Part shown: positions 1 through 64,000 of the stretch, piece by piece
Layout: every line of letters begins with the position of its first letter
How positions within the stretch are numbered: position 1 is the first letter of the stretch
Assembly (NCBI RefSeq): GCF_017301735.1
Contig: NZ_CP071090.1
Coordinates: 4,950,001 to 5,014,000, forward strand
Source of the DNA: Pyxidicoccus parkwaysis
GTDB taxonomy: Bacteria; Myxococcota; Myxococcia; Myxococcales; Myxococcaceae
Reading direction: 5' to 3'
Length of the DNA: 64,000 bases
The notes under the pieces: model-generated
Database searches by the model: none
Told to the model about the DNA's origin: nothing
What the model saw: only the letters and a program-made list of their open reading frames with translations
Made by a program: the position numbers and the translations under genes

Positions 1-655
1 GGCCCACCTCGTGGGTGACGGTCCGCCCGTTGTGGTACGGCGGGAAGGGCCCCACCCGTCCGAAGGCCAGCCAGTTGATGACCACCCGGTCCTGCGGCTG
101 ACCCACGGCGCCCGTGGGCTCCGCGGGGAGGAAGGGCACGTACCCGCGCGAGCCGCCGGCGCTGTTGGTGTAGATGTTCACGTAGCGCGTCGTGTCCCAG
201 GCGATGCTGGTCCAGTAGCTGCCCGTGTCCTGGTACCACGTCGTGTTGCAGTAGCGCCGGATGCCCGTGGTCGGGTTGCCCGAGGGGTCCACGGTGGCAA
301 GGAAGAACTCAATCTTGCTATCCACCCCACCTCCCCCTGGAGTGCCGGCCAGCGCGCGGAAGTCCTCATTCAGGACCGCAATCTGGCTTTGGACCAGCGC
401 ATCCGAGACATTGCCATTCGTGCACGCAGCGTCCGCGATGACATGGACCACCACGGGGATTCGCCGCACCGTCGTGGGCAGCCACTGCGGGCCGGGGACG
501 GTCGAGTCCATGGAGCAGTCAGAGGCCGTGGGTGCGAACTTCGCCACCCAGGAAGGCGCGGGCTCCGGGGCGGAACAGCCGTTGGAGTCGAAGGGGTGGG
601 ACGCTCCGGACAGGAGCGTCAGGGCGTGGCCGACAATCAGGTAACCTGGAATCAT
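1..655 (-). CDS. M43 (pappalysin/ulilysin-like) zinc metalloprotease, C-terminus cut by window edge
   Basis: Secreted or periplasmic metalloprotease; 218 codons are visible and the gene runs off the left edge. I translated the minus strand directly. The last complete residues are H-E-V-G and the next codon begins with C, which fits the HEVGH zinc motif of M43 peptidases. Just before it comes the typical M43 run RVVINWLAFG, and further upstream the core elements VHVIAD and LNEDFRA. A short hydrophobic stretch at residues 2-17 may be a weak signal peptide. ATG 655 is the first methionine; a GTG lies two codons upstream and a stop just before that. It is divergent from the lipoprotein at 748. 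The catalytic Met-turn and any C-terminal domain lie outside the window. Family assignment rests on motif recognition only. Confidence 0.8.
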   Translation of the reverse strand, partial: MIPGYLIVGHALTLLSGASHPFDSNGCSAPEPAPSWVAKFAPTASDCSMDSTVPGPQWLPTTVRRIPVVVHVIADAACTNGNVSDALVQSQIAVLNEDFRALAGTPGGGGVDSKIEFFLATVDPSGNPTTGIRRYCNTTWYQDTGSYWTSIAWDTTRYVNIYTNSAGGSRGYVPFLPAEPTGAVGQPQDRVVINWLAFGRVGPFPPYHNGRTVTHEVG

Positions 656-747
656 TTGCACTCATGATACCGAAATGCACCGTGGCCTCCAATGGGTGAT
701 GCGGCTAGCGTGCAGTCGCCTTTCGCGAACATGGGGGTCGTCACGTC

Positions 748-1356
748 ATGCGAAGCTTCCGACGCGCTGTCTATCTTTGTGCGGCGATGGTCCTTCCTGC
801 CTGTGGTGTGGAGGAGCCCACGGGTGGGCTGGAGGAGGTGCTCGAGGTCCGCGAGGCCGAGCTGGTCTCGGTGGTGTCCCGTGGGTGCATCTTCGAGCTC
901 ACCTCGGTGGTCCGAGCGGGCACGGTGCCACCCATCCACGACATCCTCCTGAGCCGGGTGGCATCCAGCACGTGCGCGTGGCCCGCCGCCAGCATCGGGC
1001 TGGGCAGCTCCATCGTCGTCACTCCCAGCCTGTCCCTGGTGGCCAATGACCTGGGCGTGGCCGCGGGCTTCACGGTGAAGAACAGCTACAGCGGCAGCTC
1101 GCCCACGACGGTGGGAATCCGGCATGTGGACCCGGAGCTGATGACGGTGGCGCGGAGCGCCGGCTTCGCGGTGTACCTGGGAACCGGCAGCGTCTACCTG
1201 GACTATCTGGCCATCGCCGCGGACGGCACGACGCTCACCGCAGGTGGGACGAAGTCGGGCCGCATCGGCAACGAAACGGGCAGCGGTAGCAACTACATCG
1301 CCACGTTCCCGGACTTCTTCACCAGCACCACTCCTCCCACCATCGTCGCGTACTGA
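748..1356 (+). CDS. Exported lipoprotein of unknown function
   Basis: A 202-aa protein with a basic N-terminus and a lipobox ending in Cys19 (VLPAC), so it is probably secreted and lipid-anchored. The rest looks like a small beta-rich domain with two more cysteines (near residues 50 and 79) that could form a disulfide. I recognise no domain. It ends in PPTIVAY just before a GC-rich gap that precedes mtgA. A G-rich stretch about 10 bases before the ATG could act as ribosome binding site. It is transcribed away from the M43 protease, so the two may share a regulatory region at 656-747. No function is proposed. Confidence 0.7.
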   Translation: MRSFRRAVYLCAAMVLPACGVEEPTGGLEEVLEVREAELVSVVSRGCIFELTSVVRAGTVPPIHDILLSRVASSTCAWPAASIGLGSSIVVTPSLSLVANDLGVAAGFTVKNSYSGSSPTTVGIRHVDPELMTVARSAGFAVYLGTGSVYLDYLAIAADGTTLTAGGTKSGRIGNETGSGSNYIATFPDFFTSTTPPTIVAY

Positions 1357-1551
1357 GCGCTTCGCTCGGGCCCGCTGGAGAAAACAGTGGGGTGGACTTT
1401 GCCCTCCATGAAGGTGGACCGGAGGGATGCTGAAGTACACGGTCCCACGAGCCGCCCGCGCGTGTCGTGACGCTCACGCCGGGCGGGCACCGTCGAGTCC
1501 CGGCCGTGTTCTGGACAGCGGCCATCCGCCGGGGCAGATGTAGGCACACCG

Positions 1552-2460
1552 ATGGCCTCCCGTCCGCCCTCCGCGCGCGCCTCTTCTTCCGTCCGGACGC
1601 AGAAGACGAAGCAGCTCTCTTCCGGCGGCCGGCGCGTCGTTGGAAAGGCAAAGCGCTCCGGCACGGGCTGGGGTGGCTGGGCGCTCGGCGGGTGGCTGCT
1701 GCTCGTCCTCTGGCTCAGCGTGGAGTACGCGCGGCTGCCCGACGTGAGCACCCTGCGGACGCAGACTCCGCGCACCACCGCGCTCATGGCGCAGCGGGCC
1801 GAGGAGGCGAGTGAAGCGGGCAAGGAGCCCCGCGTGCGCCAGGTCTGGGTGTCCCTCGGCGCGGTGGCCCCGCACGTGGTGGACGCCGTGTTGGTCTCCG
1901 AGGACGCGCGCTTCTACCAGCACGAGGGCGTGGACTGGACCGAGGTGGAGAACGCCCTGGAGCAGTCGGTGCGCGAGGCCCGCCTGGGCCGCGGCGCCTC
2001 GACGCTCACCCAGCAGCTCGCGAAGAACCTCTACCTCTCCACGGACCGCAGCCTGCTGCGCAAGGGCAAGGAGTTGCTGCTCGCGCGCCGGCTGGAAGAC
2101 GCGCTGTCCAAGCAGCGCATCCTCGCGCTGTACCTGAATGTCGTGGAGTGGGGAGACGGCGTGTACGGCATCGAGGCGGCGGCGCGTGAGCACTTCGGCA
2201 CCTCGGCGCGGGCGCTCAGCGTGGCGCAGGGCGCGATGCTCGCGGGCATGCTGCCTGCCCCGCGACGCTGGCTGCCCGCCCAGCGGCCAGAGGCCCTGCG
2301 TACCCGCGCGAGCGTCATCATCGGAAGGCTGGAGCGCGAGGGGCGCATCAGCGGTGCGCAAGCCCGCGACGCCCAGGCCGAGCTCTCGCGCTTCTTCGGC
2401 GTACCCCCCTCGGCCGGCCCCATCGCGGAGGCCAACGCCCGGCAGCCCGCGGGGAGCTGA
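1552..2460 (+). CDS. mtgA: Monofunctional peptidoglycan glycosyltransferase (GT51)
   Basis: Polymerises lipid II into glycan strands at the outer face of the inner membrane, without a transpeptidase domain. The 302-aa protein has a basic cytoplasmic tail, one membrane anchor (about 42-59) and a GT51 domain. Diagnostic motifs are in order: EDARFYQHEGVD at 117-128 (catalytic Glu117), GASTLTQQLAKN at 148-159, a basic RKGKE segment at 170-174, and LNVVEWGDGVYGIEAAA near 195-211. Length is slightly above the usual 230-250 aa because of the long Ser/Arg/Lys-rich N-terminus. The ATG at 1552 is the only good start upstream of the anchor. It seems monocistronic; the ABC exporter begins 129 bases downstream. 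Confidence 0.9.
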   Translation: MASRPPSARASSSVRTQKTKQLSSGGRRVVGKAKRSGTGWGGWALGGWLLLVLWLSVEYARLPDVSTLRTQTPRTTALMAQRAEEASEAGKEPRVRQVWVSLGAVAPHVVDAVLVSEDARFYQHEGVDWTEVENALEQSVREARLGRGASTLTQQLAKNLYLSTDRSLLRKGKELLLARRLEDALSKQRILALYLNVVEWGDGVYGIEAAAREHFGTSARALSVAQGAMLAGMLPAPRRWLPAQRPEALRTRASVIIGRLEREGRISGAQARDAQAELSRFFGVPPSAGPIAEANARQPAGS

Positions 2461-2589
2461 GCCGTACGCTCCGCTTCAGCGGCGATTTCGACGCGGCGAT
2501 GTCCCATGGGCACGCGCGGACGCAATGGAGCGCGATTCACCGCGTAGCGAGCAGTGCACCTCACGGACTGCTCCCTCGCGAGAACCTCC

Positions 2590-3462
2590 ATGCTCGAAGT
2601 TCGCAACGTCGTGAAGACCTACGGAAGAACCGTCACCGCCGTGGCGGACGTCTCGCTGACGCTCGAGCGCGGAGTGGTGGGCCTCATCGGCCATAACGGC
2701 GCCGGGAAGACCACCTTGATGCAGATGATCGCCACGCTGACCCGGCCCACCCGCGGGCAGATCCTCTTCGATGGCGTGGACATCGTGAAGAAGCCGGAGG
2801 CCATCCGGCGGCGGCTCGGCTTCCTGCCACAGGAGCTCGGCGTCTATCCGAACCTGACCGCGCTCGAGTTCATGCAGTATTTCGCCGCGCTCAAGGGGGT
2901 GCGTGATTCTGCCCGCATCCGCCACCTGCTCGAGCTGGTGAACCTGCATGACCAGGCCCACCGTCCGGCGGCCTCATTCTCCGGCGGGATGCAGCGGCGC
3001 CTCGGCATCGCCCAGGCGCTGCTCAACGACCCCGACATCCTCATCGTCGACGAGCCCACCGCGGGGCTCGACCCCGAGGAGCGACTGCGCTTCCGGAACC
3101 TGCTCGCCGAGCTCGGCTTCCGCAAGCTGGTCCTCCTCTCGACCCACATCGTCTCCGACGTGGAGAGCATCGCGAGCCAGCTCGCCATCCTGCGCGCGGG
3201 GCGGCTCATCGCCTTCGAGACGCCCGAGGCCATCCTCCAGAACGCCCGGGGGCACATCTGGTCAGCCCAGGTCGCGGACGAGGAATACGCGGAGCTGCGC
3301 GCTCGCGTGCACGTCCTGCACGCCCAGCGCCAGGGCAGCGACCGCATCGCCCTGCGCATCGCGCATGCGCAGCCGCCCTGCCCTGGCGCCCTGGCAGCCG
3401 AGCCCAGCCTCGAAGAGGCGCTGATGGCCCAGCGCTACGCGGTGCAGGAGCGGGCAGCATGA
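2590..3462 (+). CDS. ABC exporter ATP-binding protein
   Basis: The 290-aa nucleotide-binding subunit of an ABC-2 type exporter. Visible motifs: Walker A GHNGAGKT (34-41), Q-loop Gln81, signature SGGMQ (131-135), Walker B LIVDE (151-155) followed by the DrrA/CcmA-like PTAGLDP, and H-loop His186. The start MLEVRNVVKTYG is preferred over an ATG 12 codons upstream because it begins exactly at the conserved first strand of the domain. The stop overlaps the start of the permease gene by 4 bases (ATGA), so the two are almost certainly translationally coupled and form one transporter. The substrate is unknown. Confidence 0.9.
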   Translation: MLEVRNVVKTYGRTVTAVADVSLTLERGVVGLIGHNGAGKTTLMQMIATLTRPTRGQILFDGVDIVKKPEAIRRRLGFLPQELGVYPNLTALEFMQYFAALKGVRDSARIRHLLELVNLHDQAHRPAASFSGGMQRRLGIAQALLNDPDILIVDEPTAGLDPEERLRFRNLLAELGFRKLVLLSTHIVSDVESIASQLAILRAGRLIAFETPEAILQNARGHIWSAQVADEEYAELRARVHVLHAQRQGSDRIALRIAHAQPPCPGALAAEPSLEEALMAQRYAVQERAA

Positions 3463-5054
3463 ATGGCCACCTGCTCGAGACGATGGCGCGGCTGGAGCTG
3501 CGCATGCGCATGCGGCGCCTGTCCAGTCTCGTGGCGCTGCTCGCGGTGGTCGCCCTCGGCTGGATGATGATTCCGGACCCCACGGGCGGCGAGACGTTGA
3601 TGGCCGTGGGCGAAGCGCGCGTGCGCTACACCAGCTCCGCGCTGGCGCTGGGCAGTGCCTCGCTTGGAGGACTGCTGTTCGGGCTCGTCGGCTTCTTCCT
3701 CCTGCGGGGACGCGTTGGCGAGGACCTGCGCACCGGCACGGGCGGGGTGATTTCCGCGACGCCAGTGGGCAACGGCCAGTTCCTGCTCGCGCGGTGGTTG
3801 GGAGGCGTCGCCTCTCTCGGTGCGCTCGTCGCCGCCTTCATGACCGCCACGATGGTGCTCCATCTCCTGCGCGGCGAGGGGCCGCTCCAGCCGTGGCTCT
3901 ACCTGTACACCTTTGGCCTGCTGCTGCTGCCGAACGTGTTCTTCGCCGCCAGCTGCGCGGTGCTGTTCGACAGCTGGGCGCCCCTGATGGGCAAGCGCGG
4001 CGACCTCCTGTTCTTCATCCTCTGGGTGGCGTTGCTGTCGCTCTCGTCGCAGCTCGACGCCAGCGCCCCCGAGGGCGTGGGCATCCAGGTCCTCGACTTC
4101 ATGGGCGTCGCAGCCGGAATGCAGAGGCTGCAGGCCGTCCTGCACACGGGCCAGGTTTCCCTGGGCATGTCCTCGTTCGATGCGAGCCTCCCGCCAATCA
4201 CCCTGCCCGACCTGCTGTGGACCCGGTCGACCGTCCTGGCGCGCACGGGCTGCGCTGTACTGGCCCTGTTGCCGCTGCTGCCCGCGACGGTGCTGTTCCA
4301 CCGCTTCTCGCCGGACCGCGTGAAGGACCGCCAGTCGCGCAAGCGCCGCTCCCCCCTCGAGGTCATCAACGGGCGACTCCGAGCGCTCACGAAGCTGGTG
4401 CAGCCGCTGTTCCGTCTGGCTTCGCTGCTGCCTGGCCCTTCAGGGCAGATGGTCGCCGAGGTCGCGTTGACCTTGACGGTCTCCCCCTCGTCCATCGCCG
4501 CGCTGCTGCTGACCCTGGCCGCGTCTCTGCTGCTTCCCGCCGACAAGCTCGCCGCCGTCCTGACGGCGTCGGTGGCCTTCTGGGGAATCCTTATCAGCGA
4601 GGTCAGCACGCGCGACCACCAGTCGGGCACCCTGCAGTTGACGGGCGCCGTCCAGGGCGGCCTCCCGATGCGCTACGCGCGCCAGCTCGCCGCCACCTTC
4701 GTCCTCGGCCTGCTCTTCATGGGCACCATCGCGGTGCGCTGGGCGCCGGCCAATCCGGTACGTGCCTGCGCCGTGGTCGTGGGCATCTTCAGTCTGAGCG
4801 CGCTCGCCAGCTTGTTGGGCCGTTGCACGAACACGCCTCGGACCTTCCTGGCGCTGTTCCTGTTCGGCCTCTATGTCGCGCTCAACGCCACGCGGGTCCC
4901 CATGCTCGACCTGGTTGGCTTCAACGGAGCGGCCACGGCGGGGACGGTTCTCGGAACCCTGGCGTTCGGACTGAGCGTCATGGTGGCCGGGGCTGTATGG
5001 AATGAGCCCAGCGGATTTGGAACGCCAGGCCGTTGGCTGTCGACGCGAGCTTGA
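3459..5054 (+). CDS. ABC-2 type exporter permease
   Basis: A 531-aa integral membrane partner of the upstream ATPase, overlapping it by ATGA. It has about a dozen hydrophobic segments in two clusters: residues roughly 20-270, then a basic cytosolic linker with DRQSRKRRS, then 330-520. The segment after the first helix contains the ABC-2 feature of a short region reading DLRTGTGGVISATPV, seen in YhfC/Gld-type permeases that move through a stage marked by 'ISATPVG'. That pattern is my reading, not a database hit. The length and the doubled helix cluster suggest a fused or extended permease. The exported substrate cannot be inferred from the sequence. Confidence 0.82.
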   Translation: MNGHLLETMARLELRMRMRRLSSLVALLAVVALGWMMIPDPTGGETLMAVGEARVRYTSSALALGSASLGGLLFGLVGFFLLRGRVGEDLRTGTGGVISATPVGNGQFLLARWLGGVASLGALVAAFMTATMVLHLLRGEGPLQPWLYLYTFGLLLLPNVFFAASCAVLFDSWAPLMGKRGDLLFFILWVALLSLSSQLDASAPEGVGIQVLDFMGVAAGMQRLQAVLHTGQVSLGMSSFDASLPPITLPDLLWTRSTVLARTGCAVLALLPLLPATVLFHRFSPDRVKDRQSRKRRSPLEVINGRLRALTKLVQPLFRLASLLPGPSGQMVAEVALTLTVSPSSIAALLLTLAASLLLPADKLAAVLTASVAFWGILISEVSTRDHQSGTLQLTGAVQGGLPMRYARQLAATFVLGLLFMGTIAVRWAPANPVRACAVVVGIFSLSALASLLGRCTNTPRTFLALFLFGLYVALNATRVPMLDLVGFNGAATAGTVLGTLAFGLSVMVAGAVWNEPSGFGTPGRWLSTRA

Positions 5055-5075
5055 CGCTGCGCGAGGAGCCGGTTC

Positions 5076-5669
5076 ATGAGGTGTTCGCCCTCATGCGAGA
5101 GTAGAGGCATGACTCGCCGAGGCACGACTCCGGCACCGCCATCCGCCAGTGACTGGAGTGAGCTCGAGCACTCGCTCGTGACGTCCTGGCGCCTGGACAT
5201 GCTCGCCGTCCAAGCCGACCTCCTCCAGCAACAGGGAGACCCGCGCGGCGAGCTGATGGCCCTGGACCTGAACCCCACGCCCGACGACCGGGGCTGGCGA
5301 CACCGGCGACAGGAGCTGCTCGCAAGATGGCTGGGCGAGCTGCTCGCGGCCCGTGCGGGACGCCTCGTCCAGCATGGCTTCATCCACGCGCTTCGCGATG
5401 ACCGCTTCCATCCTCCGGGTCTGCTCGACAGTCCGCTGGGGACCTTCGTCCGGAGCTACACGGTGCGCGGTGATGAGCAGGCGCTGGCACGACTCGTGAG
5501 CCGTCCACGGCCCTGGCTGGTTCACCAACGAGGGACTCTGGACACTGGAAGCCGCGCTCCACTTCCCCGCAGGCCCCCAGCCAGGCCTTCTTTCACCTCG
5601 TGTGGGGCAGGTGAGCTCCCATCGCGCGAGCAGCAGCGCCTCGCCGTCCGCCTGCCCCGGCCGCGCTAG
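5076..5669 (+). pseudogene. Truncated TIGR02996-like (LRR-companion) gene
   Basis: The N-terminal part reads as a TIGR02996-type domain, a short myxobacterial/planctomycete module that usually precedes leucine-rich-like repeats. The key stretch is ADLLQQQGDPRGELMALDL, followed by RQELLARWLGELLAA. Good coding character continues to about LVSRPRPW (near 5515). After that the frame turns into Arg/Pro-rich low-quality sequence, while the +1 frame continues plausibly (WTLEAALHF). This indicates a frameshift, with the rest of the gene replaced by the sulfotransferase start at 5683. The start could be 5076 or the ATG at 5109. It is probably a non-functional remnant; its partner repeats are missing. 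Confidence 0.6.
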
Positions 5670-5682
5670 CATCGCGGAGCCC

Positions 5683-6540
5683 ATGCGCACGCCCAACTTC
5701 TTCATCGTCGGCGCCCCTCGCTGCGGGACGACCTCCATGTACGGCTACCTCCAGCAGCACCCGGAGGTGTTCATGTCTCCGGTGAAGGAGCCGCACTACT
5801 GGAGCTCGGAGCTGTTCCCCACGGGGCATCGGGCCACCGAGGCGCGGTACCTGAAGCTGTTCTCCGGTGCCAGGGAACGACACGCGCGGGTGGGTGAGGC
5901 GTCTCCCTCGTACCTCTTCTCGCGCGAGGCGCCCGGGCGCATCCGGGCCTTCGCGCCGGACGCGCGCATCGTGGTGATGCTGCGCAACCCGGTGGACATG
6001 GTGTACTCGCTTCACCAGCGACGCGTGCTGGTGGGCAACGAGGACCTGCTGGACTTCGAGGCGGCGCTGGCCGCGGAGGAGCCGCGCCGCCGGGGCGAGC
6101 TGCCCGCGCGCGGCGGGCTGTACCTCTACCGCGAGGTGGGCGCCTACGCGGAGCAGGTGCGCCGCTACTTCGACACCTTCGGCCGCGAGCGCGTGCACGT
6201 CATCCTCCACGAGGACCTGCGCGAGGACGTGGCCGGCACCTTCAGGTCCACCCTGCGCTTCCTCGGGCTGCGCGAGGACGCGCCGGTGGACCTGGCCGTG
6301 CGCAACGAGAGCCGCCGGCTCCGCAGCCCCGCCCTGCACCGCCTCATCACCCCGCTGCGCCGCTCGCGCCTCACCTGGGGCCTGGCCTCGCGGCTCGTCG
6401 CGCTCAACACGAAGCCGGGCCGGCTGGAGCCGATGAAGCCCGCGCTGCGCCAGCAGCTCGCCGCGCACTTCGCCCCGGACGTGGAGCGGCTGGGCGCGTT
6501 GCTCGGCCGCGACCTCTCGCACTGGAGCCGCGAAGCATGA
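5683..6540 (+). CDS. PAPS-dependent sulfotransferase
   Basis: A 285-aa cytosolic enzyme predicted to transfer sulfate from PAPS to a carbohydrate or small-molecule hydroxyl or amine. The protein opens with the 5'-phosphosulfate-binding loop IVGAPRCGTTSMY (8-20) directly after the first strand, as in heparan-sulfate-type sulfotransferases. It then has KEPHYWSSE, the 3'-phosphate-binding region VVMLRNPVDMVYSLH, and a C-terminal LNTKPGRLEPMKPALRQQL segment common in bacterial members. ATG 5683 is chosen because it sits immediately before the conserved first strand; upstream codons belong to the preceding remnant. The acceptor is unknown, and no glycan genes are adjacent. Confidence 0.88.
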   Translation: MRTPNFFIVGAPRCGTTSMYGYLQQHPEVFMSPVKEPHYWSSELFPTGHRATEARYLKLFSGARERHARVGEASPSYLFSREAPGRIRAFAPDARIVVMLRNPVDMVYSLHQRRVLVGNEDLLDFEAALAAEEPRRRGELPARGGLYLYREVGAYAEQVRRYFDTFGRERVHVILHEDLREDVAGTFRSTLRFLGLREDAPVDLAVRNESRRLRSPALHRLITPLRRSRLTWGLASRLVALNTKPGRLEPMKPALRQQLAAHFAPDVERLGALLGRDLSHWSREA

Positions 6541-6543
6541 AGC

Positions 6544-8817
6544 CTAGCGGGTCGCAGGCCCCGCGGCGGCGGCGGGCTTGACCGGCACCTTGAGGACCTG
6601 GAGCGCGCGCTCCAGCACCTCATCCCTGCCCGCGCGCAGGCCCGCGAGCGTCGGGCGCACAGCCACATGGGGCGTGAGCCCCTTGCGCTGGAGCTGGCTC
6701 CCATCCGGGTGAAGGGTGCCCATGCCCGTGAAGCTCATCCAGATGCCTCCTGGCAACGTGGTGTACGTCATGTCGCCATTGGCTCCAGCGGTGGGACTGC
6801 CAACGAAGGTCGTCCCGCAGGTGGCCTCCAACATCAATCCCATGGTCTCGGCGGCGCTCATGGCGCCCGCATCGATGAGCGTCACGGTACGGCCGCGGTA
6901 CACCGGCACATCCGCGGTGGCAAGGTCCTGCATCAACACCGCACGGCCATTCACCAGCGACGAACCCGCGACGAGGGGGACCTCGAAGCGAGCCCCAATC
7001 TTCGCGCCCTTCACATTGAGGTACGGCGCCAGCAGGTCCATCGTCCCCCGCGGGTAGCCTCGCAAATCAAACACGATGGCCCGGGTCCCCTGGGCTTTCT
7101 TCATGACCTCCGCCACCTCGCCGGGCTCGAGCTGCGTGAGGTTCACGTAGCTGATGTCGCCCTCCAGCAGCTTGAAGGGCTCGTGAGCGCGTCCCTTCTG
7201 GGACATATAGCGGGCCCGCTTCACCTTCACCTCGCGCACCCCCTTCTCGTTGCGCACCGTGAAGGTCGCCTCGACGCCCTGGCGGCCCCCGAGCGCCATG
7301 TTGATGTTGAAGAGGCGAGTCGACGCCTCCGTGGCGTTTTGCTTGAAGGCGTCGATGCGTCGGATCCGCTCCTCCAGCGGCTCGCCGTCCACCTTCTCGA
7401 TGATGTCCCCCACGGAGAGCCCCTGCGCGAGCTCCGCATCGAGAATCTCGGCGACGACCACCTTCCCCTCGATGTCTTGCGCGTCGAAGGGAGCCCCGGC
7501 TTCAATCCAGAACTCCTGGTACGCGGGGGGGCCGCTGATGGAGACATGGCCGTCGCGCAGGTCCGTGGAGGCCTTCGCCACTTCGAGCGCATACTCCTTT
7601 GCGTCCCTGGCGGCCTCGAAGCGCTTCAGCAAGACGGGGAGCTGCTTGCTCCAGTCCACGTCCATCAGGTGCGTATAGGGAAAGAAGAGCTGCACCACGT
7701 TCCACAGCCGCACGGCCGCCAGCAGGCGCAGCTCGCGCGAGGGGTACGGGGACTCCTTGTATGTGTTGTCCGGACGCCACAGGACTTCGGGCTGGGCGGA
7801 GGCAGTGGAGCCCCTGGGCTTGAACTTCTGCCGGGCCAGGACCAGCGCCCGGGCGAAGGCCGCGTCGGGGGCCTTCAGGTCGGCTCGCGCCGGGAGCTCT
7901 TCATCGAGGCCCACGGGCAGCACCGTCTCGCTCGTTCGGAGGGTGGCGGTGAGCTTCTCGCCCAGTGGCACGTCCTGGGTGTCCACGGTCAGCACGTCCG
8001 TCACGGGCCCCTCGCCCACGAAGAGCGCGCGGCCGGCGGCGCGCAGCGCCAGCATCTTCGGAGAGATACGGCTGTGGTCGTCCAGCAGGAAGACGGCCCG
8101 CGCGGGATTCGTCCCGGAAGCACCTTGCATGACCGCGCTGGCATCCTGGGTGAAGGCCGTGGTGTAGGGGCTGTCCATGCCGGTCTGCGCCTTGTATCCC
8201 CCATGAATCGTGGACCTCAGCCCCGGAACGACCAGCTCTCCCGTGAAGAACAGGCCGAGGATGTTGTCCGCCGCGCTGGAGACGCTCCAGAGCTCCTCCG
8301 GGTCGAAGCCGCGCATCCGCAGGTCCACGATGCCGACTGACGCCCTGGCCTTGGCGAAGGGCTCCCAGAGATTGGGGCCCAGGCCCCAGAACTCCTGGCG
8401 TCCCTCGAGAGTCGTGAGGTTGCGCAGGTCCAGCACCACCACGTCCTTCTCCACGCCAATCAGCGGCCGGAGCGTCGGCGGAGCCAGCGTGGCGGGCGGC
8501 TGCGCGCTCTTCACCTTCGTGGCGGGGTCCTTGAGCACGTCGAGCATCGACTGCACGGCCGCCGCGTACTCGTCGGTGCTCCTGGCGGCCTCCACCTTCG
8601 GCACGGCGTTCATGAACGCCGCGTCCCAATCGATGTTCCGCGAGAGCATCCACGGGTGGCGGTAACGCACCTGCCCCCAGAGCTCTCCCAGCGCCGTCAG
8701 CCGCTGGAGCCGCGTGCGCTCCTGCTCCTCCGGCTTCGCCTGCTGTGCCGCTGCCCCCGAGACAACGAGCAGAGCCAGACACACTCCCAGCTTCAAACCC
8801 AGGCCATGCGGTCGCAT
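6544..8817 (-). CDS. S41 family peptidase with PDZ domain, exported
   Basis: A 757-aa protein with a cleavable signal peptide (hydrophobic 8-24, AAA-Q cleavage region). It belongs to the C-terminal-processing/tricorn-like S41 peptidases. The C-terminal half has a PDZ-like domain around IIEKVDGEPLEERIRR, then a protease core with IVFDLRGYPRG and the nucleophile region DAGAMSAAETMG (Ser654), followed by the oxyanion segment GSPTAGANG. The N-terminal ~350 residues look like an inactive duplicate of the same fold (VVLDLRN and SVGIVDLRMRGF), ending in PYPSRELRLLAAVRLWNVVQ, which starts the second module. It is convergent with the sulfotransferase, only three bases apart. It probably degrades periplasmic or outer-surface peptides. 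Confidence 0.85.
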   Translation of the reverse strand: MRPHGLGLKLGVCLALLVVSGAAAQQAKPEEQERTRLQRLTALGELWGQVRYRHPWMLSRNIDWDAAFMNAVPKVEAARSTDEYAAAVQSMLDVLKDPATKVKSAQPPATLAPPTLRPLIGVEKDVVVLDLRNLTTLEGRQEFWGLGPNLWEPFAKARASVGIVDLRMRGFDPEELWSVSSAADNILGLFFTGELVVPGLRSTIHGGYKAQTGMDSPYTTAFTQDASAVMQGASGTNPARAVFLLDDHSRISPKMLALRAAGRALFVGEGPVTDVLTVDTQDVPLGEKLTATLRTSETVLPVGLDEELPARADLKAPDAAFARALVLARQKFKPRGSTASAQPEVLWRPDNTYKESPYPSRELRLLAAVRLWNVVQLFFPYTHLMDVDWSKQLPVLLKRFEAARDAKEYALEVAKASTDLRDGHVSISGPPAYQEFWIEAGAPFDAQDIEGKVVVAEILDAELAQGLSVGDIIEKVDGEPLEERIRRIDAFKQNATEASTRLFNINMALGGRQGVEATFTVRNEKGVREVKVKRARYMSQKGRAHEPFKLLEGDISYVNLTQLEPGEVAEVMKKAQGTRAIVFDLRGYPRGTMDLLAPYLNVKGAKIGARFEVPLVAGSSLVNGRAVLMQDLATADVPVYRGRTVTLIDAGAMSAAETMGLMLEATCGTTFVGSPTAGANGDMTYTTLPGGIWMSFTGMGTLHPDGSQLQRKGLTPHVAVRPTLAGLRAGRDEVLERALQVLKVPVKPAAAAGPATR

Positions 8818-8932
8818 CGTTCGTGCTCTCCTTGCGCCGCCTGCCGCCAGCGCACGGCGATTCTATTCGAGCAACCGCGTTTCACGAGCAACCGCGCTTC
8901 GAAGGAAGGGACCCCAGGCGCTGCGCACCGTG

Positions 8933-9973
8933 TCACTCCGTCTCGTGAAGCAGCCCCGCCCGTGCGAGCGCGACGAGCCGCTCGCGCGTCGTCTGCCAGG
9001 AGCGCGTCAGGAAGGGCGACACCTCGCCCACGCGGCTCGAGGCGTCGAGCAGCGGGAAGTTGGAGGCGGGCACACGCTTCGTCCACCTCCCGTCCTCCGC
9101 CGGAACCCGCGTCGTCTTGCCGGCGAACGCCTGACGCCCGATGCGGACCTGCCCATCCGGGAACCGGGCCTCGAGGTCGCCGACGACGTGCGCAATCGCG
9201 CTCCAGGGCAGCGGGCGCCGCAGCCGGTGCGCCCACTCCACCAGCACGGCCAGGCCGCGCAGGACGTCATAGAAGTAGAAGCGCGGGAAGGTCAGCTGCG
9301 GCCATCCGGTCGCGCTCCCTCGCTCCTCCGCGTTGTGCACGGTGTCCGAGCCCCGGACGAGCGCACGCCCGACGAGGAAGCCCGCGGCGCGGTCCATGAA
9401 CGCCACGTCCTCGGGGCGCGTGCGCACGGCCGTCAGGGCCAGCATCGCCTCCAGCGGTGCCACGGTGCCGACCATGGAGCTGGGGACCTCGCCCTGGACG
9501 AGGTACGCCTCCGCGTCGCAGCTCAGCCCGCCATCGGCCATCTGGTATCGCGCGAACCAGTCGCGGGCCCAGGGCAGGCGGGTGTCCACATCGACGCCGC
9601 AGGCGAGCAGCACCGGCACGATGCACCCCAGGGCGCAGTGGCAGAAGGCATCGCGGGAGGCATCCAGCCCGGCGGGCGTGTCCTCGGGGTGGATGGGGAA
9701 GATTTTCAGCGGCAGGCGGGAGATCGCGGCGACGAGCGCCTCGGCGGCCGCACCCGGAATCCGCTCCGATGCGCCCCGCTCGTGCAGGAGCAGCAGGTGC
9801 CACCACGGCGAGTCCCACTTCGGCCAGTACGGGTCCTGCGCGAGGCTGGCGAGCGCCACCTCCGAGCCGAGGTACGCGAGGGAGTGCTCCACCTCCCGCG
9901 CCGCGTGGTCGTCACGCGAGAGCGCGGGCGCATCGTGGCTCTCGAAACGTCGGATGATGGTTGCAAGGTCCAT
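8933..9973 (-). CDS. Unknown cytosolic protein with squalene-cyclase-like toroid features
   Basis: A 346-aa helical protein without signal peptide or membrane segment. Helical repeats with aromatic residues and an element WFARYQMADGGLSCDAEAY recall prenyltransferase/squalene-hopene cyclase alpha-toroids, but I see no DXDD acid motif, so catalysis is not claimed. There are several cysteines around CHCALGCIVPVLLACG. Start choice: the ATG at 9973 has GGAG six bases upstream; other in-frame ATGs at 9985 and 9994 lack this. It is divergent from the kelch lipoprotein at 10233. It could be a small-molecule enzyme or a scaffold; confidence in a functional class is low. Confidence 0.65.
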   Translation of the reverse strand: MDLATIIRRFESHDAPALSRDDHAAREVEHSLAYLGSEVALASLAQDPYWPKWDSPWWHLLLLHERGASERIPGAAAEALVAAISRLPLKIFPIHPEDTPAGLDASRDAFCHCALGCIVPVLLACGVDVDTRLPWARDWFARYQMADGGLSCDAEAYLVQGEVPSSMVGTVAPLEAMLALTAVRTRPEDVAFMDRAAGFLVGRALVRGSDTVHNAEERGSATGWPQLTFPRFYFYDVLRGLAVLVEWAHRLRRPLPWSAIAHVVGDLEARFPDGQVRIGRQAFAGKTTRVPAEDGRWTKRVPASNFPLLDASSRVGEVSPFLTRSWQTTRERLVALARAGLLHETE

Positions 9974-10232
9974 GGCCAACTCCATATCAGCCATCGCCGC
10001 CGGCCTGGCGCCGCTCATCCCTACCCGGGTTCCAGGCCCGCGCTGCCCTGGACCGGGCTGCTGCGAGAGAAGGGCAAAGGCCATTGCCTTTCATGTGAGT
10101 GATTTGAGATGGTTGCCGCCCCGCGGGCCGGACGCGGGATGCGTCGTCGCAGCATCCCAGAGGCCCGCATTTCCGCCCCTCTGGTGCTGCTGCGCTTTGG
10201 AAGCGCCACATCAGTCGAGGGGGTTGTCTGTA

Positions 10233-13127
10233 ATGAACCGTATCTACCTGGGGTGTGTCCTGCTGCTCGCCTTGACGGCCTGCCAGGACGGCCCGAATGA
10301 GCCCGCGCCGGGCACGTCCGAAGCGACTCACGCGCTGACCGCAGCGCAGTCGCCACTCATCATCACCACGAACGAGCTGCCGCCAGGCGAGACCGGAGCC
10401 AGCTACCTCGTCACGCTGACCGCCAGGGGAGGCAGGGGACCGCTCTCCTGGAGGCGCCTCTCGGGGCCCCTGCCCGAGGGGCTGACCTTCTCCGCGCAGG
10501 GAACGCTCTCGGGCACTCCCGTGGCGGAAGGCCGGTACGTCCTCCTCGCGGAGGTGACGGACGGTTCCCAGACTGCCCGCAAGGCGCTGGGGCTCGACAT
10601 CCGGTCCGGGCTCGTCCTCGTCACGAGCGCACTGCCGGAAGCCACCGAGGGCATCACCTGGCTCACCGCTCCCGCGACCCCGGTGCGGCTGACCGCCAGC
10701 GGAGGCACGTCGCCGCTCACCTTCAGCGCCACGCCCCTGCCCGCGGGCCTCTCGCTGGACGCGGCCACCGGTACCTTCTCCGGAGCCCCCGCACCCGGCA
10801 GCGCGGGTCGCACCCCGGTGACGGTGCGCGTCTCGGACGCCGCCGGCCGCGCCCTGGCGCGAGTCCTTCCACTGGACACCGTCGTCCCGCGCCCCATCCC
10901 CCGGGGCGGCACCGCGAGCCTTCCTCCCCGGGGAAGCCCGCTCACCGACACCCTCACCGTCTTCACCATCGACGACCAGGGGCGGCGGCTTCCAGGCGTG
11001 GGCGTCCGCGTGCGCAAGAATGGCCAGGAGTATGACCCGCCGAGGCAGGCCCTCTCCGATGCGTCCGGCAAGGTGGTCTTCACCGGGCTGGGGCTCGACG
11101 GCGCCACCGACACCGTGGACATCACTGCCAATGGTTGGAATCTCCAGAACCTGACGATGGCGAAGGTGAACGCCGCGCTGGTGACACTGCAGCCAGGCGA
11201 CTACCCGCTGCCGCTGCCCCGCACGGGCTTCGTCTCCGCCGTCGACCCCGACTCCGGACGCATCCTGGTCACCGGCGGCTACAACGCGCTGGGCACCTGG
11301 GGCTGCATCGACAACGTGGCCGAGCTCGAGGACGCCAATACGAACCACTGGCGGGAACCGGTGCTCCACGGCATGCCGGGCATCATGCCTGCCCCTGTCT
11401 ACGCCGCCGGGGCCTTCGCGCGCGGAACCTTCGTCGTCTTCGGAGGCATCTCGTGCAGGGACGGACGGCACCTCACCGAGACGTGGGAATACACCCCGGC
11501 CACGCAGACCTGGTCCCGCTGGGACCTCGAAGGTCCCCAGGCCCGGATGTCGCCGGCGATGAGCTCGGACGGCTCGGGCGAGCGCGTCCTCCTCTTCGGA
11601 GGCCTGTCGCCCGGCGGCCTGGGTCCGCTCGACGACCTCTGGGCGTACTCCCCCACCACCCGCACCTGGGAGCAGCGGTTCCCCGCCGGCCCCCGTCCCC
11701 AGGCCCGGCACCTCGCTGGCGCCACGTTCGACTCGCTCCGGGGCGAGCTGGTCATCTGCGGTGGCGCGGGCCGGAGCTCGGTGGCCCTCGCCGACTGCCA
11801 CGCGTACTCCGCGCAGAGCAACACGTGGAGGGCGCTGCCCTCGCTGCCCGCGGCGCGCAGGAACTTCGGCCTGGCCTTCCACCCGGCCAGCGGCGAGCTG
11901 TATGCCTTCGGCGGCGAGGTCGCCGGGCAGGACCGCAACGACCTGCTGGTCCTCCGGGATGGGGCCTGGGTGACGCTGGTTCCGGATGGAGCGCCGGGCT
12001 CCCCTCCCCGGCTCCATGGCCACGCGCTGCTGGCGGATGCGCGGACCGGTCAGCTCCTCCTCGCGGCGGGAGCCCGCCAGGTCGACAACAGCATCAGCAG
12101 AGAGGTCTGGACGTTCTCTCCCTCCACGGGACAGTGGACCTGGCGCAATGGAGGAGCGCCTCCGTCCGGTCCCGTCGTGCGGCTGTCGGGGAGGCTGTCC
12201 GGAGGCGGGGTGGGCTCACGCGTCCGGGCCCTCGTGAGCGTCACGGGGCGCTCCGGCTACCGGGGCACTGCCACCGTGAACCTGGTGGCTGGCGCGGGCA
12301 CCTATGAAATCGCGGACGTGCCTCCCGGGGAGGCGCTGGCGATCAGCGCCTTCGTCTCGGACCGGCAGACGTTCCCCCCAGCGCCCCTGACCTACCTGGA
12401 CCTGGGCGTGGTGGGCCCCTTCACGGCCAACACGACGCTGGACTTCGACTTCCCGCCCGGACCGCTGCCCCTCGTCACCACCACGGTCACCTTCGCGATT
12501 CCCGAGTACTGGACGGAAGCCAACGGGCTGTCCGGCGGTGCGACGCGGCAGCACCCCGGGTTCCCCGGGGCGGGCAATGGCGTCGCCAGCGAGTTCGACC
12601 ATGAGAACCACAGCATCCAGTTCCAGACCTTCATGCTGTCGCCCGGAGCGACCCAGCTCTTCAGCGCCGGCGTGTGGGGGACGACACCGACGTCGTGCGA
12701 GTCCGCCACGTTCTCCCTGGAAGGCGCGCCCACCCAGCCCCTTGCCGTCCCTGCCGCGGCCTCGGGACTGGCGCCGGGCGTCGCGGAGTGCCTGGGCGGC
12801 GAACCGCCGATCGTCACCCAGGAGTCGTGGTCACTCACCCCGCCCGAGGGCGCGCGACTGCTGTGGGTGGGCGTGGGCGCCGCGGAGGCGCCGGATGACT
12901 GGGTGTACCTCGCGCCCGCGAGCCACGTGCCGACGGCGTTCCAGCTCCCGGAGCCGAGCACCCTCGCACCGTCGCGGCCCCGGCCCCAGGGACAGCGCGT
13001 GTCCTGGTACGTGGAGATGGCCATCTTCAACACCCGCGCCTTCGACTACGACGACTTCTCCTTCCAGTGGACGAGCCCGGACGTGTGGTCGTCGGTGCAG
13101 CCCTTCGTGTACGTGCGCGCGCAGTGA
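10233..13127 (+). CDS. Kelch-repeat and Ig-like-domain lipoprotein
   Basis: A 964-aa lipoprotein (lipobox LTAC, Cys17), probably cell-surface. After the signal come two putative-Ig (He_PIG-type) domains. They are recognisable by GPLPEGLTFSAQGTLSGTP and TPLPAGLSLDAATGTFSG, at roughly residues 45-130 and 150-220. A carboxypeptidase-like/Ig segment follows with GVRVRKNGQEY. Next comes a kelch beta-propeller with repeated FGG..DLW.Y.P.T..W motifs (about 335-640), for example VLLFGGLSP and LYAFGGEVA. The C-terminal ~250 residues form an unrecognised beta-rich domain. Start: ATG 10233 follows GAGGGGG and opens a classical signal peptide; the upstream open frame is not coding-like. Likely binds proteins or polysaccharide at the cell surface. 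Confidence 0.85.
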   Translation: MNRIYLGCVLLLALTACQDGPNEPAPGTSEATHALTAAQSPLIITTNELPPGETGASYLVTLTARGGRGPLSWRRLSGPLPEGLTFSAQGTLSGTPVAEGRYVLLAEVTDGSQTARKALGLDIRSGLVLVTSALPEATEGITWLTAPATPVRLTASGGTSPLTFSATPLPAGLSLDAATGTFSGAPAPGSAGRTPVTVRVSDAAGRALARVLPLDTVVPRPIPRGGTASLPPRGSPLTDTLTVFTIDDQGRRLPGVGVRVRKNGQEYDPPRQALSDASGKVVFTGLGLDGATDTVDITANGWNLQNLTMAKVNAALVTLQPGDYPLPLPRTGFVSAVDPDSGRILVTGGYNALGTWGCIDNVAELEDANTNHWREPVLHGMPGIMPAPVYAAGAFARGTFVVFGGISCRDGRHLTETWEYTPATQTWSRWDLEGPQARMSPAMSSDGSGERVLLFGGLSPGGLGPLDDLWAYSPTTRTWEQRFPAGPRPQARHLAGATFDSLRGELVICGGAGRSSVALADCHAYSAQSNTWRALPSLPAARRNFGLAFHPASGELYAFGGEVAGQDRNDLLVLRDGAWVTLVPDGAPGSPPRLHGHALLADARTGQLLLAAGARQVDNSISREVWTFSPSTGQWTWRNGGAPPSGPVVRLSGRLSGGGVGSRVRALVSVTGRSGYRGTATVNLVAGAGTYEIADVPPGEALAISAFVSDRQTFPPAPLTYLDLGVVGPFTANTTLDFDFPPGPLPLVTTTVTFAIPEYWTEANGLSGGATRQHPGFPGAGNGVASEFDHENHSIQFQTFMLSPGATQLFSAGVWGTTPTSCESATFSLEGAPTQPLAVPAAASGLAPGVAECLGGEPPIVTQESWSLTPPEGARLLWVGVGAAEAPDDWVYLAPASHVPTAFQLPEPSTLAPSRPRPQGQRVSWYVEMAIFNTRAFDYDDFSFQWTSPDVWSSVQPFVYVRAQ

Positions 13128-13146
13128 GGCGCGTGCGCCTGTAAGT

Positions 13147-13185
13147 CCCCCCGCCCTCGTTCCGTCATCGGTCCGAGGGTGGGGG
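13147..13185. terminator. Strong hairpin between convergent genes
   Basis: CCCCC and CCCTCG at 13148-13159 pair with CGAGGG and GGGGG at 13174-13185 (one G-T pair between), around a 14-base loop. It has no long T tract. It lies in the 71-base gap between two convergent genes, so a bidirectional terminator role is likely. Confidence 0.55.
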
Positions 13186-13198
13186 CTCCTGGAGCTGC

Positions 13199-13876
13199 TC
13201 ACGGCGAGGCCGGCTCCTGGAGGTACAGCTCCCGGAAGCGGCTCACGTCGTCGCCGATGGGGCCGACCTGCTTCCCATCGGGCTCCAGCAGCCAGAACCA
13301 GTCGTAGCTGCCGCCGCCCAGGAAGTACTTGTGCTGCTGGACGATGAGCTTGCCCTGGTGCTCGCCGCGGAGGATGACCTCCAAGCTGTTGCCCGGCGTG
13401 ACGAACTGCTCCTTGCCCGTGGCCACGTCCACCTTGTGCACGGCGCCCGAGGTCGCCCAGGCCGCGCTCAGGAAGAAGACCGACTTCCCATCTGGAGAGA
13501 ACTGGGGATCCTGGAGGGCTCCGAGGAACGTCTTCGGGTCATCGCTCGCGGCGGAGGCAACGAGCCGCCTGGGCTTGCCGCCCGCGGTGTCCACCCACCA
13601 GACCTCATTGGCCTCAACCTCGCCCGTGGCGGACTCCACCTTCTTGCCGGAGACATCGCGGACGAAGACGACGGCCTTGCCATCCGGAGAGAGGCGCGGC
13701 TGCGAGTCCTGCGCCGAGGAGGTCAGCGGGCGCCTCTTCCCGTTGGCCTCCACGAGCACGATTCTGCCCTTCTCCTCCACCACCGATGGCCCGCGCGCCT
13801 GAGCGGGCAAGGCGAGCAGCAGGACGGCCAGCAGCGCCGGAACGGCGGCCTTCATCGAGGAGCGAAGGGTGGGCAT
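13199..13876 (-). CDS. Exported TolB-like beta-propeller protein
   Basis: A 225-aa exported protein with a signal peptide (AAVPALLAVLLLALPAQA) and at least two PD40/WD40-like propeller strands: PRLSPDGKAVVFVRD and PQFSPDGKSVFFLSA, each with the SPDG turn typical of TolB C-terminal repeats. At about 200 mature residues it is too small for a full six-blade propeller, so it may form a partial blade set or oligomerise. The start at 13876 or the internal ATG at 13855 are both possible; an AGGAC sits just upstream of the first. It is divergent from the next gene. Its role is unknown; such proteins often act in periplasmic sensing or secretion. Confidence 0.75.
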   Translation of the reverse strand: MPTLRSSMKAAVPALLAVLLLALPAQARGPSVVEEKGRIVLVEANGKRRPLTSSAQDSQPRLSPDGKAVVFVRDVSGKKVESATGEVEANEVWWVDTAGGKPRRLVASAASDDPKTFLGALQDPQFSPDGKSVFFLSAAWATSGAVHKVDVATGKEQFVTPGNSLEVILRGEHQGKLIVQQHKYFLGGGSYDWFWLLEPDGKQVGPIGDDVSRFRELYLQEPASP

Positions 13877-14036
13877 GTCCTGAGTTGACTCAGTCCTTGT
13901 TCACCTCGCAATGGGCAACGCGTCAAAGGTCGCACTCCCCTCCTCTGGCTCTGGACCTGCTTGGGAGATGCATGACCTGCTCTTCGCCAAACCGCATCCC
14001 GCTATCACCGTGCCGGGGCCGGGCTATCCTCCCGGC

Positions 14037-15302
14037 ATGCCCCACGTCGACTACGTCATCATCCGTGGCTGCGAGGCCCCGGAAGAGGTGCGGCCAATAC
14101 TCCAGAGGCACGACATCACCGCGGGCCCGGAGCTGCACGAGAAGAAGAAGGTGGAGCAGGTGCTGCTGGACGCCCTGGAAGATTTTCCAGACGCGCTCAT
14201 CTGCGTGGTGTTCCAGGACACGGCCTGGGAATTCAAACACGGCGTGTTCCTGGCCTCTGACAGTGGGCTCGACGAGGCGCAGGTCTCCTGGTCCTTGAAG
14301 GAGGATGAGCTGGCCGCTTTCGAGGTGCCGGATGCGGAGAAGGTCAAGGTCCCCCTCTCCGTCGACGCGGACAGCCTGCTCGACCTCTTCGACGACACGA
14401 CGGAGGATGCTTCCGCCGAGGAGCACCTCCTGAGCCTGCCCGAGCGCTTCTTCGAGCTCCCGAAGGCACGGCAGGTGTTGGCGCAGGTCGCCGCGGTGCT
14501 CAAGCCGAAGCAGTGCCAGGTCCTCGTGGACATCGCCGGGCACTACTTCGTGGCCACGTTGGAGCGGAAGAAAGGCGTCACTCTCGCGCCGCTCTACCCC
14601 TGGGTGGAGGACGGCGAGGCGCGCAAGCGCCTGCGCTCGGCGGTGGGCACTCCGGCGCCGGAGTCCTTCGAGCCCTGTCCGAAGAAGGAGCGGGCCCGGG
14701 GCGGCTCGAAGCGGGACCCCCAGCGGCCCTTCACCACGGGCTCGCTGAAGGCGCGAGTGGACAGCGTCCAGGACGCCCCCGTCATGAGTCGCGCCGAGTA
14801 CGGCCACAGGACCTTCGTGGATACGCCTGGCGCCTTCGAGCAGCTCGAGGCCGCACTGAGGGCCCCGGAGAACGCGGGGCCAGGGTTCGCCCAGGTGCGG
14901 AGAGCGCTGTACCAGGTGCTGTTCAAATACTGGCCGGAGAAGACCCGGCCGCTGCTCTTCTCCGGGCTGGATGCGGAGCAGGATGACGCGGTGCGAGGGC
15001 AGCTCTACGCCTGTCTGTCGAAGGTGGAGGAACCGGCCGCGTACCACGCCCTGGCGCGGGGCATGAAGGTAGAGCCGCCCGGCGTCATCGAGCGCCTGTC
15101 CCAGGTCATCTGGCGGCAGAAGGCCACGGTGGAGTTGCTGGTCCGCGAGTACCTCGTCCCCGCCTGGCCGGAGGACCGCGCGCTGGCGGAGCGCGTCGTG
15201 AAGATGCTGCGCGAAGAATACGTGGAGATTCCGCCTGCCTGGGTTTCAGAGGCGCCCGAGGAACTGCTGAAGGTGCTCGGCTCCGTCCTCGCGAAGGCCT
15301 AG
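14037..15302 (+). CDS. Unknown 421-aa cytosolic protein with a HEAT-like C-terminus
   Basis: No signal peptide. The N-terminal half is an alpha/beta region starting HVDYVIIRGC. The middle is Lys/Arg-rich (KKERARGGSKRD), and the C-terminal ~130 residues look helical with HEAT-like spacing (AVRGQLYACLSKVEEPAAYHA and following). Start 14037 is preferred because it begins at the first structured strand and because GGC-rich sequence upstream is not coding-like; an upstream ATG at 13911 would add 42 residues. I do not recognise a family. It stands alone, divergent from the propeller gene and followed by the diheme lipoprotein on the same strand 108 bases later. Confidence 0.65.
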   Translation: MPHVDYVIIRGCEAPEEVRPILQRHDITAGPELHEKKKVEQVLLDALEDFPDALICVVFQDTAWEFKHGVFLASDSGLDEAQVSWSLKEDELAAFEVPDAEKVKVPLSVDADSLLDLFDDTTEDASAEEHLLSLPERFFELPKARQVLAQVAAVLKPKQCQVLVDIAGHYFVATLERKKGVTLAPLYPWVEDGEARKRLRSAVGTPAPESFEPCPKKERARGGSKRDPQRPFTTGSLKARVDSVQDAPVMSRAEYGHRTFVDTPGAFEQLEAALRAPENAGPGFAQVRRALYQVLFKYWPEKTRPLLFSGLDAEQDDAVRGQLYACLSKVEEPAAYHALARGMKVEPPGVIERLSQVIWRQKATVELLVREYLVPAWPEDRALAERVVKMLREEYVEIPPAWVSEAPEELLKVLGSVLAKA

Positions 15303-15410
15303 GGACACGAGGCGTCTTTCACGGAAGTGCGGCTCCGTAACAGCTGCAATGCCATTGTCAGTGCCTCCCCTATACTGCTGCCGGACGATGAACAGAGCCG
15401 GGGGGAGTCC

Positions 15411-17477
15411 ATGACAGTCAGGCCGTACGTTGGAGCCGTGCTGGGGAGCCTCGTGGTGGGAGTCACGGGCTGTGGTGAGGCGGGAAGTCCGCCTCAGGAG
15501 GGGCGACTGGGAACGGCCGCCCGCGCGCTGGAGGAAGGCATTCCCCGCGTGCAGAACCCTCCTCCCGCGAGCGACTTGAGCAACCTGCCGGGAGACCTGC
15601 GCGCCATCGCCGTGCCGAAGCCGCCCAACCTCGGCGACTTCGTGAAGGACGAGCAGGCCGCGATTGCGCTGGGCAAGGCGCTCTTCTGGGACATGCAGGT
15701 GGGCAGCGACGGGAAGACGGCGTGCGCGAGCTGCCACTTCCGGGCCGGCGCGGACCCGCGCTCGAAGAACCAGCTCAGCCCGGGCCTCAAGCACACTCCG
15801 GGCGCGGACCTCACCTTCGAGACGGGTGGGCCGAACCACCAACTCCAGGACTCCGACTTCCCGCTGACGCGGCTGCTCGTCCCGGGCGTGCGCGGGGCGC
15901 TGGACGCGGCGACGGACAGCAACGACGTCGTCTCGTCGCAGGGCGTGCACTGGCTGGCGGAAGGCCTGGACCCGCAGGGCTTCAGCCTGGGCTTCGTGAA
16001 GGCGCGCCGGGTGGAGCCTCGCAACACCCCGACGGTCATCAACGCCGTCTTCAACCACCGCCAGTTCTGGGATGGCCGCGCGGAGAACGTCTTCAACGGG
16101 GTGAACCCCCTGGGCACGAGGGACCCGGACGCGAAGGTGTTCCGCGCGGATGACCCTCGCAACCCAGTGGAGGTGCGCGTCGAGCTGGTGAACTCGAGCC
16201 TCGCGTCCCAGGCCGTGGGCCCCATCGTGAGTGATTTGGAGATGGCGGCGCCCGGGCGCACCCCGCTGGACATGTCGCGTGCGCTCGCGAAGGGCTCGCG
16301 CAAGGTGGCCCAACGGATGGAGAAGGTCCGTCCGCTCGCGCTCCAGCGGGTGGACCCGACGGACAGCGTGCTGGGCTCCATGAGCCGCTGGCCGAAGCCG
16401 GGGCTCGACGTGCCGACCTACAACGCCCTGGTGAAGGCGGCCTTCCACGAGGTGTGGTGGCGCTCGGGGCGGCTCATCCAGGTGGCGCCGGATGGGACGA
16501 AGAGCGTCGTCCGGTACGCGGACGACGACCCGGCGACCGAGGAGTACACGCTGCTGCAGTACAACTTCACCCTCTTCTTCGGCATCGCCATCCAGATGTA
16601 CGAGGCGACGCTCGTCTCGGACGACACGCCGTGGGACCGCTTCCGCCGCGAGCACCCGGCCGCGACGGACCCGGCCCTGAACCCGTGGACGAACACCGCC
16701 CCGACGCACATCAGCCGGCAGGCGCTCTTCGGTGCGCACCTCTTCAATGACCGCACGCGTGGGCCCACGAACATCCGCTGCTCGAACTGCCACGAGTCCG
16801 CCGAGCTGACCGACGCCTCCGTGCGCCGCATCACCGCCGCAGCGAACGGGCCGGTGCGCAACCGTGACGGCAACATCATCGACAAGGGCTTCAACAACAT
16901 CGGCGTGCGTCCGACGTCGGATGACCTGGGCGTGGGCGCCAGCGACGCGTTCGGCCCGCTGTCACACGCGAAGCGCCTGTTCCCCGGCGAGCTGCCCGCC
17001 ACCTTCGACGGCGCGGCCGTGTCCAAGGGCCTGGGCGTGGAGGGCGCGTTCAAGATTCCCTCGCTGCGCAACGTGGCCCTCACCGCACCGTACTTCCACA
17101 ACGGCGACGCGCGCACGCTGCACGAGGCCGTGGAGCTCTACAGCCGCGGCGGCAACGTGGCGCCTGTCCTGCAGACGGATGGGACGCTCATCGAACCGCT
17201 CGGCGTCCCGGCACTGGCGACGGAGGAGGTCGACGCCATCGTCGCGTGGCTGGAGTCGCTCACCGACGAGCGGGTGCTCTACCGCCGCGCGCCGTTCGAC
17301 CACCCGCAGCTCTTCGTGCCGAACGGCCACCCGGGAGACGACACGTCGCTCGTCGACGCGGACGGCGACGGCTTCGCGGATGACGCCCTGCTGGAGATTC
17401 CGGCGGTGGGCGCCGCCGGTGGGGCGCCGCTGCCGGGCTTCCTCGAGGGGCCATTCGGCTTGCAGGCCTCGCCGTAA
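15411..17477 (+). CDS. Diheme cytochrome c peroxidase/MauG-type lipoprotein
   Basis: A 688-aa periplasmic or surface lipoprotein (VTGC, Cys21) with two c-type heme motifs: CASCH (105-109) and CSNCH (about 458-462). The layout fits the bacterial diheme cytochrome c peroxidase/MauG superfamily. A conserved NTPTVINAVFNHRQFWDGRA segment follows heme 1, and a late IPSLRNVALTAPYFHNGDARTL segment carries the distal ligand region. It is longer than classical CcpA (~320 aa), as in the MauG-like or large myxobacterial members. GGGGGAG lies just before ATG 15411, which settles the start. Likely roles are peroxide reduction or oxidation of a protein or small substrate; the physiological electron donor is unknown. 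Confidence 0.87.
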   Translation: MTVRPYVGAVLGSLVVGVTGCGEAGSPPQEGRLGTAARALEEGIPRVQNPPPASDLSNLPGDLRAIAVPKPPNLGDFVKDEQAAIALGKALFWDMQVGSDGKTACASCHFRAGADPRSKNQLSPGLKHTPGADLTFETGGPNHQLQDSDFPLTRLLVPGVRGALDAATDSNDVVSSQGVHWLAEGLDPQGFSLGFVKARRVEPRNTPTVINAVFNHRQFWDGRAENVFNGVNPLGTRDPDAKVFRADDPRNPVEVRVELVNSSLASQAVGPIVSDLEMAAPGRTPLDMSRALAKGSRKVAQRMEKVRPLALQRVDPTDSVLGSMSRWPKPGLDVPTYNALVKAAFHEVWWRSGRLIQVAPDGTKSVVRYADDDPATEEYTLLQYNFTLFFGIAIQMYEATLVSDDTPWDRFRREHPAATDPALNPWTNTAPTHISRQALFGAHLFNDRTRGPTNIRCSNCHESAELTDASVRRITAAANGPVRNRDGNIIDKGFNNIGVRPTSDDLGVGASDAFGPLSHAKRLFPGELPATFDGAAVSKGLGVEGAFKIPSLRNVALTAPYFHNGDARTLHEAVELYSRGGNVAPVLQTDGTLIEPLGVPALATEEVDAIVAWLESLTDERVLYRRAPFDHPQLFVPNGHPGDDTSLVDADGDGFADDALLEIPAVGAAGGAPLPGFLEGPFGLQASP

Positions 17478-17515
17478 GCAGGGGCAGGTCGCGGTGCCCC
17501 ACGCATGAGACGGAC

Positions 17516-17540
17516 CCGGCGAGGATTCACGCCTCGCCGG
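17516..17540. terminator. Perfect 9-bp stem hairpin between convergent genes
   Basis: CCGGCGAGG (17516-17524) pairs exactly with CCTCGCCGG (17532-17540) around a 7-base loop. It overlaps the last codons of the VOC gene and lies just after the diheme gene on the other strand. It probably ends transcripts from both sides; no T tract is seen. Confidence 0.5.
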
Positions 17541-17958
17541 CCTCTCCGTCTGGACTGGCGATGACGACGACATAGCCATCCGGGTCCTGGAGCCAGATCT
17601 CCCGGTGCTGCGGCGCCGGGTTGACGTGCGGCTCTTCGATGACCCGAGCGCCCAGACGTCTGGCACGGTCCACGGCGGCATCGAAGTCATCGACTTCGAA
17701 CCAGAGAAGGACGCCATGGCCATGCGGGGCCCGGTCCGGCCCCACCAGGTTGGGGTGCTCCTCGGCATCCCATCTGTGTATCTGGAGGACCAGGGTGCCC
17801 CCGCTCAGGAGTCGGTCATAGATGAGGCGATGGGGATGGTCTGGATCGCCTCCTGAGCGCAATCCCAGCAAGGTCTGGTACCAGGCGCTGCTTGCCTTCA
17901 CGTCCCGCACTGCAATCAACGTCTGAGGTCTGACCGCCAGTCGAGCAGGTTGTCCCAT
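17527..17958 (-). CDS. VOC (glyoxalase/bleomycin-resistance) family protein
   Basis: A 143-aa protein with the paired beta-alpha-beta-beta-beta layout of the vicinal oxygen chelate fold. It has an N-terminal module TLIAVRDVKASSAWYQTLLG, a middle strand VLLWFEVDDFDAAVDRAR, and the C-terminal signature WLQDPDGYVVVIA, where the D-P-D-G-Y turn and preceding strand usually carry a metal-binding acid. His residues at the start of the second half (HGHG) may also coordinate metal. It is a single small cytosolic domain, probably dimeric. The substrate is unknown; lyase, dioxygenase or resistance roles are all possible. The start at 17958 overlaps by two bases an unused open frame on the other strand. 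Confidence 0.85.
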   Translation of the reverse strand: MGQPARLAVRPQTLIAVRDVKASSAWYQTLLGLRSGGDPDHPHRLIYDRLLSGGTLVLQIHRWDAEEHPNLVGPDRAPHGHGVLLWFEVDDFDAAVDRARRLGARVIEEPHVNPAPQHREIWLQDPDGYVVVIASPDGEAGEA

Positions 17959-18067
17959 GGAACCCTCGGATGAGAAGAGCGCGCGAAGAGTGCCGCGCCC
18001 TGGTGACCGTGTCTTGGACGATGTGAAGCTTGCGCGCTGGCGCCGGGTCCGCAGAAGCTACCGTCCC

Positions 18068-18379
18068 ATGAAGTTCAATCCAGCAGTGCTCATCATCACC
18101 GGGGGCTTCAGCCTGTTCTTCCTCGTGGCCGGTGTGCGCGCCCTGGTGCGCAAGCGGATGACAGTCATGAACCCCGCCCATGCCGGGGCCTGGCCGGGGC
18201 TGCTCGGCAAGGCGATGCACTCACAGCTGCCGAAGAACCCGCTGGACCCCCACCCTTCGCGCCACATGGAGGCGACCGGAGGACGGGCCATCGGGATGGC
18301 CGTGCTGTACCTCGTGCTGGGCGTGGCCTTCCTGGCCATGGGTGTCTTCGCCACGCTGGTGGAGAACGACGTGCTCTGA
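18068..18379 (+). CDS. Small membrane protein, unknown
   Basis: A 103-aa protein with two predicted membrane helices, about residues 5-25 (PAVLIITGGFSLFFLVAGV) and 76-96 (IGMAVLYLVLGVAFLAMGVF). They are joined by a soluble loop with a basic start (RALVRKR) and Pro/His-rich middle. ATG 18068 directly precedes the first helix; a longer frame begins at 17957 but would add a charged tail with no start signal. No family recognised. It lies upstream of kinase copy 1 with a 249-base gap. Confidence 0.55.
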   Translation: MKFNPAVLIITGGFSLFFLVAGVRALVRKRMTVMNPAHAGAWPGLLGKAMHSQLPKNPLDPHPSRHMEATGGRAIGMAVLYLVLGVAFLAMGVFATLVENDVL

Positions 18380-18538
18380 ACCACCGGGCTCGCGAGGGCC
18401 TGACGCAGCCGCAGGCTGTGGTGACTGCGCCTGGCACGGCACCACACCCGCCGAGCGACCTCGTGCCGGGGCAGCGGTGAACCATGCGCTTTCACATGTG
18501 GCTCTCCGCCCCCACGTCGGGCCCGGCGTGGAGGACTG

Positions 18539-20089
18539 TCCTCCACCTGTTGGATGACGTTGGAGTCCAACTACCTCCCGAGTAGCCTCCTCGTGCGGCG
18601 CGGTGCGCACCGCCTCACGAGGGACCTCATGGCGTCTGACGTCTTCAATCCGGCATGCCTGCTCCCCGGGACTCTCATCGGCCCGTGGCGTCTGCTGGAG
18701 CTGCGCGGCAGGGGCTCCTATGGCGTCGTCTTTCGCGCCGTCCCCGACGAGGCGCCAGAAGCCGACGCCGTCGCCCTCAAGCTGGCCCTGCACCTCGAGG
18801 ATGCGCGCTTCGCACGAGAGGCCGAGCTGCTCTCCCGCATCCGCCACCCCGCCGTCCCTCGCCTGCTGGACCATGGCCACTGGCAGCCCCGGCAGACGCT
18901 GTCCTTCCCCTGGCTCGCCATGGAGTGGGTGGATGGCATTTCGCTCTACGAGTGGGCCCTGGCTCAACGCCCCTCTTCCCGGCAGGTGCTTCAGCTTCTC
19001 GCGCGTCTGGCCCGTGCCCTGGACGCCACCCATTCGGCAGGCGGCCTCCACCGTGATGTGAAGGGCGACAACGTCCTTGTCCGCCACTCGGACGCTCAGC
19101 CCTTCCTCACGGACTTCGGCTCCGGACACTACGTGGGCGCAGCCACGCTCACCGGGCCGGCCTTTCCTCCTGGCACCCTCGCCTACCGCTCTCCCGAGGC
19201 GTGGCGCTTCATCCCCCGCTCCGGCAAGATTCCCGCCATCCCGTATTCACCCAGGCCCGCGGATGACCTCTTCGCCCTGGGGGTCACCGCCTACCGACTC
19301 ATCACCGGGAAGTACCCACCGGTGCCCAACCCGGAGGATGAGGAGGCCTGGCTCTGGCTTCCCGAAGAGCTGGCGCGCTGGACGGCGCGAGTCTGCAACG
19401 CTCGCTGCGTTCCGGCGCTGAGCGCGGTGGTGTCCCGGATGCTCTCACTGCGCCCCGAAGCACGAGGCAGTGCGCGGGAGGTGGCCGAAGTGCTAGAGCA
19501 GGCTGCGCGCAGGGCGGGACGCGAGGCGGATGTGCCGCTCTTCACGGGAGAAGAGCCTCGGCCCGCGGGCCTCTTTCCGCGCCCCCAGCACGTCACGGTG
19601 CAGCGCCCTCCCCGCCCGCCCAGGTGGCCCTGGCTCGCGGCCGCTGGCCTCGGAGGTGCGCTGGCGCTGAGCGCCGGGGGGCTCTTGAGCGTGAGTCGCT
19701 CCGCGGCGCCCACGACGTCCCAACTCGCGGAGCAGGAAGAGTCCAGGGATGGCGGCACCGTGGCCGTCGGGGACACCGCGCTGACGGCGCGGGTAGAGCC
19801 AGAGCGAGCCCCCTCCGAGTGGTCACCCATCGCGGTAGATCAGCCACCGAAACCCCTCCCAGGGCAGCAGCGCCCGGACGCCGGTGGCCGCTGTCCCGGC
19901 AAGATGCAGGTGGCATTCAACGGTGGTTGTTGGACGAAGCAGCCCGTGGACCTGAAGGACTGTGGTGAATGGGGTGGCGTTGAATACAGAGGCGCGTGCT
20001 ACACCCCCGCCATGCCTCAGCCACGCCCTGCAACCTCGGGTCCCGCAGAGCGAGACAACAGCCCATAGCCATCTGCGCCAGAGCCCTAC
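18539..20089 (+). repeat. Direct repeat, kinase duplication, copy 1
   Basis: From about 18539 to 20089 the DNA is highly similar to about 39466-41011, in the same orientation. The similarity includes noncoding sequence upstream of the kinase and about 20 bases after its stop, so this is a segmental duplication of one gene with flanks. Edges are judged by eye. Confidence 0.75.
18629..20068 (+). CDS. Membrane-anchored Ser/Thr protein kinase, copy 1
   Basis: A 479-aa Hanks-type kinase. Catalytic features from MASDVF: glycine loop GRGSYGVV (27-34), lysine 51 in ALK, HRDVKGDN (141-148) and DFG (162-164). The activation segment continues to RSPEAW. A single membrane helix lies at 333-355. The C-terminal ~100 residues are extracytoplasmic, with four cysteines in GGRCPGK, NGGCW, LKDCGE and YRGACY, likely a small disulfide domain. 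The start is chosen by GAGG seven bases upstream; an in-frame ATG at 18554 would add 25 residues. The gene is a close paralogue of the one at 39556, and similarity even covers about 90 bases upstream of the start. Its signal input is unknown. Confidence 0.88.
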   Translation: MASDVFNPACLLPGTLIGPWRLLELRGRGSYGVVFRAVPDEAPEADAVALKLALHLEDARFAREAELLSRIRHPAVPRLLDHGHWQPRQTLSFPWLAMEWVDGISLYEWALAQRPSSRQVLQLLARLARALDATHSAGGLHRDVKGDNVLVRHSDAQPFLTDFGSGHYVGAATLTGPAFPPGTLAYRSPEAWRFIPRSGKIPAIPYSPRPADDLFALGVTAYRLITGKYPPVPNPEDEEAWLWLPEELARWTARVCNARCVPALSAVVSRMLSLRPEARGSAREVAEVLEQAARRAGREADVPLFTGEEPRPAGLFPRPQHVTVQRPPRPPRWPWLAAAGLGGALALSAGGLLSVSRSAAPTTSQLAEQEESRDGGTVAVGDTALTARVEPERAPSEWSPIAVDQPPKPLPGQQRPDAGGRCPGKMQVAFNGGCWTKQPVDLKDCGEWGGVEYRGACYTPAMPQPRPATSGPAERDNSP

Positions 20090-20245
20090 TCGTGCTCCTG
20101 GCCGGTGGGATGACGCCGGTCGAGGCAGTGCGCAGTCCGACGGGGATGTACGTGGGGGACACGGCATTTCAGCAAGTGGAATCGCCTGCCACCAGGGAAC
20201 GAGAAGATCTCCTTGGTAATCCTGCCGCCCGATGCCACGACCTTG

Positions 20246-20437
20246 CCACATGGCATCTTCGATGGTGCGGGCACGACCATCGTGCAGGAACCGCGTACCG
20301 GGATTGGTGTGCTCGATCAGGCCCGGGATCCACAGCGGCGCCGTGCGCCACTCCTGCCCGGTGGCGACACCTTGAGGGAAGTTGTCGCCAAGCTCAGGCC
20401 CCATGTCATGCGGCAGCAGAGCCGTATACGGATGAAG
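20246..20437 (-). pseudogene. DUF1111 diheme oxidoreductase C-terminal fragment
   Basis: On the minus strand this stretch reads HPYTALLPHDMGPELGD, then GQEWRTAPLWI and RFLHDGRARTIEDAMW. These match the C-terminal region of the intact DUF1111 protein in this window (31353-32744: PYSDLLLHDMGEGLADG, GQEWRTPPLWG, RLLHDGRARNAEEAV). Both heme motifs and everything upstream are missing, and coding quality drops after DAMW. It is therefore a relic, not a gene. Confidence 0.7.
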
Positions 20438-20448
20438 CGTCTGCTCCC

Positions 20449-20538
20449 GCCCTGTTACTGCACGACGTGGGCGCGGGGCTGGCGGACGACTCCGGCCTGC
20501 CCGAGGCGAGTGAATGGCGCACTCCAGCGCGGGCGGGC
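20449..20538 (+). pseudogene. Second DUF1111 fragment, opposite strand
   Basis: On the plus strand this short stretch reads ALLLHDVGAGLADDSG followed by SEWRTPARAG, again the LLHDMG-to-EWRTPPLWG region of DUF1111 proteins. It starts about ten bases from the minus-strand fragment and points away from it, so the two relics are head to head. It runs into the DUF2652 gene start region. Likely debris of an inversion or nested insertion. Confidence 0.55.
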
Positions 20539-20554
20539 ACGCTAACCTCGGAGG

Positions 20555-21274
20555 ATGGCCATCCAGCGCTCCATCCTGCTCATCGCGGACATTGGTGGAT
20601 ACACCCGCTTCATGCGGACCCACCGCATGTCGCTCGCACACGCGCAGGAGATGGTGGCGTCTCTACTTGAGGCCGTCATCGACGCATCCAGGCCGCTCAA
20701 GCTGGCGAAGCTGGAGGGAGACGCCGCGTTCCTCTACAGCCCGGTTGAGAGCGACGCGCAGCTCACCTCCGTGGGAAGCACGGTGGCGGGCATCCGCCGC
20801 GCGTTCCTCGCTCGGCAGCAGGAGATTGCCACCAACCGGCTGTGCTCCTGCCATGGGTGCGTGGAGGTCGACAGCCTCAACCTCAAGTTCGTCGCCCACG
20901 TGGGAGAGGTCGCATTCCAGAAGGTGAAGCGCCACACGGAGCTGGCGGGCGTTGACGTCATCCTCGTGCACCGCATGCTGAAGAACGAGGTGCCGGCCCG
21001 GGAGTACCTGTTGATGACCGACGAGCTGCTGCGGAACCTGGAGCCAACCCTCGGCCAGTCCACCCGCTCCCTCCTTCACGACTTCGAAGGCATCGGCCCG
21101 ACGCAGACACACTACCTCGACCTCGCGGAGACGGCCGCCGCCCTGCCGCCCTCCCCGCGCAAGAGCCTGGCTGTGCGCTGGTGGGAGCGCATCGTGATGA
21201 ACGCGAAGGTGCTCCACTACTACCTTGGGTTGAAGGAACCCTGCCGGGACTTCCACAACGTCGAGAAGGGCTGA
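20555..21274 (+). CDS. DUF2652 protein (adenylate-cyclase-like fold)
   Basis: A 239-aa cytosolic protein. The opening SILLIADIGGYTRFMR and the later KLEGDAAFLY resemble the two core strands of class III nucleotide cyclases (DxxGYTxF and EGDA), as in DUF2652 proteins. The usual second metal Asp and base-selecting residues are not clear, so cyclase activity is not claimed. A CSCHGC cluster (about residues 92-97) could bind metal. A C-terminal segment near WWERIVMNAKVLHYYLGLKE resembles lipid- or ligand-binding SRPBCC proteins often linked with this family. The start is 14 bases after a GC-rich spacer with GGAGG just before ATG. Confidence 0.8.
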   Translation: MAIQRSILLIADIGGYTRFMRTHRMSLAHAQEMVASLLEAVIDASRPLKLAKLEGDAAFLYSPVESDAQLTSVGSTVAGIRRAFLARQQEIATNRLCSCHGCVEVDSLNLKFVAHVGEVAFQKVKRHTELAGVDVILVHRMLKNEVPAREYLLMTDELLRNLEPTLGQSTRSLLHDFEGIGPTQTHYLDLAETAAALPPSPRKSLAVRWWERIVMNAKVLHYYLGLKEPCRDFHNVEKG

Positions 21275-21416
21275 ACGTCCGCTGCCTCCTGCGGCACAAA
21301 GACGCCGTCCGGCCTCCGTGAGCAGCTACGTCTCGTAGACCTGGGTGCGAACCTCGGGGACACGGCGCGCCACGACCAGCGTCCCGCGCAAGGGCGCTGG
21401 CGTGGCCCGGACCGTT

Positions 21417-21782
21417 CTAGCAGCCGCACGACAGGAAGGCGCCCGTCCGGTACTGGTATTCCGTGTGCGTGTAGTTGCCGTACTCGTCGAAGCACGCGCG
21501 GTAGCTGTACTGCTGCCTGAAGGCACCGGGATTGACATCGCAGTTGCCGTACTCGTCGCAGTACGTGCCGCAGCCCAGCCGGGGGCTGCAACTGATGCTG
21601 GAGCCATCCCAGAGCCACTCGGACCAGGTGCCGCACGAGCCCAGCTCGGCCTCCTGCGAGGCCAGCGCCTCGGCCTCCACGGCGGCGGCCTCCTCCTCCG
21701 TCATGGGTCCACCGCAAGCCGTCAGCGCCAGGCTCGTGCACACCACGGCGACCACGCGCAGCAACGTGACTCCAGGTTTCAT
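21417..21782 (-). CDS. Small cysteine-rich lipoprotein
   Basis: A 121-aa lipoprotein: GGAGCGCTC precedes ATG 21782, followed by a signal ending in LTAC. After an acidic, Ala/Glu-rich linker (EEEAAAVEAEALASQEAEL), typical of myxobacterial lipoproteins, comes a small Cys-rich domain. It has an internal repeat, CDEYGNC and CFDEYGN, each followed by a Y/F-Q-rich strand, and it ends in FLSCGC. About eight cysteines in the mature domain suggest disulfides and a secreted location. Function unknown. It is convergent with the DUF2652 gene. Confidence 0.7.
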   Translation of the reverse strand: MKPGVTLLRVVAVVCTSLALTACGGPMTEEEAAAVEAEALASQEAELGSCGTWSEWLWDGSSISCSPRLGCGTYCDEYGNCDVNPGAFRQQYSYRACFDEYGNYTHTEYQYRTGAFLSCGC

Positions 21783-22148
21783 GAGCGCTCCTCGAGCCGG
21801 CGGCGGACCCCGGGATGGAGCCCCGGACCTCCGGTGGGGCGTCACGCCAGGCGGGACACTCCCGCCGGACGTTTTCGCCCCGGAATCCCGCCCCCCTGGA
21901 ATGTTCTCCAAACGACAGCAGAGCGGCCCCTCAGGAGGAGACGCGATGACGGGACCCCAGAGAACTTTCCGCGAGCCATCTCCAGATCCGGCGTGTCGAG
22001 CACAACGAGCGGCTGCGTGGGTCGGTGCTCAGGGTCATGCTCTTTCAAACACTTGACTGCCCGGGAGAGACCGCAATGACGGCTCCGTCCGGCGCAGCCG
22101 CCACACCGTGAAACAGCAGGGAAGTCGAGCCTTCTTACAGGGTGCTTC
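21783..22148. other. Intergenic, divergent promoters presumed
   Basis: 366 bases between two divergent lipoprotein genes. I see no convincing gene, RNA or sigma-54 site. Base composition is slightly less GC-rich near 22030-22060 than in the genes. Confidence 0.4.
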
Positions 22149-23327
22149 ATGGCCTCGGCTGGACCTTCCAGTCCCGGGCCTCCCCAGACAGTGAGACAAA
22201 CTTTGTTCAGCACGAGTGCATCCCGATCGACACGTGGTCTCTTCTTCCTCCTCCTCACGGCGGCAGCGGCCGTGTCGGCCTGCGCCACTTCCGATGACAG
22301 CCCGGATGACACCGGGTGCGAAGGAGGGCGAACCTGCTCCGCAGGCGAGGACGCCGGTAGCGACGTCAAGGACGCCGGTCGCAACGGCGAGGACGCCGCT
22401 CTTGTCACCATCACCCATGGTTCGCAGCTCACGGTCTCGGACGTGGGCCCCGCGGGGATTGGCATCTCCTCCTTCACGAACGTCTCCGGAGGAACCTTCA
22501 CCGGAACGGCCCTGAGCGGCTGGGGCTCTCTCGCGCGCACCATCGGTGCCGGGGGTGAGACTATCGACGGCTTCACCTTCCCTCAGGGCACCGTCGTCCT
22601 CCAGGGCGCGAACCTCACGTCGCAGGTCACCGTCAACTCCGGGTGGCTGGTGCTGCGCGGCTGCAAGGGCAGCCTCCTCCTCAACCATCCGGCGGGAAAT
22701 GGAGGCGGCGGCGCGGCTCTGTACAGCGAACTCACCGCCTTCAACTCGGTGGGCGCCAAGGACGGCAGGCAGCCCGCGAAGACGATTTGCCACCGCTGCT
22801 ACTTCCCACACAGCGGGTTGGAGAATGTCTACTCAAACAACGTCACCATCACTGAATCGTGGATTGCGGTGGACCCCGGCGGCTCCGGCGACCACGTGGA
22901 TGGTATCCAGACCTGGGGCGGGCAGTCGTACTTGAACTTCTCTCGCAATCGCTTGCAGTGGAACGGCGCCTGGAACAGCACGCAGTCCGGGCTCATCGCG
23001 ATGTATTCGGACGGTTCGCAGAGCGGGTTCGCCGGCTACGACCGGGTCACCGTGCAGGACAACTACATCGTCATAGGGCTGGGCGGCGGAATCGGCCTGC
23101 ATGCGCCGATGGGGGTGCCGGTCACGAACATGGTGGTGACCGGAAACCGCTGGGCATGGAGCTCTGATTTCGATGACCCGGACTACACGCCCGCCGTCTA
23201 CAGAAGCTCCGGTGCGGCGAACTACAAGACGGGTGGGAACGCCTGGTCGAACAATCGCTGGGCGGATGGCCCCTACGCGAACCAGTTCCTGCGACCCGAC
23301 AACAGCACCCGTACGACGGATTACTGA
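22149..23327 (+). CDS. Parallel beta-helix lipoprotein
   Basis: A 392-aa lipoprotein with an N-terminal extension, a hydrophobic signal and lipobox VSAC. The mature part starts with an Asp/Gly/Cys linker, then turns into short beta strands with Asn/Gly ladders (for example VYSNNVTITESWIAV and VQDNYIVIGLGGGIGL), the pattern of right-handed beta-helix proteins such as pectate lyase or NosD-like folds. GDHVDGIQTWGG is typical of the T3-turn region of such families. It may bind or cleave polysaccharide; no catalytic residues can be confirmed. The real start may be an ATG nearer the signal; the frame's first ATG is given. Confidence 0.72.
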   Translation: MASAGPSSPGPPQTVRQTLFSTSASRSTRGLFFLLLTAAAAVSACATSDDSPDDTGCEGGRTCSAGEDAGSDVKDAGRNGEDAALVTITHGSQLTVSDVGPAGIGISSFTNVSGGTFTGTALSGWGSLARTIGAGGETIDGFTFPQGTVVLQGANLTSQVTVNSGWLVLRGCKGSLLLNHPAGNGGGGAALYSELTAFNSVGAKDGRQPAKTICHRCYFPHSGLENVYSNNVTITESWIAVDPGGSGDHVDGIQTWGGQSYLNFSRNRLQWNGAWNSTQSGLIAMYSDGSQSGFAGYDRVTVQDNYIVIGLGGGIGLHAPMGVPVTNMVVTGNRWAWSSDFDDPDYTPAVYRSSGAANYKTGGNAWSNNRWADGPYANQFLRPDNSTRTTDY

Positions 23328-23342
23328 AGGCCCCGTCGCCAG

Positions 23343-23366
23343 GCCATACCTCCCGCGAGGTATGGC
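23343..23366 (+). terminator. Hairpin after beta-helix gene
   Basis: CCATACCTC (23344-23352) pairs with GAGGTATGG (23357-23365) around CCGC, 16 bases after the stop codon. No T tract follows, so it may be a weak or Rho-assisted terminator. Confidence 0.45.
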
Positions 23367-23448
23367 TCGGCCCGGGAGGGTGAGGCTTGCTTCCAATACC
23401 CGGCACACGATGCCCGTGAGAAATCGAGCGACAACCAAGGGGGAAGCA

Positions 23449-23796
23449 ATGACTGTCCAGTACGACTCGAACATCATCCGCACGCATGCCGAGGCGCTCT
23501 ATGACCAGGCACGTGGCATCATCTTCATGGCGGGATTCATCGGCTTCATCCTGGGAGGCATTGGTGGAGCGATGCTGGATGGAGCGATGCATGGCGGCCC
23601 TTGGGGCAAGATCGTCCTTGCGCTGCTGGTGATGTACATCGGCATCCGCTACGGACGGGGACGGGCCTTCGTTCTCCAGTTGCAAGCGCAGACGGCGCTC
23701 TGCCAGGTCGCCATCGAGGCGAATACGCGCCGGGCCGCCGACGCCGCTGTGGCTTCGCACGCGTCGGCCGTGGGACAGCTGACCCAGGCCGGCTGA
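23449..23796 (+). CDS. Small two-helix membrane protein
   Basis: A 115-aa protein with a strong ribosome binding site (AGGGGGA, six bases from ATG). A soluble start MTVQYDSNIIRTHAEALYDQAR precedes two membrane helices near residues 26-45 (with Gly-rich FILGGIGGAMLDG) and 52-66. The amphipathic C-terminus is rich in Ala and Gln. No family recognised. A clean intrinsic terminator follows 55 bases after the stop, so this is a one-gene transcript. Confidence 0.7.
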   Translation: MTVQYDSNIIRTHAEALYDQARGIIFMAGFIGFILGGIGGAMLDGAMHGGPWGKIVLALLVMYIGIRYGRGRAFVLQLQAQTALCQVAIEANTRRAADAAVASHASAVGQLTQAG

Positions 23797-23850
23797 GCAC
23801 GCCACGCGCGGAGTGACGCCGAGCACGAATGGCGTCCATCTCCACTTCAA

Positions 23851-23888
23851 CCCCGTGGCGCCAGCAAGGTGCCACGGGGTTTTCTTCT
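23851..23888 (+). terminator. Intrinsic terminator
   Basis: CCCCGTGGC (23851-23859) pairs with GCCACGGGG (23871-23879), followed at once by TTTTCTTCT. This is a textbook Rho-independent terminator for the small membrane protein gene. Confidence 0.85.
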
Positions 23889-24035
23889 GTCCTGAGGCAG
23901 TGAGTGGCAGCCTGGGCGCTCCTCGCTCCGACGCGTCCACAAGAGAAGCTTGAGTCGCATGGCCCTACGGGCTTTCCCTCATCCAAGTACGCCACCACGT
24001 GCCGGTAGGCTGACCGGACACTTCGTGGGGGGACC

Positions 24036-24725
24036 ATGCGGCTTTGCCTACTGCTACTCGTTGCAGCGCTGCAGGCGTGCGCGACAACTGCGGCTCATTC
24101 CACTGCGACGTACGACTCCGCCACTGTGTGGGATGCAGCTGGCGTCAACGATGATGAGTGCGAAAGCTCCGACGATGACAGGTGCCTCGTCTCCGCATGC
24201 ACGCCAGTCGGGTGCGGCCTCTATCGCTGCGAAGACCTCGCGCCGGGCCGAATCGTACGGGCTCGCGGAGTGTCTGCTGTGCGCCCGCCTGCGGATGGTC
24301 AGCGCAACTGGGGAAATGCTCAGGCTCTCCCTGGTGACGCACTGCCGGTAATGACCCTCCAGTGGTACCGCGACGAAGAGCTTCCCAGTCAAAAGGAGTT
24401 CGAGCGACGCCTCGACGAATGGCGGAAGCGACCGCACGAGCGACACCATGTCTTTCCCCAGGCCCTCGCGGACTACTTCCGAGACAAGGGCATCAACGTT
24501 CACGACTGGGTGATGGTCATCGACGCGGGCGTGCATGCGCGCCTGCACAGGGAAGCGGATAGAGGTCCCTGGAACACCGAGTGGAAGGAGTGGCGAAAGA
24601 GGACTCGATGGAAGGCCAGGAAGCACGAACACTTCGAGTCCGCCTCGTACCTCATCCAGAAGTACAACCTCTGGGGCCTCCCCGTCACCTACTGGCAGAC
24701 CCTCCCTCCTCTTCCGCCCCCATGA
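24036..24725 (+). CDS. SitA6/TIGR02269-type toxin lipoprotein
   Basis: A 229-aa lipoprotein (LQAC, Cys15) with an acidic, Cys-containing linker (residues 39-66) and a compact basic C-terminal domain. That domain has ERHHVFPQALADYF (135-148; paired His137-His138) and VHARLHRE (166-173; His167 and His171), a His-rich layout resembling HNH/AHH nuclease toxins. Known from the family: SitA lipoproteins move between myxobacterial cells by TraA/B-dependent outer-membrane exchange and poison cells lacking immunity. Here the next gene overlaps by ATGA and carries the double CXXCG features of SitI6-type immunity proteins. Nuclease activity is inference; family membership is by recognition, not a search. 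Confidence 0.75.
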   Translation: MRLCLLLLVAALQACATTAAHSTATYDSATVWDAAGVNDDECESSDDDRCLVSACTPVGCGLYRCEDLAPGRIVRARGVSAVRPPADGQRNWGNAQALPGDALPVMTLQWYRDEELPSQKEFERRLDEWRKRPHERHHVFPQALADYFRDKGINVHDWVMVIDAGVHARLHREADRGPWNTEWKEWRKRTRWKARKHEHFESASYLIQKYNLWGLPVTYWQTLPPLPPP

Positions 24726-25495
24726 GTCGATTCTACGAACTGACGTGCGGCGACACCGAAGGCCGCTGGCGCGCCACCTACCGCGCCAGACGTCGCTGGT
24801 CCCTTCCCGGACTGGAGAATTGCCCAGGTTGCCGCGCAACCTGGTCAGGCGGCCTCGCCTATCCAGCGGTGGACCTCTCCGAGCTGAAGGAGGCCAGAGA
24901 GTTGGAGAAGCACCGCCCGGAGCCGTTCGAGGAATTCTCGCGACTCCGCGAGCTGGTGCGCCCCTACTGCCCCACTGGCGTCCTACTGGAGCCAGGTACG
25001 GCTTTCGGCCCGCTGGAAGGCTCGGCGCGTGGCAAGTGGGGCCCATTCACCTTGGACATGGAAACCCTGCTGGTCCGTGAGGATGCCCTGCAGGTCCTCT
25101 CGGAGCTGGAGCTGCGCGGCATCGTACCCGTGTGGCCGCACTTCCGGCGCCCCCCTTCGCCCCGCGTTGCGGAGCTACAGCTGCTCCCACGGGGACGACT
25201 GCACCCCGACTGCCTGCCACCGGAACGGTCCGACCCGTGTGCCGTGTGCGGCCGGGACGACTGGCACTTGCCAACGCACCGCTGGCTGGACCCCGCATCG
25301 CTCCCCGACGACCTGGACGTGTTCAGGCTGGAGGACGCCCCCACCCTGATTGTCGTGAGTGAGCGGTTCGCGGATGCCTTGAACCGACTCGAGCCCAGCG
25401 ACGTCGCGTTGGCACCGCTTGGGACGTCGAGACCTCCAGGTGTTCAGCCGCTCGAGCGACTGCCTGGCAACGCCGCAATCATCATTCGACGGTGA
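24722..25495 (+). CDS. SitI6-type double-CXXCG immunity protein
   Basis: A 257-aa cytosolic protein with two zinc-type motifs: CPGC at 34-37 and CAVCG at 173-177. Known: double-CXXCG proteins (TIGR02264-like) are the cognate immunity factors found next to SitA6-type toxins. The ATG at 24722 overlaps the toxin stop by four bases, so translation is coupled and immunity accompanies every toxin round. Upstream in-frame ATGs would lie inside the toxin gene and are not used. No sitB-like helper gene is present upstream, unlike the classical sitBAI order. The protein probably binds the toxin's C-terminal domain directly. Confidence 0.78.
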   Translation: MSRFYELTCGDTEGRWRATYRARRRWSLPGLENCPGCRATWSGGLAYPAVDLSELKEARELEKHRPEPFEEFSRLRELVRPYCPTGVLLEPGTAFGPLEGSARGKWGPFTLDMETLLVREDALQVLSELELRGIVPVWPHFRRPPSPRVAELQLLPRGRLHPDCLPPERSDPCAVCGRDDWHLPTHRWLDPASLPDDLDVFRLEDAPTLIVVSERFADALNRLEPSDVALAPLGTSRPPGVQPLERLPGNAAIIIRR

Positions 25496-25613
25496 TCCCG
25501 TCCGCGGCCAGGACGCCCGTCCATGACGGCCGGCTCAGGGCTCTCTTCGGCCCCAAGCCAGCAGCTGCACGGAGGGGTGCGACGCAGGCGCTCGTGAACC
25601 CGCGACGGCGAGC

Positions 25614-26846
25614 TCACGCGGTTGCCGGCTTGAGCATCTTCGTCGCATCCACACTCCAAGGTGCATTCCCCTGGGGCAGGACCGCGATGCTCGCGGCGCC
25701 CGGGTACGCCGGTGTGGTGGCGAAGTTCAGCGAGTTCAGATCAATCATCGTGAGGATCCCGCTGAACGCAGACATGAAGTAGTACTTGCGGTTGGTGTGA
25801 TCGCGCACGCTCGTCCACATCGTGTAGTCGCCGTACGTGGTCGTGTACGAAGGCGGCGTCGTAGCTGGGGTGCCCGTCGTGGCCGGCGAGTTCTCTACAT
25901 TTTCCAGCAGCATCCCGTACGGCGTCCCCATGCAGATCTGCGTGAGCTGCAGCGCGACCATGACCGCGGTCTGCTCTGAACCCGCGAAGCCGGGCGGGTT
26001 CTTCTGCGGCGGCGTCGTCGAAAAGATGCCTGGCGCCGGCAGCCAACCCGTACCGTCCGGCGGGAGCTGGCTGATGCCCTGGGAGAGGATGGTGGCCCTG
26101 ACGAATCGCGAGGCGGACAGCGAGTCCCCGGGCAGTCCCACCAGGCCGCCTCCGACGGGATTGCCGGCACCCGTGGTGGAGGTGCCGCTGCCGACGAGCG
26201 TCAGATTGAAGTAGTTTTTGACGTTCGTCAGCTGCCAGTCGTAGGTCGGCCAGTTGGTCATGACGCCGTTGGTGCACGTGTAGACGTTGGGCGTGCCATT
26301 GATGAACTCGATGACGGCGCTCTGACCGGTGCTGTCCGTCACGATGTAGTGCAGCGGGACATAGAAATGTTGTCCCGGCTGAGGCCCCACGACGAGAATC
26401 TTCGGGAAGGTGGTCAGGAAGTCATTGACCGACGCGAAGTTGCCGAGGATCCACGCAGGAAAATCCAGGAAGGACACCTGATTGTTCTGCGGCTTGCTGG
26501 GGATGGGTGCGTATTCGGTACCGGGGGCAAGCCACAGCGCTCCGACGGACAGCCCCGCGCTGTTGATGCCGTCGTTGAAGGTCGGCAGGGATTGCCAACT
26601 GCTCCCGGAGGGGGCGATCCCCACGAATCCATAGGGATTGGTCCAATTGAGCGTCGTCCACCCCTGGACTCCAGCGCCGGGCGTGGCGGGTGTCAGCGGC
26701 CAGGACTGCTTGCTCGGCATGACGTAGACGCTCTGCTCGATGATTCCCGGCATCTCCATCGCTCTCGCGCTCACGAACGTCTTCGTCGGGTCCGGGGGGA
26801 CCTGACCTGGGTTGGAGGGGACGCTGATCATCAGGTTCGTGCACAT
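25614..26846 (-). CDS. Choloylglycine-hydrolase-family Ntn hydrolase
   Basis: A 410-aa enzyme of the linear-amide C-N hydrolase family (penicillin V acylase, bile-salt hydrolase). The start is set by MCTNLMISVP: removal of Met1 exposes Cys2, the Ntn nucleophile, followed by Thr. AGAGG lies nine bases before this ATG. An ATG eight codons upstream would bury the Cys and is rejected. Family-like segments include FVSARAMEMP, the VYVMPSKQSW strand, a FNDGINSAGLSVGALWL region typical of the NDG/Ala-Gly stretch before the substrate loop, and a Tyr/Trp-rich middle. No signal peptide is seen. Possible substrates are penicillin V, N-acyl homoserine lactones or fatty amides; the sequence does not decide. 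Confidence 0.85.
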   Translation of the reverse strand: MCTNLMISVPSNPGQVPPDPTKTFVSARAMEMPGIIEQSVYVMPSKQSWPLTPATPGAGVQGWTTLNWTNPYGFVGIAPSGSSWQSLPTFNDGINSAGLSVGALWLAPGTEYAPIPSKPQNNQVSFLDFPAWILGNFASVNDFLTTFPKILVVGPQPGQHFYVPLHYIVTDSTGQSAVIEFINGTPNVYTCTNGVMTNWPTYDWQLTNVKNYFNLTLVGSGTSTTGAGNPVGGGLVGLPGDSLSASRFVRATILSQGISQLPPDGTGWLPAPGIFSTTPPQKNPPGFAGSEQTAVMVALQLTQICMGTPYGMLLENVENSPATTGTPATTPPSYTTTYGDYTMWTSVRDHTNRKYYFMSAFSGILTMIDLNSLNFATTPAYPGAASIAVLPQGNAPWSVDATKMLKPATA

Positions 26847-27325
26847 GGTTGGGGCCTCTTTGGGTGTCATTCACCGCGATGTGCGATGCCTCGGCGTAAG
26901 TGTGTTGGAGCGGCCGCCCGCACGAGAACAGCGGCTGCTCCTCCCTGCTCCGCCGACGAGGGAATTCGATACGCGAAATGAAAAGTGACACACCCAGGGC
27001 TGATGCGTGTGTCGACAGAACATTCTGATACGGCCATTCCCGCGTCAGGTGCTTCGACATGAGTTGATGGCAGGAATGAAGGCTGGATCGTGGACCGCAC
27101 GGGAAGCACAAATCGCGCGCGCAGATCCAGGCGCATCGCAATGCGCCCGCAGGGAAGGAATTCACTCTATTGCGAAAGCCATGCTGTTGCATTAACCCAC
27201 GAACCTCTCGCGCCCCGCGACGGTTGCCCACTTTGATGTGGCCAGGTCGTATTCGGCTGACCCCTGTTGACTGAATTTGCATCAGAGTTGAAAATGTAAC
27301 TCCCCTGAAGCCTAGAGAGGGCCAC
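26847..27325. other. Divergent AT-richer intergenic region
   Basis: 479 bases without a convincing gene, visibly richer in A/T than the coding regions, especially 26930-27000 and 27160-27310. It separates the Ntn hydrolase (minus) from a lipoprotein (plus) and so should hold both promoters; one candidate is listed separately. Confidence 0.5.
27267..27295 (+). promoter_or_regulatory. Candidate sigma-70-type promoter
   Basis: TTGACT at 27267-27272 and GAAAAT at 27290-27295 are separated by exactly 17 bases and lie 31 bases before the lipoprotein start. The -35 box is near perfect and the -10 box is moderate. Prediction by eye. Confidence 0.5.
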
Positions 27326-27619
27326 ATGAATCGGAGCACCTTGACCGCCTGTTTCCTGTTGTCCGTGCTGGCTGGAGGCTGTGGCGCCGAGCCGGCCCCT
27401 GAATCCCCTGAACCCCTGGGGGAAGTGCCGCAGGCGGCAGAGTTCCCGCCGATTTGCACCCTGAAGTTTGACTACAGGGTGAGGTACTACTCCGACAGCT
27501 CAAAGACCACCAAGATCGGGACGGCTCTCTGCAGCTGTGGCTACTTGTATCTCGAAGGGAATTCGAGCAGTTACACCACCTACAATTCGTTCCTCTCGTG
27601 CACCACTGATCCGCTGTAG
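27326..27619 (+). CDS. Small DUF6289-like secreted lipoprotein
   Basis: A 97-aa lipoprotein with GAGAGGG before the ATG and lipobox AGGC. After a Pro/Glu-rich linker, the domain has CTLKFDYRVRYYSDSSKTTK, then CSCG and a final FLSC. The YYSD..KTT.IG...C pattern resembles the DUF6289 family of small myxobacterial exported proteins; the 91-aa protein at 30867 has a related YTYYSEP stretch. It is likely disulfide-stabilised at the cell surface. Function unknown. Confidence 0.7.
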   Translation: MNRSTLTACFLLSVLAGGCGAEPAPESPEPLGEVPQAAEFPPICTLKFDYRVRYYSDSSKTTKIGTALCSCGYLYLEGNSSSYTTYNSFLSCTTDPL

Positions 27620-27868
27620 CACGTGCCAGAGGACCGCTCATCCAGACCTGCCCGTACAAGCGGCTCGTCGACTTGAGCGGTCTTCGGCTCCCTCAAGAGC
27701 TTCTACGGCTTGTAGACCTGGATGCGAGCTGGCCGAGCCGGTCACCCATTCCGAGCACAGCCGCGCTGCCGCGCGTGGCGATGTCGAGGGCCTCGGGGAT
27801 GGGGAGAGCGGGCCGCATTCCCAGACATCGCCCCGGAGGCCATTCCAGGCGTTCCGGCGGACTGTGCT

Positions 27869-28305
27869 ATGAACGCCGGCATTCAAAGAGCCTGGTGGGG
27901 ATGCACCCTCGCGATTCTGGTGATGGGTGTGGGCTGCATGAATGCGCCGGGGCTCCGGTCATCGCGCGCGGAGCTGCAGGGCCTGCTGGGCGCCGTGAAC
28001 GCGGTCACGAGCGTCCAGGACCTGCCTCGGGCGGTGGCGAAGCTGTGGGAGGTGGGCGCGGAGCCTCTCTTCTCCTTCAACGTCGGGGTGGACCCGGGGA
28101 ATGCGCGCCGTCACCTTGCCACGCTGGACCAGGGCGAGCTTTCGCTGCCGGACCGGGGGACAACCAGAACCTGCTGACGGACCCGCACGCCCCCGGGCGC
28201 TTCCGCGCGCATGGCTCGCTGAGCAACCTGCCGGCGTTCGCGGACGCCTTCCAGTGCACAGCGGGCAGTCGCATGGCGCGGCCGAACACCTGCGAGGTCT
28301 GGTAG
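27869..28305 (+). pseudogene. Internally deleted M13 (neprilysin-like) peptidase
   Basis: The first part (from ATG 27869; signal with VGC lipobox) reads SVQDLPRAVAKLWEVGAEPL and LDQGELSLPDR, the N-terminal signature of M13 peptidases before DYY. It then shifts frame near 28155-28165. In the next frame it continues NQNLLTDPHAPGRFR, GSLSNLPAFADAFQC and NTCEVW-stop, the hallmark C-terminus of M13 enzymes (DPHSPxRFRVNG ... CxVW). The roughly 500 central residues, including the HExxH zinc site, are gone. The gene therefore lost its catalytic core through one large deletion that also shifted the frame. It cannot encode an active protease. Confidence 0.8.
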
Positions 28306-28425
28306 CGAGAGAAATCCCGTTTTATCCTACCTTTCCCAATGCGGGCGATGCTCAATTGTACCTGCAACAGGCCGCCATGCCCGTACGGCGGCTGGTCCAC
28401 CCCCACGCATCAAACGGAGATTCAT

Positions 28426-29568
28426 ATGAAACGGCTAGGGATGGTCATCGCGCTGCTCGTTGGACTGAATGCAGGGGCCCAGGCTCGAACCGCTGCCTCG
28501 AGCTCAGCGGCGCTGCGCAATCGCGTCAGCGTGTCGCTGGCCGCCGACAAGCGCGAGATGGCGCTGACCCTGGCGAAGCAGGATGCGGCGCTGCGGAGGG
28601 CGCTCGCCTCTCGCTTGAGCGGCGAGCAGCTCGCGGTGGATCTGAAGCAGTGGCTGAGCACTGTACCGACCCAGGCCTCTGTTACGGCCGCGGCGGAGCG
28701 AGCGGACCTGAACATCCGCCAGCGCAAGGGCCTCGAGGGCGAGGTCGACAGCCTCCTGCAGCTCCGTCTGGCCAGTCCTTCCATGCTGGAGCCGCTGAAG
28801 CGAGGCGTTGAACCCCTCTATGCCTACGAGCCGGATGGGAACGACGCCACGTGGCAATTCATCGAGGCCTTCGATCGCTTCGGCGGCGTGCACCGCCTGG
28901 ACGTGCACCGCATGCCCGAGCAGCCGGTGCTGGTGGTGGACATCGACGCGCGGAGGGACCTGGCCGCTGGCATCAAGCTGATGCGCGAGCGCCTCGTGAG
29001 CTACGGCCAGCGACCCATGACGACGCTGGACGTGGGCGCCACCGCCACCGCCACCAGCACGCCGGTGACGATGCTCGATCGCATCTACCTGAACGACGAC
29101 CAGGAGCCCTGGATCTCCGGTAGCGCGGAGGTCTACGCCATCGTCAACGGAGTCGACCCCAGCCGCGACGCGCCGGCGCTGGATATCGTCGACATGCCCT
29201 ATCTGGATAATGACGGCACGACCTACTACCCGAACCAGATCCTGATCTTCTGGGACCGATATCGTTGGGCGGCGGCGAACGTGATCCTCATGGAGCACGA
29301 TGACAACACCAACTATCAGGAGCTGGTGGCCAATCTGTTCACGATCGCGAGCCAGATCCTGTCGGCCGTGGGCCAGCCGCAAATCTCCGCCCTGGTGGCC
29401 CTGGGCAGCGGACTGGTGCAGAGCATGCCCAGCAACTGGTTCACCAACGACGACGACTACGTTGATTCGTTCTACACCCTGGAGAAGGACCACACCTACA
29501 CCAATTATGCCGGAGCAGCCGGCAACGCGGTCGTGTCTCTCAGACCGTACGCAATCGCGGGCCAGTAG
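28426..29568 (+). CDS. DUF3103-like exported protein
   Basis: A 380-aa exported protein: ATG preceded by GGAGA, signal MKRLGMVIALLVGLNAGAQA, no lipobox. The N-terminal ~120 residues are helical and Ala/Arg-rich. The C-terminal part has GSAEVYAIVNGVDP, DIVDMPYLDNDGTTYYPNQI, FWDRYRWAAANVILMEHDDN and a late NWFTNDDDYVDSFYTLE, strings I associate with DUF3103 family proteins. Several Asp-rich loops suggest Ca2+ binding. It probably follows the M13 relic by chance. Biochemical role unknown. Confidence 0.65.
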   Translation: MKRLGMVIALLVGLNAGAQARTAASSSAALRNRVSVSLAADKREMALTLAKQDAALRRALASRLSGEQLAVDLKQWLSTVPTQASVTAAAERADLNIRQRKGLEGEVDSLLQLRLASPSMLEPLKRGVEPLYAYEPDGNDATWQFIEAFDRFGGVHRLDVHRMPEQPVLVVDIDARRDLAAGIKLMRERLVSYGQRPMTTLDVGATATATSTPVTMLDRIYLNDDQEPWISGSAEVYAIVNGVDPSRDAPALDIVDMPYLDNDGTTYYPNQILIFWDRYRWAAANVILMEHDDNTNYQELVANLFTIASQILSAVGQPQISALVALGSGLVQSMPSNWFTNDDDYVDSFYTLEKDHTYTNYAGAAGNAVVSLRPYAIAGQ

Positions 29569-29616
29569 CTGGCACCGTTCGGCGAGAGCCAGCGGGGACT
29601 TCACCCAAGGCGGCAC

Positions 29617-30639
29617 ATGATTGTCATTGGAATGATTGCTGGCACTCTTCGAAAGCGTGCGTTCATCGTGCTTTGCCTCCCCGCGCTGGTTGCCTGCGCA
29701 ACGCACCCGCCTGCGGCTGCCCTCGCGCCACCTGGTCCCAGCGCCTCGCATCAGGTGAAGCGGGTCACGGTGGCTGAAGGAGTCGAGCTCGAGGTCCTGG
29801 ACTTCGGCGGCCAGGGCCCCGCGCTCGTGTTCCTGGCGGGCCTCGGCTGCACCGGCCATGTGTTCGATGACCTGGCACCGGAGTTCACGGCGAATCGCCA
29901 TGTCTACGCATTCACGCGCCGGGGGTTCGGAGCCTCGAGCTGGCCCGAGAAGGGCTACGACACCGCGACCCTCGGTACGGATGTCGTCCGAGCGCTCGAC
30001 GGGCTGGGCATCGCGAAGGCTTCGCTCGCGGGCCACTCCCTCGCGGGGGACGAGCTCACCTGGGTCGCGGCTCGTTACCCCGAGCGCGTCGAGAAGCTCG
30101 TCTACCTGGACTCGGCGGTAGACCATGCGCGAGTCCATGAGGTGTTGAGCTCCCAGCCTCCCCCTCCGTCGGCGGAGCCTGAAGTGGCTCCGGAGCAGGA
30201 CCCGGACCTGGCCTCACGCGCCGCCTGGAGTGCCGCGCTCGCGCGCGACTCCGGCGGCCGCTTTCCCAATGATGAAATCGAGCAGGCCTATGACTTCGAT
30301 CCCAAGACGGGGCGAGGCGTGGGCATCCACGCGAGACCCGACGCCTTCGCGCAGGTGATGTCAGGCTCGGCGAGGATGGATTTCTCGGGCGTGCGCGCTC
30401 CCGTGCTCGCCTTCTACGCTCGCCCCCGGGCCACGGGCCTCGAGCGGATGACTCCCGCCCGGCAGGAAGCGTTGAAGGCCCTCATCCTGAAACTGGACGG
30501 AGTCAGGGGTGAGACGGAGGCCGCGCTGCGAAAAGTGCCGGGCACGAAGGTGGTGATGTTCGAGAACGGGCAGCACTTCGTCTGGTTCTCCAACCATGCA
30601 GAGGTGGTGCGCGAGATGAAGGCCTTTCTCGGGCAATAG
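29617..30639 (+). CDS. Alpha/beta-hydrolase lipoprotein
   Basis: A 340-aa protein with a lipobox (LVAC, Cys27), so an envelope-anchored hydrolase. The core shows the oxyanion region LVFLAGLGCTG, YAFTRRGFGASS after strand 4, and the nucleophile elbow GHSLAGDE with Ser141. A cap region is rich in Pro/Glu (SSQPPPPSAEPEVAPEQDPD). A late Asp or Glu and the histidine in FENGQHFVWFSN complete a plausible triad. The substrate is unknown; the fold covers esterases, lipases and haloperoxidase-like enzymes. ATG 29617 follows AAGG and starts the signal peptide. Confidence 0.82.
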   Translation: MIVIGMIAGTLRKRAFIVLCLPALVACATHPPAAALAPPGPSASHQVKRVTVAEGVELEVLDFGGQGPALVFLAGLGCTGHVFDDLAPEFTANRHVYAFTRRGFGASSWPEKGYDTATLGTDVVRALDGLGIAKASLAGHSLAGDELTWVAARYPERVEKLVYLDSAVDHARVHEVLSSQPPPPSAEPEVAPEQDPDLASRAAWSAALARDSGGRFPNDEIEQAYDFDPKTGRGVGIHARPDAFAQVMSGSARMDFSGVRAPVLAFYARPRATGLERMTPARQEALKALILKLDGVRGETEAALRKVPGTKVVMFENGQHFVWFSNHAEVVREMKAFLGQ

Positions 30640-30749
30640 CAGTGGACGCTGCTGGTGGACTCGGCCAGCTTCACCTCGCTGGGCGAGGTGCGCGCGGTGG
30701 AGGTGGTCTTCATGGCCACAGGCACCGTCATCTGACACACAGCACCCCG

Positions 30750-30789
30750 GACGGGCACGCATCTCACCGCGTGCCCGTCTTTCTTCCTC
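30750..30789 (+). terminator. Intrinsic terminator
   Basis: GACGGGCACGC (30750-30760) pairs perfectly with GCGTGCCCGTC (30769-30779) around an 8-base loop, followed by TTTCTTCC. It lies about 110 bases after the hydrolase stop. Between the two, frame 30640-30735 reads WTLLVDSASFTSLGEVRAVE, perhaps the end of a lost gene. Confidence 0.85.
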
Positions 30790-30866
30790 GCGCGGCTGGC
30801 CATGTCGATTTGCTGCGTTACCCTCGAAAAGCAGTGACACCCCGAAGCTCGGTTCGAGAGGCACGC

Positions 30867-31142
30867 ATGCAGGCAAGGAACGTCATCGGAAGCGCGCTGC
30901 TGGCCGCCGGAATGCTGATGGCCGGGGGCGGAGGCGCCACGGCCGAAGCGGCGGAGTCCCACTCCATCACCACGAGCGGGGACGCGCAGCAGGACCGAGC
31001 GGGGCAGGACTTCGAGTACACGTATTACAGCGAGCCGGCCAAATGGAACGTCATCGGCGGTCAGGGTCGCTCGTCTGGTGCCTGGTTCCGGTGGGGCTCC
31101 ACGTCGTCCTACTACGACTACACCTCCGACACCGGCTTCTGA
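30867..31142 (+). CDS. Small exported DUF6289-like protein
   Basis: A 91-aa protein with a Gly/Ala-rich signal peptide (GSALLAAGMLMAGGGGATAEAAE) and no clear lipobox. The mature part has DFEYTYYSEPAKWNVIGGQ and a Trp/Tyr-rich WFRWGSTSSYYDYTS end, similar in rhythm to DUF6289 proteins but without cysteines. Function unknown. ATG 30867 is chosen because it opens the signal peptide; the longer upstream frame crosses a terminator. Confidence 0.6.
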   Translation: MQARNVIGSALLAAGMLMAGGGGATAEAAESHSITTSGDAQQDRAGQDFEYTYYSEPAKWNVIGGQGRSSGAWFRWGSTSSYYDYTSDTGF

Positions 31143-31209
31143 GACTGCCTCGGTAGGGCTCACGGCCCGCCCCGGATACCTGCCGGAGCGGGCCGCCGTT
31201 GCTCCAACG

Positions 31210-31329
31210 AGAGTCCTTGTCGGTGGCGTCCTCGAGCTTGTCGCCGGCGGTCTCTGCGGCGTCCTGGGTCTTGTCCGCGGCCTTCTCGGCGGCGTCCTCC
31301 GCCTTCTGCGCGGCGTCCTCCGTGTCCGG
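31210..31329 (-). other. Low-complexity Ala/Asp/Lys-rich remnant
   Basis: On the minus strand the frame reads EDAAQKAEDAAEKAADK and then TQDAAETAGDKLEDATDK, an 11-residue-type coiled-coil repeat often found at the end of small myxobacterial lipoproteins. No start or signal peptide precedes it, and it lies 23 bases after the stop of the DUF1111 gene. Probably the end of a lost gene. Confidence 0.35.
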
Positions 31330-31352
31330 CGAGCCCCTCGTCACCGCGGGAT

Positions 31353-32744
<1,392 letters not shown>

Positions 32745-32839
32745 CGAGGTATCTCCGGGAGAGCGCCTGGGACTTGGGGACAACGGACGCCGGGCGGGGG
32801 GCTGTCTGCTCCCGCCCGGCGTCGGAGACCACGGGGCGA

Positions 32840-33661
32840 CTACTTCGCCAGGACGACGGACTCGCTCTGCACCAGGATGCCCTCGCCGGCCGCCTTCACG
32901 TCGATGCCCGTGAAGCCGGTGTACGGGTAGTGGCCGTCCCCGATCTCCTCGACGAACTCCATGGTGTCGCCGGTGATGACCTTGCCGTCATCCAGCGTCA
33001 CGTTGAAGGTGTCCTTCCCGGTGTTCAGGCGCCAGCCGCAGGCGCCCACGTTCTCCGGCGCGGCGGGCTTGTCGCCCGTCTTCGTCCAGATGATGTCCAG
33101 CTCGTAGAAGTCCGCGACGGCCACCAGCCAGCGGAAGAAGTCCCGCCAGTTGGTGAAGGTGACGTAGGCGTTCGCGGGGTTCGACTGGCTGCCCTGGAGC
33201 ACGCCGTCGCGGTAGATGTTCATGCGGTAGCCGGAGCCACCCGGCGTGCCGGTGAAGAGGGGCGCGACGCGCGCGGAGTTCGCCTCGCGGCCCGGGAGGA
33301 TGCTCAGGGAGCTGACCACCTGGTCGCCCGAGCGCGCGTCGAGCTGGAGCGCGCCCCCCGCGCCCAGCTTGATCTGCGACGTCTGCCGCCAGCTGGCAGC
33401 GCGGCCGAACGTGCTGGCCAGGCCGTCCGACTTCACGTTCTTCAGACCGGTCACGGCCAGCCCGAGCTCCGAGCTCGCCAGTGTGGCGTTACCCGTCGCG
33501 CAGCTCGTGATTCCGTCGAACGCCTTCACGCACTTGGACTCTGCGTTCGCCTCCTGGGCCGCCAGCGTGCCCTCGCCCGGCTGGGTCTCGTTACCCGCGC
33601 AGCCCGCCGTCACGCACATGAACACCGCCGCCAGCAGTCTGCTCGTCATCTTGAACTGCAT
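32840..33661 (-). CDS. Lipoprotein of unknown function
   Basis: A 273-aa lipoprotein. GGAG lies 6-7 bases before ATG 33661; the signal ends in TAGC. It has two more cysteines near residue 45-55 (SKCVKAFDGITSC) and one later (GACGW). The centre is beta-rich (SSLSILPGREANSARVAPLF), followed by an aromatic helix FTNWRDFFRWLVAVADFYEL. I recognise no family. It lies 95 bases upstream of the DUF1111 gene on the same strand, so the two may be co-transcribed. A 480-aa open frame exists on the opposite strand but lacks coding features. Confidence 0.7.
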   Translation of the reverse strand: MQFKMTSRLLAAVFMCVTAGCAGNETQPGEGTLAAQEANAESKCVKAFDGITSCATGNATLASSELGLAVTGLKNVKSDGLASTFGRAASWRQTSQIKLGAGGALQLDARSGDQVVSSLSILPGREANSARVAPLFTGTPGGSGYRMNIYRDGVLQGSQSNPANAYVTFTNWRDFFRWLVAVADFYELDIIWTKTGDKPAAPENVGACGWRLNTGKDTFNVTLDDGKVITGDTMEFVEEIGDGHYPYTGFTGIDVKAAGEGILVQSESVVLAK

Positions 33662-34299
33662 GTCTCTCCACCTCTTGAATGGGAAGGTGCTGCTTCCGTT
33701 CGGAGGCATCGCGCCGGACCCACGGCGCCTCGCGACGGCGTTCGCGTCTTCTGCACCGTTCGAGCCAGGCGACGTGTTTCATGTATCGCCCCTCTGTGTT
33801 GCCCGGAGGGAGCGATGTTTCAGGGCGTGGTTTGTGGCGCTTGTCGTTACGGCGTCGAAGGTCCGTGTGTCATTGGGCGCAACAGCCCAGGCTGGATGTC
33901 TTTGTGGCCTTTTCTGTGGGTGAAAGTCATTAACCTGGGTCAAGGCGTTGTTGATTTTGATGTGTCGAAACGCGGGGAACCCGGGGTTCAGGGGCCGGCG
34001 CTTGTAGCGGCGGAGGTCACTGTCCAGGTCGACCCGTACGGCGGTAGGGGGGCAGGACCTCCGCGCGTTGATGCTGGACGACCCGGACGTGGCGTCGAAC
34101 GACCCGAGCCGGAACGTTTCTCGCGGCTTCGCATGGGATGAGAAGTTCGGGCCCTTGTTCTACGTGTGGCAGGAGTATCAGCGTCAGCGGGGCTTGAAGG
34201 CCGTGCGCCCGTCTGGCGGGCCGCGAACGACACGTCCCAGACGCTCCGATTCCCCGCGGGCCCAGACGCCGTGGCGCTGGCACGGTCCGCGTGAGCAGT
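33662..34299. other. Gene-poor stretch
   Basis: About 640 bases with no intact gene. 33840-33970 is AT-richer and may hold the promoter of the lipoprotein to the left. On the plus strand 34068-34200 reads DDPDVASNDPSRNVSRGFAW and FGPLFYVWQEYQRQRGLK, which looks like a real gene end fragment, but I cannot assign it. Confidence 0.4.
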
Positions 34300-34840
34300 T
34301 GCGACAAGGCGCGGTGTACCCGAAAGCATCGACCTCGACGTCGACCGGGTGGATGAGGTCACTCCCGCTGGAGCATCCACCGAGGCTGCGGAGCTTGAGC
34401 TGGCACCCATCTCCGCTCGGGCTGCAGACCCAGATGCCGATGTGGCTGCTAGTGACGTCCGAACCATAATACGCCGCGTACAGCCGCCCGTCCGGTCCTG
34501 TGGACATGTACGCGATGTTGCCATCGGTCCCCCCGATGAGAGCGCTCACGGTGCCTCCCATGCCGCTGAGGGACATCCGGTGGATGCGGTTCACGCTCGT
34601 GGTCGAGACGCGGTACTCGGACGTGAAGACATGGGCGCTGTTGGCGGCGACACCGGACAGGGGCAGAGTCGTCGGGGGATGGAACTGCCAGGTGTCGCTC
34701 TGACTGTACCGAGCCGAGCTCCACGTGCCGTGCATCCGTGAGGATGTAGTTCGAGCCCGTGCCCTCCTCCAGGGGAGCGACGATGCGATGCGTCGCGGCT
34801 GAATCCTGGAGGAGGACTGCCCGGGCCGCTGGGGGCCCGG
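34300..34840 (-). pseudogene. Frameshifted propeller-type protein remnant
   Basis: Minus-strand coding signal runs across two frames. First (34700-34840) RIVAPLEEGTGSNYILTDA, then after a shift near 34700-34735 SDTWQFHPPTTLPLSG, FTSEYRVSTTSVNRIHRMSL, GGTDGNIAYMSTGPDGRLYA and LIHPVDVEVDAFGYT. The spaced GNIAYMS.GPDGRLYAA strand suggests a beta-propeller (two-component-regulator-propeller or NHL type). The N-terminus is missing and an undisturbed lipoprotein starts 12 bases away. It is a decayed gene. Confidence 0.55.
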
Positions 34841-34851
34841 GCAGGTGCTCA

Positions 34852-36204
34852 TCACCAGTCGTAGCCGTGGGACTCCGTGAGCACGACGACCTTGCCGCTG
34901 TTCGGGTAGTACAGGACGGCGTAGTCGTTGTAGAGGTGGCAGTTGTGGCAGGGGACCTCTTCCCCGCCGAGCCACGCCTGGATGGGGCCACCGCCCGCGA
35001 ACGCGTCGATGGCGGCCAGCAGCGGGGAACTGCTCGAGCCGAAGTAGGTTTCCACAATGCCGGCGCGGTCGGTGACTTCGCCGTAATCGGACGGCGGCAG
35101 GGTCCGCGTCGTCTCGGCGACGTAGTCCAACACCGCCTGCACAGTCACTGGCGTGGCCGGGCACTCCGGGGTGCTGTACGCGTCGATGGCGCTCAGCCCG
35201 TTCGACTGGCGCAGGGGCTCCAGGGACGAGGCGTCAATCTCCGTCACCGACAGCGGCTCGCCCGGGAGCACCTCGCAGGCGCTCGCGTACGTGCAGCGCT
35301 GCACCTGGCGGTAGGTTCCGCACGAGCCGAAGTCCAGCGTGCCCGTGGGCTGCGCGTGGATGCAGTTGTAGACGGACAGCTGGCAGGCGGGGGACGGCCA
35401 CGTGTTGTACGGGTCATCGTGGGTGCTGATGGCCAGCCCGGTGACGCGCACCACGAGGCGCGCCGTCTCGTCCACCACGGTGCCGCTGTTCAGCGCGGCG
35501 GCGAAAGTGAGGGGAACCGTGTGCGGGTCCACGGCCTCGTGCACCGCCGGGTAGCGCCAGTCCAACTGGAAGGTGTCCGCGTCCACGCGGGAGACCGCGG
35601 GCACGCCGTCCGGCGCGGTGACGGTGAGCGACGTGGCCGCCGAGTCCACCCGGCCGCGATACATCAGGTTGTCGGTGCCGGCGGCGTTGAGCACGTAGAC
35701 CGGGTCGACGTTCTCGAAGACGGTGATGGAGTTCGGCCCGCGGAAGTCGAAGAAGCGGGGCGCGAGGATGAGCTGCGCGTAGTACCGCGTCGGCGAGCCC
35801 GTGAAGGTGTCGATGGCGACCAGCAGCGGCAGCCCGGAGAGCATCGTGTTCAGCTCGTGGCCCTCCTCGAGGACCACCTCGAAGCGCCGCTCGCTGATGA
35901 CGTTCGCCGTGCCGAAGGCGTCATCCGGCACGAAGCTGAAGACATTGCGGATGTAGCGGTTGGTGGTGCCATGAATCACGAGCACGCGGCGGTTGTTGCG
36001 CGTCTCGAAGGTGCCCAACGTCTCGAAGCTGAGCTCGTGCGTGCCCGTGGGCTCGTACGCGTAGATGCGGGTGGCCGTCGCCGCGGCGGTGGAGACTCCT
36101 GTCTCCTCCACGGGGACTCCCAGCGACTCCTCAGGGGACGTGCTGCCACAGGCGGTGGCGCCCAGGGACAGGGCGCAGGTGAGCGCGAAACTACGGAACA
36201 TCAT
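34852..36204 (-). CDS. Lipoprotein with a C-terminal CHNCH motif
   Basis: A 450-aa lipoprotein (GGAGG, then ATG 36204; lipobox TAC). The mature protein is beta-rich, with Tyr/Arg patches (YAYEPTGTHELSFETLG). It ends in GGEEVPCHNCHLYNDYA and a final VVVLTESHGYDW. CHNCH has the CxxCH form of a c-type heme site, but no axial-ligand domain can be named, so it may bind metal instead. Further cysteines (ACQLSVYNC, GSCGTYRQVQRC) suggest disulfides. Function unknown. The second Met codon also makes a possible start three bases later. Confidence 0.72.
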   Translation of the reverse strand: MMFRSFALTCALSLGATACGSTSPEESLGVPVEETGVSTAAATATRIYAYEPTGTHELSFETLGTFETRNNRRVLVIHGTTNRYIRNVFSFVPDDAFGTANVISERRFEVVLEEGHELNTMLSGLPLLVAIDTFTGSPTRYYAQLILAPRFFDFRGPNSITVFENVDPVYVLNAAGTDNLMYRGRVDSAATSLTVTAPDGVPAVSRVDADTFQLDWRYPAVHEAVDPHTVPLTFAAALNSGTVVDETARLVVRVTGLAISTHDDPYNTWPSPACQLSVYNCIHAQPTGTLDFGSCGTYRQVQRCTYASACEVLPGEPLSVTEIDASSLEPLRQSNGLSAIDAYSTPECPATPVTVQAVLDYVAETTRTLPPSDYGEVTDRAGIVETYFGSSSSPLLAAIDAFAGGGPIQAWLGGEEVPCHNCHLYNDYAVLYYPNSGKVVVLTESHGYDW

Positions 36205-36396
36205 GAGATTCCTCCAGGTGAAGAATTCCTGGAATACCACATGCACCTGACGCAAGCCTGACGCGGCGTGTCCCAGGTGTGTGACACGCTGGCGCGAGGC
36301 GGTGGGCACCAGGAGGAAGTCCTCCCGGGCACCGTGCCAGCAGCATTGGGGTCAGGTGTGTTTGCGTCTGGCATTGGGAAGAGCGCTTCCCGGGCC

Positions 36397-36684
36397 TCAG
36401 TCGAGGTTTACGCAAGTGGTTTCGGCGCAGGTGCCCTCACCCGGGGGACAGGCGACGGTATGGCTGCAGAACCTGCAGGAAAGAGTGCAGATCATGGGCA
36501 GTCTGGCGGAGTTGTCGTTGCCGTCCTCCGACAAGGACACGGGAGCCGCTTCCCCAGTCGCGACGGCCGTCGAGGGAGAAAACCCCGGTGCGAAGTCGGG
36601 GGCGATTGCCAGGGTCATGCCCGTGAAGAGCCCCATCAGCAGTGCAAGTCCGGACAACGACCTCTTCAGTTTCAGCTGGTTCAT
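36397..36684 (-). CDS. Small secreted cysteine-rich protein
   Basis: A 95-aa protein with GGGAG before the ATG and a hydrophobic signal (SLSGLALLMGLFTGMTLAIA). The acidic mid part leads to MICTLSCRFCSHTVACPP and GEGTCAETTC, six cysteines within 30 residues, probably three disulfides. No lipobox, so a free secreted peptide is likely. Function unknown. Confidence 0.7.
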   Translation of the reverse strand: MNQLKLKRSLSGLALLMGLFTGMTLAIAPDFAPGFSPSTAVATGEAAPVSLSEDGNDNSARLPMICTLSCRFCSHTVACPPGEGTCAETTCVNLD

Positions 36685-37057
36685 GGTGACTCCCTGGGTG
36701 GGCAGCGGCTCCAGGGAGAATCATAGGCGTTCAGGAGAAACAGAAAATCTTGAGCCGAAGACTGACAGCAAGGGGGATGCAAGGGCATTCAGAACGCGCA
36801 GCCCGCGCCCCTGGTGAACAATGCCGACCGCCCACCCGCGCGGCCCTCAGAGCGCCATGGCGGGCGTGACGACAATCCCAGGATGTCTATTATTGAACCA
36901 GCCTGAGGCATCCTTGCTGCAAGGCTTTCTCGCCTTCTCAATCAATGTCAGACGCAGTCAGTACAAGCCATGGTCACGCCACGGCCGTGTCTCTCGGTCC
37001 GTGGCGCTGCAATCCCCCGGATGTCGCTGGCTTCACCTCGAGGGGATGAGGACCACC
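36685..37057. other. Intergenic region upstream of the haloperoxidase gene
   Basis: 373 bases, AT-richer at 36725-36780 and 36870-36960. No gene is supported; a weak open frame continues from 36821 into the haloperoxidase but lacks coding character before 37058. Confidence 0.4.
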
Positions 37058-39355
37058 ATGGCCAAGGCGAATACGCTCACCGACAACTTCAGCGACAATA
37101 CAACGGACACGAGCAAGTGGTTCCCTTATGGAAATGTCTCGGAGGTCAATCAGCGGCTGGAGGTCCGGCCGCAGCCGAACACGGTCGATGACTACGCCGG
37201 TTACGAGTCCACCGCCCTGTATGATTTGACCGGTTCCTCGGTCCAGGTCGAAGTCGCCCGAGCGCTGAATGCCCTGGTCGACGAGTCCACGTATCTGATC
37301 GCGAAGGTCGACAGCAACAATCATGTGGCCGTCACCGTGGAGGTAGGCCAACTGGTCTGCTACCAGCAGGTCGCGGGCACCTATACGCCCCTCGCGAGCG
37401 TGCCGTACGAGCCGGCCCTCCATCGCTGGTGGAGGCTGAGGGAGCTCAGCGGTGTGACGTGGTGGGAAACGTCACCGGACGGAAAGCGCTGGACTCCCCT
37501 CTTCAACAAACCCAACCCGGTGAACCTGTCTTCTGTCCGTTTGGGTATCGGAGCGGGCACGGACGTGTCGTACCCATCGCCGGGCGTGGCCATCTTCGAC
37601 TCGTTCAATACCCCGGATGCCGGCCTGTCCCGCCGCGTCGAGGAGCGTCGGCTGTCGGCGAAAGCGGTGCGTGAGCAGGCCGCGGAGCTCGCGGCGGAGC
37701 GCTTCCACCCCGAGCACTTCAACAACAACGACGAGGTGAACTACCCGGACCGGCCCTTCATCGGCAACTACTCCAAGTCCCTCAAGCACGACGCGCTCGG
37801 CGACCCGGATCCCATCTCCTACGGCACCCTGCTGCGTGCCTTGCAGAGCCGCGACCCCGCTGACTTCGAGGAGATCGTCCTCGCCTCCAGCACGCCCAAG
37901 AAGCTCACCAACCCCCAGTCAGGCTTGGCCTTCGACCTGGAGGGCCCTGACGCCCAGGCGGTGACTCAGCCGCCCGCGCCCCGCTTCGACAGCGCGCAGA
38001 CGGCGGCGGAGATGGGCGAGCTGTACTGGATGGCGCTGGCGCGTGACGTGCCCTTCATCAACTACGCCACCGATGCGGGCACCGCCGGCACCGACCTCAA
38101 CCGCGCCATCAGCTCGCTCAACAGCGAGTTCCCCCTGTTCTGTGGCACCAGGCCCGTCACCGCGCAGAACCTCTTCCGCGGCATCTACCCGGGCGATCAG
38201 GTGGGACCGTACGTCTCCCAGTTCCTGCTCAAGGGAAACATCGACCCGCGCAAGCCGGACGGCCAGGGGCGTGACGCGGACGAGGGCCTCGTCACCTTCG
38301 GCACGCAGGTCATCGACCAGCGGCAGTGGACGGTGAAGGGCTACCCAGAAGTGGGAGCCGCGGCCGACTACCTGGTGGCCTTCGCGGACTGGCTGGCGGT
38401 GCAGAACGGGCGAGATGACCGGGGCAATGACAAGTTCGACACGACGAAGAAGCGCTTCATCCGCAACCTGCGGGACGGCGCCAACTACGTGCACTTCGAC
38501 CAGGTGGTGAATGCCTGGTGGACGGCGGCCTTCTACCTGCTGTCCGAGCCGGTGGGGAACCAGCAGCTGGGCAACGCGGCCGGCACGGGCCGGCCCCAGG
38601 TGGACCTGGAGTTCGCCAAGAACGTGGGCAACCCGTACGACCCGCCGGGCACGGCGAACGACTCGCGCACACAGGTGGGGTTCAACACCTTCGGCCCCAT
38701 CCACCTCTTGCAAGCGCTCATCGAGGTGTCGGGCCGGGCAGGCCGGGCGGTGTGGTGGCAGAAGTGGGGTGTGCACCGCCGGCTGCGTCCGGAGGAGTAC
38801 GGCGGGCGCGTGGACAATCAGCTCAACAACCGCCGCACCTACCCGCTGCACGCGTCCATCACCACGTCGCTTTCCACCGGCGGGCTGTCGCCCTACTTCA
38901 CCGAGCGCTACGGCTCCTACCTGCTGCCGCAGGCATTCCCGGAGGGAGCGCCCACGCACCCGGCCTACGGCGCGGGCCACGCCACCATCTCCGGAGCGTG
39001 CGCCACCATCCTCAAGGCGTTCTTCGACGAGAACGCGCTCATCGAGAACCCGGTGGTGGCCAGCGCGGATGGCCTGTCGCTGGTGGCGTACTCGGGCACG
39101 GGGGCCACGAGTCTCACGGTGGGTGGAGAGCTGAACAAGCTCGCGAGCAACATCGCGCTGTTCCGCAACGCGGGCGGCGTGCATTGGCGCAGCGACTACA
39201 CGGAGTCACTGCCGCTGGGTGAGTCGGTGGCAATCGGGCTGTTGCAGGAGATGAGCCTGACCTTCAACGAGGACGACGCCTTCTTCCAGTTCACGAAGTT
39301 CGACGGGACGAAGGTTCGAATCGTCCGGGGAAAGGTGGAGCCCGTCGCTCCGTAG
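37058..39355 (+). CDS. Vanadium-dependent haloperoxidase-like enzyme with N-terminal lectin-like domain
   Basis: A 765-aa protein. Residues about 8-190 form a beta-sandwich resembling DUF1349/laminin-G-like domains (DNFSDNTTDTSKWFPYG, RWWRLRELSG, VAIFDSFN). The C-terminal ~550 residues are a PAP2-fold vanadium haloperoxidase or related phosphatase: KWGVHRRLRPEEYGG carries the Lys and Arg-Pro pair, APTHPAYGAGHATISG the Ser/His-like loop, and NAGGVHWRSDYTESLPLG the Arg/His/Asp end. No signal peptide is visible at MAKANTLTDN. The start at 37058 has GAGG before it; an ATG at 37046 is also in frame. Probably oxidises halide or transfers phosphate. Confidence 0.83.
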   Translation: MAKANTLTDNFSDNTTDTSKWFPYGNVSEVNQRLEVRPQPNTVDDYAGYESTALYDLTGSSVQVEVARALNALVDESTYLIAKVDSNNHVAVTVEVGQLVCYQQVAGTYTPLASVPYEPALHRWWRLRELSGVTWWETSPDGKRWTPLFNKPNPVNLSSVRLGIGAGTDVSYPSPGVAIFDSFNTPDAGLSRRVEERRLSAKAVREQAAELAAERFHPEHFNNNDEVNYPDRPFIGNYSKSLKHDALGDPDPISYGTLLRALQSRDPADFEEIVLASSTPKKLTNPQSGLAFDLEGPDAQAVTQPPAPRFDSAQTAAEMGELYWMALARDVPFINYATDAGTAGTDLNRAISSLNSEFPLFCGTRPVTAQNLFRGIYPGDQVGPYVSQFLLKGNIDPRKPDGQGRDADEGLVTFGTQVIDQRQWTVKGYPEVGAAADYLVAFADWLAVQNGRDDRGNDKFDTTKKRFIRNLRDGANYVHFDQVVNAWWTAAFYLLSEPVGNQQLGNAAGTGRPQVDLEFAKNVGNPYDPPGTANDSRTQVGFNTFGPIHLLQALIEVSGRAGRAVWWQKWGVHRRLRPEEYGGRVDNQLNNRRTYPLHASITTSLSTGGLSPYFTERYGSYLLPQAFPEGAPTHPAYGAGHATISGACATILKAFFDENALIENPVVASADGLSLVAYSGTGATSLTVGGELNKLASNIALFRNAGGVHWRSDYTESLPLGESVAIGLLQEMSLTFNEDDAFFQFTKFDGTKVRIVRGKVEPVAP

Positions 39356-39465
39356 CGCGGTCTGAAGACTCCTGCCCGACAGCAACGGAGTCGCCCGGCT
39401 CGCGTGGAGCCCGCGCGGGCCGGGCGGCTGCGGTAGACCGCGTTCGCCTCGAAGGGGCGACGCCA

Positions 39466-41011
39466 TTGTCCACCTGCTGGATGACGTTGGAGTCCGACTA
39501 CCTCCCGAGTAGCCTCCTCATGCGGCGCGGTGCGCACCGCCTCACGAGGGACTTCATGGCGTCTGACGTCTTCAATCCCGCTCGCCTGCTCCCAGGAATG
39601 CTCATCGGCCCGTGGCGTCTGCTGGAGCTGCGCGGCAGGGGCTCCTTCGGCATCGTCTTCCGCGCCGTCCACGCGCTGCAGCACGACGCAGAAGCCGTGG
39701 CCCTCAAGCTGGCCGTCAACCTGTGGGATGCTCGCTTCGCGCGTGAGGCCGAGTTGCTCTCCCGCATCCACCACCCCGCCGTCCCTCGCCTGCTGGACCA
39801 TGGCCACTGGCAGCCCCGGCAGACGCTGTCCTTCCCCTGGCTCGTCATGGAGTGGATAGAGGGCCTGCCTCTCTACGAATGGGCCTACGCTCAACGCCCC
39901 TCTTCACGGCAGGTGCTTCAGCTTCTGGCCCGCCTCGCCCGTGCTCTCGACGCCACCCATTCGGCGGGCGGCCTCCACCGCGATGTGAAGGGCGAAAACA
40001 TCCTCGTCCGACTCTCGGACGCTCAGCCCTTCCTCACGGACTTCGGCTCCGGGCACTTCCTGGGGGCAGCCACGCTCACCGCGCCGGCCTTTCCTCCTGG
40101 CACCCTCGCCTACCGCTCCCCCGAGGCGTGGCGCTTCATCCCCCGCTCCGGCAAGATTCCCGCTGTCCCCTATTCACCCAGGTCCGCGGATGACCTCTTC
40201 GCCCTGGGGGTCACCGCCTATCGCCTCATCACCGGGAAGTACCCACCGGTGCCCAACCCGGAGAATGAGGAGGCCTGGCTCTGGCTCCCCGAGGAGCACG
40301 CGCGCTGGACGGCGCGAGTCTGCAACGCTCGCTGCATTCCGGAGCTGAGCGCGCTGGTGTCCCGGATGCTCTCGCTCCGCCCCGATGCACGAGGCAGCGT
40401 GCGGGAGATGGCGGAAGCGCTGGAGCAGGCCGCGCGCAGGGCGGGACGTGAAGCGGATGTGCCGCTCTTCACGGGAGAAGAGCCTCGGCCCGCGGGCCTC
40501 TTTCCCCGCCCCCAGCACGTCACGGTGCAGCGCCCTCCCCGCCCGCCCAGGTTGCCCTGGCTCGCGGCCGCTGGCCTCGGAGGCGCACTGGCGCTGAGCG
40601 CCGCGGGGTTGCTGAGTGTGAGTCGCTCCGAGGAGCCAGCAACACCCCAACTCGCTGAGCAGGAAGAGTCGAAGGACGGCGGCACCGTGGCCGTCGGCGA
40701 CTCTGCGCTGACAGCGCGGGTGGAGCCCGAGCGAGCCCCCTCCGAGTGGTCACCCATCGCGGTTGAGCTGCCACCGAAACCCCTCCCAGGGCAGCAGCGC
40801 TCGGACAGCAGTGGCCGCTGTCCCGGCAAGCTGCAGGTCGCAATCAATGGCGGTTGCTGGCGGAAGCTACCCGTGGACCTGAAGGACTGTGATGCGGCGG
40901 ATAGCTTTGAATACAGGGGCGCGTGCTACCTCCCCGTCCTGGCTCGGGAACGCCCTGCAACCTCGGGCCCCGCGGAGCGAGACGACAGTCCATAACCATC
41001 CGCGCCAGAGC
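39466..41011 (+). repeat. Direct repeat, kinase duplication, copy 2
   Basis: Partner of 18539-20089, same orientation, about 20.9 kb apart. Similarity covers a short upstream noncoding stretch, the whole kinase gene and about 20 bases after its stop, then ends. Confidence 0.75.
39556..40995 (+). CDS. Membrane-anchored Ser/Thr protein kinase, copy 2
   Basis: A 479-aa kinase, the same length as copy 1 and very similar along its whole length, including the extracytoplasmic four-Cys end (GRCPGK, NGGCW, KDCDAADSFEY, YRGACY). Catalytic motifs are intact: GRGSFGIV, VALKLAV, HRDVKGEN, DFGSG. Differences cluster in the loop just after the glycine loop (HALQHDAEA against PDEAPEADA) and in the last 80 residues, which suggests different inputs or targets. 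GAGG precedes ATG 39556, matching copy 1. It follows the haloperoxidase by 200 bases and is convergent with the ADOP permease. Confidence 0.87.
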   Translation: MASDVFNPARLLPGMLIGPWRLLELRGRGSFGIVFRAVHALQHDAEAVALKLAVNLWDARFAREAELLSRIHHPAVPRLLDHGHWQPRQTLSFPWLVMEWIEGLPLYEWAYAQRPSSRQVLQLLARLARALDATHSAGGLHRDVKGENILVRLSDAQPFLTDFGSGHFLGAATLTAPAFPPGTLAYRSPEAWRFIPRSGKIPAVPYSPRSADDLFALGVTAYRLITGKYPPVPNPENEEAWLWLPEEHARWTARVCNARCIPELSALVSRMLSLRPDARGSVREMAEALEQAARRAGREADVPLFTGEEPRPAGLFPRPQHVTVQRPPRPPRLPWLAAAGLGGALALSAAGLLSVSRSEEPATPQLAEQEESKDGGTVAVGDSALTARVEPERAPSEWSPIAVELPPKPLPGQQRSDSSGRCPGKLQVAINGGCWRKLPVDLKDCDAADSFEYRGACYLPVLARERPATSGPAERDDSP

Positions 41012-41045
41012 CCTGCGACCTCGGCGCCCTGGGGCACGGAGCGGA

Positions 41046-43469
41046 CTACTCGTGCCGGAGCGCGATGATGGGGTCGATGCGAGTCGCCCGGTATGCGGGC
41101 AGGAGGCTCGCCAGGATGGCCACGCCCCCCAGCACCGCCACCACGCCCACGTAGGTGAGCGGGTCCGTGCGCTCCACGCCATAGAGCAGGCTGCCCAGCA
41201 TCCGGCTCGCGACGAAGGCCAGGCCCACGCCCAGCATCAATCCCGTGCCCGTCAGCCGCACGTACTGGCTCAGCACCAGTCCCACCACCTGCTGCCGGTC
41301 CGCGCCCAGGGCCATGCGGATGCCCAGCTCGCGGGTGCGATGCGTCACCGCGTGCGTGACGACGCCGTAGATGCCGAGCGCCGCCAGCAGGAGCGCCACC
41401 CCGGCGAACACGCCCACCAGCAGCATGTAGAAGCGCGGCTGGGCCACGGCGTTGCTGACGACGGCCTCCATGTCGCGCACGTTGGCCACCGGCACATCCC
41501 TGTCCAGGGCATGCACCTCATCGCGCACCCGCGACGCCAGCGAGAGCGGCTCGCCCTCCGTCAGCACCACCAGCCGCATCATGTTGGGGCGCGCCTCGGG
41601 AAAGGGGGCGTAGACCTCCGGAGAAGGCTCCTTGGCGATGCCGTCGTGGCGCACGCTACCCACCACTCCCACCACCTGCCCCCCGAGGAGTCCATTGCCG
41701 AAGTTGGCGCCGATTTCGACGGTGCGGCCGATGGGGTCTTCCCCCGGCCACAAGCGCCGGGCCGCCTCTTCGTTGACGAGTACGACGCGCGAGCCCTTCT
41801 CCATGCCATCCCGGTCCGTGAAGAGCCTGCCGCGCACGAGCGGGATTCGCAGCGTCTCCAGGACGCCCGGAGTGATGACGCGCACCTCCGCGATGTCCTC
41901 GTGGCCCGGCTCGGGCGGAGGCCTGGACAGGTCCCGTATCGTCGAGTCCACGGAGCCGCCGGCCAGGGGCAACTGGAAGGCCGCGCCTGCCTGCTTCACG
42001 CCAGGCAGGCCCCGCACCCGCTCCAGCAGCGTGTCATAGAAGGTCTGCACCGCCGGACTGGCCCAGGGATACGTCGACTCCGGCAGCGCCAGGTCGAGCG
42101 CCAGCACGTGGTCCGCCTTGAAGCCCGGGTCCACCTGCTGGAGCCGGAGGAAGCTCTTCATCAGCAGCCCCGCGCCCACCAGCAGCACCACTGCCAGCGC
42201 TGTCTCGGTGACGATGAGCAGGTGGCGCGTCCGGTGGCCCCTGCCGCCGCCACCCTTGCCGCTCTCGCGGAGGACCCGCTGGAGCTCCACGCGCGACGTC
42301 TGCAGCGCCGGGACGAGGCCGAAGAGGAAGGAGGTCGCCAGCCCGAGGATGAAGGTGAAGGCGAGCACCCCGCCATCGAGGGACACCTCCGCCAGCCGGG
42401 GGATGTCGCGAGGCCCCAGCGCCACCAGGAGGTCCAACCCCCAGGCCGCCAGCAGCAGTCCGCCACCGGCGCCCAACAGCGCCAGCACCAGACTCTCCAT
42501 CAGCAACTGGCGGATGATGCGGCCCCGGCTGGCCCCCAGAGCCAGGCGCACGGAGATCTCCCCCTCGCGGCTCACGGAGCGCGCCAGCAGGAGGTTGGAG
42601 AGATTGGCGCAGGCGATGAGGAGCACCACGCCCACCGCGCCCAGCAACATGAGGAGCGCCGGCTCCACGTTCCCCACCAGCTCCTCGTGCAGCGGCTTCA
42701 GGTGGGTCGTCACGCCGGTGTTGTATTGGGGGAACTGCTCCTGCAGGCGCTTCGACAGGGCGAGCAGGTCCGCTCCCGCCTGCTCCAGCGTGACGCCCGG
42801 CTTCAGGCGTCCATAGGCGCTCAGGAAGTGGGCGCCACGGTTGGTCGGGTCGATGTTCGACCCCTCCCAGGTGAGCGGAATCCAGAGCTGCGCCTGGTCG
42901 GGGAAGACGAAGCCGGGCCGCGCCACGCCCACCACGGTGTACGGCTCGCCGTTCACGGTGAGGGTGCGCCCGACGATGCCCGCATCGCCGCCGTAGCGGC
43001 GCTTCCACAGCGAGTGACCCAGCACCACCACCTTGCTCTTGCCGGGCTGGTCCTCGTCCGCCTGGAACCCCCGGCCGAGGAGGGGCTGCACGCCCATGAC
43101 GTGGAAGAACCCCGCCGTCACCTGCGCGCCCTGCAGCCGCTCGGGGGCTCCTTCCGGGCCCGTGAGGCTGATGTCGGTGCCATCCACGCCCGTCATTCCA
43201 CTGAAGGAATGGTTCTGCGCCTGCATGTCGAGATAGTCGACCCCCGAGGACGGCATGGTGTCGCCGCGCGAGGCTTCGTGGAACACGCGAACCAGGGCGT
43301 CCGCGTCGGCCATGGGCAGGGCCCGGAGCAGCACCGCGTTCACCACGCTGAAGATGGCGGTGTTCGCTCCCAGTCCCAGCGACAGGGTGAGGACCGCGAC
43401 ACACAGGAACCCCGGGCTCTTGCGAAGCTTGCGGAAGGCCTGAAGGAGATCCTGCCCGACGGTGTCCAT
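41046..43469 (-). CDS. ADOP/MacB-type ABC permease
   Basis: An 807-aa membrane protein with the duplicated FtsX/MacB layout: one helix near residue 25, a large periplasmic MacB-PCD domain, three helices (about 300-410), a second MacB-PCD domain and three final helices. The N-terminal region DLLQAFRKLRKSPGFLCVAV and segments such as GFFHVMGVQPLLGRGF, SVRLALGASRGRIIRQLL and GIRMALGADRQQVVGLVL are typical of acidobacterial-duplicated-orphan-permease (ADOP) proteins. No ATPase gene is adjacent, as is usual for this class. GGAG precedes ATG 43469. It may export a peptide, macrolide or lipoprotein. Confidence 0.88.
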   Translation of the reverse strand: MDTVGQDLLQAFRKLRKSPGFLCVAVLTLSLGLGANTAIFSVVNAVLLRALPMADADALVRVFHEASRGDTMPSSGVDYLDMQAQNHSFSGMTGVDGTDISLTGPEGAPERLQGAQVTAGFFHVMGVQPLLGRGFQADEDQPGKSKVVVLGHSLWKRRYGGDAGIVGRTLTVNGEPYTVVGVARPGFVFPDQAQLWIPLTWEGSNIDPTNRGAHFLSAYGRLKPGVTLEQAGADLLALSKRLQEQFPQYNTGVTTHLKPLHEELVGNVEPALLMLLGAVGVVLLIACANLSNLLLARSVSREGEISVRLALGASRGRIIRQLLMESLVLALLGAGGGLLLAAWGLDLLVALGPRDIPRLAEVSLDGGVLAFTFILGLATSFLFGLVPALQTSRVELQRVLRESGKGGGGRGHRTRHLLIVTETALAVVLLVGAGLLMKSFLRLQQVDPGFKADHVLALDLALPESTYPWASPAVQTFYDTLLERVRGLPGVKQAGAAFQLPLAGGSVDSTIRDLSRPPPEPGHEDIAEVRVITPGVLETLRIPLVRGRLFTDRDGMEKGSRVVLVNEEAARRLWPGEDPIGRTVEIGANFGNGLLGGQVVGVVGSVRHDGIAKEPSPEVYAPFPEARPNMMRLVVLTEGEPLSLASRVRDEVHALDRDVPVANVRDMEAVVSNAVAQPRFYMLLVGVFAGVALLLAALGIYGVVTHAVTHRTRELGIRMALGADRQQVVGLVLSQYVRLTGTGLMLGVGLAFVASRMLGSLLYGVERTDPLTYVGVVAVLGGVAILASLLPAYRATRIDPIIALRHE

Positions 43470-43703
43470 GACGGCTCCAGGTGGAGGGAGCACCGCGGGT
43501 GCGGGCTCACCATGCGGTGCCTGCCATGAGCAAGTCGGATGCCACCCACTCCGGCCCCTGGAACGGCGCGGCCCGAGGGAAAGAGCCGGTGGACGGCGCC
43601 CCGGTATCGGTGTGCCTGACCGGACGTGGGAATGCCGGTCCCACTTCCGGAAGGACAGTCCCCGCGGCACCACGTGAGACCGGGCGGAGACGAACGGTAT
43701 CCT

Positions 43704-46700
43704 TCATGACATGGCGGCATCCGCGCGCTCGATCTGTCGATTGCCCGCGACGTCGAGCACATGAATCCGTCCGGACCGCTCTCCAGCAATGACGACCGAG
43801 CCGTCGCGAGAGATGTCGCACGACAGGACGGCGCTGACCCCGGTGAACGTCGAGAGGAGAGCGCCACTCGCCACATCCCACAGGCGCAGCGTCATGTCCT
43901 CTGACCCGGACACCGCCAATCGACCGTCCTCGGTGATGGCCACCGAGTAGACGGCGCCACGATGTCCACGCAGGACGCGAAGACACGTTCCCGTGTCGAG
44001 ATCCCATACCCGGATCATGCGCCCCTTCGAGCCTGAGATGCCGAAGCGGCCATTGCGGGTGATATCCAGAGCGCGGACGGTCATGGTGTGGCCGTGCAGC
44101 ATCCGTGGGGGCGTCGTCGCGCCCAGTTCCCACAGCCGCACCGCGTACCAGTCGTTCGCTGTCGCGGGCGTAGGGCCCTCCTCGACATCCGCGCCTTTCG
44201 AACGGCTACTCGGCGCGGAAAGTGCCCGTCTCGCTCCCGATGCAAACGCGATGTTGCCGACCAGCGCGATGGAACTACGCGGGTCCTCGCTCGGCGGCTC
44301 GCGGCGTGTGAGCTCCGCGCGCACGGCTGCGTAGAGTTCCCTATCGAAGAGGTCGGTACCGCGCCGGATGAATGGGCCCGCCAACGGCACCTGGACAAGG
44401 GTCTCCAACTCCACCGTGTGAGGGTCCTCGTCTTTGACGCTCAGAAACGCGCGGCGGCACTCATCATCGAGCCGTGCGGTGAACACCGCGGGACGATTCG
44501 GACCTGATGCCGCGGCAGGTCGCGTGAGGTCCCAGAGCACCACGTCGTGCTCGTAATCGCAGCTCGCGGCAAGGGCCCCGTCCGGTGCGATTGCGACGCA
44601 TGAAAACCGGTGCGGATGAGCGTTTGTGTAGGCCGCTGTTGCCTCGGCCCCCGTTGCCCGCACGCCGAGTCGTTCACCCGACGGGTCGAGCAGCAGCGCA
44701 TGGCTGCCCGTCGGTGTCAGTGCCACGACGCCATCCGTCTGCCCGGGCCATCGCGGTGTTGCGACGGGCTCGCCGACGCTCCATGTCTGCAGCGGGCTTC
44801 CGAACACGAGCCGACGGCTGCTGTCGAATGCGACGACGCGTCCACCAAAACCGAGGCCTGAAGCAGACTCAACCCGCCCAGGCAATGCACCCATCAACGC
44901 CCCCGTCGGGAGCTGGCGACACTCCACGGCGGAATCCGTCACGCAGGCAAAACTCGTCCCATCGTCATTGACGGCCAGCGCGTAGACACCGCTGCCGTCC
45001 GGCTCTCGTAGGGTCGCGGATGCATCGTTGCCACCCACAGCGGCGACTCGGCCGTCGTCGAACCCCACGAGCATGCGGTCCCTTGCGGCGATAGGGACGA
45101 TGCTGGTCACACGGACCGTGATTGGGTAGGGCACCGAGCTCGCGTCGGCGAGGTCATACACCTGGATCCCGCTCAGACCCGCAGCGGCGAGCCGTGCTCC
45201 TGGGAGAAACGACATCACGGTGACCCCGCCAGCATCAGCGGCATCGTTGAACGTGCGAAGCAGCCGATGCGCGGTGAGGTCCCAGACCTTGATTGTGCGG
45301 TCGTTGGCCGAATTGCCCGCCGTGGCGAGATAGAGACCATCGGCGGAAAACACCACTGAACGAGGAGTGCCACGGTGGCCGTCGGCTTCGCGCCCCCGGA
45401 ACGTGACCACGACCGAGTCCATTCTGGACAGGCTCGCGGTGCGCGGCCTGAGCCAGGCGGGATGCGCCCAGGCTCGCGCCGCATCCAGCAGCGGTCGCAT
45501 CTCCTCCTGCTCGCTCTCGTCGACCCGGGCAAGCAGTTGGGGCGCGAACTGCGACGGTTCGTGCGCCAGCAGATGCGCGACGCTTCTGCACACGGCAAGC
45601 AGCGTCGTGATGGAACGGTTTCCACTGGAAGAGACAGCCGCGCGATCGAGGTCGAGGATGACTGAAGACACACCCCGCTTCTCCATCTTGCGCAGCAGCC
45701 AGGAGAAGCTGACGAGAAGCCCCGCCCACTCGTCACTCCTATGGGCGCGCTCGAGGTGGTAGGCGAGGTGCTCGAACACGTACGGCTCGTCGCTGTTGGC
45801 CCAGTTGCCACCTGTCGGCGCGGCCAGGGCCGCAAGCAGGCGCTGCTGCACGGACGCCTCCTCCGCGCGAGCCAGGAGAAAATCCCGCACGAGGTCGTGG
45901 ACCAGGAAGGTGTCGCCTGCTCCGAACTGAATCAGCGATCTGTCCGCGAGGTCCTGCACGAGGTCGTCGATGACGATGGGAGCGAACTGCTCGTGCTCCC
46001 ACCACGTGTGAACCACGCGCACCGGTACCGCGGCATCTTCGGGAAACGCCGCGAGGTCGACGAATCGCGCCCGCGTGACTTCGCTGAGATCATCAAACCC
46101 GACCAACAACGCTCGCTCGATTGATTCGTGGGCGTAATCGGGCAACCGGTGCGCGATGCTCGACGGATCGGCCGACTTCAGCCTGGCGAGCGCCTGGTCC
46201 CATCGCGGCGGCGTGTCTGGCCTTCTTCGTCGCAGCATCGCGCCGATCATCGAAATGGCGAGCGGCAGCCTCCCGCATTCCTTCACGATCTCGGCGGCGA
46301 CATCCGGCAGCGCCTCTACCGGGAGTCCGACCCAGCCTGCCAGCAGCTTCAGCGACTCGTCCTCGTTCAGCTCATCGATGTGCACTTCATGGACGCCCGA
46401 CGAAGCGAACAAGCGGCGTTTCTGGCTCGTGATCAGAATGCGCACATCACGCGAAGCAGCCGTGTGGAGCGCTTCAACAATCTCCACGGACCACACGTCG
46501 TCGAGGACGAGCAGACAGCGCTTGTCGGCGAGGACGACGCTCAAGCGGACCTTGGCACTTGGGTCAGTCTCATAGCTTTGCGCATTCGAGTCGCCGAGCG
46601 TCGTACCGATGGCGCGCAGGGTTTCAAGCACATTGGGGCGTCGTCCGATGAGAAGCCAGAACACGCCGTCGGGAAATGACCGAAGGACATCAGGCGCGGT

Positions 46701-47306
46701 CACCAATGCCGCGGCGAGGACGCTCTTGCCCGCGCCGCTCATGCCGGTCGCGACGGTGATGCGCTGATCAGGCTCCAGCTCGATGGGCCTGTATGCATCC
46801 ACGAGCACGCGTTTGCGAAGCTGGTCGAGTTGCTGGTTTCGTTCAATGAACGGCGATGGCCTGCGCGGAACGCCGAAGGGCTTGCCCATGGGGGCGACCG
46901 GAGTCCGAACGAGGCGCAGGACCGATGAAAACGCGGCGCCTTCGGGGACCGCCTCCGTGCAGTCCTCACAGTGAAGCGCCGACACGGCTTCGGGGACGTC
47001 CTTGTAGGTCCCAAGCCGCAGAATCGGAGTGACGACAGTGCCGCGCGTCAGCGCGTGGCGCCACTCGGCCTCGACGTATGCCGAGTGCCGAGCACGGGGG
47101 CCGATGACCAGCAACACCCGGTCGGCCGACTCAATCGCGCGCCGGATTTCCTGGAGGAAGGTGGTGCCGCGGCTCTGCATGGCTGCGCGGTCCCACCACA
47201 CCTGTACGCCCTGCTCGCAGAGGAAGTCATGGAGGCGCTTGACAAACGGCTCATCGTCATCGCGCGCGTACGAGATGAAGACGTCCCAGCGGTCTGGGGC
47301 AGCCAT
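43704..47306 (-). CDS. TIR/NB-ARC/WD40 STAND protein (NLR-like)
   Basis: A 1200-aa single-chain STAND protein. TIR domain, residues 6-135: RWDVFISYARDDDEPF, then SAYVEAEW with Glu81 in the place of the catalytic NADase Glu. NB-ARC, ~150-480: P-loop GMSGAGKS (188-195), Walker B LLVLDD (265-270), sensor-like ILITSQ, GRLPLA (345-350), and LVHD (468-471) in the MHD position. A helical linker follows, then a WD40 propeller from ~640 to the end (for example RTIKVWDLTAH, LRGHRGAVYSVAITEDGRL, SGSEDMTLRLWDVASG). The order equals plant TNL and APAF-1 logic. GAGGGG lies five bases before ATG 47306. Known: bacterial TIR-STAND proteins act in phage defence through NAD+ loss. The role here is inference. 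Confidence 0.9.
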   Translation of the reverse strand: MAAPDRWDVFISYARDDDEPFVKRLHDFLCEQGVQVWWDRAAMQSRGTTFLQEIRRAIESADRVLLVIGPRARHSAYVEAEWRHALTRGTVVTPILRLGTYKDVPEAVSALHCEDCTEAVPEGAAFSSVLRLVRTPVAPMGKPFGVPRRPSPFIERNQQLDQLRKRVLVDAYRPIELEPDQRITVATGMSGAGKSVLAAALVTAPDVLRSFPDGVFWLLIGRRPNVLETLRAIGTTLGDSNAQSYETDPSAKVRLSVVLADKRCLLVLDDVWSVEIVEALHTAASRDVRILITSQKRRLFASSGVHEVHIDELNEDESLKLLAGWVGLPVEALPDVAAEIVKECGRLPLAISMIGAMLRRRRPDTPPRWDQALARLKSADPSSIAHRLPDYAHESIERALLVGFDDLSEVTRARFVDLAAFPEDAAVPVRVVHTWWEHEQFAPIVIDDLVQDLADRSLIQFGAGDTFLVHDLVRDFLLARAEEASVQQRLLAALAAPTGGNWANSDEPYVFEHLAYHLERAHRSDEWAGLLVSFSWLLRKMEKRGVSSVILDLDRAAVSSSGNRSITTLLAVCRSVAHLLAHEPSQFAPQLLARVDESEQEEMRPLLDAARAWAHPAWLRPRTASLSRMDSVVVTFRGREADGHRGTPRSVVFSADGLYLATAGNSANDRTIKVWDLTAHRLLRTFNDAADAGGVTVMSFLPGARLAAAGLSGIQVYDLADASSVPYPITVRVTSIVPIAARDRMLVGFDDGRVAAVGGNDASATLREPDGSGVYALAVNDDGTSFACVTDSAVECRQLPTGALMGALPGRVESASGLGFGGRVVAFDSSRRLVFGSPLQTWSVGEPVATPRWPGQTDGVVALTPTGSHALLLDPSGERLGVRATGAEATAAYTNAHPHRFSCVAIAPDGALAASCDYEHDVVLWDLTRPAAASGPNRPAVFTARLDDECRRAFLSVKDEDPHTVELETLVQVPLAGPFIRRGTDLFDRELYAAVRAELTRREPPSEDPRSSIALVGNIAFASGARRALSAPSSRSKGADVEEGPTPATANDWYAVRLWELGATTPPRMLHGHTMTVRALDITRNGRFGISGSKGRMIRVWDLDTGTCLRVLRGHRGAVYSVAITEDGRLAVSGSEDMTLRLWDVASGALLSTFTGVSAVLSCDISRDGSVVIAGERSGRIHVLDVAGNRQIERADAAMS

Positions 47307-47516
47307 ACGACCCCTCTTTCGCGTCGAGAAGGACGAATTCTTCGAAGCATATAGAAGATGAAGCGGCCGGCCAGTCACGAGCGTGGAGGGAGCCCACCGG
47401 GCCTTGGAGCGCAGCCGCGCGAAAAAGGGGGTTCCCAAAAATAAAGGGTCGCCCGGTCTTCAAGACGTGAGCGCCTCGCAGCCCGGGGGCCTCTCTCTAG
47501 AAAACCGGAGTCCCAC

Positions 47517-49361
47517 ATGACCACCGCACGCCGCAGCTTCCGCAGCTTCTCGCTACTGGCCCTCCTCTCGCTCTCCGCCTGCGATTCCAAGCCGGAGGAC
47601 ACAGACCCGCCTCCTTCGAATGGACCGGCGGCCACCCTCCGGGGCCAGCTCACGATGGAGCCGGACACGGAGCTGAACGGCCCGGTCCGCCTCGCGCTTG
47701 CGTGGTACCCCACCCTGCTCGCCGGGGACACCGGCACCCTGATGCAGCCCACCGGCATCGTCACCGAGGACCTCGCCTTCTCGGGCGGATTCCCCGCGAG
47801 CTACACCTTCGACGTGCGCACCCCTCCGCCGGCTGATGCGCTCGTGGAGCTCGGCGAGGGCATGAAGGGCAAGGGCGCGGCAGGCATCCTCCTCGCCTAC
47901 AACGACGGCAACGGCAACGGCACGCTGGACACCATCCCCGCGGACGGCGCGCCGGTGGACCACGTGCTGGGAGCCTCGCTCGCGTGGACGCGTCCGCCCG
48001 CGTTCATGGTCATCTACCTCGACTCCGCGCAGGCGCCCGCGACGGGGCTGAAGCAGGGCTTCAACCTCATGCGCATCAACAGCAACCTCTCGTCCGAGCT
48101 GGTGCCCCTCGACACGTCCATTCCCCTCTCGCTGCATGACGACCCGATGCTCGACGCGTTCGTCTGCGAGGCGGCGTGGGATGGCAACACGGAGCAGGTG
48201 CCCTGCGGCCTGCCCGGACATGAGGCCCCCGACGAGGACACCCTCGAGCTCTTCGCCGACGCGGTCTTCAAGGGCAATGCGGCCGACTTCTCGCTCGCCG
48301 TGAGCCAGGACGGCGCGAGCGTGAAGGACGCACAGGTGACGGTGGGAGACCTCGTCGCCGCGTACGACGCGGAGCGCGGCCGCTACATTCTCCACCTGGA
48401 CGAGGCCTCGACGGTGGTCGAGAGCGGCCTCGTCACGCTGGTGGCGCGCCGGGGCGACGCCGCGGTGGGGCGCACGGTGGTGGTGCCCTCGGACTTCCAG
48501 GTGACGTGGCCCACCGTCCCCATGAGCTACAGCCCCGGCGCCCCGATGCAGGTGGCGTGGACGAAGTCGCAGGGCGCGACGCGGTACTCGGTGCGAGTGA
48601 TTGCCGGCGAGGGCTATGCGCTGGCGTCCACGGGGACGCAGAAGACCTCGCTCAGCGTCACCCCGGAGGCGTACGAGGGCACGGCGACGCTTCGCATCGA
48701 GGCCATCAACGTCAATGACCGCCTGATGATGCGCCGGGTGCGCGAGGTCCCCCTCTCCTTCACCGCGTGCGACACGGTGACGCCGGGCAGCGGCCTCACG
48801 GTGGAGGGCTACTTCATGCAGCTCGCCCCGGACTTCCTGGGCGGCGAGGAGTCGAGCGAGGTGCACGCCGACGTGAAGGACGACGGCGTGTCCGTGACGG
48901 ACGCGAAGGTGCTGCTCAGCGGATGGGACGTGCCGTACGTGCGGGAAGTGGGAGCCTTCCACAACGGCTTCTACACGCTCGGCGGCGGCACGGGGCTGGG
49001 AGACACGGTGGAGCTGCGGGTGATGCGCCAGGGCGAGGTGCTGTGCCGCACCCTCACGCTGCCGGGTGACTTCGCGCTGCACCTGGACGCACCGGTCCGC
49101 CGCCCCACGGGCTCGTCGTGGAGCATGGATTGGACCCGCGCCCAGGGCGCCGTGCAGTACGAGCTGTGGCTGGGCAAGTCGTTCAATGAGCCCGTCTACT
49201 CCGCGAGCACCAACGAGCTCGAGTACACCTTCGAGAACATCGACTTCGTCGGCGAGCTCGACCTGCGCTTCTCCGCCGTCGCCCACCCGGCGCACAACGA
49301 CACCCTGGGCTGGATGGACGTGAAGCGGACGCGGATTGGCAGCGCCACCTTCACGCAGTGA
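47517..49361 (+). CDS. Large lipoprotein, unknown
   Basis: A 614-aa lipoprotein with a signal ending in LSAC. The mature part is beta-rich with DGNGNGTLDTIPADG, an Asp/Gly Ca2+-type loop, and repeated modules starting VQVAWTKSQGATRYSVRV and SMDWTRAQGAVQYELWL, each about 140 residues before the next ACDTVTPG-type segment. These look like fibronectin-III- or Ig-like modules. Two lipid-anchored surface roles are possible: adhesion or receptor. An AT-rich stretch at 47430-47460 may hold the promoter; the TIR gene is divergent from it. Confidence 0.72.
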   Translation: MTTARRSFRSFSLLALLSLSACDSKPEDTDPPPSNGPAATLRGQLTMEPDTELNGPVRLALAWYPTLLAGDTGTLMQPTGIVTEDLAFSGGFPASYTFDVRTPPPADALVELGEGMKGKGAAGILLAYNDGNGNGTLDTIPADGAPVDHVLGASLAWTRPPAFMVIYLDSAQAPATGLKQGFNLMRINSNLSSELVPLDTSIPLSLHDDPMLDAFVCEAAWDGNTEQVPCGLPGHEAPDEDTLELFADAVFKGNAADFSLAVSQDGASVKDAQVTVGDLVAAYDAERGRYILHLDEASTVVESGLVTLVARRGDAAVGRTVVVPSDFQVTWPTVPMSYSPGAPMQVAWTKSQGATRYSVRVIAGEGYALASTGTQKTSLSVTPEAYEGTATLRIEAINVNDRLMMRRVREVPLSFTACDTVTPGSGLTVEGYFMQLAPDFLGGEESSEVHADVKDDGVSVTDAKVLLSGWDVPYVREVGAFHNGFYTLGGGTGLGDTVELRVMRQGEVLCRTLTLPGDFALHLDAPVRRPTGSSWSMDWTRAQGAVQYELWLGKSFNEPVYSASTNELEYTFENIDFVGELDLRFSAVAHPAHNDTLGWMDVKRTRIGSATFTQ

Positions 49362-49386
49362 CGGGTCGCGGTTGACGCGGCACGAG

Positions 49387-49417
49387 GGGCGGCGGGGGCC
49401 AGGGCCTTCCGCCGCCC
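49387..49417 (+). terminator. GC hairpin after the lipoprotein gene
   Basis: GGGCGGCGG (49387-49395) pairs with CCGCCGCCC (49409-49417), 25 bases after the stop codon. No T tract; moderate support. Confidence 0.45.
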
Positions 49418-49648
49418 ACGGCCGTTTGTAGCACCCGGAGTCACAGCCCGGCCCGGGGTGTAACCCCCGGCGCTACCCGGCCCGTGGGTGGGCATCGCCC
49501 TTCCCTCCCCGGTTGCCCCGGCCACCGGGTGGCACCGGGGCTGCACGAGGGACGCCCCGTGGTGGCCCCTGGACCTCAACAGAAGCGAACACGAACCCGG
49601 GGCCCGGAGTTCCCAGTCCCGCCGAAGTCCCTGGTAGCTTCGCCGGGC

Positions 49649-51988
49649 GTGAGTCAGTCGCAGCCCATCCGATTCGGAAAGTACGAGCTCCTGGAGCGCC
49701 TGGGGACCGGCGGCATGGCCGTCGTGTACCGCGCGCTCTATACGGCGGCGCCCGGCGTCACCAAGCCCGTGGTCATCAAGCGCGTGCTGGGCACCTACGC
49801 GGAGGACCCGGCCTTCGTGGAGATGTTCCTCAACGAGGCGCGCATCTCCGTGGGGCTGAGTCACGGCAACATCGTGCAGGTGTTCGACTTCGGGAAGGTC
49901 GACGACGAGTACTACCTGGCGATGGAATTGGTGGACGGCAACACGCTGGGGCGGGTGCTCAAGGCCGCGAGGATGAAGGGCCTCACGAGCCTCCCCGCGC
50001 CGCTGGCGGTGGGCATCGCCCTGGAGATGTGCAAGGGCCTCCACCATGCGCACACGCGGCTGGATGGGCGCGGAGAGCCGCTCGGCGTGGTGCACCGGGA
50101 CTTGTCTCCGGACAACGTCTTGATGAGCTACGAGGGCGAGGTGAAGCTCACCGACTTCGGCATCGCCAAGGCGCGGCTCGCGGGGCGGCCGGAGACGGAG
50201 GTGGGCATCGTCAAGGGCAAGTACCTCTACTTCTCGCCGGAGCAGGCGCGAGGTGAGGCGCTGGACGCGCGCTCCGACGTCTACACGGTGGGCACGGTGC
50301 TGTTTCAGATGCTCTGCGGCCAGCGCCCCGCGGAGGGCAGCGAGTTCGAGGTGATGCGCAAGATTTCCGAGGGCGAGCTCACGCCCGCGCTCTCCCTCAA
50401 CCCCACGCTGGACACGGACCTGCAGAGCATCCTGAAGCTCGCGTTGGCCACGTCGCGTGAGAAGCGCTACCTGAGCGCGGAGGCACTGCAGCAGTCCCTG
50501 TCCGACTGGATGGGGTTCCGCGCGCCGCGCTTCCCCGCCAATGCGCGCAAGCACTTCATGGCGTGGCTGTTCCAGGAGGAGCTCGCCGCGCTGAAGCGCC
50601 CGGCGCAGGTTCCGGCGGACTTCCTGTCGCAGCTCCAGTCGTGGCGGGGCCGGGGCGCCACGCCGCTGGCTCAGGATGGTGCGGGCCGGGCGGAGACGCC
50701 GCTGAGCCCTCCCCGGATGTCGCCGATGGGGAGGCCCGCGCTCCCGGTGGATGGCGACTCCGCGACACGGCCCCTCGGAGATGCGCTGCCGCCCGGCGCC
50801 GCGAAGCGACCCATGGGTGATGCACCGCAGGCTGGCGCCGCGAAGCGACCCACGGGGGAGAGCGTACAGAACGGCGCCGCGAAGTCGGTGGATGAGGCCG
50901 GCACGAGCCCCACGCACGCGAGCCTGCGCTCCCGCTTCCGAGCGCGCATGCTGCGGCGCTCGGCGGTGGTGAAGGTGGTGCTGGCCGGGGCCACCGTGGG
51001 CGTCTTGAGCCTCGTGGGAACGGCGGTGTTCTGGATCTCCCACGCTCGCGCGGGCCGGGACGAGACCTCTGCCGCGACCACCACGCCGTCGAAGCCCGAT
51101 GGCGTGACGAGCACGAGCGCAACGCCCGCCTCTGGTCCGCTTGCCGTCCAAGCGGCGCCCTCCTCGGGCACGCATGCCGCGGCGACTGGCGCCGAGCCGA
51201 CTCCCACCAACGGGGCACCTGCGACAGTAACGGGCATCGGGCCGACGCCCACAAACGGCGCGCCTGCGACAGCAACAGGCACCGAGCAGATGCCCACCAA
51301 CGGGGCATCTGCGACAACAACGGGCACCGAGCTGACGCCCACCAACGGGGCATCTGCGACAACAACGGGCACCGAGCTGACGCCCACCAACGGGGCACCC
51401 GCGACAGCAACGGGCACCGAGCCGATGCCCACCAACGGAGCGCCTGCGACAGCAACGGGCGTCGGGGCCAATCCCTCCGCTGGGTCGACAAGGGTCGCTG
51501 CCACAGGCACCGGAACCACACCCACCACCGCGACGGCTGCGACAGCGACAGGCACCGGGGCTAAGCCCACCAACGGGTCGCCGGTAGTGGCTGCCACGGG
51601 CACCGGGGCCACGCCCACCATCACGACAGCCTCGGGTACGTCAGCTCTTTCCACCGCCAACGCCCAGGGCCCCGAGGCCGCGAGCGAGCCCACCGCTCCC
51701 GACGCCCACTCCCCCGAGGAACAGGCGCGCCTGGCGCTCGAGAACGGCCTGTATTGGACCTCCCGCGCGGACGACAACCGGGCCATGGGCTGGTTCCAGA
51801 AATGCGTGCGGATCGACCCATCCCAGCCACGCTGCCACCTGGAATTGGCTCGCATCTATTCGCGCCGGGGCGCGATACGCGATGCCATGAAGCACTTCAC
51901 CCATCACCTCGCGCTGGAGCCCGATGGGCCCTCCGCGGATGAGGCGCGCAGGTACCTGAAGCTGTATGCGACGTCGGCCCGTCCTTGA
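49649..51988 (+). CDS. Ser/Thr protein kinase with Thr/Ala repeat stalk and TPR-like C-terminus
   Basis: A 779-aa kinase starting at GTG 49649 (VSQSQPIRFGKYELLERLG), chosen because the kinase fold begins here; a longer ATG frame from 49484 is not coding-like. Motifs: glycine loop GTGGMAVV (19-26), Lys44, HRDLSPDN (149-156), DFG (169-171), YFSPEQA (194-200). A membrane helix lies near 440-464. The outer part starts with a Thr/Ala/Pro stalk made of 15-residue repeats, followed by TPR-like helices (ENGLYWTSRADDNRAMGWF, CHLELARIYSRRGAIRDAMK). This is the standard myxobacterial layout of an inside kinase with an outside sensor. Input unknown. Confidence 0.88.
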   Translation: MSQSQPIRFGKYELLERLGTGGMAVVYRALYTAAPGVTKPVVIKRVLGTYAEDPAFVEMFLNEARISVGLSHGNIVQVFDFGKVDDEYYLAMELVDGNTLGRVLKAARMKGLTSLPAPLAVGIALEMCKGLHHAHTRLDGRGEPLGVVHRDLSPDNVLMSYEGEVKLTDFGIAKARLAGRPETEVGIVKGKYLYFSPEQARGEALDARSDVYTVGTVLFQMLCGQRPAEGSEFEVMRKISEGELTPALSLNPTLDTDLQSILKLALATSREKRYLSAEALQQSLSDWMGFRAPRFPANARKHFMAWLFQEELAALKRPAQVPADFLSQLQSWRGRGATPLAQDGAGRAETPLSPPRMSPMGRPALPVDGDSATRPLGDALPPGAAKRPMGDAPQAGAAKRPTGESVQNGAAKSVDEAGTSPTHASLRSRFRARMLRRSAVVKVVLAGATVGVLSLVGTAVFWISHARAGRDETSAATTTPSKPDGVTSTSATPASGPLAVQAAPSSGTHAAATGAEPTPTNGAPATVTGIGPTPTNGAPATATGTEQMPTNGASATTTGTELTPTNGASATTTGTELTPTNGAPATATGTEPMPTNGAPATATGVGANPSAGSTRVAATGTGTTPTTATAATATGTGAKPTNGSPVVAATGTGATPTITTASGTSALSTANAQGPEAASEPTAPDAHSPEEQARLALENGLYWTSRADDNRAMGWFQKCVRIDPSQPRCHLELARIYSRRGAIRDAMKHFTHHLALEPDGPSADEARRYLKLYATSARP
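51185..51454 (+). repeat. 45-bp coding minisatellite in kinase stalk
   Basis: Six in-frame 45-base units encode TGxxxTPTNGAxATx variants (for example TGTELTPTNGASATT twice in a row), followed by decayed units to about 51620. The unit length is a multiple of three, so copy-number changes would lengthen or shorten the extracytoplasmic stalk without a frameshift. Confidence 0.85.
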
Positions 51989-52285
51989 GGCCTCGGCTGC
52001 CTTCCTGGAAGTAGCAGCCGGGTTGCCCGGACGAAGCACGGCCCCCGTACACGTGGCTGCCGGCGCGCGGAGCGAGTCGCGAGCATGCGCGGCTTCGCTC
52101 GCGAGCGAAGCGCTCGCTGTGAGTGGCCGTTCGTGGCCGCCCGGCGAGGCTGGTCGCCAGCCCTCGATGACCTGACGAGCCGACAGGCGGCGGAAGCCTC
52201 CCAGGCGCGTGCCGGGAGCCGAGTGGCCGTCCTGACATTGCCCCCTCCCGACGCCATGGCCAGTTCATGCAATCAGGAGGCAATA
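51989..52285. other. Intergenic region with a palindrome
   Basis: 297 bases between the kinase and leucyl aminopeptidase genes. No gene is supported. It holds the perfect palindrome listed at 52092 and ends with AGGAGG before the aminopeptidase start. Confidence 0.45.
52092..52111. promoter_or_regulatory. Perfect 20-bp palindrome
   Basis: GCTTCGCTCGCGAGCGAAGC is identical to its own reverse complement. It lies 175 bases upstream of the leucyl aminopeptidase start. It could be an operator for a dimeric regulator or a chance GC palindrome. Confidence 0.4.
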
Positions 52286-53842
52286 ATGCTGACATCGCTC
52301 CACTCGCGCGCGCAGGCCGCGTTCCATCCCGCCCCCTCTCTCGAAACCCCCGAGGCGACGAAGCTCGGAGCCTCGTCGTCCCTCCCCACCGACGTCGACT
52401 CCATCGGCTCGCTCGTGGGAGTCGGCGAGGAATTGAGAGACCACGGACTCGACCGCGCCGCACTGAAAGCGGCCGGGTTCGAGGGCAAGGTCGGTCAGAC
52501 CCTGGTCATTCCACGCACGGATGGCCCCCCGTTCGTCGCCGTCGGCATCGGCGAGCGCGGCAAGCTCGATGCAGGCAAGCTCCGGGATGCCGCCGCCGCC
52601 CTGGCGCGGGCCGTCGGCAGGCACACCCGCCTCGCCATCCGACTGCCCGACACGGGCGCGGTGCCAACGGCCATCGCCGCGCAGGTCATCACCGAGGGCG
52701 TCCTCCTCGCCCGCTACCGGTACCGGCCCTACAAGAAGACTCCGGAGCAGGAGCCGCCCATCACGGCCCTGACGCTCGTCACGGCCGAGGGCGACGTCGA
52801 AGAGGCCGAGCAGGGAATCATGCAGGGCGGCGTCACCGCTCGCGCGGCAGGGCTCGCACGCGACCTCGCCAACGCCCCCGCGGCGCTCCTCACGGCGGCC
52901 CGGATGGCCGAGGTGGCCGAGTCCCTCGCCAAGACGTGCGGCCTGGAGATCGAGGTCTTCGATGGAGAGGCCCTGGCCGGGCTCGGCTGCGGCGGCATCC
53001 TGGGCGTCAATGCGGGCAGCGCCGAGCCGCCGCGGATGATCAAGCTGACGTACCGCCCCAAGGGAGGCCGGGGAAAAGGCGCCGAGCCCGTGGGGCGCGT
53101 CGCCCTCGTGGGCAAGGGCATCATGTTCGACTCGGGTGGCCTCGGACTGAAGCCGAATGACCTCGTCCACGCGACCATGAAGGGCGACATGTCGGGCGCG
53201 GGGGCCATCCTCTCGGCGATGACGGCGCTGGGCTCCCTCGGCTGCAAGGCGGAGGTGACGGCCTACCTGATGTGCACCGACAACATGCCTTCGGGAACCG
53301 CCATGAAGCTCGGCGACGTCCTCACGGTTCGCGGCGGGAAGACAGTCGAAGTCATCAACACCGACGCCGAGGGACGGCTGGTGATGTCGGATGCGCTGGT
53401 CCTGGCCACCGAGCAGAACCCCAAACCCGACGCCATCGTGGACATCGCCACACTCACCGGCGCGTGCCAGCGGGCGCTCGGAGTCCGGAGCGCGGGCGTC
53501 ATGGGCAACAACCAGGCACTCGTCGAGCAGGTGAAGGCCGCGGGCGAGCGGACCGGCGACACCGTGTGGCAGCTCCCGCTGGACAAGCGCTACCGCGAGG
53601 AGCTCGAGTCGGAAGTGGCGGACATGAAGAACGTGGGTGGCGAGAATGCCGGAGCCATCACCGCGGGCCTCTTCCTCGAGGAGTTCGTCGCGGGCGTGCC
53701 CTGGGCCCACATCGACATGGCGGGGACGGCGAGGGCCGAGCGCGACAGCTCGTGGCTCAGCAAGGGCGCCACCGGCTACGGCGCGCGCCTGCTCATCGAC
53801 TTCCTCATGGGCTTCACGCCCCCCAGCGCGAGCCGCCACTGA
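52286..53842 (+). CDS. pepA: Leucyl aminopeptidase (M17)
   Basis: A 518-aa cytosolic, hexameric, two-metal aminopeptidase that trims N-terminal residues from peptides. Catalytic domain signatures: VGKGIMFDSGGLGLKP (metal-binding Lys and Asp), the MKGDMSGAG segment, and NTDAEGRLVMSDAL, the M17 signature with Asp and Glu metal ligands. The N-terminal ~180 residues form the usual smaller alpha/beta domain. AGGAGG lies six bases before ATG 52286, fixing the start; an ATG ten codons upstream has no such signal. Some PepA proteins also bind DNA, which might relate to the palindrome upstream, but this is speculation. Confidence 0.93.
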   Translation: MLTSLHSRAQAAFHPAPSLETPEATKLGASSSLPTDVDSIGSLVGVGEELRDHGLDRAALKAAGFEGKVGQTLVIPRTDGPPFVAVGIGERGKLDAGKLRDAAAALARAVGRHTRLAIRLPDTGAVPTAIAAQVITEGVLLARYRYRPYKKTPEQEPPITALTLVTAEGDVEEAEQGIMQGGVTARAAGLARDLANAPAALLTAARMAEVAESLAKTCGLEIEVFDGEALAGLGCGGILGVNAGSAEPPRMIKLTYRPKGGRGKGAEPVGRVALVGKGIMFDSGGLGLKPNDLVHATMKGDMSGAGAILSAMTALGSLGCKAEVTAYLMCTDNMPSGTAMKLGDVLTVRGGKTVEVINTDAEGRLVMSDALVLATEQNPKPDAIVDIATLTGACQRALGVRSAGVMGNNQALVEQVKAAGERTGDTVWQLPLDKRYREELESEVADMKNVGGENAGAITAGLFLEEFVAGVPWAHIDMAGTARAERDSSWLSKGATGYGARLLIDFLMGFTPPSASRH

Positions 53843-53929
53843 CGCTCCCGCGTCGTGCCTCGGCGGCCGGTGGGCCGGGCGGTAGCGCCCGGTGCCACCG
53901 GGGATGGACAAGCGGACGGGGAGGTCCTG

Positions 53930-54706
53930 ATGAGGCATTGGATAATCGCCACGGGCATGGTGCTGGGCCTGGAGTTGGTGCTGGCCCTCCTCCTGTTCCT
54001 GGCCATCGAAATGGCCCACCGCTACGCGCTCAAGAAGAAGCTCGCCTCCTCCCAGCTCCCCTCGGCCTCCGTGGTCTCCGGCGTGGTCTTCTCCTTGATG
54101 GGGCTCGTCCTGGCCTTCTCCTACTCGGAGGCGGCCAGGCATCTGGAAGCCCACCGGCAACTGGTGGTCGACGAGGCCAACGCCATCACCAACGTGTGGT
54201 TCCGCATCGATGTGCTTCCAGCCTCGGAGCAACCCCCACTGAGAGGGCTGCTCCGGCAGTACCTGGACGAGCGCATCCAGGCGCATCAAATGCTCCCAGA
54301 CGTGGAGGAGTTCGAGGTGCACCGCGCCAGGGCCGCGGGCCTTCAGCGGCAATTCTGGGCGGAGATGGTGAAGTTCACGGACAAAGCTCCAGGCAAGGAG
54401 GTGCTGCTGCTCCCTCCGGTGCTCCTCATGGCCGACGTCGCGTCCCAGCGCACGCTCGCCGTGCGCACGCACATCAGCTCCCCGGCCTTTCTCTTCATGC
54501 TGGGGCTGGCCCTGGTCGGGGCCTCGCTCGTGGGCGTCACCACGGCGCGGGGCCCAAGCCGCAACTGGCCCTACCGGCTGGTGTTCGTGGGCGTCGTGTC
54601 CGCGGCCATCCACGTGGTCGTGGACATGGAGTACCCGCGCACCGGCATCGTCAGCACCGCGACCGCGGACTCCCTCCTCCTGGAGCTGCGTGAGACGATG
54701 CGCTGA
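53930..54706 (+). CDS. Bestrophin-like (DUF4239) membrane protein
   Basis: A 258-aa protein with four predicted membrane helices: about 4-25 and 48-63 at the N-terminus, and 180-200 and 215-235 at the C-terminus. The second helix region GVVFSLMGLVLAFSYSEAAR followed by LVVDEANAITNVWFRIDVLP is the hallmark of DUF4239/bestrophin-like proteins. The middle is a soluble helical section. GGGGAGG before ATG 53930 sets the start. It may be an anion channel by remote homology; direct evidence is absent. It follows pepA by 87 bases on the same strand. Confidence 0.8.
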   Translation: MRHWIIATGMVLGLELVLALLLFLAIEMAHRYALKKKLASSQLPSASVVSGVVFSLMGLVLAFSYSEAARHLEAHRQLVVDEANAITNVWFRIDVLPASEQPPLRGLLRQYLDERIQAHQMLPDVEEFEVHRARAAGLQRQFWAEMVKFTDKAPGKEVLLLPPVLLMADVASQRTLAVRTHISSPAFLFMLGLALVGASLVGVTTARGPSRNWPYRLVFVGVVSAAIHVVVDMEYPRTGIVSTATADSLLLELRETMR

Positions 54707-54812
54707 CAAAAGGCCGGACCCTGCTTGATGTCTTTCGGCCACACGGACGATGCACTTTTGTCTGACGTGCTTCGTCTGGTGTGAGGCAATGGAATCACGA
54801 TACACAGACGGC

Positions 54813-55442
54813 ATGCCCACATTCCTTCCGCGTGCCGCGAGCGCTTTCGCGTGTTCCATCCTCATGGCCACGGGCCTGATGGCCTGTAGCAACGACGACG
54901 AGGTCAGCTCCGACGAGCAGGCCCGCCGCGCCTACCTGGGGCTCGACAAGTCCATCGACAAGGCCCTGCAGCTCGGCTTCGCCGGCTTCAACGCCGCGAC
55001 GAGCGCCAACATCCCGCCCCAGTCCGCCAACGGCGACGCGTCCGGGACGATGCAAGTCACCGGACAGGTGGACCAGGGCTCGTCCGCGAACAAGGGCATG
55101 CGGTTGAACGTCGCGATGACCGGCTACTCCGACGGGGAGTTCACCGTGGCCGAGGACGAGGAGCCGGTGAGCATCACCTACTCGACGGCCGCTGACGCGG
55201 GGACCCCTCCGGACCTGGACCTCCAGCTGAAAAACATCCCCAACGGCACCTTCACGGGCGCGCTCGTGGGCAACTTCGAGATGACCGGAGACCTGGGGGG
55301 CTCGGTGGGCCTCAACCTGACGCTGTCGGGAGAAATCCAGGACGACGGCACCGGCAAGGTCCAGCGCAAGGCGGGCACCACGCACGTCGTAGGTACCGCC
55401 ACCGCGGGTGACGGCACCTACAACGTCGACGTCACGCGGTAG
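54813..55442 (+). CDS. Lipoprotein of unknown function
   Basis: A 209-aa lipoprotein (lipobox LMAC). A helical section DEQARRAYLGLDKSIDKALQLGF precedes a beta-rich C-terminal domain with repeated GTMQVTGQVDQGSSAN and GNFEMTGDLGGSVGLNLTLSGE strands. No cysteines except the lipid-modified one. ATG 54813 opens a good signal peptide; the longer frame from 54750 does not. It is convergent with the pirin gene, three bases apart. Confidence 0.7.
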   Translation: MPTFLPRAASAFACSILMATGLMACSNDDEVSSDEQARRAYLGLDKSIDKALQLGFAGFNAATSANIPPQSANGDASGTMQVTGQVDQGSSANKGMRLNVAMTGYSDGEFTVAEDEEPVSITYSTAADAGTPPDLDLQLKNIPNGTFTGALVGNFEMTGDLGGSVGLNLTLSGEIQDDGTGKVQRKAGTTHVVGTATAGDGTYNVDVTR

Positions 55443-55445
55443 GCG

Positions 55446-56396
55446 TCACGGGTAGCGCGCGACGCCAGAGGGCTCGGGCTCCGGCAGCGGGATGAACTCC
55501 GTCTCGCCGGGGACCTTCTCCATGCGGCCGGCCTTCCAGTCCTCCTTCGCCTGCTCGATTCGCTCGCGCGAGCTGGAGACGAAGTTCCACCAGATGTGGC
55601 GCGGCCCATCCATGGGCTCGCCACCGAAGAGCAGCACGCGGCCGCCCTTCTCGTCCGAGGCGTTGACCACCACCTCCGCGCCGGGCCGGAGGATGAGGAG
55701 CTGCCCGGGCCCGTACGTCTGCCCATCGAGCTCCACCAGCCCCTCGGCGATGTAGGCCGCGCGCTCCTCGTGGCTCGCACGCACCTGGAGCTTCGCGCGG
55801 GGCGCGAGCACCGCGTCCGCGTAGAAGAGCTCCGACATCGTCTTCACGGGCGAGCGTGCGCCATACAACTCGCCGGCAATCACCCGCACCCGCGTCCCCG
55901 CGTCATCCAGCACGGGCAGGGCCTCCGCGGGCGTGTGCGTGAAGCCGGGCGCCGTCTCCTCGTGCGTCTTCGGCACGGCCACCCAGATTTGGATGCCGTA
56001 GAGATTCCCGCCCGCCGCGCGCATCCCCGGAGGCGTGCGCTCCGAGTGGGTGATGCCACGGCCGGCCACCATCCAGTTCACCGCGCCGGGGTGGATGGAC
56101 TGCACCGTGCCCAGGCTGTCGCGGTGGAGCACCTCGCCCTCGAAGAGGTACGTCACCGTGGCCAGGCCGATGTGCGGATGCGGCCGCACGTCCAGGCCGT
56201 GTCCGGACTGGAACATCGCCGGCCCCATCTGGTCGAAGAAGATGAAGGGGCCCACCATGCGGCGCCGCACGGAGGGCAATGCACGGCGCACCTCGAAGCC
56301 ATCACCGAGGTCCCGCGTGCGCGGCATGATGACGGTCTCCAGCGCGGAGCCGGGCTCCGAATCGACAAAGGGCTCGTCGGGCATCTGCCAGGCCAT
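55446..56396 (-). CDS. Pirin family bicupin protein
   Basis: A 316-aa cytosolic pirin. The N-terminal cupin carries the metal ligands His73 and His75 in [18 protein letters not shown] and His117, Glu119 in [10 protein letters not shown]-terminal cupin follows (residues ~190-290), without metal ligands. Bacterial pirins bind Fe or another divalent metal; some are quercetinases, others regulate metabolism. The first ATG opens a 22-residue leader ([10 protein letters not shown]), then [21 protein letters not shown] begins the fold. Confidence 0.9.
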
Positions 56397-56487
56397 GGGC
56401 TCGCGTCTCCTGCAAGAAGGTCCATCCGTCCGGGCAGGACGGCCGCGCAGTTATGGCCTGTTGCGCGCCGTCCTGCACGCGGAACCC

Positions 56488-57900
56488 TCAGGGCACCTGC
56501 GAGGAAGTGACATCCACCCCGGAGAGGCTCTTCCACTGCGTCAGGTCCCGGACTTCCTTCGGGTCCGCCTTGAGCAGCCCGCCCTTCGCGTAGCGGTTGC
56601 GGTCCATGCGCAGCCCGGGCCGGTGCCTGCCGAGCCGCACGAGGTTGGGGCTCCGGACGACATTCTCGGCGACTGTCACGTTCTCACTGGGGGCGTTGTT
56701 GGCTCCCAGGCCGACCATCAGCCCGTAGCCCTCCGTCTTGTCGATGGTGTTGCCCACCACCGCCACGTCCTTCGCGTTCTCCACGCGGATGCCGGTGCCG
56801 TCGCTGCCACCCGTCTTCTCGATGTCGGTGATGCGGTTGCCCTCCACCTCGACCGCGGTCGGGTTCGGCTGGTGTCCGTCCTTCACGCCGCCGATGGAGA
56901 TGCCTCGGCCCGCGACGGCGATGCGGTTGTTCACCACGCGGACGTCGCGCGCCGAGTAGTGGACGACGACGGCCTCGCCCGCGGAGGTGGCGGACTTCCG
57001 GAAGTCGTGCATGTCGTTGTCGCGGATGACTACGTTGCTGCACGTCTTGATGTCCACCGCGTTCTCGTCATTGGAGTAGAGGCGATTCTTCTCGATGAGC
57101 AGCCCGCGCGCGGGCGTCTGGCCCGGCCGGTCCGGCTTGAGGCACTGCACCGAGTCACCCGAGTTGTCGTGGATGTCGTTGTCGCGGATGGTGATGTCTC
57201 GGGAGGTGGCCTGGACGACGATGCCGTGCGAGTCGCCTCGGGGCTTCTTGTGGAAGTCGTGGATGTTGTTGCCCTCGATGGTGACGCCGTGCGCTCCGCC
57301 GAAGGTGGTGACGCCGCCGCCCAGGGTGCCGTCGTGGATGTGCGAGCCCAGGAGCATGGAGCCCTCGGTGTTGCCCTCGAAGAGGACGGCGAAGCGCGGC
57401 TGCTTCCTCACGTCGATTTCGAAGCCTTCGACAATCCAGTGGGGCTTGCGAATCTGCACGAGTGTCCCTCCCCCACCCGGGAAGATGCGCACGCGGCCCT
57501 GGGACTTGAGGGTGATTGGCGCGTCCTTGCGCCCTGGCTTCACGTCGCCGTCGATGACGACGCTCTCCGCGTAGATGCCCGGGAGGACCTGGATGACCTC
57601 ACCGGGGCCCACCGCCTTCAGGGCCCGGCGGATGGTGCGGAACGGGGCCTGCTTCGAGCCGGCGGCGTGGTCGGAGCCCGAGGGGCCCACGTACCACTCG
57701 CGGGAGAAGTGCTGCGGACGCTGGGTGGAGGGAGCGTGCGACGGAGCCCCCGAGCCTCCCGTGCCTGGAGCTTCCTCCTCCGTGCCCTGCCCGGTGCCAG
57801 GGAGCTTCGTGCCTGCCTCTTCCGAGGTCTTCTGCACCTGACTGCATGCGCCCAGCAGCATGGTGAGCAGGCCCACGCCCAGCCACTTCGCTCGCTTCAT
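56488..57900 (-). CDS. Right-handed parallel beta-helix lipoprotein
   Basis: A 470-aa lipoprotein: AGGAGG before ATG 57900, lipobox LGAC. After a Thr/Gly/Pro linker comes DUF1565-type GPSGSDHAAGSKQAPFRTI and PGEVIQVLPGIYAESVVI, then about ten coils with Asn/Asp ladders (for example DITIRDNDIHDNSGDSVQC, VVIRDNDMHDF, VRVVNNRIAVAGRGISIGG). This is the NosD/pectate-lyase-like helix fold. Some members cleave alginate or pectin; catalytic residues are not obvious here. Its upstream region borders the island described below. Confidence 0.85.
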   Translation of the reverse strand: MKRAKWLGVGLLTMLLGACSQVQKTSEEAGTKLPGTGQGTEEEAPGTGGSGAPSHAPSTQRPQHFSREWYVGPSGSDHAAGSKQAPFRTIRRALKAVGPGEVIQVLPGIYAESVVIDGDVKPGRKDAPITLKSQGRVRIFPGGGGTLVQIRKPHWIVEGFEIDVRKQPRFAVLFEGNTEGSMLLGSHIHDGTLGGGVTTFGGAHGVTIEGNNIHDFHKKPRGDSHGIVVQATSRDITIRDNDIHDNSGDSVQCLKPDRPGQTPARGLLIEKNRLYSNDENAVDIKTCSNVVIRDNDMHDFRKSATSAGEAVVVHYSARDVRVVNNRIAVAGRGISIGGVKDGHQPNPTAVEVEGNRITDIEKTGGSDGTGIRVENAKDVAVVGNTIDKTEGYGLMVGLGANNAPSENVTVAENVVRSPNLVRLGRHRPGLRMDRNRYAKGGLLKADPKEVRDLTQWKSLSGVDVTSSQVP

Positions 57901-58273
57901 CGGCGTCCCTCCTGTCCGCGAGGAGGGAGAGTGCTCGCGATGCTTGTGAGCAGGCAGCGTCACGAACCGCCAGCGCCCGCCCGCCCGGTTCTGCCCATCC
58001 ACTTCTGGCTCCTCCCGAAAGGCTGAGTCCTTCCAGGGAAGATGCTCAGTGGAGGCGGCGGGAATCGAAGCCGCACAGGCGGATTTGGTCCCTACTCGGA
58101 CCAACGGCTGCCCGCCCGGTTTCCCTCTGAAGATGGAGGTGGCTTCCCGTCCGGATGAGTCCAGGCCCGTCCATTGGATTTGGTTGTTTTTTGGTCCCTG
58201 CGGCCCACCACCCCACCGGGCGGGCGGCGAGCGTCAAGGTAGTTGTCGCGTGAGAGGGTTCAGCCGCTGCGCT
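57901..58273. other. Island edge, gene-poor
   Basis: 373 bases between the beta-helix gene and the truncated DUF2381 gene. It contains the left tRNA-like repeat at 58049. A T6 tract at 58188-58193 is unusual for this GC-rich DNA. No gene is supported. Confidence 0.45.
58049..58076 (-). repeat. Left tRNA/tmRNA-3'-end-like direct repeat (att-like)
   Basis: On the minus strand this reads as the T-arm and acceptor end of a tRNA or tmRNA, ending TTCGATTCCCGCCGCCTCCA. Positions 58049-58069 are identical to 61151-61171. The T-stem has one mismatch (GCGGC instead of GCGGG) relative to the right copy. No tRNA body precedes it. Suggests an attachment-site remnant. Confidence 0.65.
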
Positions 58274-58777
58274 TCATCTCCTGCACTGCCGGGGTGAGGC
58301 TCGGAGAGGGGCCGAGACGGACAGGGCCCATCGGCGTCCAGTTGCGAGTGTCGCGGCTCCAGCGCTCGGGGTGCCGGTCACGAGCACGAACGCCGCCCGT
58401 GCCGGTGCGCGCCCGTCCGCGAAGAAAACCGCAAGCTCGTGTCGCTCACCCGCCGCGAGATCCTCGACGGGCTGAACGATGATCGAGCGCTTGCCGACGT
58501 CGAGCACCCGAATCCGAGACCCGTTGCCGGGAACCGCCGCCGTGTCGACCGTGCGCGGCTGCTCGTCAACCGTCAGCGTGCTTTCGGCGATCGTCGTCGC
58601 GAAGAACAACACCGTCGGCGCTGCCGCTTCGACATGAATCTCGGGCAACGGCGCGGCCGGGTCGGCGACGACCGCGACAGGCCGCTCTCGCTTCGTGCGC
58701 GGCGGGGCGGCATCTGCTCGCGGCGCAGCTCCCCCCAGCAGCACAAGCGCAAGGGCCCATCGTACAGGTTGCAGCAA
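58274..58777 (-). pseudogene. Truncated DUF2381 family gene
   Basis: About 168 codons. After a signal-like LLQPVRWALALVLLGGAAPR come PEIHVEAAAPTVLFFATTIA, a strand with LDVGKRSIIVQPVEDL, and GERHELAVFFADGRAPARAA, the N-terminal domain of DUF2381 proteins, a myxobacterial paralogue family. The long Gln/Glu-rich C-terminal half is missing. After VLVTGTP the frame is replaced by unrelated sequence. Start uncertain; a TTG near 58777 follows GGAGG by ten bases. Probably non-functional. Confidence 0.6.
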
Positions 58778-58847
58778 TGGTGCATGACCTCCCGGATGGG
58801 CACCCTGGCATCGCCAGCAAGCGCGCAGGGGAGCCCCGAGCAGAGGG

Positions 58848-59603
58848 TCAAGGCGCCGAGCGCCCGCCGATCTCCGGGAAGCGCTCATAGGCCCGCTTCA
58901 GCGCGTCCAGGTGGGCGGGGTTGTCCAGGTCGAGCGGAGCATCAGTGAGCTTCACAACCCACCCGCCCGACGCCGTGTGCCGCGCCCGTGAAAGCAGGTC
59001 CGCGTCGCGAGAGGGGTCCGGGAACCCGACGACCTGCGCGGTAGCGGCAGACCAATAGTTCAGCCACCCGAGGAACCAGGGAATCTCAGGCGCGAGGAGT
59101 TTTTCTGGCAGGTTGAGCATGGGAAGCCCACGGGGAGAGCACTCTGGTCCATGAGGCGATCGGCGAAACTGCTGCGCGACTTCCGAGCCGTAACCATACG
59201 GCGACGCATGCCCCCAGAACGAGCGCGCCCCCTCCGCCACGCCCTCAAGCAAAGCCGCCGCTGCCGCGATCACGGGCTCGTCCAGTGGCAGTTCTGCATG
59301 CACTTCAGACAGGGACCGACCGCCTGGGCTGAGGAGCCCAGGTCTTCCCCTCCCGTTAATCGTCGCGGGGTAACTCTCGTCCCCGTTGCACAGAAGAGGG
59401 AATCTCCCGTCCTGCGTCCTTTCCGCGAGCCACGCATCGCGCTGCGGCAATGCGATGGGGCGCCCTCCTTTGCCTACTTCCCACTCCAGGCGCAGGCCGG
59501 GGAGTGCCTTTTCCATCCCATGGACGACAGCGAGCGTGCGGCCGTCTTTGCCTACGAGCGCAGGCGCGTAGACGATGAGGGTGAGGGCTTTACGCCTGGT
59601 CAT
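58848..59603 (-). CDS. DUF5953 family immunity protein
   Basis: A 251-aa cytosolic protein. The start at ATG 59603 overlaps the upstream toxin stop (ATGA); a GTG three codons earlier is an alternative. Features include LTLIVYAPALVGKDGRTLAV near the start, RFPLLCNGDESYPATI, and IPWFLGWLNYWSAATAQ, a Trp/Asn/Tyr/Trp run known from Imm52-like/DUF5953 proteins. DUF5953 genes usually follow DUF6310 genes in myxobacteria, as here. The likely job is to bind and block the DUF6310 toxin in the cytoplasm; this comes from gene order and coupling, not from biochemistry. Confidence 0.75.
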   Translation of the reverse strand: MTRRKALTLIVYAPALVGKDGRTLAVVHGMEKALPGLRLEWEVGKGGRPIALPQRDAWLAERTQDGRFPLLCNGDESYPATINGRGRPGLLSPGGRSLSEVHAELPLDEPVIAAAAALLEGVAEGARSFWGHASPYGYGSEVAQQFRRSPHGPECSPRGLPMLNLPEKLLAPEIPWFLGWLNYWSAATAQVVGFPDPSRDADLLSRARHTASGGWVVKLTDAPLDLDNPAHLDALKRAYERFPEIGGRSAP

Positions 59604-60505
59604 CGTTTGCACCCCGTGACGACGACATTAAGTGAGAAATCCGCTTCGATCAGCGCGTCTTTGTGCACTTGGGTGCTCACCCCAATGACGAAGTCATATC
59701 CACATGCCGCCGCAGCAGCTCGCTCCCTTTGTATTTGCTCCAACTCCTTCTCAATCTCCCGCCTCCGGATAAAGTCAGAATATGTGTCAAATCGATGGGT
59801 CTTGATCTCCCACAGCACGCGCACGCCAACTTGCAGTGCATCGAATCGCTCACCGTTCACGGACACGTCCATGCCGGGATAACGGTTAGGCGGGAACTTA
59901 TCGGCGCACTCGTTATGCGGGTCATCTTCGCCTGCGTGCCGCACCGGGATGGGCTCGCACTCCGGGCGGCGCGGGTTGGAGTCTGTCGGCACCGGGGGAG
60001 ACCAATCCTGCCCTGATGGCTCGGGCTTGCGTTGTCGTTTCGCTGAGGGTTCCTGCGGGCCGGGCTTCGTTTGGGGCGCGGGCTCGACTTCCTCCCGGCT
60101 ATTCCCTCTCAGTTCATACGCATCCAGCGCTTCCTTGATGACGACTCCCACCACCACCACGCCAACGACGATCACCGCGCCCACAACGATCTCGGGAGCA
60201 GCCAAGACACAGAGGCCGAAGCCCAAGGCAGCCGCGCCCGCCGACGCGACCGCGCATCTTCTCGTCGGGTCGTTGAACCGGATCCGGTCATGATCGAGGG
60301 CTGCAAAGCACCGCTCCGCTAACACGGGCCAAGGCTGGGACGCCTCCCGGACAGCGCACCGTCCCCCGTCCGTCCACGGCAGCGTCGCCGCGCGCTGGAG
60401 GTTGGCGATCCTCGGGTTCCGGGACGCGCGCTCTCTCGGGCTCGGTGCCGACGTAGCGCAGGCCGAGAGAAGCAACAGGAGTGCGATGCAGGTTCGGAGA
60501 TGCAC
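59600..60505 (-). CDS. DUF6310/SitA5-type toxin lipoprotein
   Basis: A 301-aa lipoprotein starting at GTG 60505 (AGGA upstream), with lipobox LSAC, Cys16. Hydrophobic segments (about 86-124) may insert in membrane and help entry. A Pro/Lys/Glu linker follows. The C-terminal domain (~185-301) has FDAL, then VLWEIKTHRFD with Glu233-x-Lys235, a PD-(D/E)XK nuclease-like core, and a following helix EKELEQIQRERAAAAACGYD. Known: SitA5/DUF6310 lipoproteins are cell-to-cell transferred toxins of myxobacteria. Its stop overlaps the immunity start. Upstream in-frame codons extend openly to 60780 but are treated separately. Confidence 0.77.
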   Translation of the reverse strand: MHLRTCIALLLLLSACATSAPSPRERASRNPRIANLQRAATLPWTDGGRCAVREASQPWPVLAERCFAALDHDRIRFNDPTRRCAVASAGAAALGFGLCVLAAPEIVVGAVIVVGVVVVGVVIKEALDAYELRGNSREEVEPAPQTKPGPQEPSAKRQRKPEPSGQDWSPPVPTDSNPRRPECEPIPVRHAGEDDPHNECADKFPPNRYPGMDVSVNGERFDALQVGVRVLWEIKTHRFDTYSDFIRRREIEKELEQIQRERAAAAACGYDFVIGVSTQVHKDALIEADFSLNVVVTGCKR

Positions 60506-60842
60506 GGCCACGTCCTGACGGAAGGGGGGGCCCGCCACGCTCGACAGCGAGAGTGCCCGGAGCGCGCCCGAGTTTGCCAGCGGGGGCTTCAAGAGGGCCA
60601 GAACCGAGCGCATCGGGTCCGACCTGCCGCAACTCAGCGGTACACCTTTTCCGCCCCAGATGAACGCGCCCACGACGAGCGGCGCGCTGTTGGCCGCGAC
60701 GTGCCCCGTCGGCATCAGGTACGCGACGAGCAGCTCGTTTTCCCAGCCGCCCGGCTTTCCCTTCATCCAGTCAGGGTCGAGCGTGCGCCCCGCCCCGACC
60801 GCGATTGCCTGACAGTTACCTTCGCGGTGTCACGCCGTCGGG
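60506..60842 (-). other. In-phase open stretch upstream of the toxin
   Basis: No separate gene is assigned. The toxin frame stays open upstream to about 60795 and reads GRTLDPDWMKGKPGGWENEL, LLVAYLMPTGHVAANSAPLV and FIWGGKGVPLSCGRSDP, which look protein-like. It may be the end of another gene fused in frame, possibly phage-derived or a lost helper gene. No lipid signal or start signal supports a longer toxin. Confidence 0.4.
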
Positions 60843-61091
60843 TTAGTAGGTGATCGAGCTGAACGCCTTCGGCTGGCGCAGCTTGAAGTCGCCCTTCACG
60901 GTCGCGCGGATGTCCTCACCGACGCCCGCGTCACCGATGCCCGGGGGACGCAGGAGGTCGTTGCTGATGTCGGTCAGCACCATGCCCTTGTGAGCCTTGA
61001 GCACGAGCTTCCCGTACTTCGGCGCGCTCCTCGGAACGGTCTCCCCCTCACCAACCCACTTGAAGACCGAAGTCCCCGTCTGCGTGCCCAT
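60843..61091 (-). pseudogene. HK97-type phage major capsid fragment
   Basis: About 82 codons. SVFKWVGEGETVPRSAPKYG, KLVLKAHKGMVLTDISNDLL and the end GDFKLRQPKAFSSITY match the mid-domain opening (WVGEGxxxPxS...VTLxPKKLxxxVxxSNELL) and the C-terminal edge of HK97-fold capsid proteins. The ~200 residues between them are missing, so it is an internally deleted relic. Codons upstream of 61091 run into the tRNA-like repeat (MRVRFPPPP). It lies within the island, directly inside the right repeat. Confidence 0.65.
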
Positions 61092-61150
61092 GTGCAACTC
61101 GCCCTTGAACGGCCGGGTTCGCACGCCGAGCGTGATCACGGCCTGAAAAT

Positions 61151-61180
61151 GTGGAGGCGGCGGGAATCGAACCCGCATCA
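61151..61180 (-). repeat. Right tRNA/tmRNA-3'-end-like direct repeat (att-like)
   Basis: On the minus strand it has a perfect T-arm GCGGG-TTCGATT-CCCGC, then CGCCTCC-A, the 3' acceptor half. CCA is not encoded. A matching 5' acceptor strand was not found within about 400 bases upstream, so no intact tRNA or tmRNA is called. Same orientation as the repeat at 58049, 3.1 kb away. Confidence 0.65.
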
Positions 61181-61404
61181 AGGCGGAAGCAAACCCCCAA
61201 GCAGGTCGCGCTGTTACCGGCTAATGCCTTGATCTCTCATCGGTTCGTTCTGCTGCGCTCCCATCAGGTGCGTGGCAGGAGCCGCCGGCCTGTTGGCTGT
61301 CTTGAGCCTACCGCCGAGCCAACGGGCGCGGAATCTCGCTGAACCAACACTGACGACAGGGAGGAAGGGAGCACAAACCCCCTCCCTCCCCAAGACTTCA
61401 CAGA

Positions 61405-62913
61405 CTACGGGCTGAACGTACCCGTGAGCACGCTGGCACGGGCGCGGGGCAGGGCGCGCTTGAACGGGCTCGTCGCCAGGTCGGAGCCGGGCTGGTACCA
61501 GCTCTGGATTTCAGCGAAGTACGTCTGGCCCGACTGGAGCACGCCCGGGGGCAGGTACACGCTCTGCAGGTCGGTGTGCAGCGACGTCACGCGCGACGCG
61601 ATGGTGGCGCCATTGCTCGTGCTCAGCCGGTAGATGTTCACCACGTAGTTGGTGGCCGTGCCAATCAGCGGCTTCGACCAGCGCAGCGAGGCGTCGGTGC
61701 CCACGCCCGTGAGGTTCTGGAACGCGCCACGGGTGTTGACGAGGGGCGCCTGCACCGGACCGACGAGGGGCTCCACCGGGGCGGAGGAGAACGCGCTTGC
61801 CTCCTGGTCCACGCGGATGTCCACGCTCATGGTGACGGGCGTCGCCGTCCCCAACGCGTAGGTCTTCGTGAAGCCCGCGGCGGCCAACGCCACCTTCTGC
61901 CACGTCGCCGGCAGCGGGTTGTTGTAGGCCATGTTCCCCGTGACGATGTCCGTCTTCAGCGCGTCAGGATTGAGCTTCACCAGAAGCGGCGGCCCACTGA
62001 TGGACGCGAGCGCCTGGCCCACCGCGGCCGGCCGCGCGGACATCCAGATCTCGTTGTACGTGCTCACCGCGCTCGGGTTCACCTGGGTGCGCAGGGCGTC
62101 GAACGCCGAGCGCCTCCAGTCCACCGAGAACGTGCCCGTCGCGGCGGGCTGGGTGAAGGTCCCACTGACGCTGGCCGACTGGCCCTCCGTCTGCGTCAGG
62201 CTCGCGTTGAGCACCTTGTGCATCGAGCGGTAGGGCACGCCATTGGAGCTCGACTGCAGCCGCATCTGGGCCAGCGAGAACACATCCCCGAGGCTGCTGT
62301 CGAGCAGCACGGGGTTGAGCATGTTGGCGTAATCGAAGTTCAGCGCGGAGAACGACGTCGCGCCCGCCAGGGGGAAGCCCGTCTCGTTGCCGAAGAGGTA
62401 GCCGAACGCCCCCGGGTTCAATGAATACATGTCCATGTAGTCCCCCGACTGCCAGGGAGACAGGCCGGAAGCGGACACCGTCACGGGGGTCGACAGCGAG
62501 GCGAAGGAGCCATCACGGCCCCACTCGGTGGAGCCCAGGTCGAACGTGCGGCCCGTGCTCACCAGGTAGCGCGTGCCCACCTTCAGGTAGATGCGGCCGG
62601 ACGGGACGTTGGGCACGGAGATGCTGCCATCCGCGGCGCCCGAGCCCGGATACGCCGTGAACGCCCCCGTCGTTGAATCCCGCGTGTAGGCCACCACCGA
62701 CGTGGCGGACTGGTCGTAGGGCGTCGTCACGTTGCCTGACGAGGTGACGAACGTCACCGGGCTCGTACCGGTGACCTGGGTGTTCAGCCCCTGGATGACC
62801 TGGGCGGAGTCTTCCGCGACGGAGGACTCCATCGCCTCGCCTTCCTCGATGCCCGCGCAGCCGGCCCCCGTCAGTCCGACGAGGAGACCGAGGGAAAACA
62901 ATGAGCTTTTCAT
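61405..62913 (-). CDS. Lipoprotein with a FnIII-like end, unknown
   Basis: A 502-aa lipoprotein; the signal ends in GAGC. An acidic myxobacterial linker (EEGEAMESSVAEDSAQVIQG) leads to a beta-rich body. Segments include LSPWQSGDYMDMYSLNPGAFGYLF and TFSVDWRRSAFDALRTQVNP. The C-terminal ~110 residues read like a fibronectin-III domain (LRWSKPLIGTATNYVVNIYR, SGQTYFAEIQSWYQPG). No other family is recognised. ATG 62913 begins the signal; a longer frame adds 17 residues. It may act at the cell surface. Confidence 0.72.
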   Translation of the reverse strand: MKSSLFSLGLLVGLTGAGCAGIEEGEAMESSVAEDSAQVIQGLNTQVTGTSPVTFVTSSGNVTTPYDQSATSVVAYTRDSTTGAFTAYPGSGAADGSISVPNVPSGRIYLKVGTRYLVSTGRTFDLGSTEWGRDGSFASLSTPVTVSASGLSPWQSGDYMDMYSLNPGAFGYLFGNETGFPLAGATSFSALNFDYANMLNPVLLDSSLGDVFSLAQMRLQSSSNGVPYRSMHKVLNASLTQTEGQSASVSGTFTQPAATGTFSVDWRRSAFDALRTQVNPSAVSTYNEIWMSARPAAVGQALASISGPPLLVKLNPDALKTDIVTGNMAYNNPLPATWQKVALAAAGFTKTYALGTATPVTMSVDIRVDQEASAFSSAPVEPLVGPVQAPLVNTRGAFQNLTGVGTDASLRWSKPLIGTATNYVVNIYRLSTSNGATIASRVTSLHTDLQSVYLPPGVLQSGQTYFAEIQSWYQPGSDLATSPFKRALPRARASVLTGTFSP

Positions 62914-63379
62914 GATGATGACATCCCGTTGAGAAGCGGCGTCCGGAATGGTGCCGCTCGACATGTTTTATATCTCGCGTATCTGACATTGATTGACGTG
63001 TCTGGGTTTTGATTTCTCTCTCGGAAACTGTGAAAAGGCGAACCCGCCGACGGGCCCGTACGGCACCGGTCGCCGTGTCGCTGGCGTCAGGAAACTCTCT
63101 TCGACACATGAATATGTCTTTGAATGGCGACGTCAGCATCGCGCTTCGATGGAGGCTGCGATGCTCGCCGTGCCGACCTGGGCCCGCGCGACCCGACCTC
63201 CAGCGCCATGTCAGAGGGGGCTGGTAGGGTCCTCTTCGTTCGCCAATCCCCGAGCGGTCGAAGCGGGGGGCACCATGCGCGTATGGGGAGGGTCGTACCG
63301 CTGCTCGTGAGAGTCGCGGAAGTCTTACCGCGAGGGGCCTGCCTCATCACGGCCGCGCGAAGTGCTGTTGCTCACCGTC
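62914..63379. other. Intergenic region
   Basis: 466 bases. 62960-63030 is AT-richer and may hold the promoter of the lipoprotein to the left. No gene supported. Confidence 0.4.
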
Positions 63380-63660
63380 AAGGTGGGTTGTTGCCAGGGC
63401 CCTGGGCCTTTGCTGGGTGGAGGCTTGCATCTGCGCTGTCGCCGGCGACAGCGCTGGTGCTCACCTCCGTACGCCAAGACCCTTGAGCCTGCCTCCACAC
63501 CTCACGCAGGCAAACACGTCGAAGTCGAACGTCCTCCTGCGCAACTCGCCCCAGTCCACTCGCGGTGTCCTCTCCTTCATCCGCTCCTTCCCGGCCGCGG
63601 CCTCGAGCCCCTCGCTCCCCTCCTCCGCACCTGCTTGAGGGAACGGAGGGTACGGCGGCG
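63380..63660 (-). mobile_element. Transposase C-terminal remnant
   Basis: On the minus strand: RVDWGELRRRTFDFDVFACV then RCGGRLKGLGVRR, followed by a frameshift to a frame ending HPAKAQGPGNNPP. The DVFxCxxCGGR element and the final Pro-rich tail are typical of the C-terminal zinc-binding end of a common proteobacterial transposase family (Y2/transposase-32 type). The rest of the gene, and any end repeats, are not visible. A decayed insertion-sequence relic. Confidence 0.6.
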
Positions 63661-64000
63661 CCGCAACCGAGAGCAGTCCATGCACCATCACTGGAATCAC
63701 ACACATATCCTGTTCGGGAAGTGACCGCTCGGGAGGGTTTGGTGGCGCGGGTGCATTCAGCGCCACCGGCAATCCAGGCAGGCCTGGGCAGCCTGACGCG
63801 GGGCGGCGGTGGTGGCGCGGGCAATGACACCCCGGCCGAAGACCCAAACAAAACAATGGTCATCAATTGCAGCGGCGGCAGAGTTGGCCCTGGTTCTCCT
63901 GAAGTCTTCGGTGTATAGGGATAGGTGCCTCGGGCCCAAGAGGCAGTGCAAACGAAGCTGCGGGCGTGGTGCAGGCAGATGGCGAGGCCACCTTCACCCT
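63661..64000. other. Right window end, no gene assigned
   Basis: 340 bases. Frames on both strands are open but none has convincing coding features. It may continue the decayed mobile element to the right. Confidence 0.35.

Follow-up and report, generated by a model that had tools for sequence, protein, structure and literature searches.

The question raised by this locus is whether one long minus-strand gene of Pyxidicoccus parkwaysis encodes a complete sensor and effector in a single chain, and to which known cell-death proteins such a chain would be related. The gene lies within the window, that is, the whole stretch of 64,000 nucleotides analysed, and runs from an ATG at 47306 to 43704, giving a protein of 1200 aa. 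The frame is open further upstream, to a TTG at 47438, while the ATG is preceded at a gap of 4 nt by a Shine-Dalgarno-like AGAGGGG, in agreement with the 1200 aa length. Many stops occur on the plus strand at the same coordinates, and GC content by codon position (0.70/0.51/0.77) fits a coding gene, GC3 being 0.77 here versus 0.81-0.94 in the nearest genes. The first-pass annotation, made from the DNA letters alone, had described a TIR/NB-ARC/WD40 protein encoded by a single gene. This is confirmed by Pfam, whose curated cut-offs served as the criterion for domain calls: TIR_2, NB-ARC and WD40 each exceed them and are therefore not chance matches. Glu81, the P-loop, Walker B, GRLPLA and LVHD were likewise all recovered where that annotation had placed them (Table 1). 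The 13.2 Mb genome, a single contig, holds one full copy of the gene.

Table 1. Features of the gene and its surroundings, in window coordinates
Feature	Position	Strand	Evidence
Whole gene: TIR / NB-ARC / winged-helix / APAF-1-type helical / WD40	43704..47306	-	1200 aa, Pfam, motifs
Shine-Dalgarno-like AGAGGGG	47311..47317	-	sequence, 4 nt before ATG
TIR_2 domain, residues 9-118	46953..47282	-	Pfam 2.2e-20
Glu81, catalytic-type glutamate (SAYVEAEW)	47064..47066	-	alignment
NB-ARC domain, residues 181-402	46101..46766	-	Pfam 5.4e-30
P-loop GMSGAGKS, residues 188-195	46722..46745	-	motif reading, alignment
Walker B LLVLDD, residues 265-270	46497..46514	-	motif reading, alignment
Gln295, sensor-1 position	46422..46424	-	alignment to 12 relatives and Apaf-1
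GRLPLA (GxP motif), residues 345-350	46257..46274	-	motif reading, alignment
LVHD (MHD-type motif, winged-helix domain), residues 468-471	45894..45905	-	motif reading, alignment
APAF-1-type helical domain (PF17908), residues 504-585	45552..45797	-	34.2 bits, cut-off 22.8
WD40 propeller region, residues about 628-1191	43734..45425	-	Pfam WD40 4.1e-34; propeller structure matches
Segment without congener counterpart	43655..47420	.	DNA homology ends

We lean towards reading the protein as an Apaf-1-like sensor for cell suicide or immunity that is encoded by one gene and has a TIR as its effector. The anatomy is observed, whereas the cycle is proposed from what is established for APAF-1 and for TIR proteins. 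At rest, the WD40 propeller would be folded back on NB-ARC, keeping the protein autoinhibited in a closed, ADP-bound state. The propeller would then bind a ligand, for which a protein from a phage or another foreign source is the likeliest candidate (the first-pass annotation had proposed a phage- or rival-derived molecule as the putative trigger), upon which NB-ARC would exchange its nucleotide, open and assemble into an oligomeric wheel. The N-terminal TIRs clustered in this way would hydrolyse NAD+ by means of Glu81, and loss of NAD+ would stop or kill the infected cell, with defence as the probable benefit.

The effector end of this scheme is represented by a TIR in which Glu81 stands in an EAEW motif (residues 79-82), a position at which 14 of 15 aligned TIRs have glutamate. 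This supports the earlier description of a bacterial NLR- or STAND-type sensor-effector with a catalytic-type TIR glutamate. When the TIR alone was compared with solved structures the matches were bacterial TIRs, including the NAD(+) hydrolase AbTIR. The TIR fold and the catalytic glutamate of TIR NADases are both present, and NAD+ hydrolysis is predicted from them. Alternatively, the TIR could make an ADP-ribose-type signal for a separate, distant effector, as in Thoeris, instead of depleting NAD+; ADP-ribose and cyclic derivatives are known TIR products (PMC7159879), and weak matches to the ThsB and ThcB4 Thoeris models are observed. The Thoeris match, however, involves only the TIR and scores 30.5 against an NCBIfam cut-off of 220 bits, and no ThsA or other partner gene lies next door, the adjoining genes being an ADOP-family permease and a gene without a Pfam match. 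We consider such signalling quite improbable. The genome encodes 17 TIR_2 domains and two NB-ARC proteins, and in a scan of six further long TIR proteins, three carry TPRs (one also NB-ARC) and two carry WD40. With three TIR+WD40 and three TIR+TPR proteins in this genome, and the same domain order also in a Rhizobium plasmid and in Anaerolineales, the first-pass view that TIR and WD40 in one chain is the less usual pairing does not hold.

The central region contains the P-loop, Walker B, GxP and MHD-type motifs, aligned with those of 12 relatives, of a STAND / NB-ARC (AP-ATPase) protein, a class on which Leipe and others reportedly published early work in 2004. Between NB-ARC and WD40 lies a helical domain of the APAF-1 type (2.9e-8), which was recovered again in the genome-wide search and which is a mark of APAF-1-like proteins. 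In comparison with solved structures, residues 131-610 match APAF-1 first (1.9e-36, 129 bits, aligned residues 145-551), the best plant NLR reaching 77 bits and others scoring lower. The sensor-1 position is altered, with Gln295 in a TSQ sequence in place of the usual TTR motif; Arg is present in 12 of 12 relatives aligned, and Arg265 of APAF-1 has been named sensor I (PMC5050015). A sensor-1 arginine is a usual but not strictly defining trait of STAND / NB-ARC proteins, and Gln295 is one residue, leaving the NB-ARC domain match not in doubt. Its presence suggests that nucleotide sensing may be altered, which counts against an Apaf-1-like switch. Taken further, the same residue and a long tree branch (1.27) would fit a STAND protein that has degenerated or become inactive, with a nucleotide switch that has ceased to function in the normal way. 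Against this, the frame is open for 1200 codons with a coding-type GC bias by codon position, and the P-loop, Walker B, GxP and HD motifs and the TIR glutamate are all intact, and we regard degeneration as highly improbable.

Structure models cover the sensor end as well. An AlphaFold model made from ten sequences has a mean pLDDT of 66 and a pTM of 0.47, with the part from TIR to helical domain mostly at 70-92 and residues 831-1052 below 50; modelled separately, the C-terminal half has a pLDDT of 57. The top Foldseek match of the model is full-length Apaf-1 (1.8e-40), and VIA-align identifies an eight-blade-like WD40 ring (Z up to 38.9, rmsd 2.3-2.7) to which 631-830 and 1053-1186 contribute ~320 residues. 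The predicted propeller fold is thus well supported. Of the 7- and 8-blade pair found in APAF-1, one 8-blade-like ring is modelled, the stretch 831-1052 being of low pLDDT. This stretch of the WD40 half, the APAF-1 helical domain at 504-585 and the replacement of the sensor-1 arginine by Q295 had all been missed in the first-pass annotation.

The WD40 repeats of the gene are diverged, with no tandem repeats at the DNA level and 13 of 30 residues identical in the best 30-aa pair. Tandem WD40 repeats are likewise absent from the Rhizobium TIR/NB-ARC/WD40 gene, a looser repeat array is present in the Anaerolineales protein (L016), and two relatives of the same chassis have 12-13 near-identical tandem WD40 units of 126 bp (90-92% match). 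In the fungal HET-NACHT-WD40 (HNWD) genes, tandem WD40 repeats go with concerted evolution and allele-specific recognition (PMC12222747). The absence of such repeats suggests that the propeller ligand would be fixed rather than fast-changing. A diverged, repeat-free WD40 region is also unlike rapidly diversifying sensors, which counts against an immune sensor. HNWD proteins such as HET-E and HET-D nevertheless supply a further candidate function, recognition of non-self between strains of a multicellular bacterium. They share the logic of a TIR-related HET effector, a NOD and a WD40 sensor leading to cell death (PMC12222747, PMC12881547), and the present gene is strain- or species-specific as this function would allow. 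HNWD repeats are, however, more than 80% identical, whereas the highly identical tandem WD40 repeats of an HNWD-type diversifying receptor are not found in this gene, and the fungal ATPase is NACHT rather than NB-ARC. Non-self recognition of this type appears very improbable.

The gene is distributed as an accessory gene. No match was found at 1e-60 in 60 relatives, of which 26 are congeners, with only the best candidates per genome scored, such that a distant copy could be missed; in a search of 195 genomes of the phylum at 1e-25, none apart from this one matched residues 1-602, again with only the best candidates per genome scored. In DNA comparisons, among the matches listed, congeners cover the flanks and never the gene. 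Left-side homology ends at 43652-43654 and right-side homology begins at 47421-47427 (five congeners), placing the breaks in synteny within 50-120 bp of each gene end. The two flanks are far apart in one congener (27 kb and 11.01 Mb), and in congeners the right flank runs on in its own conserved order. The gene sits alone at a synteny breakpoint. A housekeeping role is rejected, the gene having been found in none of the 26 congeners, and the expectation that this is not a conserved housekeeping orthologue stands.

This distribution bears on a reading in which the same switch answers an internal trigger, making the protein a stress or developmental death sensor and not an anti-phage device. APAF-1 senses cytochrome c, and the closest kinship of the protein is to APAF-1; moreover, a diverged propeller without diversifying repeats is more in keeping with a fixed ligand than with an arms race, in contrast to the repeat-bearing relatives on this chassis. 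Congeners should however have retained a gene for development or for a core stress response, and this gene was found in 0 of 26. An internal trigger is in our estimate distinctly unlikely.

Several results count against defence, the benefit assumed in the preferred immune-sensor reading. No related locus was found in phage records or viral contigs, and there is therefore no sign of phage-borne spread. No defence island surrounds the gene: besides the ADOP-family permease, the neighbours include Ser/Thr kinases, an M17 aminopeptidase, a bestrophin-like protein and a pirin, and the PADLOC matches of the neighbours are to general Ser/Thr kinase models only. The TIR/NB-ARC/WD40 protein itself fits none of the system models of PADLOC or NCBIfam, weak TIR matches being the only ones obtained. 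The kinase at 39466-40995, which matches mad6/PD-T4-6, was rejected as a MADS component, scoring 97.5 against the NCBIfam MADS6 cut-off of 460 and having many close paralogues elsewhere in the genome.

The occurrence of relatives on plasmids favours the proposed immune-sensor reading, as do the lack of the gene in congeners, the synteny breaks on either side of it and its GC3. Plasmid pRL22b6 of Rhizobium leguminosarum encodes a 1215-aa protein of the same domain order (WP_166478692.1), which shows about 25-28% identity along most of the chain and whose gene adjoins an 8xMP membrane-protein gene, and the Anaerolineales MAG L016 encodes a 1279-aa TIR/NB-ARC/WD40 protein among several TIR/NB-ARC paralogues. 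Both share the order of TIR, NB-ARC and WD40 and the conserved glutamate, but they are only about 24-30% identical and belong to another branch of the NB-ARC tree. By score (217 bits) and tree path the nearest bacterial chassis is the CHAT/NB-ARC/APAF1_C/WD40 protein of Acaryochloris plasmids pMB04 and pMB06, in which the effector is CHAT and a CHAT-TIR protein is encoded by a separate gene just downstream. The NB-ARC/APAF1_C/WD40 chassis carries CHAT in Acaryochloris (L013) and L119, Trypsin_2 in L063, PNP in L120, EAD4 in Leptolyngbya (L015), TIR again in L117, and weak EAD10/NNH2-like matches in L115, L116 and L126. Such exchange of effector or adaptor modules at one N-terminal place is as expected of a sensor-effector. 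PF17908 itself is sparse, occurring in 15 of 350 genomes of a Chloroflexota sample, 2 of 296 genomes sampled around Lentzea and, with this genome counted, 2 of 37 near relatives.

A tree of the NB-ARC-to-helical region from 21 proteins, and a second with long rows removed, group the protein with APAF-1, Acaryochloris and Anaerolineae sequences and not with other bacterial NB-ARCs (support 94/96; 97/95 in the second tree, a 10-row group), as an APAF-1-like protein should. The TIR proteins of Rhizobium, L016, L059 and L114 fall in a separate group. Constraining all TIR-bearing chassis to one clade is rejected (p-AU 1e-54), as is placing the protein in one clade with its architectural look-alikes (p-AU 1.4e-13), indicating more than one event in which a TIR was added to the chassis or replaced there. 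A sister pair of the protein and APAF-1 is not claimed: support falls from 95/93 to 85/85, both branches are long, the match to APAF-1 is stronger for another Anaerolineae protein, L063 (165 vs 125 bits), and rejection of the alternative is only marginal (p 0.032).

Animal APAF-1 is built of CARD, NB-ARC, WHD, a helical HD2 and WD40 propellers of 7 and 8 blades. The protein shares with it the domain order, the helical PF17908, the WD40 C-terminus, the best solved-structure match and the tree group, and differs in having TIR_2 for CARD, Gln295 for Arg265 and a bacterial host. On its sequence it is best classed as APAF-1-like and not as an APAF-1 orthologue, its N-terminus being TIR_2 and not the CARD that goes with caspase recruitment. 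TEP1/NWD1 and Swarozyc proteins also have a TIR-like NADase before a STAND ATPase, an APAF-1-like helical domain and, in TEP1, WD40 (PMC13174449), with DUF4062 and NACHT in place of TIR_2 and NB-ARC. The tripartite logic of effector, STAND and sensor is shared with the anti-phage Avs and bNACHT proteins (PMC10907252), whereas the NTPase here is NB-ARC and the sensor WD40; no Avs or NACHT model is among the 11 PADLOC matches up to E 0.01.

The first-pass annotation had proposed an undescribed system, which is not upheld, as TIR fused to AP-ATPases has already been described in multicellular bacteria (PMC7159879). The general kind is known and the architecture is not new; what is new is an isolated member of the APAF-1 branch with a TIR and an unusual sensor-1 residue, and no experimental description of a TIR-armed member of this branch was found in the literature consulted, although the bacterial ancestry of the cell-death wheels of eukaryotes is widely discussed. 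More tentatively, and on balance unlikely, the protein may be a bacterial NADase apoptosome: it would belong to a bacterial APAF-1 branch with exchangeable death effectors (TIR, CHAT, trypsin), would itself be one of the bacterial lineages nearest to animal APAF-1, and would form a wheel that clusters TIRs with no recruitment of caspases. If the protein assembles and burns NAD+, the gene would offer a compact single-gene system for studying an APAF-1-type switch in bacteria, and would show that switch to be a chassis for varied bacterial death effectors.

The P. parkwaysis genome encodes a second TIR/NB-ARC protein, in which TPRs replace the WD40 domain (L083). In another of its proteins (L085), WD40 is N-terminal, a Ras-like GTPase central and TIR C-terminal, an order that is the inverse of the main TIR/NB-ARC/WD40 protein (window 43704-47306). 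A TIR-TPR gene (L087) immediately adjoins a gene with a leucine-rich repeat-like start.

The TEP1/NPHP3 layout has a bacterial look-alike in a Chloroflexota protein (L122), which combines DUF4062, an AAA/NPHP3-like NTPase and a match to the APAF-1-type helical domain (APAF1_C). In L114, TIR and NB-ARC are split across frames, perhaps reflecting a frameshift or a broken gene. A CHAT-TIR gene is located downstream of the CHAT/NB-ARC/APAF1_C/WD40 locus on both Acaryochloris plasmids (L013 and L014); in L014 the annotation assigns the CHAT part and the NB-ARC part a gene each, and 13 near-identical units make up the WD40 array. A gap of 1 base separates the Rhizobium TIR/NB-ARC/WD40 gene from the downstream 8xMP gene, and the two perhaps represent a two-gene version.

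Within the window, the 39466-40995 kinase has numerous further copies in the P. parkwaysis genome, at ~79-94% DNA identity, and congeners also hold many copies.

Coordinates of related loci, other TIR proteins and additional window genes
Feature	Location	Strand	Remark
TIR/NB-ARC protein with TPRs	L083:2319-5165	+	P. parkwaysis, ~6.23 Mb
WD40/Ras-like GTPase/TIR protein	L085:3413-6523	-	P. parkwaysis, ~12.06 Mb
TIR-TPR protein	L087:2946-8717	-	P. parkwaysis, ~12.97 Mb
DUF4062/NTPase/APAF1_C protein	L122:3-4568	-	Chloroflexota
Single chassis, TIR and NB-ARC split	L114:2915-4758	+	Two overlapping frames
CHAT/NB-ARC/APAF1_C/WD40 locus, then CHAT-TIR gene	L013:4380-7974	+	Acaryochloris plasmid
8xMP membrane-protein gene	L012:9602-10060	+	3' of Rhizobium TIR/NB-ARC/WD40 gene
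Ser/Thr kinase gene	window 39466-40995	+	Strongly amplified family
Ser/Thr kinase gene	window 18554-20068	+	Same amplified family
DUF5953 and DUF6310 pair, overlapping	window 58848-60766	-	Both of unknown function
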